Shown here: piece by piece, positions 1-33,127 of the stretch | Layout of the letters: every line of letters starts with the position of its first letter | Numbering within the stretch: the first letter of the stretch is position 1 | IMG/VR virus record: IMGVR_UViG_3300033153_008243 | Coordinates: 1-33,127 of that record | DNA: 33,127 nt | DNA from: a virus | Strand: one strand, 5' to 3' | Made by a program: the position numbers and the translations under genes | Notes under the pieces: model-generated | The model's database searches: none | What the model was told of the DNA's origin: nothing | The model's input: only the letters and a program-made list of their open reading frames with translations

Positions 1-130
1 CGCTTCCCCGCCCCGGTCGGCCTGGCCGTCTTTGGGCATCCCCCCCGGTGCTTCGTACCGCTCGTCTTCCGTCGCATCCCCTGCCTCTTCCACACGCTGC
101 CAAAATAAGATAATCATGAAGCGCAAGGAA
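1..130. other. Possible flanking DNA or extreme end of the element
   Basis: On the minus strand a frame beginning ATG at 117 stays open to the window edge (39 codons, acidic and glycine-rich) and resembles no family I know. The composition is GC-rich here and becomes more A-rich from about 105 onward, where the repeats begin. The join between host DNA and the phage end may lie near 98-130, but I cannot place the exact boundary. Mu-type ends begin with TG, and TG occurs at 98 and 117. Confidence 0.2.
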
Positions 131-133
131 AGA

Positions 134-359
134 TGGCAAAAAGTTGGGAAAACCCAGGTTAGGTGTAAGTCATGGATGGGACGTGAGTTATGGTCCCTTG
201 AGGCGGGTCGGAGCTACTTGGCAAAAAGTTGCGAAAAACGGCCGAACGACAGAATTGGGGGTAGTTGGCAAAAACACGCAACGGCCTGTCGCGGCTGGAG
301 TTACGTGGGTTCGGGGTGGAATCGCGCAACGTACTTGGCAACTCGTTACTTTGTGAAAA
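134..359 (+). repeat. Four direct TTGGCAA-type repeats, candidate transposase-binding sites
   Basis: Copy 1 (134-152) and copy 2 (219-237) share 18 of 19 bases: TGGCAAAAAGTTGNGAAAA. Copy 3 (265-282) keeps TTGGCAAAAA, and copy 4 (332-359) keeps TACTTGGCAA and ends in GTGAAAA. All four point the same way, and their TGGCAA cores are spaced 85, 48 and 70 bp apart. MuA sites at Mu ends are also about 22 bp, same-strand, irregularly spaced and end in CGAAA, so an end-type array is plausible. No gene was found in 1-443. Site function is inferred. Confidence 0.5.
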
Positions 360-443
360 TTCGGCGTCGCACGTAGCGTGCCAATCGTCTTAGTGATCGG
401 CGGCCAGCTTGGCCGTGCGGCTGGATGTTCGTGTGCCAGACGG

Positions 444-580
444 CTATGCATGGCCGTACACCGCCTCTGTCAGTGCCTGGTAGGTTTTCCACCAGGCCGC
501 GATCTCGCGTTGTTTTGGGCCGGAACAACGCGGCTCTTCTACTAAACCATCGTCTCGTAGCCAGCGGTTCTGCCATATCA
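444..580 (-). other. Out-of-frame 45-codon extension after the dockerin/beta-helix gene
   Basis: Directly after the TGA of the gene ending at 578, the -1 frame stays open to TAG at 444-446. It reads as ordinary protein (LIWQNRWLRDDG, then GPKQREIAAWWKTYQAL, ending AVYGHA). It has no ATG, GTG or TTG start of its own. It may be the true C-terminus of the upstream beta-helix protein, separated by a one-base indel or by frameshifting, or a coupled small ORF. The overlapping ATG frame at 346-576 is arginine-rich and looks like a shadow. Confidence 0.35.
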
Positions 581-1546
581 GTCTTCTACTGTCACATCGG
601 GGATGTCGGAGTCCAGCAGCTTCGTATTCGGGTAGTTGGTGATCTGGCAGCGGCGGAGGGTGATGTTTGCCGGCACGCACTGGTCGTTGTACACGTCTAC
701 CACGAAACCCGTCAGCACCTGCGGTGTGATCTTCAGCCGACTGCCATCGATTGTGACGTCCTCGAAAATGATGTTGCTGGTCTTGCCCCATATCTTGACG
801 GCATGGTTCCAGTACGTGGGGTAGATCACACCGTCGCGAAACGTTATGCGGCGGATCACGCCGTCGAGATCCTCTCGGTTCGGAGGTCCGATGATGACCG
901 GCCCTTCGCACTCAAAGTCGTCGAACAGGACGTCCTCGGTCGGGCCGAGATCGGCGATCGCGTGCAATTTGATACCGAGTTTCTGCTCGGCTGTCGTCTT
1001 GAGCTTTAGCACGCGAAACATCGTGCGCTGTGCGCTGGCGATGCGCAGCGCATGCCCCCAGGCGTCGGTAGAGGTCACCCTCTCGGCCAGGCCGTCTTTG
1101 ACGATGACGTACCAGGCGGAATCGCCGCCGCCGGCTGGATGACCGATCGTGGCGTCGTGGATGTGCCACGACCTGGCCGGCCGAGAGGCCATGGCGTGTT
1201 TGTCCTGGTCGGTGATCGGGTCGGTGAAGACCAAGTCATATTGCGGTTCCGGCTCGGTAGGCTGTTCCGGAGATGGCGTCGGGACCAGTGGATCGCCGGG
1301 GAGCTGCCGGCAGAGATAGATGAAGTCCTGGCCGTCGAATACACCATCACCGTTGAGGTCGGTGACCTCGATGTCACCTGCTTTGACGAGCGCGTCGACC
1401 GTCGTTTCATCGCCGTTCGAAGTGGCTTCGATGACCGATCGATTGGCCGTCTCCTGGTTGTCCGTGATCACCAGTAAACCGCCTACCATTCCGACTGCCG
1501 TGGCCGCCATCAAGCCGAGCATTCTTTTTTTTTTTTTTTCCGTCAT
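578..1546 (-). CDS. Membrane-anchored protein with dockerin-like and beta-helix-like regions
   Basis: 322 aa. The start ATG at 1546 follows a strong GGAGGTGA ribosome site. Residues 4-8 are KKKKR and 10-27 are a hydrophobic helix, so the protein is either anchored in the membrane or exported by a signal peptide. DLNGDGVFDGQD at 63-74 is one calcium-binding half of a type I dockerin (the other half is absent), and a proline-rich linker (PTPSPEQPTEPEPQ) follows. Residues 105-322 alternate beta segments resembling parallel beta-helix, pectate-lyase or tail-spike rungs (NIIFEDVTIDG, ITLRRCQITNY). It is the last gene of the leftward operon, next to the presumed phage end, a usual place for cargo. 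Codons 3-8 lie in a run of 15 A residues, a slippage hot spot. A tail-spike role is possible but the signal or anchor argues against it. Function unproven. Confidence 0.7.
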   Translation of the reverse strand: MTEKKKKRMLGLMAATAVGMVGGLLVITDNQETANRSVIEATSNGDETTVDALVKAGDIEVTDLNGDGVFDGQDFIYLCRQLPGDPLVPTPSPEQPTEPEPQYDLVFTDPITDQDKHAMASRPARSWHIHDATIGHPAGGGDSAWYVIVKDGLAERVTSTDAWGHALRIASAQRTMFRVLKLKTTAEQKLGIKLHAIADLGPTEDVLFDDFECEGPVIIGPPNREDLDGVIRRITFRDGVIYPTYWNHAVKIWGKTSNIIFEDVTIDGSRLKITPQVLTGFVVDVYNDQCVPANITLRRCQITNYPNTKLLDSDIPDVTVED

Positions 1547-1620
1547 CAGGGGTCACCTCCGTGTGAGTAAGTAGCCTTCAATCTTATCCGCAGAATACGC
1601 AGAGGCGGTGGTGTTCCCTC

Positions 1621-1791
1621 TTACACTTCCTCTTTGCGGGCACGGTTCAGCCGGTTGCGATCGTCCTTTGCGAGTTCGAACGCGAACACGACACGGCGAT
1701 CTAGGCCGACGTAGGCCGTTGCGTTGCCGGCCTCATCCTCGAACCACCCGAGACATTCGGTCGCTTCAGGGTTGGCGTACATCTTGAACAT
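1621..1791 (-). CDS. Small conserved-looking protein, function unknown
   Basis: 56 aa, beginning MFKMYANPEATECLGWFEDE. A near-perfect GAAGGAGATC ribosome site lies 4-5 bases before ATG 1791 and overlaps the stop codon of the upstream gene, so the two should be translated together. The sequence has a central aromatic and acidic patch, a YVGLDRRVVFAFEL strand-like segment and a basic end (DRNRLNRARKEEV). No family was recognised. It belongs to the distal early operon between an HTH-like protein and the dockerin-like gene. Confidence 0.65.
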   Translation of the reverse strand: MFKMYANPEATECLGWFEDEAGNATAYVGLDRRVVFAFELAKDDRNRLNRARKEEV

Positions 1792-1803
1792 GAAAGATCT
1801 CCT

Positions 1804-2229
1804 TCAACAGTGGGGTGAATGTTCCGGCTCTGCCGTGGCCGGCTCGGCAAACAAACGCTGCTGACCGTTGCTCTCGGTTCTGCGTTGGGCTTCGATCCGG
1901 TCGATCGATCGCCGGCAGTTACGCGCCCGCACGAAAATGCTCTTGCCGCGGCCTCGCAGCTTTTCAACGTACTCGCGGGCGAAGGCGATCTCTTCGTCCG
2001 TGGCGTCGTCGGCTAACAGCCATCGGCCCGGCGGATCTTTGGTCTCAGCCACGACCACGCGACCGTGTTCGAGCAGCTCGCCGGCCAGGTCGATGACGGC
2101 CCGCGGATTGAGGCTGAGCCATAACGCCAACTCTTTGTCCGTCCGCGCGTCGGCGCGATGCCGGCAGCGATCGCGTAACACGCGCAACAGCCGCTCAGCA
2201 TCGTCCGTCAGGATCGTTGTCTTGCTCAT
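1804..2229 (-). CDS. Probable winged-helix DNA-binding protein
   Basis: 141 aa. GGAGG lies just before ATG 2229. Residues 8-75 read as a winged helix-turn-helix: helix DDAERLLRVLRDRC, then ARTDKELALWLSLNPRAVIDLAGELLEHGRVVVAE, which matches the recognition helix plus wing pattern of small phage and replication-type DNA-binding proteins, including a closing PGRWLLA strand. The remainder is charged and probably flexible. It could be a local transcriptional regulator or an accessory to early DNA functions. Its stop overlaps the ribosome site of the next gene. The fold is inferred from pattern only. Confidence 0.6.
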   Translation of the reverse strand: MSKTTILTDDAERLLRVLRDRCRHRADARTDKELALWLSLNPRAVIDLAGELLEHGRVVVAETKDPPGRWLLADDATDEEIAFAREYVEKLRGRGKSIFVRARNCRRSIDRIEAQRRTESNGQQRLFAEPATAEPEHSPHC

Positions 2230-2251
2230 GTCGGCCTCCGTGCCTGATGAG

Positions 2252-2449
2252 CTATTCTCTCGCAGCTAACGCGCTGTCGATCTCGTGGGCGAAACGCCGG
2301 CACATCTCGCCGATCGCTTCCCATGGCCGGCGACTCTTGATGTTGCAGCCGGCCAGGAAATCGAGATACAACACGTCGTCGTCGTCGATGTCGCCGAGCG
2401 TCCGGCCCTTGTATTTGCCGAACGGCATGACCACGTCTTCTGCGTTCAC
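2252..2449 (-). CDS. Small ExoX-C-like/DUF3820-type protein
   Basis: 65 aa from GTG 2449, chosen because AGGAGA sits six bases before it. An upstream alternative start would give a low-complexity serine/arginine tail with no ribosome site. The segment VVMPFGKYKGRTLGDIDDDDVLYLDFLAG follows the MPFGKYKG..LxDIP..YLxWL pattern of the DUF3820 / exodeoxyribonuclease X C-terminal-like family, small domains common in phages and believed to bind nucleic acid or partners. It is complete for that domain and carries no nuclease catalytic domain. Confidence 0.65.
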   Translation of the reverse strand: MNAEDVVMPFGKYKGRTLGDIDDDDVLYLDFLAGCNIKSRRPWEAIGEMCRRFAHEIDSALAARE

Positions 2450-2459
2450 TGAAGGTCTC

Positions 2460-2819
2460 CTACGCCGCGTTGATGCGGCGTTGCTTGCGGATACGCGGCG
2501 ACTGCCCCATTCGCTCCCGAAGTTCGTCGAGCACCGCTTCACCTCGTTTGCAAAAGTCGTGGACCTCGGGCGCTTCGACGTCGATCGCGACGAACAGGCC
2601 GTGTAGTACATTGCACAGTGAATCGATACCCATGGCGGCCCGAACCTCCGATTTCGACCGGCGCTTGCGATACTTGCGAGCCGGTCTGGTGCCCGTTCGC
2701 TTGCGAGCCTCGATGCGTCGGTGGTATTCAGTCGCGCACCTGGTCCGGCGTTGACAGACGCCGGTGCGGTTATCGCTACGGATCGGTTCTTTACAAACTT
2801 CGCACCGTCGCTGCTTCAT
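2460..2819 (-). CDS. Small zinc-finger basic protein
   Basis: 119 aa from ATG 2819, which overlaps the previous stop as ATGA. Cysteines at 6, 9, 22 and 28 (CEVC...CQRRTRC) look like one zinc knuckle near the N-terminus. A strongly basic stretch follows (RIEARKRTGTRPARKYRKRRSK) and then a helical C-terminus. Such proteins usually bind DNA or RNA. A longer reading upstream overlaps the preceding gene and is arginine/proline noise. Exact role unknown; operon context suggests an early regulatory function. Confidence 0.6.
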   Translation of the reverse strand: MKQRRCEVCKEPIRSDNRTGVCQRRTRCATEYHRRIEARKRTGTRPARKYRKRRSKSEVRAAMGIDSLCNVLHGLFVAIDVEAPEVHDFCKRGEAVLDELRERMGQSPRIRKQRRINAA

Positions 2820-3451
2820 GCCGTGCCCCCTTCCGTGTCCATAATCTGGCCGAGCACCATACGGATCGACCGGTTTTCGATCGACCGCGGTGTCGAGCCC
2901 TGTTCGATCCGCTGCTGGCTCAGGCGGGGCAACGCATCGAAGGCGGCTTGCAGGAGCCGTTCTCGTGTGGATTCGTCCTTCGATTCGAACCAAGTCCGGA
3001 TGGTCTGCGATCTGGTTCGCTCGCGACGGAGTTGTTGCCGCTCGTCGTCGAAAACCCGTCGGCGCCGCCGGTCGCGATCCTGTTCGGCCTGGCGGTGTGT
3101 CGTGCGATTCTGTCCTTCGGCCAGCCAGTGCTCGATCTTCTCGGCCGTGAAGAAACGCGAGAAGATCAGCCGTGCGCCGGGGCGGCGCTGGTGCCAAACG
3201 CTGCGCTGACAATGCTGGTGATAGGCGTCGATCGCCTGCTCGATCTGCTCAGCGGTGAAACCGGCGTCGATGAGCAACGGACACAGCACGTTGAGTCGAT
3301 CGCGATCGAGCACCAGACACGCCCCGAACCGGTTATGCCAGAACGCGCAGATGCGCTTGCAGTCGTCGAGCTTGCCGGCCCACATCAAAGGCAGACGCCT
3401 GCGGCCGTGCGTCTCGCGAATGTCTGCAGTGGTTTTGTCGCGTCTGGCCAT
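2816..3451 (-). CDS. Hypothetical early protein, charged and helical
   Basis: 211 aa. The ribosome site GGAGG is about 10 bases before ATG 3451, and the end overlaps the next gene by ATGA. An N-terminal half with KLDDCKRICAFWHNRFGACLVLDRDRLNVLCPLLIDAGFTAEQIEQAIDAYHQ looks like a folded helical domain. Residues 120-210 are very rich in Arg, Asp, Gln and Glu and probably form long helices. It might be a replication or recombination accessory, but no family is recognised and no catalytic motif is visible. Confidence 0.6.
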   Translation of the reverse strand: MARRDKTTADIRETHGRRRLPLMWAGKLDDCKRICAFWHNRFGACLVLDRDRLNVLCPLLIDAGFTAEQIEQAIDAYHQHCQRSVWHQRRPGARLIFSRFFTAEKIEHWLAEGQNRTTHRQAEQDRDRRRRRVFDDERQQLRRERTRSQTIRTWFESKDESTRERLLQAAFDALPRLSQQRIEQGSTPRSIENRSIRMVLGQIMDTEGGTA

Positions 3452-3457
3452 CGGCCG

Positions 3458-3673
3458 TCAATCCTCCAGTACGCCGGGGATCGTCGCTTGACCCGAGTCA
3501 GGGTTGGGCCGGCTCAGGCGGTAGTCCCGCACACACTTGGTGGTGTGGTTGACGTGCAGGGTCGTGATCGCCTGAATAACCTGCGCTCGCGTGGCCGGCC
3601 TTCTGCGGCCCAACCGATGGGCCAGGGCCAGCCGTTGTTCGTCGCTCAGGTCGAATGTCATGCGAACCTTCAT
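3458..3673 (-). CDS. Small hypothetical protein, possibly DNA-binding
   Basis: 71 aa, beginning MKVRMTFDLSDEQRLALAHRLGRRRPATRAQVIQAITTL. GAGGA lies seven bases before ATG 3673 and overlaps the methyltransferase stop region. A beta strand followed by two helices (residues 3-40) resembles small ribbon-helix-helix or HTH phage regulators, though the match is weak. The C-terminus is proline-rich. It lies between the methyltransferase and a helical hypothetical gene, in the same direction with almost no spacing. Confidence 0.55.
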   Translation of the reverse strand: MKVRMTFDLSDEQRLALAHRLGRRRPATRAQVIQAITTLHVNHTTKCVRDYRLSRPNPDSGQATIPGVLED

Positions 3674-3676
3674 TTG

Positions 3677-4462
3677 TTAGTCCTCATCAGCCGACACCTT
3701 CTTGATGCGCCGCACGGCGGCGCGGAAGTACTTGCGGTCCTTCTCGATGCCGACAAACCTCCGGTCGTGCTGCACACACGCGACGCCGGTGGTGCCGTGT
3801 CCCATGAAAATGTCGGCGACGATGTGGCCTGAGTCGCTGTACGTTTGCACCAGCCAGGCCATCAAGTCGACGGGCTTTTGGGTTGGGTGCTGGCCCTTGG
3901 CTCGTCGGTTCGCGAACTGCAAGACACTGCGCGGATGACGCCGGCCATCCGAGTGGGTTACGATGCCTTGCCGCCGGGTTAAACCCCAGTTCGACGAGAC
4001 GCCGGTCTGCCTGGCGGTATACGGCTTGCCCTCGGTCATCTGTGGGTTGTAGACCGAGCCGGTGAATTTCTTGGCGAAAATCTGGACGTGCTCGTGTGAT
4101 CGCAGCGGCCGCTTCCGGACGTTGAGGAAGCCGGTCGGCGCAGTCTTGTGCCAGATGAGCTCGTACCGCCACTCGGGGCGATTGGCGCTGATCAGTTCGG
4201 TAGTGAACGTCTGCTGGCAGCAGACAGCGATGATGGCTTCGAGCTTGCGCAACCGGTCCATGAAGTACCACCAGACCGGCACGGGAATCGGTCTGTCCCA
4301 TGCGTTGGCGGTGCAACCAAATGGCGGGTCGGTGATCACGGCGTCGAAGATCCCGGCCGGCAGCCGCGGCATGATGTCCAGGCAGTCGCCGCGGTAGAGC
4401 TTGACCTGGTCGGTCTCGAAGTCCGCCGGAGGGCACTTGTTCCATAATCGTGTGGCGGCCAT
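3677..4462 (-). CDS. DNA methyltransferase (N4-cytosine/N6-adenine type)
   Basis: 261 aa. It transfers a methyl group from S-adenosylmethionine to an exocyclic amine of a DNA base. The catalytic motif DPPF is at 45-48, after the strand KLYRGDCLDIMPRLP, and the SAM-binding motif FMGHGTTG is at 219-226, preceded by HPTQKPVDLMAWLV. This motif order places it in the beta-type class, with target recognition in the middle (about 95-185). ATG 4462 was chosen because GAGG sits six bases before it. An ATG at 4466 is in a shadow frame. No restriction partner is adjacent, so it is an orphan enzyme, typically used by phages to protect their DNA from host restriction or to adjust early expression. Target sequence unknown. 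Confidence 0.9.
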   Translation of the reverse strand: MAATRLWNKCPPADFETDQVKLYRGDCLDIMPRLPAGIFDAVITDPPFGCTANAWDRPIPVPVWWYFMDRLRKLEAIIAVCCQQTFTTELISANRPEWRYELIWHKTAPTGFLNVRKRPLRSHEHVQIFAKKFTGSVYNPQMTEGKPYTARQTGVSSNWGLTRRQGIVTHSDGRRHPRSVLQFANRRAKGQHPTQKPVDLMAWLVQTYSDSGHIVADIFMGHGTTGVACVQHDRRFVGIEKDRKYFRAAVRRIKKVSADED

Positions 4463-4594
4463 CCATGGCCTCAAAACTCCGTTACGATTACATTCCGTGT
4501 ACTGCAGTGGGCGGCGTGCAAAATACCACCGGGGTGCATCCCGATGGCGTTCCGGGTAAACCGTTACGTCCCGGCGCGCCGTCCTTGTTTTCAT

Positions 4595-5098
4595 CTATCC
4601 AAACGCATAGCGCGTGTTGCACTCCTTCGACTGCTTCTTCCTCCTGAAACCGATCAGCATATTGATCGCCTGGCTGGCCATCTTGCTCGTGGCCAGGCCG
4701 TCGATCGTGTCGACGCCGAAATGCGTCTGCAGGAAACTCGTCAGCAGCGACCGCGACCAGCCGAGCTCGCTTGCCAACGCGCGAATAAGACTGCGTTGCT
4801 CCGGCGTGATCATCCGCGTGACGCCGTCGCGTTTCGGCCGGCCGTGGCGCTCGCGCGTTTTTTTGTCCGTCAACGGCTTGAGCTTTTCGAGTGAATCGCT
4901 CAGCGCGTGAAGCTGTCTTGCCGAGCAATCCTTCATTGACGTTTTGCCGAATCGCTCTCGAATCGCAAAATGCAAGTTCTCCTTGATCTGCTCCTGAGAG
5001 CCTGGAATCGTATCCCTCGCGAGTGCCCACACGCGCGCGTTGGCTTTACGCCATAGCGGCTTGCGAACGTCGTAATCACGCTGGCCGCCCGGCGTCAT
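4595..5098 (-). CDS. gemA: GemA-like regulatory protein (Mu gp16, DUF1018)
   Basis: 167 aa, starting at ATG 5098 in an ATGA overlap with the upstream ATPase. GKTSMKDCSARQLHALSDSLEKL (52-74) and ITPEQRSLIRALASELGWSRSLLTSFLQTHFGVDTIDGLATSKMASQAINML (97-148) match the two-part layout of DUF1018 proteins. In Mu the homologue GemA modulates host gene expression and lies downstream of A and B, the same position as here. The N-terminal basic part (KPLWRKANARVWALARD) also fits. A 132-base gap without a gene separates it from the methyltransferase. Confidence 0.8.
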   Translation of the reverse strand: MTPGGQRDYDVRKPLWRKANARVWALARDTIPGSQEQIKENLHFAIRERFGKTSMKDCSARQLHALSDSLEKLKPLTDKKTRERHGRPKRDGVTRMITPEQRSLIRALASELGWSRSLLTSFLQTHFGVDTIDGLATSKMASQAINMLIGFRRKKQSKECNTRYAFG

Positions 5099-6270
5099 GC
5101 GGTCGCTACCTTTCGTTGCTGGTGCTTGAGAAACTGTTCGATCTGATAGCTGATCGCCTCGACGTAGTCTTGATCGCGGGCGAAATAGTTGGCCTGCTTC
5201 AGGTGTTCCGACGTGATTCGCTCGTCGGGGAACGCCGTGACGGCTAACTGGAAGACCTGGGCGGCGTAACGCAGGCCACCGTTTTCTTCCTGGCCGTCGA
5301 ACGCGGTCAGATTGGCCAGCGCACATAGCCAGCGGCCGGCGTCGGCACTGAAGCGAACCTCAAAGGTTTTGAGCACTTTAACGACGTCGTCGAGGCTGAA
5401 CAGCCAGTGGTGCGGGTCTTTCGTGTCGAACTTCAGCATCAGGTCGCGTTCGATCAGAATGCGACCGCGTAACGAGCCGCCGATGGCCCGCGATCGGGTT
5501 GTGCGCTTGAGCGTTTCGCGCAACTGCGGCCGGCCGATCAGGACGATCGGGCAGTGGGTTTTGTCGTGCAGATGGCGGATCAGGTCGAGCGTATCCATGG
5601 ACAGGATGTCCGCCTCGTCAACCAGAATCAGGCGAGCGCTCGTGCCGAGACGTTCTTTGAGCAGATTGAAGGCGTTGGACCGTGACCGGATCGAGTAGGG
5701 CATCGTCCGGCCGGTGTAGATCTGCCCCAACAACGCCTTGCAGAACGCCAGCGGCTTGCTGCTGCCGGGGTCTGCCCGGACCAGCAAGCCGTGTCGAGCA
5801 TGGGCTTGAATGTACGCTTCGGCGGCCATCGACTTGCCGACGCCCGAGGCGCAGTAGATCACGCCGATCGCCCTGTTCTTCTCGACCAGCTTGATCAACT
5901 TGAAGATCTCGATCGCGATCGACGTCTCGGTGAACGTGGACGAGTTCGGTGCGTCGTTCGATCGCAGCCAGGCGTTGACCCAGTCTTCGATCTTGGCGAT
6001 CTTCTCTGTGACGTCGCCTTTGTAGCGGAGGCTGAGCAGTTCGCTGATCGTCGACGGCGCGATGCCGGTTCCGTGGGCCAACTGCTTGCGTGTCACGTCG
6101 TAAAGGCCGAGGAAATCCTTGATGCTGTCCACGGCGATCGCGACGTCCGCGCTGTTGAGTTGCTTTCCTGGTTTCGCCATCCTTGGCCATCTCCCTGTTC
6201 GAGCGTCTTGCTCGATACCGCGTGAAAACTCGTCTGACGGCCCGGGGCCGCCGTTCCGTTCGTCTGTCAT
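5095..6270 (-). CDS. MuB-type AAA+ transposition ATPase
   Basis: 391 aa. It is expected to bind DNA with ATP, select target DNA and stimulate the transposase. A helix-turn-helix lies at about 61-80 (RKQLAHGTGIAPSTISELLS), Walker A is CASGVGKS at 140-147 and Walker B LILVDEAD at 214-221, followed by a sensor-like VLIGRPQLRETLKR. This is longer than Mu B (312 aa), mostly because of the N-terminus. ATG 6270 overlaps the transposase stop as ATGA, implying coupled translation. An internal ATG at codon 31 with GGGAG upstream is an alternative that removes a charged tail. The 3' end overlaps the GemA-like gene, also as ATGA. Confidence 0.9.
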   Translation of the reverse strand: MTDERNGGPGPSDEFSRGIEQDARTGRWPRMAKPGKQLNSADVAIAVDSIKDFLGLYDVTRKQLAHGTGIAPSTISELLSLRYKGDVTEKIAKIEDWVNAWLRSNDAPNSSTFTETSIAIEIFKLIKLVEKNRAIGVIYCASGVGKSMAAEAYIQAHARHGLLVRADPGSSKPLAFCKALLGQIYTGRTMPYSIRSRSNAFNLLKERLGTSARLILVDEADILSMDTLDLIRHLHDKTHCPIVLIGRPQLRETLKRTTRSRAIGGSLRGRILIERDLMLKFDTKDPHHWLFSLDDVVKVLKTFEVRFSADAGRWLCALANLTAFDGQEENGGLRYAAQVFQLAVTAFPDERITSEHLKQANYFARDQDYVEAISYQIEQFLKHQQRKVATA

Positions 6271-8096
6271 GGGTCCAGCCTGTCAAGATCTGGGAGAACG
6301 TCGAACCGGTCCGTGGTGTCGACGACCTCATCCAACAGGTGGTCGAGCGCATCCAGGCTCGGCATACTCGCAACGGGTTCGGCAGGTTGAAGTAACCGCT
6401 GGTTGAATTTATCGATCGCTTCGGTGAAGTCGCTGCGCAGCGGTGTCACGTTGCGTGGCGCGACGTCTTCGGTGCCGGTGGCGGCGAGTTGTTGTTCCTG
6501 TCGTCGCTGTCCCTCGGCGTGGCGGGCACGGATGGCCGCTTCGGTTACGTCCTGGCCGGAGGGCTTCAGGCCGCCTTGCCTCACCGACTTGGCGAGCTCG
6601 CGAGCCTTCTTACGCCGCTTCATGCCGTCTTTGACGTGCTCTTGTGTTACGCCGTGCATGGCCAGGCGGTTGTTGGTCGCCTTGCAGATCGGCTTGCCGT
6701 CCAGGTCGCAGACGACGACGAACGAGGCGTCCTCGGGATGGACGCGGAGCAATACCTCGTTGCCCTGCAACGGCATCAGGTGCGCGTTGCCGACGCCGTA
6801 CTCGATTGACTGGTAGCGCACACCGTTGCACATCACTTTGACCGGCCGGGTGGTGCGCATGAGCAACACATCCAACGCGCCTTCGGGCGCGATCGCTCGC
6901 GGGATCGGGTTGAACTGATCGAACGCCTGGCGTGGCGACAGGTTGTTCATCTCGTAACCGCGATGCGGTATGGCGTGGTACGTCTCGGCCCACCGGTCGA
7001 GCGAGGCGGCGAACTCGGCCACCGTCGGGCACCTGTCCGGGTGCTGCTTCGCAAACTTGGCGGCATGCCGGAACAGGTCGTCTTTTTCGCCGCCGCAATA
7101 GCTCTCGTAAGTGGCGGCGAACTGAAGATCCAGCGTGCGAAACCATCGCTCGATCGGCTTGGAGTCCGGGTTAAACGGAATCGAGAAGTGTACAGCGACA
7201 TTCAGCCCACCGAACACGCTGCGCATGTAATCCTCGTCAAACCTCGCTTCGGCCTGGCGGATCGGTCCGCCGCTCGGCCGCCCGCCGGAGACGCCGCGCG
7301 ACCGATACGGCTTGCCGTTGTCGAGGATCGCATGATGGGGTGAGCCGTATTGCTCGACGCCCTTACGAAAGGCGATCAGCACCGTGTCGGAGTTTTCCGA
7401 CAAGCAGACGCACCGGCCAACGTTCATGCGCGATCGCATATCGAGGAATGCGCTGATCAGTGGGCGAATGATCGTCGGGTCGGCGTCGGACTTACGGCAA
7501 AAGACATCAGCCTTCTTGAAGTCGCCGACCCACCATTCGTTCGAGCGCATCTTCGTGTAATCACGGCGGAGTTTCGGGCCGTATTTGCGGTGCCACTGAC
7601 GCTGACCGAGACGAAAATAGTTGGCGTGGAACGGCGGCAATTCTCGCTGGACCTTTCGCTGAATCGTTCGCAACGCCGAAAACGACCAATGGTGCTCGGC
7701 CGCTTCGGCGGCGACGATCTGATAACACAGGGTGACCGGTCGCCTTTGGATCGTGAGGTAAAGTTGCTTGAACCGCTCCCACGCGTCGGGGTCAACGGGG
7801 TCGGGTGCGGCATTTCGAACGGCCGTCGAACGGCCGTCGAGAAGGGCGGCCATGCCGCCCTCGGTCAGTTGCCGATGCCAGCGATAGAGCGTGCGGGCCG
7901 TGATATCCGAATGCGCGGCCAGGAACACTTTTGTCGCATCGGCCTTGGTCCGGTCGGCGGCCTTGAAGTCGTCGCACATGCGCCGCCACGACTCGACGAT
8001 CGCTTTGCGCCTGCCGGCCAGGCGGAGCTGCTCGTCGGAAATCCCGTCGAGCGGCTCGGGTTTGAGCTGAACGGTCTGGCGGGGTAGAGCGGTCAT
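6267..8096 (-). CDS. MuA-type DDE transposase
   Basis: 609 aa, close to Mu A (663 aa). It would cut the phage ends and join them to target DNA during integration and replicative transposition. In order: a helix-turn-helix region (about 50-90, ending ARTLYRWHRQLTEGGMAALL), the RNase H-like catalytic core with Asp at about 192 (WWVGDFKKADVF), Asp at about 259 (AILDNGKPY) and Glu at about 316 (DSKPIERWF), then the Mu-type C-terminal beta-barrel (about 420-490) and a charged tail that would contact the ATPase. The D-67-D-57-E spacing almost equals MuA (67 and 56). An adjacent TTG at 8099 is an alternative start. GAGGG, which overlaps the preceding gene's stop, serves as ribosome site. Confidence 0.95.
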   Translation of the reverse strand: MTALPRQTVQLKPEPLDGISDEQLRLAGRRKAIVESWRRMCDDFKAADRTKADATKVFLAAHSDITARTLYRWHRQLTEGGMAALLDGRSTAVRNAAPDPVDPDAWERFKQLYLTIQRRPVTLCYQIVAAEAAEHHWSFSALRTIQRKVQRELPPFHANYFRLGQRQWHRKYGPKLRRDYTKMRSNEWWVGDFKKADVFCRKSDADPTIIRPLISAFLDMRSRMNVGRCVCLSENSDTVLIAFRKGVEQYGSPHHAILDNGKPYRSRGVSGGRPSGGPIRQAEARFDEDYMRSVFGGLNVAVHFSIPFNPDSKPIERWFRTLDLQFAATYESYCGGEKDDLFRHAAKFAKQHPDRCPTVAEFAASLDRWAETYHAIPHRGYEMNNLSPRQAFDQFNPIPRAIAPEGALDVLLMRTTRPVKVMCNGVRYQSIEYGVGNAHLMPLQGNEVLLRVHPEDASFVVVCDLDGKPICKATNNRLAMHGVTQEHVKDGMKRRKKARELAKSVRQGGLKPSGQDVTEAAIRARHAEGQRRQEQQLAATGTEDVAPRNVTPLRSDFTEAIDKFNQRLLQPAEPVASMPSLDALDHLLDEVVDTTDRFDVLPDLDRLDP

Positions 8097-8102
8097 CAAA
8101 AG

Positions 8103-8306
8103 CTAACCCTCGGGGTACTCCACGTATTTGCTGTCTGTGTGGCCGCAGTGCGGGCACTTCAGCGTCGCCTTGGCGCGGCGATACAGATAGCCACATCGCA
8201 TCACACTTCGCGAACGGCCGAGCGTGATGGCCTCGGCCGGTACGATGCCGTCGCAGGCAGGACAATCCTGCGTTGCGGTGACGGGTCTGTCGATTAGTTG
8301 TGTCAT
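8103..8306 (-). CDS. Small zinc-ribbon protein
   Basis: 67 aa, preceded by a good GAGGAG site before ATG 8306. CPAC at 15-18 and CPHC at 51-54 form a zinc-ribbon pair, with an extra Cys at 38 (RCGY). It ends four bases upstream of the transposase region, so it is probably translated with it. Small zinc-ribbon proteins in early phage operons often bind nucleic acid or host polymerase. The activity here is unknown. Confidence 0.7.
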   Translation of the reverse strand: MTQLIDRPVTATQDCPACDGIVPAEAITLGRSRSVMRCGYLYRRAKATLKCPHCGHTDSKYVEYPEG

Positions 8307-8470
8307 AAAGTACTCCTCGGTGCATCAAAAAAACCGGAACCGGCGACGGGAGCCTCCGCTCCGACATCGCCGCGTCACACCGTTTCGTTTCGCTGATGTC
8401 CGCCTCCGTGCGAAACGTCGCCGATCCCTGGCTCTCTTCTCGAACAGGATGTCGATCGCGCCATACGCAT

Positions 8471-8980
8471 CTATCCCGTGGCCCTCTCTGTTTCGTCCCG
8501 CCAGGCGATCATCGCCCGGTTGGCCTTGGCCAACAGCTTCACGGCGCTGTTGGACCGCTCCATGAAGCCGGCGATCGCCGTGTCATCGGATTCGTCAACA
8601 CGGCCGTCGCGGACGATCTGCTCGACGTAGCGTGTTGCTGCCGTACACGCTTCGAGCACACTGAGCAACTCGGGGAGTAGTTGCTTTGGGTCGCCGGGCG
8701 GCGGTGTGCGAGTCGGCCGGTTTTTCCGCTTCAGTGTCGCCGATTCGGCCAGTTGGGCCGCTACGCCTGGCGCGATGAGCTCGACCAGTCGCAGGTCGCC
8801 GGTGGCATGGAACATCGAACGGACAAACTTGATCGTCGCGCGGCGATCGCCGTTTTCGACGGCGTTGATCTGACTGGTGGAGTAACCCATACACCGCGAC
8901 AGCGATTCGAGCTTGATGTTGTTGCTCAAGCGGACTTCCCGGATGACTTCATTGGCAAATGGCATTGGTTTCGATTTCAT
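8471..8980 (-). CDS. XRE-type helix-turn-helix protein
   Basis: 169 aa from ATG 8980. Residues 8-60 form an HTH: EVIREVRLSNNIKLESLSRCMGYSTSQINAVENGDRRATIKFVRSMFHATG, with the recognition helix at STSQINAVENG. The C-terminal part is helical (LLPELLSVLEACTAATRYVEQIV; FMERSNSAVKLLAKANRAMIAW), suggesting a dimer. Because it lies within the early operon, co-directional with the transposase, it may be a Ner/Cro-like regulator or a second repressor. The ribosome site is weak (GGACG). An upstream TTG extension of 13 residues has no support. Confidence 0.75.
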   Translation of the reverse strand: MKSKPMPFANEVIREVRLSNNIKLESLSRCMGYSTSQINAVENGDRRATIKFVRSMFHATGDLRLVELIAPGVAAQLAESATLKRKNRPTRTPPPGDPKQLLPELLSVLEACTAATRYVEQIVRDGRVDESDDTAIAGFMERSNSAVKLLAKANRAMIAWRDETERATG

Positions 8981-9045
8981 CTGTCGCGTCCGTGCGTTAT
9001 GAGGAAAGAACCGCAGCAAATCCCTTTACTGCGGACACGTCTGTG

Positions 9046-9363
9046 CTATCTTCCAATTGCCGCTTCGGCGACGGCTTCTAGCGGGTCGCCGCCAATGAGT
9101 TCACAGTTGACCGCGTGCCGGTAGCCTGGGCCGGGGCCGATGACGACCGGCGAACACTCGGCGAGTGCTCCTATAGTGGGCGACGTGGCGTTTGTCGGGG
9201 CCACCACGCGGTGCAGTGCCGCCTGCAGCGGGATCAAAACATCCGGCGAGAGTAAGTCCTCCTCGCAGGCCCGTTCGACGGCTGTGGCGATCGCGACAAG
9301 CTCGCCGTGATCGCAGTCAATTGAGTAAGGAAACTTCGTGTTATCTGTGTGTCGAACCTTCAT
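9046..9363 (-). CDS. Hypothetical early protein
   Basis: 105 aa from ATG 9363, which overlaps the zinc-ribbon gene stop as ATGA. It begins MKVRHTDNTKFPYSIDCDHGELVAIATAVERACEED, suggesting a beta strand and a helix, followed by a helix (VLIPLQAALHRVV). The C-terminus contains PVVIGPGPGYRHAVNCELIGGD. No family was recognised. Operon position (between a zinc-ribbon protein and an HTH protein) suggests an early accessory role. Confidence 0.6.
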   Translation of the reverse strand: MKVRHTDNTKFPYSIDCDHGELVAIATAVERACEEDLLSPDVLIPLQAALHRVVAPTNATSPTIGALAECSPVVIGPGPGYRHAVNCELIGGDPLEAVAEAAIGR

Positions 9364-9707
9364 TGGGCTACTGTCTCCGCTAATGGTGCTCCGCAGACCG
9401 TGCAGCGGCGGCGGTTCGGATCTAAGGGCCGCAAGAAGACCAGACCGCATCCGTCGCAGGACGGGAAGTGCAGCGACAAGTGACAGCCGCACAGCGGGCA
9501 ATAGCGGAGTTCCTGGCCGTTGTGACGGAATTCCGAAAGGTCGAGGTTGCACTCCGGGCAACGAGGGGCGTCCGGGTCGGCCTCTGCCGTCTCGCCGGCG
9601 GCATCGCGACATGCTTTGAAGTAGGCGTCGGGATCGATCGACGGAGCGAAGAAGCGGCGTTCGGCAACGTCGCGCTCGAACTCGATCTGAACCCTGATGT
9701 ACGGCAT
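9360..9707 (-). CDS. Double zinc-ribbon protein
   Basis: 115 aa, GAGGG before ATG 9707. Four CxxC knuckles are visible: C50/C53, C70/C73, C84/C87 and C102/C105 (CPEC, CPLC, CDGC, CTVC), enough for two zinc ribbons. The N-terminal 45 residues are a separate strand/helix segment (MPYIRVQIEFERDVAERRFF). Such ribbons are common in small nucleic-acid or polymerase-binding proteins. It is one of three Cys-rich small proteins in this arm. Role unknown. Confidence 0.7.
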   Translation of the reverse strand: MPYIRVQIEFERDVAERRFFAPSIDPDAYFKACRDAAGETAEADPDAPRCPECNLDLSEFRHNGQELRYCPLCGCHLSLHFPSCDGCGLVFLRPLDPNRRRCTVCGAPLAETVAQ

Positions 9708-9743
9708 CGTGTTCCCTCGCTCAAGAAGGCGGCGAATGCCGAG

Positions 9744-9811
9744 GGCCTTGCCCGGTGTTGCGAAGCTCGGCTTGCCAACTCCGACGGCTCCGCAACACCC
9801 CTGGGCAGGCC
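9744..9811 (-). other. Large imperfect hairpin in early leader
   Basis: GGCCTTGCCCGGTGTTGCG (9744-9762) can pair with the stretch at 9791-9811 with one bulged T on the left and two unpaired bases on the right. The inner 9 bp (GGTGTTGCG/CGCAACACC) are perfect. The hairpin sits about 40 bases upstream of the zinc-ribbon start at 9707. There is no T tract after it on the transcribed strand, so it is not a simple terminator. It may be an RNA element or a protein-binding site. Confidence 0.45.
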
Positions 9812-9817
9812 TTCTGG

Positions 9818-9844
9818 AAAACGCCGGCGGACCGCCCGCCGGCG
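9818..9844 (-). terminator. Intrinsic terminator-like hairpin, possible attenuator
   Basis: Read on the minus strand, CGCCGGCGG, a 5-base loop (GCGGT), CCGCCGGCG and then TTTTCC form a perfect 9-bp GC stem followed by four T. It lies just after the stop codon at 9855 and before the rest of the early operon, so partial termination here would separate the first small gene from the transposition genes. The T tract is short, so strength is uncertain. Confidence 0.5.
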
Positions 9845-9854
9845 GTAACGGTCG

Positions 9855-10082
9855 CTAGGCAGACTGTCGACGACCTTGCGGTGATCGGCTGCCTTTGGGG
9901 CACTTCGCGGCCCGACTGAGCCGCTGTGCGCGTCGGCAAGCGAGGATGTGCATGACCTCCTGGCGTGAAGGTGTGACGCCCTCCTGGGCTTTGGCTTCGG
10001 CCGTGCGGATCTGATCGATCAGCTGAAGCGTTATATCCCACACTTTCACGGGTCGGCCCATCTTGGTGCTTCGCTTTGCCAT
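9855..10082 (-). CDS. Small basic first early gene, possible regulator
   Basis: 75 aa from ATG 10082. It begins MAKRSTKMGRPVKVWDITLQLIDQIRTAEAKAQEG, followed by VTPSRQEVMHILACRRAQRL and a basic tail (KCPKGSRSPQGRRQ). Its place as first leftward gene is like that of ner in Mu, but no clear HTH is seen. It lacks a ribosome site. The proposed promoter would begin transcription within about three bases of the ATG, so the message may be leaderless. An ATG 28 codons further upstream crosses the operator region and is unlikely. Confidence 0.6.
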   Translation of the reverse strand: MAKRSTKMGRPVKVWDITLQLIDQIRTAEAKAQEGVTPSRQEVMHILACRRAQRLSRAAKCPKGSRSPQGRRQSA

Positions 10083-10091
10083 GATTACTAG

Positions 10092-10120
10092 AAGGTAACC
10101 TGCGACACGGTCCGAGTCAA
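10092..10120 (-). promoter_or_regulatory. Candidate early leftward promoter
   Basis: On the minus strand, TTGACT (10120-10115) and TACCTT (10097-10092) are separated by 17 bases. The -35 box matches consensus at five of six positions and the -10 at its three most conserved positions. Initiation would fall near 10085, about three bases before ATG 10082. The dyad at 10109-10124 covers the -35 box. Confidence 0.5.
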
Positions 10121-10182
10121 GACCTTTTAGAAGGAAAAGGTCTGGAATGAGACTTTGCGGTGCCATAAGGTCCGGTCTAGAC
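10109..10182. promoter_or_regulatory. Three operator-like dyads spaced exactly 30 bp
   Basis: GGTC-N8-GACC begins at 10109 (GGTCCGAGTCAAGACC), GGTC-N8-GACT at 10139 (GGTCTGGAATGAGACT) and GGTC-N7-GAC at 10169 (GGTCCGGTCTAGAC). Left edges are 30 bp apart, about three helical turns, so bound proteins would line up on one face. A separate perfect 9-bp inverted repeat, AGACCTTTT/AAAAGGTCT (10120-10143), joins the first two. The outer sites cover the -35 of the leftward and the -10 of the rightward promoter, an arrangement expected for a lysogeny switch. Confidence 0.6.
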
Positions 10183-10183
10183 T
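10155..10183 (+). promoter_or_regulatory. Candidate rightward promoter of the regulator gene
   Basis: TTGCGG (10155-10160), 17 bases, TAGACT (10178-10183). Initiation seven bases on would be at 10190, the G of the GTG start codon, predicting a leaderless message like that of lambda cI from its maintenance promoter. The -35 is weak, and the third dyad overlaps the -10. Confidence 0.4.
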
Positions 10184-10189
10184 GAAGTT

Positions 10190-10456
10190 GTGGACGAAAA
10201 GAAAAAATTCGGCCCGAACCTATCAGTAGAGGTGGTCGACGGTTTTGGCGTGTTCTGTGCGAGAAACATCCTCATTCGCGGTAGAGCGGCTGAGGCTGCC
10301 CTTCGCATGTTTCAGGCCGCACCGGTTGACGTGCGCGATCTAGCTATGAGACAAGAGTTTGATGAACTTCAGGAGGTGCTGGATGAGGCGGCCCGAAAAA
10401 TCGCCTCAGATCGGATCGCGCAGATGGGGAAAGCAAAGAAACGAGGCCGTCGATAA
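10190..10456 (+). CDS. Candidate regulator of the divergent switch, unknown fold
   Basis: 88 aa from GTG 10190, no ribosome site (only GAAG directly upstream). It begins MDEKKKFGPNLSVEVVDGFGVFCARNILIRGRAAEAALRMFQ, followed by a long charged helix (MRQEFDELQEVLDEAARKIASDRIAQM) and a basic end (KKRGRR). No classical HTH is visible; the basic tail and helix are compatible with DNA binding or dimerisation. It is the only gene driven rightward from the three-dyad region, where Mu-like phages keep the repressor. Identification as repressor is position-based. Confidence 0.55.
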   Translation: MDEKKKFGPNLSVEVVDGFGVFCARNILIRGRAAEAALRMFQAAPVDVRDLAMRQEFDELQEVLDEAARKIASDRIAQMGKAKKRGRR

Positions 10457-10547
10457 CGCCTTCTCGCTCAGCTTCACAGGAGAGGTGACGAAACGCTTCG
10501 ATCAGGCACCGCTCCTGCGGTACCAGCGCGGATAGATCATCGGCCAT
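10344..10547 (-). CDS. Possible small helical protein antisense to the regulator gene
   Basis: 67 aa. ATG 10547 has AGGGG seven bases upstream. The first 40 residues (QERCLIEAFRHLSCEAEREGVIDGLVSLL) resemble the helical tail found after the HTH of many repressors, but no HTH is present. It overlaps the 3' 113 bases of the opposite-strand gene, so at most one of the two is likely to be a genuine full-length gene. The rest of the gap 10548-10762 holds no convincing gene, and a rightward promoter for the next gene was not identified. Confidence 0.3.
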   Translation of the reverse strand: MADDLSALVPQERCLIEAFRHLSCEAEREGVIDGLVSLLSPSARSDLRRFFGPPHPAPPEVHQTLVS

Positions 10548-10762
10548 GACCCAGCCCCTTTGGAAAAGCAGCCGCCCGCCGAATCGCGTCCGTGCGAAAA
10601 GATTCCCTGGCCGTCGGCGGTGGATAACTCGGCATCGGCATCAACCGATGGCTTATACGATCCTAGCGGGAATCAGTTTCGATTCAAGCCCCAAAATGTA
10701 GGTGGTCGACACACTGGAGACACAAGGTCAAAATTTGACACCCCCACAGAGAGGTGGTTGTG

Positions 10763-11875
10763 ATGACGATGACTCATAAGTCGTGGTGGGCGTTTATGCT
10801 GCTCGTACTGTGGGTGCTTGTGGCAACCGGCCAGGCCACCGGGGGCGACGGCGCCCCGGCAAGCCAGCCAGCCGCTGGGCCAGAATCTTTCGAATTTACG
10901 CCTCCGGATTTCATGGATCGGCTCCGGAAAATCCGGAGTGAGTATTCCTCCGCTGTTGGGCAATACCTTGCGATTACAGCATGGGAAGAGAGCAGCCCAA
11001 GCCGGGTTCAATGGCGGCGGTGGTTTGGAAAGTACAAGAAACGGCTGGTCGCAGAGAATGCGGACGTGCAGCTCTGGCACAGTGTGCAGCAAGGGCTCGT
11101 TCCACCACCAGAGAAGAGGAACTGGCTTGCGGACTCGCACGGGTTTCGGCTGAATAGTCATGCAGCCTTGGGCATCCTGTGGGAGCTTGGGAATGATTGT
11201 GTATGGCGGGGCGCACACTGTCTTCGTCTCAGAAGAATGTTATGGCAGGACCTCGAACAACGGATGGAAACATACTTGGCCTGGATGGAAAAATGCTATG
11301 GAAACTCGACGCGGACAACGCGTCTCAAGATGCGCGCTGCATGGGCTGTGGCGGCATGGGAGAGGGTAGGCGGTACAGCGTCGTCAGCTTCCGACAAAGG
11401 AGGCGGCAATGGTCGGGAGCAGCGGCCGCTTGGTAACGCGACCGAGAGTACTCCGCAAGAAAGCAAGTCCGCGCAGCGGGACGGCGAGGCTGTGGGCGGG
11501 AACGACGAGGGCGATGTTGGCTTCCTGGAGGGGATAGCTGATATATTCGACGCCATCGCGCGTGAAGCGGAGAGAGCCCGCACGGAAGAGGCGAAAAAGG
11601 TCGAAGTGGTCAACTGGCATAGTAAGAAGTCGGGCGACAAATACTTGGTGATGGGGGAAGTGCAGAACACGCACACGGAGCCGGCAATAGCATTCAGCAT
11701 TCTTGTTTTCGTTCAGGGGGTGCGCGACGGGCGGCCGCTGGATGTGCATGATGCTCGGTTCGACATAGCTCTGAATCCGGGCCAGAAGTCGCCGTTTACG
11801 GTCGCCGTTCCCGTGAAGCCGGGCACCCATTTTGAGGTGATTTCTCTGGGGTATTTCGAGCAATCCCCAGAATAG
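10763..11875 (+). CDS. Secreted protein with C-terminal FxLYD-like domain, probable cargo
   Basis: 370 aa. ATG 10763 is preceded by GAGAGG at eight bases; GTG 10754 is a weaker alternative. The N-terminus (KSWWAFMLLVLWVLVATGQA) is a signal peptide, followed by an APASQPAAGPE linker typical of exported planctomycete proteins. Residues about 50-205 are helical and Trp-rich. A disordered Gly/Ser/Glu stretch (about 205-250) precedes a beta domain (290-365) with KYLVMGEVQNTHTEPAIAFSILVFVQ and a closing NPGQKSPFTVAVPV, the pattern of FxLYD/DUF3426-type domains seen in envelope proteins. It sits between the switch and the lysis genes with its own surroundings, and its codon usage is less GC-rich than neighbours, suggesting acquired cargo. 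Confidence 0.7.
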   Translation: MTMTHKSWWAFMLLVLWVLVATGQATGGDGAPASQPAAGPESFEFTPPDFMDRLRKIRSEYSSAVGQYLAITAWEESSPSRVQWRRWFGKYKKRLVAENADVQLWHSVQQGLVPPPEKRNWLADSHGFRLNSHAALGILWELGNDCVWRGAHCLRLRRMLWQDLEQRMETYLAWMEKCYGNSTRTTRLKMRAAWAVAAWERVGGTASSASDKGGGNGREQRPLGNATESTPQESKSAQRDGEAVGGNDEGDVGFLEGIADIFDAIAREAERARTEEAKKVEVVNWHSKKSGDKYLVMGEVQNTHTEPAIAFSILVFVQGVRDGRPLDVHDARFDIALNPGQKSPFTVAVPVKPGTHFEVISLGYFEQSPE

Positions 11876-12290
11876 TTCAAGTCTCCGCGTGCGACTTTCC
11901 GAAGCACGTCTTGACAGCCGGCTGCCGGTGCGGTAGCGTAGCTGTCGATAATCACTATCGTGTCGTCTGCTTGCCATGAACACTCCGACGCGGCACGCGC
12001 CTTTCCCCTACCTGGGCAGACCTTCTGAACTCTTGGTTCGTGCGCATGGATGCGCCGGATTGTGAGCTTGAGATGGTCAGGGAAGACCCCGCGGTCCATC
12101 CGAAGACGCACACCCGAAGGCCGAAGCGGGCCGCCAGTCGCCAATTACGGGGCTGTAGTGCTACTTGTCTTCCCATTGCAGTATATCCGATCCAGAATAA
12201 ATCTAATGTACGGTGTGAACCAGCCGGTCGCCTCGCCGGTTTGCGGACCGAAGACCGGCCATTGACGGACGAAGCGGTGAGAGGTCTCGG

Positions 12291-12319
12291 GGCGCGCGGT
12301 GTGCGAGGCACCGCGCGCC
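12291..12319 (+). repeat. Perfect 11-bp GC hairpin
   Basis: GGCGCGCGGTG (12291-12301), loop TGCGAGG, CACCGCGCGCC (12309-12319). No T tract follows, so this is not an ordinary intrinsic terminator. Confidence 0.55.
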
Positions 12320-12382
12320 GCCGGGGATCGCCGTCCACAGCACAAGTGCCGTCTCTTGCTCTGCGGTTTGCTCATACCTGGC

Positions 12383-12417
12383 CGCGGTGCCCGGTACGGG
12401 ACTCGCCGGGCGCCGCG
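12383..12417 (+). repeat. 12-bp hairpin with one G-T pair
   Basis: CGCGGTGCCCGG (12383-12394), 11-base loop, CCGGGCGCCGCG (12406-12417). Pairing is complete if the single T-G pair is allowed. It is the second strong stem in the leader; a third, weaker GC-rich one follows near 12455-12485. Confidence 0.45.
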
Positions 12418-12514
12418 CGGGTTTTATCGAAGCGTTCAACTCTTTCCAGGCGGCGGGCGTGCGCGCGGGACGCGACGCGCGCATGGTCGCCACTTACCCC
12501 AAAGGAGCAAAACT

Positions 12515-13234
12515 ATGTGTCGAAAACAACTTAAACGAGTGTCTGTCATGATCGCGATCGCCTGTTCGTGCGCGATGCTGGCCGGCTGCGCCGCGAACAG
12601 TACGGCGAATCCGTGGCAGAAAACCGACACCGGCCAGGCCACCACGACGGCGCAGCCGATCAACGTCAACGTCATGCCGTTGAACGGACCCGATCCGCAA
12701 GTACTGCCGGGCCATACCGGCGCGGTGATCGGCTACGCCCGAGCGACCATCGGCAGCGCGATGAGCTGGTTGGACGAACAGTCCGATGGCGTGCCGACAT
12801 CGCAGCCGGCCGCCGGCATGGTCGTTAATGTTAACGACTCCGAGTACTGGGAGGGCAAGCAAACGACGGCCGTACCTGCCGGCGCGTACACGCAAGTCAA
12901 CAACATCTTCATCGACACGTCGAGCGCGGCCGACTCCGCCGGCACGTCGACCGGCAGTGGTACGCAGTCGGCCGCCAGTGAAACCACCCAGGAAATAAAA
13001 GCCGCGATCGAAGCGTTGCTCCAAACTACCGCCGCGTTGCAGGCCGCCATCGACACGACGCAAGCCGGCAGCGGAGAAGGTGAGTCATCGGCCACGAGTT
13101 CGCAACAGGCCGACCAGAAGCTCGATGCGGTGGTCAACCTGCTGGAGGCGACTGCCGAGAAGCTGAACACGTTAACGGAACTGCTCGGCCAGCTTCCCGG
13201 TCAGCAAGAGGAGGCCACGGCGCAAGACGAGTGA
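12515..13234 (+). CDS. Outer-membrane-type lipoprotein with coiled coil
   Basis: 239 aa. AGGAG precedes ATG 12515, and longer upstream readings are arginine noise. Signal sequence KRVSVMIAIACSCAMLAGC has its lipobox LAGC at 22-25, with Cys25 the lipidation site. The mature part is Ser/Thr/Gln/Ala-rich (TSQPAAGMVV, TSTGSGTQS), then two helical coiled-coil segments (IKAAIEALLQTTAALQAAI; DQKLDAVVNLLEATAEKLNTLTELL). It heads the lysis-like gene set. It could be a spanin-type lipoprotein, though it is large for one, or a lysogenic envelope protein. Confidence 0.75.
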   Translation: MCRKQLKRVSVMIAIACSCAMLAGCAANSTANPWQKTDTGQATTTAQPINVNVMPLNGPDPQVLPGHTGAVIGYARATIGSAMSWLDEQSDGVPTSQPAAGMVVNVNDSEYWEGKQTTAVPAGAYTQVNNIFIDTSSAADSAGTSTGSGTQSAASETTQEIKAAIEALLQTTAALQAAIDTTQAGSGEGESSATSSQQADQKLDAVVNLLEATAEKLNTLTELLGQLPGQQEEATAQDE

Positions 13235-13282
13235 GGCGCCCGTGGGCCGTTTCGGCTGCGCTTTTCAGGAGAGACCAGACTG

Positions 13283-13474
13283 ATGACGTTACGGACAGCC
13301 ATTCATGCGGTCGTTTTTCTCTGTGGCCTCTGCGCGTACTTCGGTCTGACCGGCTGTATCACGATCGAGAAGTTTGTGGTCTACGAAAAACATCCGACGA
13401 CTTCGCAGCGCGTGGATGACGACGACATGAATGCGTTCGTTGACGATGCGCTGAACAAAGCAAGGAGTAGGTGA
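13283..13474 (+). CDS. Small lipoprotein, candidate outer spanin
   Basis: 63 aa, AGGAGAG before ATG 13283. The lipobox LTGC lies at 22-25 with Cys25; the mature peptide is only 39 residues, ending in an acidic stretch and KARSR. Its stop overlaps the holin-like start as TGATG. Size, lipobox and neighbour fit an outer-membrane spanin subunit. No inner spanin is adjacent except perhaps the coiled-coil membrane protein at 13763. Confidence 0.65.
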   Translation: MTLRTAIHAVVFLCGLCAYFGLTGCITIEKFVVYEKHPTTSQRVDDDDMNAFVDDALNKARSR

Positions 13475-13716
13475 TGTTCGATTGGATTCGGCGAACGTGG
13501 CGAACCAAGACGTTCAAAGTCTGCGTCGGCGGCATCTTGATCGCCATCGGCGGGGCGTTCGAAGGTTCGCTCGAATGGTCTGAGGCGATCACGACTTGCG
13601 TGATTCTGGCGGCGCAACTGATGCTGCGCGATGCGTCCGCCAAGGCCAAGCAGGACGTCGTGTCGTTGCGGCTGCTAACGAGAGAACGAAATCGCAACGG
13701 TTTCCGGAAACAATGA
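13474..13716 (+). CDS. Holin-like small membrane protein
   Basis: 80 aa from ATG 13474 (GTG 13471 is an alternative). Basic N-terminus (DWIRRTWRTKTFK), then two hydrophobic segments (VCVGGILIAIGGAF and ITTCVILAAQLML) separated by a short acidic turn (EGSLEWSEA), then a charged C-terminus with RDASAKAKQD. This is the pattern of small phage holins with two membrane spans, which permeabilise the inner membrane at lysis. No endolysin follows, which is odd. Confidence 0.65.
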   Translation: MFDWIRRTWRTKTFKVCVGGILIAIGGAFEGSLEWSEAITTCVILAAQLMLRDASAKAKQDVVSLRLLTRERNRNGFRKQ

Positions 13717-13762
13717 GCGGCGAGGTGCCGATTGCCATGCACCGGGATAAGGGAGATGCGAA

Positions 13763-14158
13763 TTGAATGACGCACAAATTCGCGAGATGGACAACCGCAT
13801 GGCCCGTATCGAGGCCTCGGTCGATCGTATGTCACAGCAAGTCGGCGAGACGCAGAGCGTCGTGAAGGCTAACGCCGCCACGCTCGAAGCGCACTTGGAT
13901 CGCACGCGCACGGAGGTTGAGGTGCTATTCCGCGATCGCAAAGACCACGAACGACGGCTGGGGCAGATCGAGAAGACCTACGTTCAGGAGGACAATTGTC
14001 AGCGTTTGCACGGCGATCACGAAAAGCGACTCAACGAGGCGTGGCGGTGCCTGACCGGCGTGAAGGTGAGGCTGGCCGGCATTCTCGGCGCGGCCGTCGT
14101 GCTGAGCAGCATGATTACCATGGCGGCGAATGCACTGATGCGAGGGCTTGGAAAATGA
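13763..14158 (+). CDS. Coiled-coil protein with C-terminal membrane span, XhlA-like
   Basis: 131 aa from TTG 13763, chosen because GGGAG is eight bases before it. Residues 1-95 form a long coiled coil (RMARIEASVDRMSQQVGETQSVVKA), and residues 103-124 (VRLAGILGAAVVLSSMITMAANAL) are one membrane span. XhlA-type haemolysin partners and Mu-like DUF2730-type proteins both have this layout, and both lie between holin and terminase. Overlaps the next gene as ATGA. Confidence 0.55.
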   Translation: MNDAQIREMDNRMARIEASVDRMSQQVGETQSVVKANAATLEAHLDRTRTEVEVLFRDRKDHERRLGQIEKTYVQEDNCQRLHGDHEKRLNEAWRCLTGVKVRLAGILGAAVVLSSMITMAANALMRGLGK

Positions 14159-14397
14159 GTGTGGATGAACTGGCGGTGAAACACCAGCGGGATCGCGACG
14201 ACGCACTACGCGAGGCGAAGCGCATCGGCGACGCTTTGATCATTCGGCTGTACGAATCGCACGACATGGCGGGTTTGCGCGGCATGGACATCGATGCGAT
14301 GCGCGGTGAGATGAGCCGGCTGGCCGACGCGCGTGCGAAGGCGGTCGAAGCGGATCGAGCATACCACTTGTGCATGAGTCAGGCGATGGGCGAATAG
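14155..14397 (+). CDS. Small helical protein before terminase
   Basis: 80 aa from ATG 14155, ATGA-overlapping with the preceding gene. It is charged and helical (VDELAVKHQRDRDDALREAKRIGDALIIRLYESHD; EMSRLADARAKAVEADRAYHLCMSQ). It has the position of Mu gp26, upstream of the small terminase, but the sequence similarity cannot be judged here. Longer upstream readings are out of phase with coding composition. Confidence 0.6.
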   Translation: MSVDELAVKHQRDRDDALREAKRIGDALIIRLYESHDMAGLRGMDIDAMRGEMSRLADARAKAVEADRAYHLCMSQAMGE

Positions 14398-14973
14398 ATG
14401 GACGTACCGGACTTTTCACAGTTCAGCCATGACTCGATCGCGAAGCTGCCGGCCAGCCTGCGACGTAAGGTCGAGGCGGCGCTGCTGGATCCGCAGTTGA
14501 CCTATGAGGACGTGCGGAGGCGGTTCTTCCTTGACGAGGAGAGCGGGGAACACTTCATCGCGAAGTCGACGTTCGAGACGAACGGCAAGTTGCGGCGAGA
14601 TGCATATGAAGCGTTGCGAGAGAAGGTTGCCCTCGAACACCTGCGTGTTCGCATCGACCTGGCGAAGGAGCTCGAAAAGCAATACGGCAGCCTCGGCGAC
14701 GCGGCATTGCAGATGGCGTGGCGACAGGTGCTCGCCGGCCTCGCCGCCGGCGACTGTGGGCTCGACGAAATGGGCCCGCAAGCCAAGACGATCAGCAATT
14801 TGGCCCGCGCGGCAGCGTCGCACGAAACGGCCAAGGCACAAGAGACTAAGCGGTCTGAGATGGAGGCAGCCATCTTAGTGGCGGAACGGGTGGCAGAAAA
14901 GAATCCGGCCGAGGCGTTTAAGCGGTTGCGCGAGTCGGCTGAACGATTGTACGGAGTCAAGATCACATCATGA
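14398..14973 (+). CDS. Small terminase subunit (DUF3486, Mu gp27-like)
   Basis: 191 aa. It is expected to recognise phage DNA and load it on the large terminase. KLPASLRRKVEAALLDPQLTYEDVRRRF (16-43) is the N-terminal helical segment, followed by a long helical central region (RVRIDLAKELEKQYGSLGDAALQMAWRQVL) and a C-terminal coiled coil, the usual DUF3486 layout and length. It starts directly after the previous stop and overlaps the large terminase start as ATGA. Confidence 0.8.
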   Translation: MDVPDFSQFSHDSIAKLPASLRRKVEAALLDPQLTYEDVRRRFFLDEESGEHFIAKSTFETNGKLRRDAYEALREKVALEHLRVRIDLAKELEKQYGSLGDAALQMAWRQVLAGLAAGDCGLDEMGPQAKTISNLARAAASHETAKAQETKRSEMEAAILVAERVAEKNPAEAFKRLRESAERLYGVKITS

Positions 14974-16325
14974 GCCCAAGTGCTCCAGCCACGGTGAAGC
15001 CTTTGGTTCCGCTGTTCGAATACCAGCGTCGCGACGTAGAGTGCGCGGCTCGCTTCAATTGGAGCTGCTGGTCACGGCAGGTGGGCAAGAGCTTCTCGAA
15101 ATCGTTGCGACGACTGCTTCGCGGTATCGAGCGTCGCCGCACGCAAGTGCTGCTGTCGGGCGGCGCGCGTCAAAGCCGCGAGTTGATGGATAAAGTCCGG
15201 TCGCATTGCCAGATGCTGAAGATTGACTCTGAACTGACGGACAATAAATACTTCGAGGGTACGCGGTTCAAGCAGTTGGAGATTACGGTGCCGAATGGCG
15301 TGCGGATCATCGGTCTGCCCGCCAATCCTGACACTGCCCGTGGCTTCACCGGCGACTTGTTCCTTGATGAGTTCGCCATGCACCAAAGGGACCGTGAGAT
15401 ATGGGCGTCTGCCTTCCCGACGATTCTGCGCGGCGATGGCGAACTGGATGTAGCCTCGACGCCCAAGGGCAAGAACAACAGCTTCTACCGCCTGCGAAGC
15501 AATGACCGATTTCACCATTCGACCGTGACGATCGTCGATGCGATCCGCGACGGGCTGCAGGCCGACATCGACGAACTGCGAGAGGGCATGGGCGACGAGG
15601 AGCTCTTCCGTCAGGAGTTCATGTGCGAGTTCATCGATGAAGCGACCGCGTTCCTGACTTACGAGCTTATCGCCGGCGTCGAGGATCTGAATCTTCCTCT
15701 TCCGCTGGTAGGGACTACCAACGACACAGGTGCCGTGTACGCCGTGATCGATACGCTCGATCAATACGACGAAGTTTATGTAGGTATCGACATCGGCCGG
15801 CGCGGCGATCTGACCGTAATTTGGTTGTTCGCTCGTGTCGGCGACATGCTGGTCACTATTGCGGTGATCGAATTGAAGCGGATGCGATTCCGAGCCCAGT
15901 ACGAGATCTTCGCGGCGATTTTGTCACACAGCAACGTGCGGCGCGTCTCAATCGACGAGACCGGCATCGGCATGCAGATCGCTGAGGCGGCGGTCGAGGA
16001 CTACGGGGCACACCGTGTGGATAACGTGTACTTCACGGTGACCGTAAAGCAGAAGCTTGCCGAGCAGCTTCGCATCCGCGCCGAAGACTGCTCGATGACC
16101 ATCCCCAGTTGCGACACAGTCCGTAACGACTGGCACTCGATTGAGAAGATGACGACGACGGGAGGTAACGTACTTTACCGCGCCGATCGCAATCCGACAG
16201 GTCACGCAGACCGGTTCTGGGCGGCGGCGCTGGCGGTCGATGCGGCACAGACCGGCGCGACCGGTCCGATCGAGTACATCGGGTCTGAAAAGAAACTTGA
16301 GTTTGCACGGCAGGGGGTGTGGTAA
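14970..16325 (+). CDS. Large terminase, ATPase and nuclease (Mu gp28-like)
   Basis: 451 aa. It drives DNA into the prohead and cuts it at the headful. The ATPase half has SRQVGKS (35-41) as Walker A and LFLDEF (130-135) as Walker B. The C-terminal RNase H-like nuclease shows YVGIDIGRRGDLTVIW (Asp274), VSIDETGIG (Asp329) and GHADRFWAAALA (Asp414), giving the three acidic residues expected for metal binding. Full length for this family. Its stop overlaps the portal start as TAATG. Confidence 0.9.
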   Translation: MSPSAPATVKPLVPLFEYQRRDVECAARFNWSCWSRQVGKSFSKSLRRLLRGIERRRTQVLLSGGARQSRELMDKVRSHCQMLKIDSELTDNKYFEGTRFKQLEITVPNGVRIIGLPANPDTARGFTGDLFLDEFAMHQRDREIWASAFPTILRGDGELDVASTPKGKNNSFYRLRSNDRFHHSTVTIVDAIRDGLQADIDELREGMGDEELFRQEFMCEFIDEATAFLTYELIAGVEDLNLPLPLVGTTNDTGAVYAVIDTLDQYDEVYVGIDIGRRGDLTVIWLFARVGDMLVTIAVIELKRMRFRAQYEIFAAILSHSNVRRVSIDETGIGMQIAEAAVEDYGAHRVDNVYFTVTVKQKLAEQLRIRAEDCSMTIPSCDTVRNDWHSIEKMTTTGGNVLYRADRNPTGHADRFWAAALAVDAAQTGATGPIEYIGSEKKLEFARQGVW

Positions 16326-18733
16326 TGATCGACGCTCGGAAAACCCTGCACCGGATCGTCGCCTCGGCCCGTAGGGCCGCGTCCGCGTTCGTGCGGCCCG
16401 AGTCCGGACAGATTATCTGGCCTGAGAAAACAGACCTTGACCGCGACTACGTCACCGCCGGCCTGACGCCGACGAAGCTCGTGTCGGTTCTCAAAGACTT
16501 TGATGATGGCGACCTGGCCAGCGGCTTGAACTTGATCGAAGAGATTGAGGAGAAGGACACGCATATAGGCAGCGTCGCCGCCACGAGACGCATCGCACTG
16601 ACGGGGTTGCCGTGGGAGATCGTTAGCGCCGCCGATGTACGCGACATCGAAGATCGAACGCGGGCCGACAAGGCCGCCGATTACTGTCGTGAAGTGTTGA
16701 CCGACCTCGACTCGTTTGACGCGGTCTTGCCGCATCTGGCGTTGGGCATTGGGCGAAGCATTTCCGTTGCCGAACTGGTCTGGGAGGACAGTCGGCTGGC
16801 CAACATCGTCCCGGTACTCGGCAGTCGCCTGAATTACGACACCGCCGGCGACGCGCCCGAGCTTCGCATCTTGACCAAAGACGAATCGTCGCGCGGCGTG
16901 GCGATGGAGCCGAACAAGTGGATTATCCACACGCCGCACAACGTCAGCGGCTTGCCGACGCGCGGCGGCCTGCTGCGCATGACCGCGGCGTGCTACCTGG
17001 CCAAAGCGCTCAGCTTGAAAAGCTGGATGATCTTCCTTGAAGTATTCGGCATGCCGGTCCGCGTCGCTCGATACGAGCCGACCGCCAGCAAAGATGAAAA
17101 GATCGCACTGCTCAAGATGCTGCAAAGCCTCGGCACCGATGCCGCCGGCGTTTTCTCCAAGGCGGTCGATCTGGAGTTCATCGAAACGAAGTTGCAGGGG
17201 GAGTTGCCGTTCGAACGCGCGGCCAAGTTCTTCAACGCCGAAGCATCGAAGGCCTGGCTCGGCCAAACACTGACCACCGAACAGGGCGACCGCGGTTCGC
17301 AGGCGCTCGGCCGGGTACACAACGAAGTGCGCGAAGATCTTCGCGATGAAGACATCGCCGCCGAGGGGCGAACCATTCGCAACGACCTACTCCGCCCGCT
17401 GGTCGAAGGTGAGTTCGGTACCGACGTGGTCGTGCCGTATTTCCGCCGGCGGGTCGAAGGGGCCAGCGATGTCCGCGAGTTGACCGACGTGGTCGACAAG
17501 ATGGTGAACAACCTCGGCCTGCTGGTCGATCGTCACTGGTTCGCGACCGAGGTCGGGATCAAACTGACGGACGACGAAGACGACGCGCTCAAGCCAACTA
17601 AGCCCGCATCGCCATTCGACGGCCTGTCGTTGAGCGATCGAACGCGACTCGTGCTCAAGGATCGTGACACCGAAACGCCTGAGACGGCTGACACGTTCGA
17701 CGTCGCCGAAGAGTACGCTGACGAGGCGACAAATGAAGCGGACAGTCTGTTCGGCCCGCTGGTCGAACAGGTGCAAGGCTGGTTCGCGAAAGCCACCGAC
17801 GACACACCGGCGGCGTCGCTGCACCCGGTGCTGATCGATCGTATCCCACAGATGGGCGTGGCGAGCATTGGATCGCTGGCGGACGTAACGCGGTCGCTGA
17901 TGCTCGCATCCAACCTGCTCGGCCGCCTGGCCGTCAAGGAAGCATTCGAGCGTCATTCGTCACGACGCGTTCTGGCCGAAGCGGCGCCGATCGAACGACT
18001 GCCGTTCGAAGCGGCGGTCGCGGCGCTCCGGCAACGCGTGGCGATTCCGACGCCGGCGTTCCGGCGGCTCGGCGCCGAAGCCCAGGCCCGCGCGTTCACC
18101 GTTGCGCGTATCGCCAGCATTCGACTCATCAGCGATATCCATGACGCCATCGTCCAGGCGGTTGAAGCCGGCGAGACCGGTCACGAGTTCCGCCGCCGAC
18201 TTCCGCAAGTGCTTCAGAATAACGGCTGGCTCGGGATGCGAAGTTGGCACGCCGACCTGATCTTCCGCCAGCAGAGCGCGATGGCGTACTCGGCCGGCCG
18301 TTACACGCAGATGCGGGAGGTCGGCATCACGCACTGGCGGTATTCGGCGTTGCGCGACAGTCGGACGCGACCGACGCACGCGGCGCTCGACGGCAAGATC
18401 TTCGCGATGGGCGATCGACGCTTTTATCCGCCTTGGGAATTCCAGTGTCGATGCGTGGCCGAGCCGATGTTCGACGACGAACTGCCCGGCGAAACCATTG
18501 ATAGGTCCAACGCTTTGGTTGGACAACGGTTCGGGACCGACGCGAACACCGGCGAGCCGCTCACCTTCCCCTTGCGGGGGCAAGGGTTCCGGTTCGACCC
18601 CACACAGTTTGCCAACATCGAGCCGTTGCGACTTGACTCGGTCGACAATCCGCAGCTACGCGAAGCGTTCCGGTTGCTGCTGAACGCGGAGAACATTGCG
18701 TACATCGACGACGAAGGAGACGCAAGTGAGTGA
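16325..18733 (+). CDS. Portal fused to F-like head morphogenesis protein
   Basis: 802 aa from ATG 16325. Residues about 1-450 are a DUF935 portal (Mu gp29 type): ITGLTPTKLVSVLKD-like start, VSVAELVW, MEPNKWIIHTPHNVSG, LKSWMIFLEVFGMPVRVARY, ending with VPYFRRR. A long acidic linker (about 450-510) joins it to an SPP1 gp7/Mu F-type domain (about 570-780) with the signature WRYSALRDSRTRPTHAALDGK and YPPWEFQCRCVAEP. In Mu these two are separate genes (gp29 and gp30). No stop or frameshift is seen, so the single chain is real. The 3' end overlaps the protease gene by eight bases. Confidence 0.85.
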   Translation: MIDARKTLHRIVASARRAASAFVRPESGQIIWPEKTDLDRDYVTAGLTPTKLVSVLKDFDDGDLASGLNLIEEIEEKDTHIGSVAATRRIALTGLPWEIVSAADVRDIEDRTRADKAADYCREVLTDLDSFDAVLPHLALGIGRSISVAELVWEDSRLANIVPVLGSRLNYDTAGDAPELRILTKDESSRGVAMEPNKWIIHTPHNVSGLPTRGGLLRMTAACYLAKALSLKSWMIFLEVFGMPVRVARYEPTASKDEKIALLKMLQSLGTDAAGVFSKAVDLEFIETKLQGELPFERAAKFFNAEASKAWLGQTLTTEQGDRGSQALGRVHNEVREDLRDEDIAAEGRTIRNDLLRPLVEGEFGTDVVVPYFRRRVEGASDVRELTDVVDKMVNNLGLLVDRHWFATEVGIKLTDDEDDALKPTKPASPFDGLSLSDRTRLVLKDRDTETPETADTFDVAEEYADEATNEADSLFGPLVEQVQGWFAKATDDTPAASLHPVLIDRIPQMGVASIGSLADVTRSLMLASNLLGRLAVKEAFERHSSRRVLAEAAPIERLPFEAAVAALRQRVAIPTPAFRRLGAEAQARAFTVARIASIRLISDIHDAIVQAVEAGETGHEFRRRLPQVLQNNGWLGMRSWHADLIFRQQSAMAYSAGRYTQMREVGITHWRYSALRDSRTRPTHAALDGKIFAMGDRRFYPPWEFQCRCVAEPMFDDELPGETIDRSNALVGQRFGTDANTGEPLTFPLRGQGFRFDPTQFANIEPLRLDSVDNPQLREAFRLLLNAENIAYIDDEGDASE

Positions 18734-19895
18734 CACGAGACGACTTGTACTGCTGTGCGATGCCGATCTGCAGTCGGTCCCCAATCGGTTTCAGCTCGTA
18801 CCGTGGGGACACGTCAGAACGGGCAAAGGTGACCTTATCGTCGATGACGGGGCAGCGGCTAATGTCAGTGCCGCCTTCGAGCGTGGGGGTATCGACCTCG
18901 TCGTCGACCTGGAGCATCAAACTCTCGGTGGCCAATATGCTCGGTCGGATGGTGCGGCACCCGCGCAGGGATGGATTCGAGGTTTGGAGGTGATTCCCGG
19001 TGATGGCATTTACGCCCACGTCGACTGGACGCCTGAAGGCCGAGAACGATTGGCTTCACGGTCCTACCGCTATTTTTCGCCGGTCTTCATCGTGGACAAG
19101 AAAAGCCGCCGATTGAAGTCGATTCAGAGCTGCGCGCTGACCAACATTCCGGCGATGGAAAGCTGCGGCGCGCTTGTGAATAAGGACGACTCCGCTACGT
19201 CTGAGGATCGGGACGTTACCGATTCGGGCGCGAGCGACATCACGGAAAAGGGAGTTTTCGAGATGAACAAGAAACTGCTTGAGCTGCTCGCGCTCAGCGA
19301 AGATGCGAGCGAGGAGCAGGTCCTGGAGGCCGTCACGGCGCTCAAGGACGAAAAGAACAAGGCGACGGGCAAGTTGACGAAGGTCTGCTCGTCGCTAGGG
19401 GTCGACGCGGACGCATCGACCGAGGACATCGGCGCGAAGGTGTTGGCGTTGAAGTCGCCACTCGACAAGGTGGACGTGTCGAAGGTCGCCATCCTGGAGA
19501 CCAAGGTGGAAGAACAGGCGACTGAGCTCAAGGCGCTCAAGGCGAACGCGGCTGAACGCGACGCCGAAGAGCTGGTCGCCCAGGCGCTCGAGGACGGCAA
19601 GCTCGTTAACGCGCAGCGCGACGAAATGCTCTCCCTGGCGACTGATGATCCGGAGCGATTCAAAAAGATCATCGCCAGCGCGCCGGTGGTCCGACAGCCA
19701 GGCAAGACCGATCCGCCACCCGATGACGGTGCGACCGGTGGCGGCGATCGCAAGACGATCATCACCAAAGCAGGTCGTGAGTACGCCGACAACGCGGCGC
19801 TGCACGCCCTGACGAGCCGAAAGGCGTTCGTCAGCGACGCACTGCGAGAGGCCGGCAAGGACGAACTGTCCGACGAGGAAATCAAGGTACTGTAG
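18726..19895 (+). CDS. Head maturation protease with scaffold tail (Mu I-like)
   Basis: 389 aa from GTG 18726, with AAGGAGA five bases before it. The N-terminal protease part (1-170) has the conserved GIDLVVDLEHQT (His64) and the strand ASRSYRYFSPVF, followed by SCALTNIPAM, as in Mu gpI. The C-terminal 210 residues are acidic and helical, ending SDEEIKVL, and act as scaffold. In Mu, protease I processes the head and its tail Z serves as scaffold. The stop is followed by a 100-base gap before the decoration gene. Confidence 0.8.
   Translation: MSDTRRLVLLCDADLQSVPNRFQLVPWGHVRTGKGDLIVDDGAAANVSAAFERGGIDLVVDLEHQTLGGQYARSDGAAPAQGWIRGLEVIPGDGIYAHVDWTPEGRERLASRSYRYFSPVFIVDKKSRRLKSIQSCALTNIPAMESCGALVNKDDSATSEDRDVTDSGASDITEKGVFEMNKKLLELLALSEDASEEQVLEAVTALKDEKNKATGKLTKVCSSLGVDADASTEDIGAKVLALKSPLDKVDVSKVAILETKVEEQATELKALKANAAERDAEELVAQALEDGKLVNAQRDEMLSLATDDPERFKKIIASAPVVRQPGKTDPPPDDGATGGGDRKTIITKAGREYADNAALHALTSRKAFVSDALREAGKDELSDEEIKVL
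19263..19895 (+). CDS. Nested scaffold protein (Mu Z-like) by internal start
   Basis: 210 aa, in the frame of the protease gene. ATG 19263 is preceded by AAGGGAG with eight bases spacing, and the encoded protein begins MNKKLLELLALSEDASEEQVLEAV, a coiled-coil region. Mu gene Z is likewise nested inside gene I and supplies extra scaffold. Codon 180 of the protease gene is this ATG. Internal initiation is inferred from the ribosome site only. Confidence 0.55.
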   Translation: MNKKLLELLALSEDASEEQVLEAVTALKDEKNKATGKLTKVCSSLGVDADASTEDIGAKVLALKSPLDKVDVSKVAILETKVEEQATELKALKANAAERDAEELVAQALEDGKLVNAQRDEMLSLATDDPERFKKIIASAPVVRQPGKTDPPPDDGATGGGDRKTIITKAGREYADNAALHALTSRKAFVSDALREAGKDELSDEEIKVL

Positions 19896-19998
19896 GCGCC
19901 TATCACTAAGGCGGTGTATGACCGGGGGACGCGGAACGGAAGAGGCGATGGACGCCAAGCTGAGAAGCTGAGATCGAAATCAGGAAAGGAAACAAACC

Positions 19999-21150
19999 AT
20001 GGAATTGATCCCGATCGTAATAGGACTGGTGCTGTTTTTGTGCGGGCGACTGTTTACCGCACTGACGGCAAATCGCGAGGTGGGCCGTTACGTCGACCAG
20101 GAGCTCCGGAGCTTCTCGCTCGGCGCCGGCGTGCACATCTATAAAGGCGGGTACGTCGGTGTCGACCCGGCCGGCTACGCCAAAGCATTTGTGCCGGGCG
20201 ATGTGTGCGTCGGCATTGCCTACGAAGAAATCGACAACAGCGGCGGCGCTGCCGGCGACAAGGCAGTGCGGGTTTACGTGCAGGGCGACTTCGAGCTCAC
20301 GGTAACCGGCGCGACCTTGAAGGATGTCGGCAAGGCGGTGTACGCCACCGACGACGCGACGAGCGCGTTTAGCGGCCACCCGGACGCGTTTATCGGGCGA
20401 GTAGTCAATCGCACCGCCACCAACACGGTAGTCGTTCGGCTGAAGTCGCCCGGCGAGAAGCTGACCGCATCAGACACGGGATCGTATGAGATCGTGGATG
20501 ACTTCGTCAGAGGCTTCGAGGACACCGGCACGGCGTCCGCCACGAAGTACAACCCGTCTGGCCTGAAGCATCAGTCGGTGCTCGGCCTGGGCGTGTCGCA
20601 ACTCACCGGCGAGGACGGCGGTGTGAGCCTGTCGTTCGATGCGGTGGCCGAAATCGCCAGTGCGACGATCAGCACAAAGGATGTGTTCCCGGTCGACAAG
20701 GGCATCACGTTCGAAGGCCGATTGCACCTGACCGACATCGGCGACGATGGTGCGCTCGATGTCGACTTCGGCCTGGGAACGCTGCTGACGGCCAACAGCA
20801 TCGCCGACATCGATCACGTGGACATGGAGCAACTGGCGTGCCTCCATATGGACGGCAACAGCGCCAATGTCCTGGCGCAATCGGATGACAACACGACGGA
20901 CGTGGCGCCGGTTGATACGGGGGTCGACAACGTCATCGACGCCGGGTCATACAAAGAATTCAAGGTGATCGTCCGGCCGACCGGCCCGGTCGAGTTCTGG
21001 ATTAATGGCGTGCGCCAGTTGAGTACGACGACGTTCGCCGTGCTGGCGACCGCCGCGCTGTGCGCGTTCGTCAATATCGAGAAGACCAGCAACGACCTGA
21101 CGGCCGTGCTCAAAGCCGACAGGCTGCGCGTCGCCGGCGGGCGGGCGTAG
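19999..21150 (+). CDS. DUF2190-type head decoration protein with LamG-like extension and N-terminal hydrophobic helix
   Basis: 383 aa. ATG 19999 has AGGAAAGGA upstream. Residues 1-25 (LIPIVIGLVLFLCGRLFTAL) form a membrane-length helix. Residues 30-150 match the DUF2190 decoration fold: GRYVDQELRSFSLGAGVHIYKGGYVGV, VCVGIAYEEIDNSGG, VYVQGDFELTV, VYATDDATSAF and FIGRVV. Residues 165-380 are a beta sandwich resembling LamG/concanavalin-like lectin domains (VSLSFDAVAEI, ITFEGRLHLTDIG, VEFWINGVRQL), suggesting display of a carbohydrate- or cell-binding domain on the head. The hydrophobic N-terminus is not usual for virion head proteins. Confidence 0.75.
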   Translation: MELIPIVIGLVLFLCGRLFTALTANREVGRYVDQELRSFSLGAGVHIYKGGYVGVDPAGYAKAFVPGDVCVGIAYEEIDNSGGAAGDKAVRVYVQGDFELTVTGATLKDVGKAVYATDDATSAFSGHPDAFIGRVVNRTATNTVVVRLKSPGEKLTASDTGSYEIVDDFVRGFEDTGTASATKYNPSGLKHQSVLGLGVSQLTGEDGGVSLSFDAVAEIASATISTKDVFPVDKGITFEGRLHLTDIGDDGALDVDFGLGTLLTANSIADIDHVDMEQLACLHMDGNSANVLAQSDDNTTDVAPVDTGVDNVIDAGSYKEFKVIVRPTGPVEFWINGVRQLSTTTFAVLATAALCAFVNIEKTSNDLTAVLKADRLRVAGGRA

Positions 21151-21168
21151 GAGCATTCGCTCCACTTT
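21150..21168 (+). terminator. Short terminator-like hairpin after decoration gene
   Basis: GGAGC, loop ATTC, GCTCC, then ACTTTT. A 5-bp stem with a short T run. It may adjust relative expression of capsid genes, but the stem is short. Confidence 0.3.
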
Positions 21169-21243
21169 TGGAAGGGATAGAGGCAGCGTGACAGGATAAC
21201 AACAGTGCGGGTAGATGACCCGTTATCACAGGAGAAAACAGAT

Positions 21244-22221
21244 ATGAGTACGATACTTTGGTATGCCCTCTTGTTCGCGGCCGTCCGCCTGGTCTTCAGG
21301 CAGAACGCCGTGATAAACACCGGGCTGTTAGCGAAAGGTGTGCGCAGCGAGTTCTTCGAGAGATTCAAAGCGACCCCGACCCTTTTTCAGGACCTATCGA
21401 CGCGCATGGTGTCGACCAGTGATGCCGAGACCTACAGGTGGCTCGGCACGGTTCCGCAGATGCGAGAGTGGGGCACGGGCCGAAAAGCGAAAGGGATTCG
21501 TTCGGAAGGCTTCAACGTCGAGAACATGAAATATGAGGCGACGATTGAGGTCGACCGTGACGAGGTCAGCGACGACAAAACGGGCCAGATCAAGATGCGT
21601 ATCGCCGATCTCGCGCCGCACGCGGCGACGCACAAGGATTATTTGCTCGCCCAACTGCTGATCAACGGTGCGTCGGCTGGCTTCAACAGTTACGACGGCG
21701 TGTCGTTCTTCAATGACGCGCACGTCAGCGGCGTTAGCGGCAACCAGGACAACGACCTGACGCCGGCCGCCGTCAGTGCCAGTGCGCCAACGACGGCGGA
21801 GTTCAAGACGGCGTTGCAGGCGGCGATCGCCCAGATGCTCGGCTTCAAGAACGACGAGGGCGAACCGGCAAACCTCGCCGCGAGTGGCCTGGTGTGCCTG
21901 GTCCCGCCGACGATGCTGTTCGCTGCCATGGAGGCGGCCAATGCGGTGATCATTGCGAATACGAGCAACGTCCTGTCCGGCATCGCCCGCATCGAGCCGT
22001 TCCCGTGGCTGAGCACGGCCTCGACGTGGTACCTGCTCAAGACCGACACCGCTGTCCGGCCGTTCATCTTTCAGGATCGTGAGCCGATCGAGTTCGGCTC
22101 GCTGACGGAAGACAGCGAGGAAGGCTTCAGGCGAGAGAAGCTCCTGTTTGGCGTGCGCGCGCGTTATCGCCTGACCTACGGATATTGGCAGTACGCGATC
22201 AGGAACGTTTTCACCCAGTAG
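21244..22221 (+). CDS. Major capsid protein (Mu T-like)
   Basis: 325 aa from ATG 21244, with AGGAGA nine bases upstream. TPTLFQDLSTRMVSTSDAETYRWLGTVPQMREWGTGR (about 47-83) is the signature N-terminal part of Mu-like T capsid proteins, followed by FNVENMKYEATIEVDRDEVSDD and PTMLFAAMEAAN (beta-rich shell part). The N-terminus starts with a hydrophobic segment (ILWYALLFAAVRLVF) before the typical start, as in the decoration protein, an odd shared feature. Full length for the family (Mu T 305 aa). Confidence 0.85.
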   Translation: MSTILWYALLFAAVRLVFRQNAVINTGLLAKGVRSEFFERFKATPTLFQDLSTRMVSTSDAETYRWLGTVPQMREWGTGRKAKGIRSEGFNVENMKYEATIEVDRDEVSDDKTGQIKMRIADLAPHAATHKDYLLAQLLINGASAGFNSYDGVSFFNDAHVSGVSGNQDNDLTPAAVSASAPTTAEFKTALQAAIAQMLGFKNDEGEPANLAASGLVCLVPPTMLFAAMEAANAVIIANTSNVLSGIARIEPFPWLSTASTWYLLKTDTAVRPFIFQDREPIEFGSLTEDSEEGFRREKLLFGVRARYRLTYGYWQYAIRNVFTQ

Positions 22222-22272
22222 CGATCGGCCGGCGACGGCTGACGTAGTGAGACTGTGACGCAGTGACACCAT

Positions 22273-22310
22273 GCCGGCGGGGTCGACCCGCGGCCCCGCC
22301 GGCTCAACTT
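22273..22310 (+). terminator. Strong hairpin after capsid gene, terminator candidate
   Basis: GCCGGCGGGG (22273-22282), 11-base loop, CCCCGCCGGC (22294-22303), then TCAACTTT. The stem is a perfect 10 bp, GC-only. The following T run is broken, so termination may be partial; partial stops after the capsid gene are common in phages. Confidence 0.5.
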
Positions 22311-22324
22311 TGAGGAGAACGAAC

Positions 22325-22534
22325 ATGGCCAAGAAGACACACCAATCATCGCCAACAAGCAGGCCGCCGGGGACCATATTGGACGGTGCCACTCACGGTC
22401 CGCAGGTGAAGCTTGACAACCCGTCGGGCGAGGCCCGGCTGCGCAAGCTACTGCGCCTGTCGCGTGACGTGTCGCTGGAGCGATTGTGTGCCGAGGCGGC
22501 GGATGTGGTCGAGGAGCTTCGAGCGAAGAAGTGA
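22325..22534 (+). CDS. Small basic protein after capsid
   Basis: 69 aa, GAGGAG seven bases before ATG 22325. Flexible N-terminus (AKKTHQSSPTSRPPGTILDG) and a helical basic/acidic C-terminus (RLRKLLRLSRDVSLERLCAEAADVVEELRAKK). No family recognised. Position between capsid and gp36-like gene suggests a head accessory role. Confidence 0.6.
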   Translation: MAKKTHQSSPTSRPPGTILDGATHGPQVKLDNPSGEARLRKLLRLSRDVSLERLCAEAADVVEELRAKK

Positions 22535-22541
22535 TTGACGC

Positions 22542-22991
22542 ATGATGACTTTCGCAACCAACTCAGATGTCGAAACACGGATCAAGGGCGGCACCGATGC
22601 GCTTGAAGCTGTGACCGAGTCAACGCCGTACAGCGCGGACAAGGTGACGGCGGCTCGCGAGAAGGCTCACGGTTTGATCCTCGGCAAGGTCGGCGTGCGG
22701 TACGCGATTCCAGGCGACCTGAGCGGCTACCCGGCACTGCAAACGCTACTACGTGAGTTCGAGCTCGACCTGGTCGAGTTCGAACTGTGGACCGGTGCGC
22801 AAACGGAGGTTCCCAAGGCGACCACCCGCAAACGGGGCTACACGTGGAAGTATCTGTGCGAGGTGGCCGACGGCACGGCAACGCTGCCGGCGGCGCCGGA
22901 GCTGCCGGCGACCGACCAGGTGGATAACCAGGGAACCGTGGTCGGTCCGGAGCGCGTGATGACGCGCGATGATCTGGACGGAGTGTTCTAG
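22542..22991 (+). CDS. Mu gp36-like head completion protein (DUF1320)
   Basis: 149 aa. FATNSDVETRIKGGTDALEAVTES (N-terminal helix), then the helix pair KVTAAREKAHGLILGKVGVRYAIP and LQTLLREFELDLVEFEL, which follow the DUF1320/gp36 pattern of head-tail adaptors. The C-terminus has PERVMTRDDLDGVF. Two ATG codons (22542, 22545) compete for the start; a ribosome site is not obvious. It follows the small protein after the capsid by seven bases. Confidence 0.75.
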   Translation: MMTFATNSDVETRIKGGTDALEAVTESTPYSADKVTAAREKAHGLILGKVGVRYAIPGDLSGYPALQTLLREFELDLVEFELWTGAQTEVPKATTRKRGYTWKYLCEVADGTATLPAAPELPATDQVDNQGTVVGPERVMTRDDLDGVF

Positions 22992-22994
22992 TGC

Positions 22995-23540
22995 ATGGCG
23001 GTACAGATCAAAGTCACGGTCGACGATCGCAGGGTGCGCAAGATGCTCACCACGACGCTCGAACGCACCGGCGATTTGTCTCAACCGCTCGGCGAGCTCG
23101 GCCTGTGGATGGTCCGCGACGCCGGGCGTCGACTGCGCGCGCGAGGCAGCGAGGAGATGACCGGCAAACTACGCGCCTCGCTGAACAGCAAGGCCGATGC
23201 CAAGAGCGTGTCGATCGCCTCGCCACTGGGCTATGCGGCCGTCCAGCAGCTCGGCCACGAGGGCATTACGCCGAAGCCGCCGCACAGTTACCTGGCAATC
23301 CCCATACTGGACCGCTTGCGGCGGCGCGACATCTGGCCGAGCGATCTGCCGGACGACGTGTTGCACTTCGGCGGCTGGTCACGCAAGGGCAACCCGCTGC
23401 TGCGCGGTCCCGACGAGAAGCCGTGGTACGTCCTGGTCAAAGAAGTCAAGATCGACGTCGAGCCGTACCTCGTATTCGGTGGTGCGGCGGTGGCGTTTTT
23501 GAAACGGCGATTAACCAAATGGTTGAAGTTCAATGCCTAA
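22995..23540 (+). CDS. Mu G-like virion morphogenesis protein
   Basis: 181 aa. Begins MAVQIKVTVDDRRVRKMLTTTLERTGDLSQPLGELGLWMVRDA, then the signature YAAVQQLGHEGITPKPPHSYLAIPILDRL (75-105) of phage virion morphogenesis (PF05069) proteins, which cap head-to-tail joining or tail completion. C-terminus is beta-rich (KPWYVLVKEVKIDVEPYLVFG). Overlaps the following gene by eight bases. Confidence 0.8.
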   Translation: MAVQIKVTVDDRRVRKMLTTTLERTGDLSQPLGELGLWMVRDAGRRLRARGSEEMTGKLRASLNSKADAKSVSIASPLGYAAVQQLGHEGITPKPPHSYLAIPILDRLRRRDIWPSDLPDDVLHFGGWSRKGNPLLRGPDEKPWYVLVKEVKIDVEPYLVFGGAAVAFLKRRLTKWLKFNA

Positions 23541-24033
23541 CGTCCTGACTGACATTCGAGAAGCGGTGGAAACCGCCTTCGCGCCGATGGCCAGCGAAAG
23601 CGTGGTCGCCAGGCTGCTGACCTACGACGTGGCCCATGCAATCAATTTTAGTGACCCGACACTGAACATACGCAAGTGGCTGGTGGTGTTGCCGGCCGGC
23701 GGGCCGAGCGATCCGCATTACTCCAGCGCGCGCGTGAAGTTGACCCGAAAGTTCTTTGTGGGGTTCAACGTACCGGTCGAGAACATGGATGTGACTCTGC
23801 TGGAGACCGTTGAACTGGCGGCGATTGGTTGCATTCAGGACGCCGACGCGGCGGTGCGTGCCGTCTCGGCCGCCATTCTCGATGTTCGCTGGAAGACCGG
23901 CGAGTACCAGCTATATCAGAAGAACAAAGAAAAAATGGACACAGGAGGTCCCGCGATGTGGACGTCGTTCGCGACCGTCGAGGTTGACGTCGTGGTGCTC
24001 AAGAGTGAGGTGGCTTCATGGAAACCAACGTAA
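23533..24033 (+). CDS. Probable tail terminator / Mu gp37-like protein
   Basis: 166 aa, beginning MPNVLTDIREAVETAFAPM, followed by a central beta domain (NIRKWLVVLPAGGPSDPH, ARVKLTRKFFVGFNVPVENMD) and a C-terminal beta strand (TVEVDVVVLKSEV). The size, helical N-terminus and place between the G-like gene and tail tube fit a tail terminator or Mu gp37/DUF1834 protein that ends tail polymerisation. Family assignment is by position and layout. Confidence 0.55.
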   Translation: MPNVLTDIREAVETAFAPMASESVVARLLTYDVAHAINFSDPTLNIRKWLVVLPAGGPSDPHYSSARVKLTRKFFVGFNVPVENMDVTLLETVELAAIGCIQDADAAVRAVSAAILDVRWKTGEYQLYQKNKEKMDTGGPAMWTSFATVEVDVVVLKSEVASWKPT

Positions 24034-24302
24034 AGACAAAAACCGTCCGCCTGGTCGACGGACGTAAGGGCGGATTCGTTAATCGGCTCAACCGGCGCGT
24101 GACGCCTTACGACCTGGTCGAGACAGACGAAGAGACGGCGGCGTTGCTCATCAAACTCGGCGATTTCGAAGCCGCTTCGACGCCGCGACCAAGGCCAGTC
24201 GAACCGGCAGTGAAAAAGGGTAATCATCCGCCGGCGCCGGCGCGTGTGGCCGCCGGGTTCGAGGCGAAGCCGGCGGCCGAGAACGGTAAGGTCAGAGAGT
24301 AA
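24018..24302 (+). CDS. Small connector protein, function unknown
   Basis: 94 aa, overlapping the previous gene by 16 bases, with GAGGTGG before ATG 24018. N-terminus METNVKTKTVRLVDGRKGGFVNRLNRRVTPYDLVETDEETAALLIKLGDF is a compact domain; the C-terminus is proline/alanine-rich. Position suits Mu gp38/DUF2635-like small tail genes, but similarity could not be judged. Confidence 0.55.
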   Translation: METNVKTKTVRLVDGRKGGFVNRLNRRVTPYDLVETDEETAALLIKLGDFEAASTPRPRPVEPAVKKGNHPPAPARVAAGFEAKPAAENGKVRE

Positions 24303-24374
24303 AGACGGTCGCCGCCGTATACGTAACGGCGTAACAGACCAGGGCCGCCAGGTCCAAGCTCACGGAGGAGCGAT

Positions 24375-25268
24375 ATGGGAATTCATGGTAACGATGAAAT
24401 CGTAAGGTTCTGTACCGAGACGACGCGCGGCGAACTGCCCGGCGCGCCGAGCTGGCAGACGGTTGACTTGCACGGCGCGGGGTTTCGTGGCAATGAGGCG
24501 CGCGAGGCGCACGAGTCATTTCGTAGTTCGACGTTTCCGCATTTGACGCAGGTGATCAAAACGGCCAAGAACGCGTCGCCGTCGTTGGTGACGCCGATCT
24601 TTCCGTTGACGGCGCAGGCGTTCCTGGAGCCGGGCTACAAGCGCACCAGCGGCGTGCTGGACAGCCGCACGTTCCAACATAAGAAGGGGAGTATCGAGGA
24701 GGTCGGCTACCTGGGTTGCGTCGTAAATTCGATGCGCATCCCGTTCGGCGCCAATAGCGACCCGGTGCTCGTCACGCAGGAAATGATGGCGCTCAGCTAC
24801 GACGATACCGTCACCGGCATCACAGCCGGTGCCTATCCAGGCAGTACCACGGACCTCACACCGTTTATGGGTCACAAGACCGTGGTGACGATCGGCGGCG
24901 TCGATTACGACAACCTCGAAGGGGTCATCATTTGCGAAAACAATCTTGTCGTGCCGGGAGTGGGTACAACGGGGTTCCCCATCGCGATCAAGGATGGCAC
25001 GCAGCGGTGGGGGATCGAATTGCGCGAGAGTCAGGAAGGCAGTGACCGGCTCGATTCACTGCGCGGCGACAGCACGGTCGCCGTCGTCATCACGATAAAA
25101 ACCGGCGCAGGCACCGAGGCGGTCTCGTTCACGATGGCCGAGGTGCACATCCTTGAGGCAACTGAGGATGCCGCCGAGATCGGGGACGACATTCAGGTGC
25201 CACTTGTCGGTGTCGCCGAGAAGCCGTCCGAAGCCGACCCGGTCGTCGTCGCCTATACAACTACCTAA
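24375..25268 (+). CDS. Probable tail tube (major tail) protein
   Basis: 297 aa, with GGAGGAG before ATG 24375. Predominantly beta, with SLVTPIFPLTAQAFLEPGYKRTSG, RTFQHKKGSIEEVGYLGCVVNSMRIPFGA and TVVTIGGVDYDNLEGVIICENNLVV, the pattern of siphophage tube proteins that form stacked hexamers. It precedes the chaperone and tape measure, as tube genes always do. No sheath gene is present. A C-terminal segment of about 50 residues may be a beta decoration. Confidence 0.7.
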   Translation: MGIHGNDEIVRFCTETTRGELPGAPSWQTVDLHGAGFRGNEAREAHESFRSSTFPHLTQVIKTAKNASPSLVTPIFPLTAQAFLEPGYKRTSGVLDSRTFQHKKGSIEEVGYLGCVVNSMRIPFGANSDPVLVTQEMMALSYDDTVTGITAGAYPGSTTDLTPFMGHKTVVTIGGVDYDNLEGVIICENNLVVPGVGTTGFPIAIKDGTQRWGIELRESQEGSDRLDSLRGDSTVAVVITIKTGAGTEAVSFTMAEVHILEATEDAAEIGDDIQVPLVGVAEKPSEADPVVVAYTTT

Positions 25269-25284
25269 ACGAGGAGCATGTTCC

Positions 25285-25728
25285 ATGGCGAAGTTCAAGA
25301 TCAAAGAGCTCGAACAGTGGGAGACGTTCACGACCAGGTCCGGCGAGGAGATCAGGCTAAAAGTGCGGTCGTTAGGCCGAACGGCTCAGATCGAAGCATC
25401 GGCGATCGTGCGCCTCGACCCGACCCGGCTGGCCGAGGTCGACGAGCTGCTGCGTCGCGACGGTGTCGTCGACTGGGACGGCGTCCTCGCTGACGACGGC
25501 GAGCCCATCAAGTTCTCGCTTGGCATGCTGGATACGCTCCTCGGCATCGAGGATGAGATGGCCGAAAAAGTGACGGCGTGCCTGGCTCGCCTGTCCGGGC
25601 TCACCGTCGAAGAGCAAACATCCGAAGGCGGTGAACGCCCTTTGGAGAGTTCGAGCGCGCCGTCATCGATATCCAACTCGACTGCGGACAGCTCGCCGCC
25701 CGAAGCGGGATCCCCTTCGGGTGGGTGA
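25285..25728 (+). CDS. Tail assembly chaperone, short form
   Basis: 147 aa, with GAGGAG ten bases before ATG 25285. Residues 1-115 form a compact domain (FKIKELEQWETFTTRSGEEIRLKVRSL, DEMAEKVTACLARLSGLT). After codon 118 the zero-frame tail is Ser/Pro-rich and less conserved in appearance. Location between tube and tape measure plus the downstream frameshift identifies it as the G-type chaperone that aids tape-measure folding and tube assembly. Confidence 0.75.
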   Translation: MAKFKIKELEQWETFTTRSGEEIRLKVRSLGRTAQIEASAIVRLDPTRLAEVDELLRRDGVVDWDGVLADDGEPIKFSLGMLDTLLGIEDEMAEKVTACLARLSGLTVEEQTSEGGERPLESSSAPSSISNSTADSSPPEAGSPSGG

Positions 25729-25865
25729 TCGAGTACCCGGAGACGTGGTGCAAGCACCTTGCCGAACGGCTGGCCGAACGAGAAGCGACCGAGCGGAAGA
25801 GGGAACGCGCCGAATGGGCTGCACGGATGAAACGCCTACGACTTGAACGGGCACTACGAGGCTAA
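25638..25865 (+). CDS. Frameshift extension of the tail chaperone (GT-type)
   Basis: In zero frame the mRNA carries the heptamer C-CCT-TTG (25638-25644), an exact X-XXY-YYZ slip site. A -1 slip enters a frame open to TAA at 25863-25865, encoding about 73 more residues: GEFERAVIDIQLDCGQLAARSG, then a Trp-containing part and a long charged helix (ERLAEREATERKRERAE). The fused product would be about 193 aa. This frame lacks its own ribosome site and start, and its coding quality is clearly better than the zero-frame Ser/Pro tail. Confidence 0.75.
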   Translation, partial: PFGEFERAVIDIQLDCGQLAARSGIPFGWVIEYPETWCKHLAERLAEREATERKRERAEWAARMKRLRLERALRG

Positions 25866-25866
25866 G

Positions 25867-28029
25867 GTGGCTGACCAGGGACTCAAGTATACGATCAGTG
25901 CGACGGACAAAAGCAAGTCCGTCTTGCGCGGCACGCTCGGCGAATTGGACAAATTCCGCAGCAAAGCCACCAGCATTCTGATGGCGCCGTTCCGGGCGAT
26001 GACTTCGCTGAAAGGTCTCGGCCTGCAGACCAATATCCGACTGGTTCAGTCGATGGTCGGCCAGCTCGACTCGTTCATCGATCGCGGCGCACGGATGGAC
26101 GCGACACAGAAATCATTCGTCGCCCTGACCGGCCGAAGCGAGCAGGCGTCGATGCGGCTGGCCAGGCGGCTTCAGGAGCAAAGTAACGGCGCGCTGACCC
26201 TGGCCCGTTCGATGGAGCTGGCCAACCGCGGTCTGTCGTCGGGCATGAGCGCCGGCGACATCGGCACCACGTTTGACTTCATCAGCAAAAAAGCGTTCAC
26301 AACCGGCACTCGGCTGGAATCGGCATTAGAGAAAGTGATGACCGGCCTGATTCGCGGGTCGACACTGTTTCTCGACGACTTCGGCGTATTGGTCGACGGC
26401 GTCGAGCAGGTCCGGCGTGACTTCGACGCGATCCACGGCAAGAACGCGTTCGATCAACTGACGCCGGCGGCACAGAAGGCTGAGATCGTCCGCGCAGCGA
26501 TTGCGGACATGAACCGGCAGATGTCAGCGTTCGGCGTGACCGGAAAAGAGTCGGCGTTTCAATGGGCACGCATCAAATCGTCACTTAAAGGGAGCCTCGA
26601 CTATCTCGCTGCCGCCGCCGTGAAGTCCGACGCCATTCGCGGCATCCTTGCCGATGCGTCATCACTGGTGACGGATATCGCCAGTGGCCTGGAGGGCAAG
26701 GATGCCGGAAAGACGTTGCAGATGCTGGCCGGCGGCGCGCGCAAGGTTCTCGGAGCGGCATTGACGGACGCCGGGCGACTGTTGATTAAAGGTGCGATCG
26801 AATACGTGCCCAAGTTGCTTCATGGACTATTTGAAGCCGCGAAACGGTTTGCGTCCTACCTCGGCGATCTCCTGAAAACCGTGGCGCAGGGCCTGGTGGC
26901 GAGCGTGAAGTTGCTGCTCGATCGAACGGGACTCGTTGGTCTCACGGAAGAGCAGCGAGATGAGGCCAAGAAACGCGCAAACGCCAAGCTACCCGGTCTG
27001 CCCGGTTTCGGCGACCTGGGCAAGTGGCTTGGGGCCGGCGGTGGTAAGCCTTTTGCCGAGACGACCGGTGCGTGGGCTGACATGGTCGACCGGTTCAAGC
27101 ACAGTGGCTTCGGTAAAGACGACATGGAGAAACAGTCCGGCGCCGCGCGAGGCAATCGCACCTTCTACGAGCGTCGGAGTCTTGAACGCGAACGCCTGGG
27201 GATCGATCGTGAGTTGGCCTCGCTGCAACGTCGCGGAGGCGGTGCGTATTCGGTGTCTGAGGTGCGGCACGGAAGGGACGTGTTCGCGCGTGACTTGCAG
27301 GAGAATCCGGAGCTAGCTCGACTGAGCGGCAAGGATCGTCATGCGCGGTTGACGAATATCCTGGCCGAAGAGCGAGCCGCGAGGATGAAGCAGTTACAGG
27401 AACGTAAGCGGTTGATCGGCGAGGAGATGGTGCGTGCCAATCAGCCGAAAGCGGCGGGGGCGGTACCGATGCCGGCGCCAAAGGCGATCGCGATCGACCT
27501 GGAGGCGGTCGGACAAAAAGGCGGGGAAGTTCTCGGTCATTGGCTTGACGTGATCGGCAATGGCTTAGCTTCGATGTACAAGAAGCTCTTCCCCGACCGG
27601 CTCATGCTGATGGGGGCGAAAGGTCTTCCTCTGGAGATGAAGAGTGAGCCTGCACCCACCACGCAACCGGCCGCGATGCACAGCGGATCGCCCGGCGAGA
27701 TCCGCGCCAAAAAGGCGTCTGAATGGCCGGACCCCACCTTCGGCATCGGTGATCGGATTGGGGCTGCGATGTCAGCGCTCTTTGGCAATTTTACACCTGA
27801 CTTCCCGCAAGTCACCCCGCCGACCAGCAGAGAGGACCTCATGGATCGCTACGGCGCCGATGCCGCGCACCCTCGCGGCGGAGCTGGCGACCAGGCGATT
27901 GAAACAGCGGCGACGGCGTCAGCCGAATCGGCCGAACATCTGCGCGTCGCATCGGAAACGATGCTCTCTAGTGCGAGAGCCAGCAGCCGCGCGGCGAAAG
28001 AGCTGACCCAACAGGTGGGGATGATCTGA
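25867..28029 (+). CDS. Tape measure protein
   Basis: 720 aa from GTG 25867, with GAGG five bases before it and directly after the chaperone stop; TTG 25843 would overlap the chaperone extension. Long helical chain: TISATDKSKSVLRGTLGELDKFRSKATSILM, a central region with hydrophobic segments (about 250-380; KSLLIKGAIEYVPKLLHGLF type) and disordered Gly/Pro/charged C-terminal parts (about 560-660). It sets tail length and is ejected with the DNA. At about 1.5 angstrom per residue the tail would be roughly 110 nm, an estimate from family behaviour. Confidence 0.8.
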   Translation: MADQGLKYTISATDKSKSVLRGTLGELDKFRSKATSILMAPFRAMTSLKGLGLQTNIRLVQSMVGQLDSFIDRGARMDATQKSFVALTGRSEQASMRLARRLQEQSNGALTLARSMELANRGLSSGMSAGDIGTTFDFISKKAFTTGTRLESALEKVMTGLIRGSTLFLDDFGVLVDGVEQVRRDFDAIHGKNAFDQLTPAAQKAEIVRAAIADMNRQMSAFGVTGKESAFQWARIKSSLKGSLDYLAAAAVKSDAIRGILADASSLVTDIASGLEGKDAGKTLQMLAGGARKVLGAALTDAGRLLIKGAIEYVPKLLHGLFEAAKRFASYLGDLLKTVAQGLVASVKLLLDRTGLVGLTEEQRDEAKKRANAKLPGLPGFGDLGKWLGAGGGKPFAETTGAWADMVDRFKHSGFGKDDMEKQSGAARGNRTFYERRSLERERLGIDRELASLQRRGGGAYSVSEVRHGRDVFARDLQENPELARLSGKDRHARLTNILAEERAARMKQLQERKRLIGEEMVRANQPKAAGAVPMPAPKAIAIDLEAVGQKGGEVLGHWLDVIGNGLASMYKKLFPDRLMLMGAKGLPLEMKSEPAPTTQPAAMHSGSPGEIRAKKASEWPDPTFGIGDRIGAAMSALFGNFTPDFPQVTPPTSREDLMDRYGADAAHPRGGAGDQAIETAATASAESAEHLRVASETMLSSARASSRAAKELTQQVGMI

Positions 28030-28430
28030 TGGCGCTGCTTCTGAAATTCGGTGGTCAGCAGCTCGGGACCGAGCTCTATCTGCAACGACCAAGCGTCGAA
28101 CGATTGGTTCCCCCGGTCGAGGACGACGGCGTCGGCCGAGACGTGGCGTTGCTGACGGAAACGGGGCCGAACCTGATCTGGCGTCCGACGTTCATCCTCT
28201 GGCACGAGGCGTCGGACAATATCGCGTTCGTCAAGTGGATGCTGCGCATGGCTCGGTTGATGCGCGCCGGGCGACACAACGTGACCGTGTGGAACAATTC
28301 GACCTTGAAGCTGACCTATCCGAACTGCGCGTTCGTGCGATTCGATCGGCCTATGCCGCGAGATGCGGCGCAGGAGCGGTTCAGCGCGGATGTCGCAGCC
28401 TACTTTATCACGAACGAGGAACCGCGTTGA
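28029..28430 (+). CDS. Small tail-tip protein
   Basis: 133 aa, start overlapping the tape measure stop as TGATG. It has a beta-rich body (LLLKFGGQQLGTELYLQRPSVERLV, NLIWRPTFILWHEASDNIAFVKWMLRM, RHNVTVWNNSTLKLTYPNCAFVRF). Position after tape measure suggests a distal-tail or tail-tip component. No family was recognised from the sequence. Confidence 0.55.
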   Translation: MALLLKFGGQQLGTELYLQRPSVERLVPPVEDDGVGRDVALLTETGPNLIWRPTFILWHEASDNIAFVKWMLRMARLMRAGRHNVTVWNNSTLKLTYPNCAFVRFDRPMPRDAAQERFSADVAAYFITNEEPR

Positions 28431-29851
28431 TGGCCGAGTATCAACTATCAATCAATGGTCGGCGCGTCACCACGCGCGGCATTGCGCCGGAAGCGACGCT
28501 GGAAAAAATCACGGTTCGGTATGCTGAGCCGCGTGAGCTGGTATTTAAGTACGCCGGCGAAGACGCCCTGATGAATGCCGAGATTGAACTCCAGGTCGAC
28601 GGTACGGTGCGATTCTTCGGTCACGTCCTCGATCGTAGTTACCCCGCTGGTCTGGTTGGCGGCACGATGCTATACACCGCTTACGGCCTTGAAGAAAAAG
28701 CCGGCGGTATCTCGCTAGTCAATACATTGAACAACTTTCCCGTCTATCGGCTTCTGGGCCTTAACATGTTGCAGATGTTTGCGCGGCTGGTCGACGACAC
28801 ACTTAGTCAGGAGTTGCGGGACCTGGGTGTCGAGCCGGAGTTCGTCGGGCTGACGACGGATCAGTTGCCGCCGATCACGCTGCGAGGCAACACGCTCGGC
28901 GAGGCGATGTACGTGATGACTGGTGGTGTGCCGGGGTTCACCTGGCTGATCGACCCGTCCACGCGAAAGTTCCTCGTGGTCAACGTTTTCGACGTGCCAT
29001 GTGTCACCGTGACGATCGGCGATGACGCCGTTCCGCACCGCGACATGCAGATTCGCGAGTCCCTGCGCGACCGCGCGACTGCTATCGTCATGATCGGTCA
29101 GGCAAACAGGGAGGTGGTCGAGCGAGCTTATTCGTTATCGCCGGCGTGGAACACCTCGCTCGAATCGGATTGGACGATTGATGCCGGGCAGACCGGCGCT
29201 GGCGAGATGGCTGACGTGTTTCGCAGGTTCGATTTTCGGCCGGTAGCCGGCGAGGTGTTGTACGATGAGATGATCGAGCTTCGCCAGGAGGTCGACACCG
29301 AAGACGGACCGGCTGAGTATTCTATCGACATCGCGCATCTGGATCCGGAGGGGTACGTCTGGTCAAAGTCACCTATGGTGCGCCCAGTCCCGCCCCACCG
29401 GGCGAATAAGCCGAACGCTCGCCTAAAGGGTAAGTCGAAGCCGCCAATCGGCGCGATGCTCGTCTACCGCACCGTCATGGATACGGAGGCGCCGTGGATG
29501 AACTGCCCACCTACCGGGTACTCGGGCACCGCTTTCGATATCTACGGCCTCCAACGGGCAAAAGTAGTCTATGAACCGAACAATGACAACATCACGCGGT
29601 CGCGCGTTATGCGGATGCACGCCGCTCACTGCGACGTTCTTTACGAAGGAACGGTCCCGTTGGTGGGGGAGGTGCCGGAAGATCTGTGGAACCTCAGCCG
29701 GCGGATCAGCATCGCCAAACGCGATGGCGTGACCGGGCTGGAGAACGCGAAGGCCGTGCTTCGCGAGATTGAATACAATTTTCGATCGAACCGCACCACG
29801 CTGCAACTCGGGGGGGACAAGTCGCTGTTCACCGGGGAGGGCATGAGCTGA
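28430..29851 (+). CDS. Probable baseplate hub / tail-tip protein
   Basis: 473 aa, start overlapping the previous stop as TGATG. Beta-rich throughout: LSINGRRVTTRGIAPEATLEKITVRYAEPRELVFKYAGED, GTVRFFGHVLDRSYPAG, and VPGFTWLIDPSTRKFLVVNVFDV. The N-terminal 110 residues resemble the beta-barrel domain of gpD/gp27-like hub proteins, although this is a weak match. It is the largest protein after the tape measure, the usual place of the hub. An alternative is a tail fibre receptor module. Confidence 0.5.
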   Translation: MAEYQLSINGRRVTTRGIAPEATLEKITVRYAEPRELVFKYAGEDALMNAEIELQVDGTVRFFGHVLDRSYPAGLVGGTMLYTAYGLEEKAGGISLVNTLNNFPVYRLLGLNMLQMFARLVDDTLSQELRDLGVEPEFVGLTTDQLPPITLRGNTLGEAMYVMTGGVPGFTWLIDPSTRKFLVVNVFDVPCVTVTIGDDAVPHRDMQIRESLRDRATAIVMIGQANREVVERAYSLSPAWNTSLESDWTIDAGQTGAGEMADVFRRFDFRPVAGEVLYDEMIELRQEVDTEDGPAEYSIDIAHLDPEGYVWSKSPMVRPVPPHRANKPNARLKGKSKPPIGAMLVYRTVMDTEAPWMNCPPTGYSGTAFDIYGLQRAKVVYEPNNDNITRSRVMRMHAAHCDVLYEGTVPLVGEVPEDLWNLSRRISIAKRDGVTGLENAKAVLREIEYNFRSNRTTLQLGGDKSLFTGEGMS

Positions 29852-30627
29852 TGTCGTTTCAAAGTGCTGTCATACAGGGTTTTGCTCGCATTCGACAGCG
29901 ACTCGCGGAGCTGACACTGCACGGTCAGAGTCACGACAAGCGGCTAGTGCGGCTCGAACGGCAGATGGCTCAGATCCTTAAAGATCCGAACGCGCGACCG
30001 ACGGTCCCGGGTTCGCCGATTAACGAGCTGGTCGACATCGTCCCGGTGTGCGTGACAGAGGCAACCGACGAGGAGAACGGTGAATACCGCGCCGTCCGGC
30101 AGATCCCCACTTCGCATGGGGTAATGAGTAACGACCCCGACGACTCGACTCCGCTGACGATTCGCACGATCAAGAACGCCGATGGTGATGCCGCAACACT
30201 GTCGGTCGGTGACAAAGTCTACGTCAAGTTGGACGGGGTGGCGTCGGATGGGACGCCCTACTATCACGTCATCACGCTGGGATTGAAGAATCCATGGTAC
30301 GGCATTGTGACGAAATGCAATAGCTCGACCGGACGCGGGAAGGTTAAAAGGGCTGAGGGTACGATAAGAAATCTGTCGATCGTGTCAGGTGCCGAAGCGG
30401 TCGTGGTGCATATCGGCGTAAAGTCGTGGGCGCGCATCGGCGACGAAGTGCAGTGTGTGTGGAATGGTTCGGGCATCACGCCCGAGTGGACAGCGCACGC
30501 CATTATCTCGGGCGTCATTTACGAGGAGCCGTGCGTTGAGGGAACGCAGGGCTGTGAGCCGGAGGACGCCTTGGCGGCAGTGCAGGACAATCCAGGACAA
30601 GTGGATGACTGTGACGACATTATCTAG
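29851..30627 (+). CDS. Tail-tip protein with N-terminal coiled coil
   Basis: 258 aa; ATG 29851 overlaps the previous stop as TGATG. Residues 8-45 (IRQRLAELTLHGQSHDKRLVRLERQMAQIL) form a coiled coil. The rest is beta-rich with GDKVYVKLDGVASDGTPYYHVITLGL and a Cys-rich C-terminus (CVEGTQGCEPED...DDCDD). It may be a tail-tip trimer or fibre base. Family unknown. Confidence 0.55.
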   Translation: MSFQSAVIQGFARIRQRLAELTLHGQSHDKRLVRLERQMAQILKDPNARPTVPGSPINELVDIVPVCVTEATDEENGEYRAVRQIPTSHGVMSNDPDDSTPLTIRTIKNADGDAATLSVGDKVYVKLDGVASDGTPYYHVITLGLKNPWYGIVTKCNSSTGRGKVKRAEGTIRNLSIVSGAEAVVVHIGVKSWARIGDEVQCVWNGSGITPEWTAHAIISGVIYEEPCVEGTQGCEPEDALAAVQDNPGQVDDCDDII

Positions 30628-30638
30628 GAAGAACTGCA

Positions 30639-31268
30639 TTGGGTGACGTTGCGAAAATCTTTCCATACCGCGATACGGCCGGCCGGCTGATGGGCCGGGC
30701 GAAGTTGGCTGGCGCCGACGATGGTGTGTCGATGTTTTATCCGTTCCGGAACACCACCGGGCAACTGATGTTCCGCGGCGCGAATGCGGAGGGGGAGGTT
30801 GTTAAAGGGTTTCCGTACCGCACCAGCAGCAGTGATCTGATGGAAGTGCGAACGATCGGGTGCGACGCGACAACGTGTGAGGAATGGAATTGCCCGTTTG
30901 CAGATAAATACGTTGTTACGCTCACCGGATGGGGCACATTGGGCGGGCATAATGTGAATGGGTCCTGGGTGGTGGACGAACAGGGCCTGTTCACCCGTGG
31001 CCTTGGTTCGTGTCACTGGTCGTACCCTCTAGGTTACCCGATCCCTTATCCACGCATTTTATTAACGAGGACACAGCCTGCGTGGCCGGTAGCAGGATAC
31101 GCCAATGCCTGGCTGGTGGACGTTTACGGGTCTCTCTTTGCTTATTCAATACGTAAAGCCAGCATGGAAGGCAAGCCACGATGTGAACCACCCATCGGCC
31201 TCAATTATGACGTGCTGCTGGCCGGTGTTTTTGGGGGAACTATCGAGGTGAGTGAGTACAACCCCTAA
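30639..31268 (+). CDS. Tail protein with three N-terminal repeats
   Basis: 209 aa from TTG 30639, with AGGAAG seven bases before it. Three repeats of about 25-30 residues begin at 4 (KIFPYRDTAGRLMGRAKLAG), 31 (MFYPFRNTTGQLMFRGAN) and 59 (KGFPYRTSSSDLMEVR), each with F/Y-P-Y/F-R and L-M. They may form stacked binding modules. The C-terminal region contains WSYPLGYPIPYP and Cys pairs (CDATTCEEWNC). Role unknown, but fibre or host-recognition genes surround it. Confidence 0.6.
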   Translation: MGDVAKIFPYRDTAGRLMGRAKLAGADDGVSMFYPFRNTTGQLMFRGANAEGEVVKGFPYRTSSSDLMEVRTIGCDATTCEEWNCPFADKYVVTLTGWGTLGGHNVNGSWVVDEQGLFTRGLGSCHWSYPLGYPIPYPRILLTRTQPAWPVAGYANAWLVDVYGSLFAYSIRKASMEGKPRCEPPIGLNYDVLLAGVFGGTIEVSEYNP

Positions 31269-31630
31269 TGTACGCCTCCGAATTCAAAGCGAGGCACGGG
31301 ACGGCCTGGCAGGATGAATTGAAGAAGCTGAGAGCGGGTCGGCCAGCGGCCATTGGTCGGCAGTCAGTGAGGAGTGGAACGGCAAGACACAAGAGAGGGG
31401 CGAATGTCCCCTCTGTGGCAAAGTTCCTGGCGGCGTGCGACGGTTGCGAGCATCGCATCCCGCGATCGGCGAAGCTGCCGAATGGACACTGCCGGGCGAT
31501 CATCGAGCGGACGGGCAAAGAGTGCGACAAAGGCTTCATGGCGTGGGCCATGAACGGGCGATGCCCGTCTGAGAGGTTCGATACCCAAACGGTGGCGGTT
31601 GACGGACGGCGGCCGAACCGTAAAGAGTGA
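31268..31630 (+). CDS. Small Cys-containing protein, function unknown
   Basis: 120 aa; ATG 31268 overlaps the previous stop as TAATG. N-terminus MYASEFKARHGTAWQDELKKLRAGRPAAIGRQS is helical and basic. CDGC at 57-60 plus Cys75, Cys86 and Cys99 may bind zinc. It lies in the fibre region but does not look structural. It could be a regulatory or recombination accessory. Confidence 0.55.
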   Translation: MYASEFKARHGTAWQDELKKLRAGRPAAIGRQSVRSGTARHKRGANVPSVAKFLAACDGCEHRIPRSAKLPNGHCRAIIERTGKECDKGFMAWAMNGRCPSERFDTQTVAVDGRRPNRKE

Positions 31631-31638
31631 GGCGGACA

Positions 31639-32184
31639 ATGGCCGCGCATGTGCGATTGCGATTGCTACGACTCAACACCTGGCCGGACGGCATGCGCGC
31701 ACGCGTTTTATGGAACGGGCAGCTCGATGCGGAGAACGGCGACGGCAAACCCGCTGACAACCCGGCGGATCCGGTGGACACGGATAACCCGCTCACGCCT
31801 GAGCCGGTCGAGATCTGGCCCGTCGGTAAGGCCGGCGATGGGTACGAGCGCGACGGTGCGGGGATCGACGGGTTTCCTCAGAACGCCTGGCCGGGCTACG
31901 GCGACGGCGAGGGAATCGACGGGGAGGGAGAGGACGGGGTTTACAACGACTACCTCACCTGGACGACGGCGATCGTGTTGCCGACGTTGCGGGATGGCAT
32001 CTACAAGTTCGCGGTGCGGTTCGAAGACGCGCTCGGCACGGTGCAGACGGACTCGCTGATCGAAGCGACGATCACGCTGGGGGGCGTGCCACGGCCACCG
32101 ATCGAGCTGGCGAGCGATGGCTATAGCGGCGGAAACCTGGATCTGAGTTGGATTCACTCGCCCGATCTTGAGGACTTGGCATAG
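31639..32184 (+). CDS. Asp/Gly-rich tail-associated protein with FN3-like end
   Basis: 181 aa from ATG 31639, with GAGG six bases before it. Middle (40-105) is rich in Asp, Gly, Pro and Glu (DGKPADNPADPVDTDNP, GDGEGIDGEGEDG), a likely flexible, calcium-friendly linker. The C-terminus (YKFAVRFEDALGTVQTDSLIEATITL, then SWIHSPDLEDLA) resembles the end of a fibronectin type III-like domain. Probably part of the fibre or tip complex. Confidence 0.55.
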   Translation: MAAHVRLRLLRLNTWPDGMRARVLWNGQLDAENGDGKPADNPADPVDTDNPLTPEPVEIWPVGKAGDGYERDGAGIDGFPQNAWPGYGDGEGIDGEGEDGVYNDYLTWTTAIVLPTLRDGIYKFAVRFEDALGTVQTDSLIEATITLGGVPRPPIELASDGYSGGNLDLSWIHSPDLEDLA

Positions 32185-32196
32185 GAGTAAGCGGCG

Positions 32197-33015
32197 ATGG
32201 CAGAATTGCATGTTGACGAAGTGCAAGGCAGCGGCTTCAGTACGGACAACTTCAAGAACGTCCGCGATACGATCACGGGGATCTGGTACCGGATTTGGGG
32301 GGCCTTCCCGTCCGTGACGAACATCATTCGGATGACCCATTCGATCGCGCGCGCGGCGGCTTCGGTCGGTGGTGGCAGGATCTACAAGGACTCGACCGAC
32401 GGCGATGCGCAGTTCAGCGTGACCGATCTGAAGTTTTACTATCGCGGTGAGCTTGTGACGGTGGCGGGGGCGACGGGCCATTCGCTGAGCTACGGGGATG
32501 TGGCACACCATGTTTATGCCACACCGGCCGGTGCGATCGCCGTAGGAAACGCCGCATGGCCGGGCCCGACGCCTCACGTTCGGCTCGGCATTATCACGCT
32601 GAGTTCGGGGGCGTGGAATTGGAACAACTTTGTGGACCATCGCAACGCCGGGGCACTCCGCGTCTACGATGAGCCGAACGGCGGCCATCTGGAGGTGGAG
32701 GGCAAGACATCAGACGACACGCTGACGGCCAGCGACTCGCAGACGGTGTTCACGAACCTGAATGCGACGGGGGTGGTGAATCTGACACTGCCATCGGCCC
32801 TCGCGATGGAGATGTCGATCGAGGCGGTTGTGATGGCGGCGCAGAATCTGAAGATTACTGCGCCGAGCGGCGTGACGATCCGCGTGGCGGGTAGCGTTAG
32901 TGCAACCGGCGGATACATCCAATCGAACACGGTCGGCAACGCGGTGCGGCTTGTGGCGGTCAACGCGACGCTGTGGGTTGCCACGAGCTACGTCGGAACA
33001 TGGACGGTGACGTGA
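32197..33015 (+). CDS. Probable tail fibre protein
   Basis: 272 aa, AGGAG before ATG 32197. N-terminal part is short-repeat beta (VTNIIRMTHSIARAA, RIYKDSTDGDAQFSVTDLKFYYRGELVTVAGATGHSLS) and the C-terminal part has TASDSQTVFTNLNATGVVNLTLPSALAMEMSIEAVVMAAQNLKITAPSGVTIRVAG, the beta-prism or fibre-like pattern common near the end of long fibres. Ends with an overlapping TGATG into the next gene. Assignment by position and repeat nature. Confidence 0.55.
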   Translation: MAELHVDEVQGSGFSTDNFKNVRDTITGIWYRIWGAFPSVTNIIRMTHSIARAAASVGGGRIYKDSTDGDAQFSVTDLKFYYRGELVTVAGATGHSLSYGDVAHHVYATPAGAIAVGNAAWPGPTPHVRLGIITLSSGAWNWNNFVDHRNAGALRVYDEPNGGHLEVEGKTSDDTLTASDSQTVFTNLNATGVVNLTLPSALAMEMSIEAVVMAAQNLKITAPSGVTIRVAGSVSATGGYIQSNTVGNAVRLVAVNATLWVATSYVGTWTVT

Positions 33016-33127
33016 TGCCTGACGAACCGATTATTTTGGACACGACCAGTGCGGCGTATCAGCGGCGGCTTGAGGGTTTGACCGACCTGATCGACGAGCT
33101 GCGCCCGTATGTGATTGCGCTGGCACG
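33015..33127 (+). CDS. Gene cut by window end, fibre region
   Basis: At least 37 codons from ATG 33015, overlapping the previous stop as TGATG; reads MPDEPIILDTTSAAYQRRLEGLTDLIDEL, then RPYVIALA. It looks helical. Too short to assign. Confidence 0.5.
   Translation, partial: MPDEPIILDTTSAAYQRRLEGLTDLIDELRPYVIALA

Follow-up and report, generated by a model that had tools for sequence, protein, structure and literature searches.

In phage lambda, the OR region holds three related operators common to two divergent promoters, and CI bound at OR2 activates its own promoter, PRM; the cI mRNA is leaderless. From cI, the lambda order runs on through cro and cII to O and P. The operator region of phage Mu (O1-O3, in the early region between c and ner) also lies between divergent repressor and early promoters, and doubles as a transposition enhancer. 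In the telomere phages of enterobacteria PY54, N15 and phiKO2, each with recognisable CI and Cro proteins, the switch region is immB. In these immB regions two divergent genes lie about 80-116 bp apart and the operators are 16-bp palindromes; the gap of about 80 bp in N15 and phiKO2 contains three OR sites, and RACE showed PY54 to make leaderless mRNAs from both of its divergent genes, cI and cro (PMC4488713). As a kind, a divergent switch with two leaderless mRNAs, which the original prediction for the locus described below had called unusual, is therefore not new.

The locus lies in a stretch of 33,127 bp, referred to here as the window, which is a whole IMG/VR virus record. The genes on either side of the proposed switch, and those that the leftward operon goes on to encode, are as follows.

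10190-10456, plus strand: first rightward gene (gene 10190), 88 aa, with a GTG start; an orphan without a ribosome site.
9855-10082, minus strand: first gene of the leftward early operon (gene 9855), 75 aa; no family, no ribosome site.
8471-8983, minus strand: XRE-type HTH protein (8471 protein), CII-like by a weak match, with homologues beside transposase A in four other phages.
6267-8096, minus strand: Mu-type transposase A (PHROG 310, E 4e-89; Pfam DDE_2, HTH_Tnp_Mu_2 and Mu-transpos_C).
5095-6270, minus strand: Mu B-like AAA ATPase, a transposition protein (PHROG 296, E 3e-39).

Encoding both a Mu-type transposase A and a B-type ATPase in its leftward operon, the virus is a Mu-like transposable phage. 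The terminase and further rightward genes look structural. Many Phycisphaerae/Planctomycetota loci encode a terminase with 48-58% identity to that of the window, which makes a host from this group most likely, probably a Phycisphaerae-type planctomycete. Two other features of the annotation may be recorded here. The early operon has, at its distal end, a DNA methyltransferase-like gene (3677-4594) weakly similar to genes in loci L168, L178 and others. Furthermore, the frame from TTG 18696 (18696-19895, 399 aa) is open whereas that from 18730 has stops, so the choice of start there needs care.

With the Mu early operator region the window shares transposase A and B and putative operators placed between predicted divergent promoters for a repressor position and the early genes. 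Unlike Mu, it gave no match to the Mu repressor or Ner in profile searches of its proteins, and among PHROG and Pfam profiles its transposase A matched nothing corresponding to Mu's N-terminal enhancer-binding domain; the A match with PHROG 310 starts at profile position 90, while Pfam gives just the gamma subdomain and the catalytic parts. A repressor/Ner pair with operators doubling as enhancer is a trait of Mu itself and is not required of all Mu-like phages. The operator cluster described below could also serve as a transposition enhancer that binds the transposase N-terminus, as Mu operators do. The Mu-like character of the phage and the double role of the Mu region speak for this, but the transposase lacks a match to the very domain that would bind, and we consider such a second role quite improbable.

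A gap of 107 bp separates the first leftward gene from the first rightward one. Three GGTC-N7/8-GAC dyads begin in it at 10109, 10139 and 10169, exactly where the original prediction had placed them. They mark three putative operators, which are given here in a common orientation (AAGGTCTTGACTCGGAC being read on the minus strand), and a further operator-like site lies to the right.

10110-10126, minus strand: putative operator O1, AAGGTCTTGACTCGGAC; includes the leftward -35 TTGACT.
10137-10153, plus strand: putative operator O2, AAGGTCTGGAATGAGAC; dyad centre at 10146.5, about -43.5 from the predicted rightward start.
10167-10182, plus strand: putative operator O3, AAGGTCCGGTCTAGAC; overlaps the rightward -10 TAGACT.
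10724-10739, plus strand: operator-like site O4, AAGGTCAAAATTTGAC; lies over the -10-like CAAAAT of the promoter-like pair of the next rightward gene.

O2 and O3 are direct repeats. Loose GGTC dyads are fairly frequent in the window, where 19 were found against 14.6 expected, and 292 of 48,649 real 107-bp windows from the compared loci (0.6%) hold three dyads of one word, 125 of them equally spaced. These counts, and the weak consensus matches of the predicted promoters, would fit a chance cluster of dyads, with the genes using leadered promoters elsewhere and the leftward gene perhaps starting at ATG 10166. However, the fuller form AAGGTC-N7/8-GAC is about eightfold enriched (four copies in the 33-kb window against 0.53 expected, a count reached in one of 100 shuffles), a figure somewhat flattered because this form was picked after the sites had been seen. 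All four copies lie in promoter gaps, three of them in the 107-bp gap. In 5000 dinucleotide shuffles the gap never held three dyads of any one word. The leftward frame is open up to ATG 10166 across the dyads, but the extension scores as non-coding, and a clade-wide leaderless signal (below) also argues against leadered promoters elsewhere. Chance clustering is thus improbable, and the dyads in the gap are real and non-random.

In addition to being dyads themselves, O1 and O2 form the arms of a larger structure that the original prediction did not include.

10110-10153, not assigned to a strand: large imperfect palindrome joining O1 and O2 (arms 10110-10128 and 10135-10153).

The two 19-nt arms pair at 15 of 19 positions (79%) around a 6-nt centre, and none of 1500 shuffles equalled this. 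Arms of such length and complementarity with a 6-nt loop could also form an RNA hairpin, acting as a terminator or attenuator in place of DNA operators. This is highly improbable, as no T run follows the palindrome, it is absent from the terminator-like sites found, and a hairpin does not explain the direct repeats O2 and O3; moreover, the palindrome lies upstream of both predicted starts, so that neither mRNA would carry it. Considered as DNA sites, the dyads are centred at 10116.5, 10146.5 and 10176, in steps of 30 and 29.5 bp compared with about 24 and 23 bp in lambda. At 10.5 bp per turn these steps are 2.86 and 2.81 turns, so the sites, the outer two included, do not lie on one helical face, and the helical phasing that had been claimed for them is approximate at most.

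The outer operators fall on elements of two predicted promoters, O1 over the leftward -35 and O3 over the rightward -10, both with 17-bp spacers, and here the proposed geometry was borne out. Several related putative operators thus lie between predicted divergent promoters and overlap their elements, as in lambda-type switches.

10092-10120, minus strand: predicted leftward promoter PL, TTGACT (10120-10115), N17, TACCTT (10097-10092); 9 nt to ATG 10082.
10155-10183, plus strand: predicted rightward promoter PR, TTGCGG (10155-10160), N17, TAGACT (10178-10183); 6 nt to GTG 10190.
10706-10734, plus strand: promoter-like TCGACA-N17-CAAAAT upstream of the gene for a secreted-looking protein at about 10763; 0.8 such pairs are expected by chance in 4 kb.

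The consensus matches are weak (8/12 for PL, 7/12 for PR), and neither promoter was listed by a standard consensus promoter scan. The chance of an equal match is about 0.05 on the PL side, about 0.21 on the PR side and about 0.008 on both. Further to the right, 10754-11875 encodes a secreted-looking protein with an SQPAAG-type segment. The word GGTGGTCGAC has exactly two copies in the window (0.11 expected): one lies within gene 10190, close to the gene's start (10231-10240), and the other at 10701-10710, where it runs into the -35-like TCGACA of the promoter-like pair before gene 10763.

As had been predicted, the genes at ATG 10082 and GTG 10190 have no Shine-Dalgarno site, and most other window genes have one. 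A TANNNT hexamer precedes both starts (TACCTT at 9 nt, TAGACT at 6 nt), so that each shows the leaderless pattern of a -10 at 5-10 nt with no Shine-Dalgarno site. In Phycisphaerae/Planctomycetota DNA related to the window, TANNNT ended 5-10 nt before the start in 23 of 208 non-SD first genes and in 2 of 325 SD genes (Fisher p 2e-8), a contrast that is partly built in because the ribosome site and the -10 compete for the same bases. The peak also exceeds neighbouring positions of the same genes, with at most 10 of 208 in every other 6-nt bin, and a -35 matching at at least four places accompanies 9 of the 23 non-SD TANNNT genes against a 9% background. GTG starts are rarer than ATG among these leaderless candidates (3/23). 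This signal supports leaderless transcripts in the planctomycete clade and, together with relatives of like layout, it supports the earlier placing of the predicted starts at or near the first codons. Both flanking genes are probably read from leaderless mRNAs. Planctomycetes are among the phyla in which non-SD genes show a bias of the leaderless and/or RPS1 type (PMC5397173), and the '-10 next to ORF' leaderless genes of Deinococcus-Thermus resemble the window in having a -10 hexamer just before the start and no ribosome site (PMC12340547); those cases are cellular genes, whereas the window holds a probable phage switch.

Viral contigs, genomes and phage records yielded no relative near enough for operator conservation to be compared, and no relative in which gene 9855 or gene 10190 is kept. 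When viral contigs were scanned with the single proteins 10190, A and B, and genome contigs with A, nothing matched. Aligning A against viral contigs returned just three distant A relatives (25-26% identity), and the segment 8400-12000 had no blastn match among phage records. Across 114 genomes, 10190 and 9855 had weak matches (E 1e-3 to 1) that resemble chance hits, given that many have in-frame stops and scores are near noise. Searching viral contigs by pattern, for the palindrome and for 30-bp dyads, picked out 19 contigs, in which most matches fall within ORFs or tandem repeats. Only two of the 19 match any tested window protein, and do so weakly (23%, to the portal-like 16319 protein); these contigs were taken as chance.

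More distant relatives do keep the layout of a small gene, a gap of 80-110 bp and a repressor, with a CII-like gene followed by the transposase. In L208 and L209, A is followed by small genes (one of them zinc-ribbon-like), an 8471-like gene and one or two further small genes; across a gap of 87-90 bp lies a rightward repressor, which has an HTH in L208 and an HTH plus S24 domain in L209 (PHROG 4, E 5e-22). In L209 a -10-like hexamer precedes each of the two start codons by 6-7 nt and neither gene has a ribosome site, and L208, L166 and L211 have one leaderless-looking side each, judged by eye; gene calls in the relatives came from a simple codon-score caller, so their start choices may be off. 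These four Phycisphaerae Mu-like prophages thus share the window's layout or a leaderless-looking start on one or both sides, but they have their own operators, low protein identity and no detectable homologue of 9855 or 10190. What recurs in relatives is the gene layout, not the operator sequence. The layout is missing from many other loci whose transposase is related, and the control region differs in L165, whose transposase is the closest (50%). The gaps of L208 and L209 hold direct repeats of their own, 20-22 bp or about two turns apart. Those of L209 (6909-6943) are two perfect 14-nt copies of CGAAAAGATGAAAA, 21 bp (two helical turns) apart, and illustrate helical phasing better than the window's dyads. 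Two further observations concern the same loci: the transposases of some relatives (L208, L209) carry an extra N-terminal segment, whereas the window's A apparently lacks the enhancer-binding N-terminus of Mu A, and a signal-peptide-like gene, possibly for lysogenic conversion, lies to the right of the switch in L208, L209 and L211, as it does in the window.

Gene 10190 occupies the place of the relatives' Cro/CI-type HTH or CI-like S24 repressor, and gene 9855 that of their small gene, which in L209 and L178 has a weakly Arc-like repressor match. Neither window protein has a profile match to a DNA-binding family and their AlphaFold models are of low confidence; a ribbon-helix-helix reading of both, made from sequence, was set aside for want of profile support. 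A gene for an HTH (often S24) repressor, as expected on one side of a lambda-type switch, was recognised only in L208 and L209; the 10190 protein of the window has no family. These observations bear on which protein binds the operators. The binder may be the XRE-type 8471 protein or the 9855 protein, acting as an autorepressor of the early operon in the manner of Ner or Cro, with 10190 as an accessory gene; this is a real possibility, although we lean against it. The 8471 protein has a recognisable HTH, the 9855 protein is basic and stands in place of the relatives' small genes, two of them weakly Arc-like, and 10190 lacks a DNA-binding family match. However, the 8471 family weakly matches CII-like activators and its members coexist with a separate CI-like or HTH repressor, which weakens the earlier candidacy of the 8471 protein for the operators, and in L208 and L209 it is the 10190 position that holds the repressor.

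We consider it likely that the gap serves a Mu-like phage, with a Phycisphaerae-type planctomycete as host, as a lambda-like three-operator immunity (lysis-lysogeny) switch, a reading based on the sites, the promoter overlap with N17 spacers, the TANNNT placement, the clade signal and the synteny with L208 and L209. A divergent regulatory region with putative operators overlapping both predicted promoters is supported by the sequence, from which we also infer promoter activity, regulator binding, the identity of the binder and activation from O2. In the proposed immunity switch, one dimeric regulator would bind three copies of a 16-17 bp imperfect palindrome (O1-O3). At O1 it would cover the -35 of the leftward early promoter and block it, and with it the early operon that runs on to the CII-like regulator, transposase A and the B-like protein, whereas at O3 it would cover the -10 of the rightward promoter and block or limit it. 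With O1 and O2 occupied, the early operon would stay silent and the rightward (maintenance) gene might be helped; O3 would limit that gene. The logic is probably lambda-like because the centre of O2 precedes the predicted rightward start by about 43.5 bp, the position from which lambda CI at OR2 activates its promoter. O4 suggests that the same regulator may also limit the next rightward gene, and both first genes would probably be translated from leaderless mRNAs.

The order of genes parallels that of lambda, with a repressor position followed by a small regulator, a CII-like gene and transposition genes, although the flanking proteins of the window are orphans. The window also resembles the immB regions of PY54, N15 and phiKO2 in its divergent pair, intergenic length and palindromic putative operators, but shows no sequence relation to them, and its gap holds three putative operators where PY54 has a single one. 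The three-operator, double leaderless layout thus has good precedents in lambda, N15 and PY54, and what is new here is such a switch on a transposable planctomycete phage together with the orphan proteins beside it.

Within the library of papers searched, nothing turned up on transposable phages together with Planctomycetes. The window offers a concrete immunity switch candidate for transposable phages of Phycisphaerae, and adds sequence evidence for leaderless transcripts in the planctomycete clade. Should the repressor prove to be the orphan 88-aa protein, it would represent a new repressor type. A bolder and unlikely proposal is that the 10190 and 9855 proteins are both new repressor families, different from any known, that share one operator set, and that leaderless first genes, whether on one side or on both, are a recurrent design in planctomycete Mu-like phages. 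If so, the immunity switch of these phages would be linked to the translation of leaderless messages by the host.
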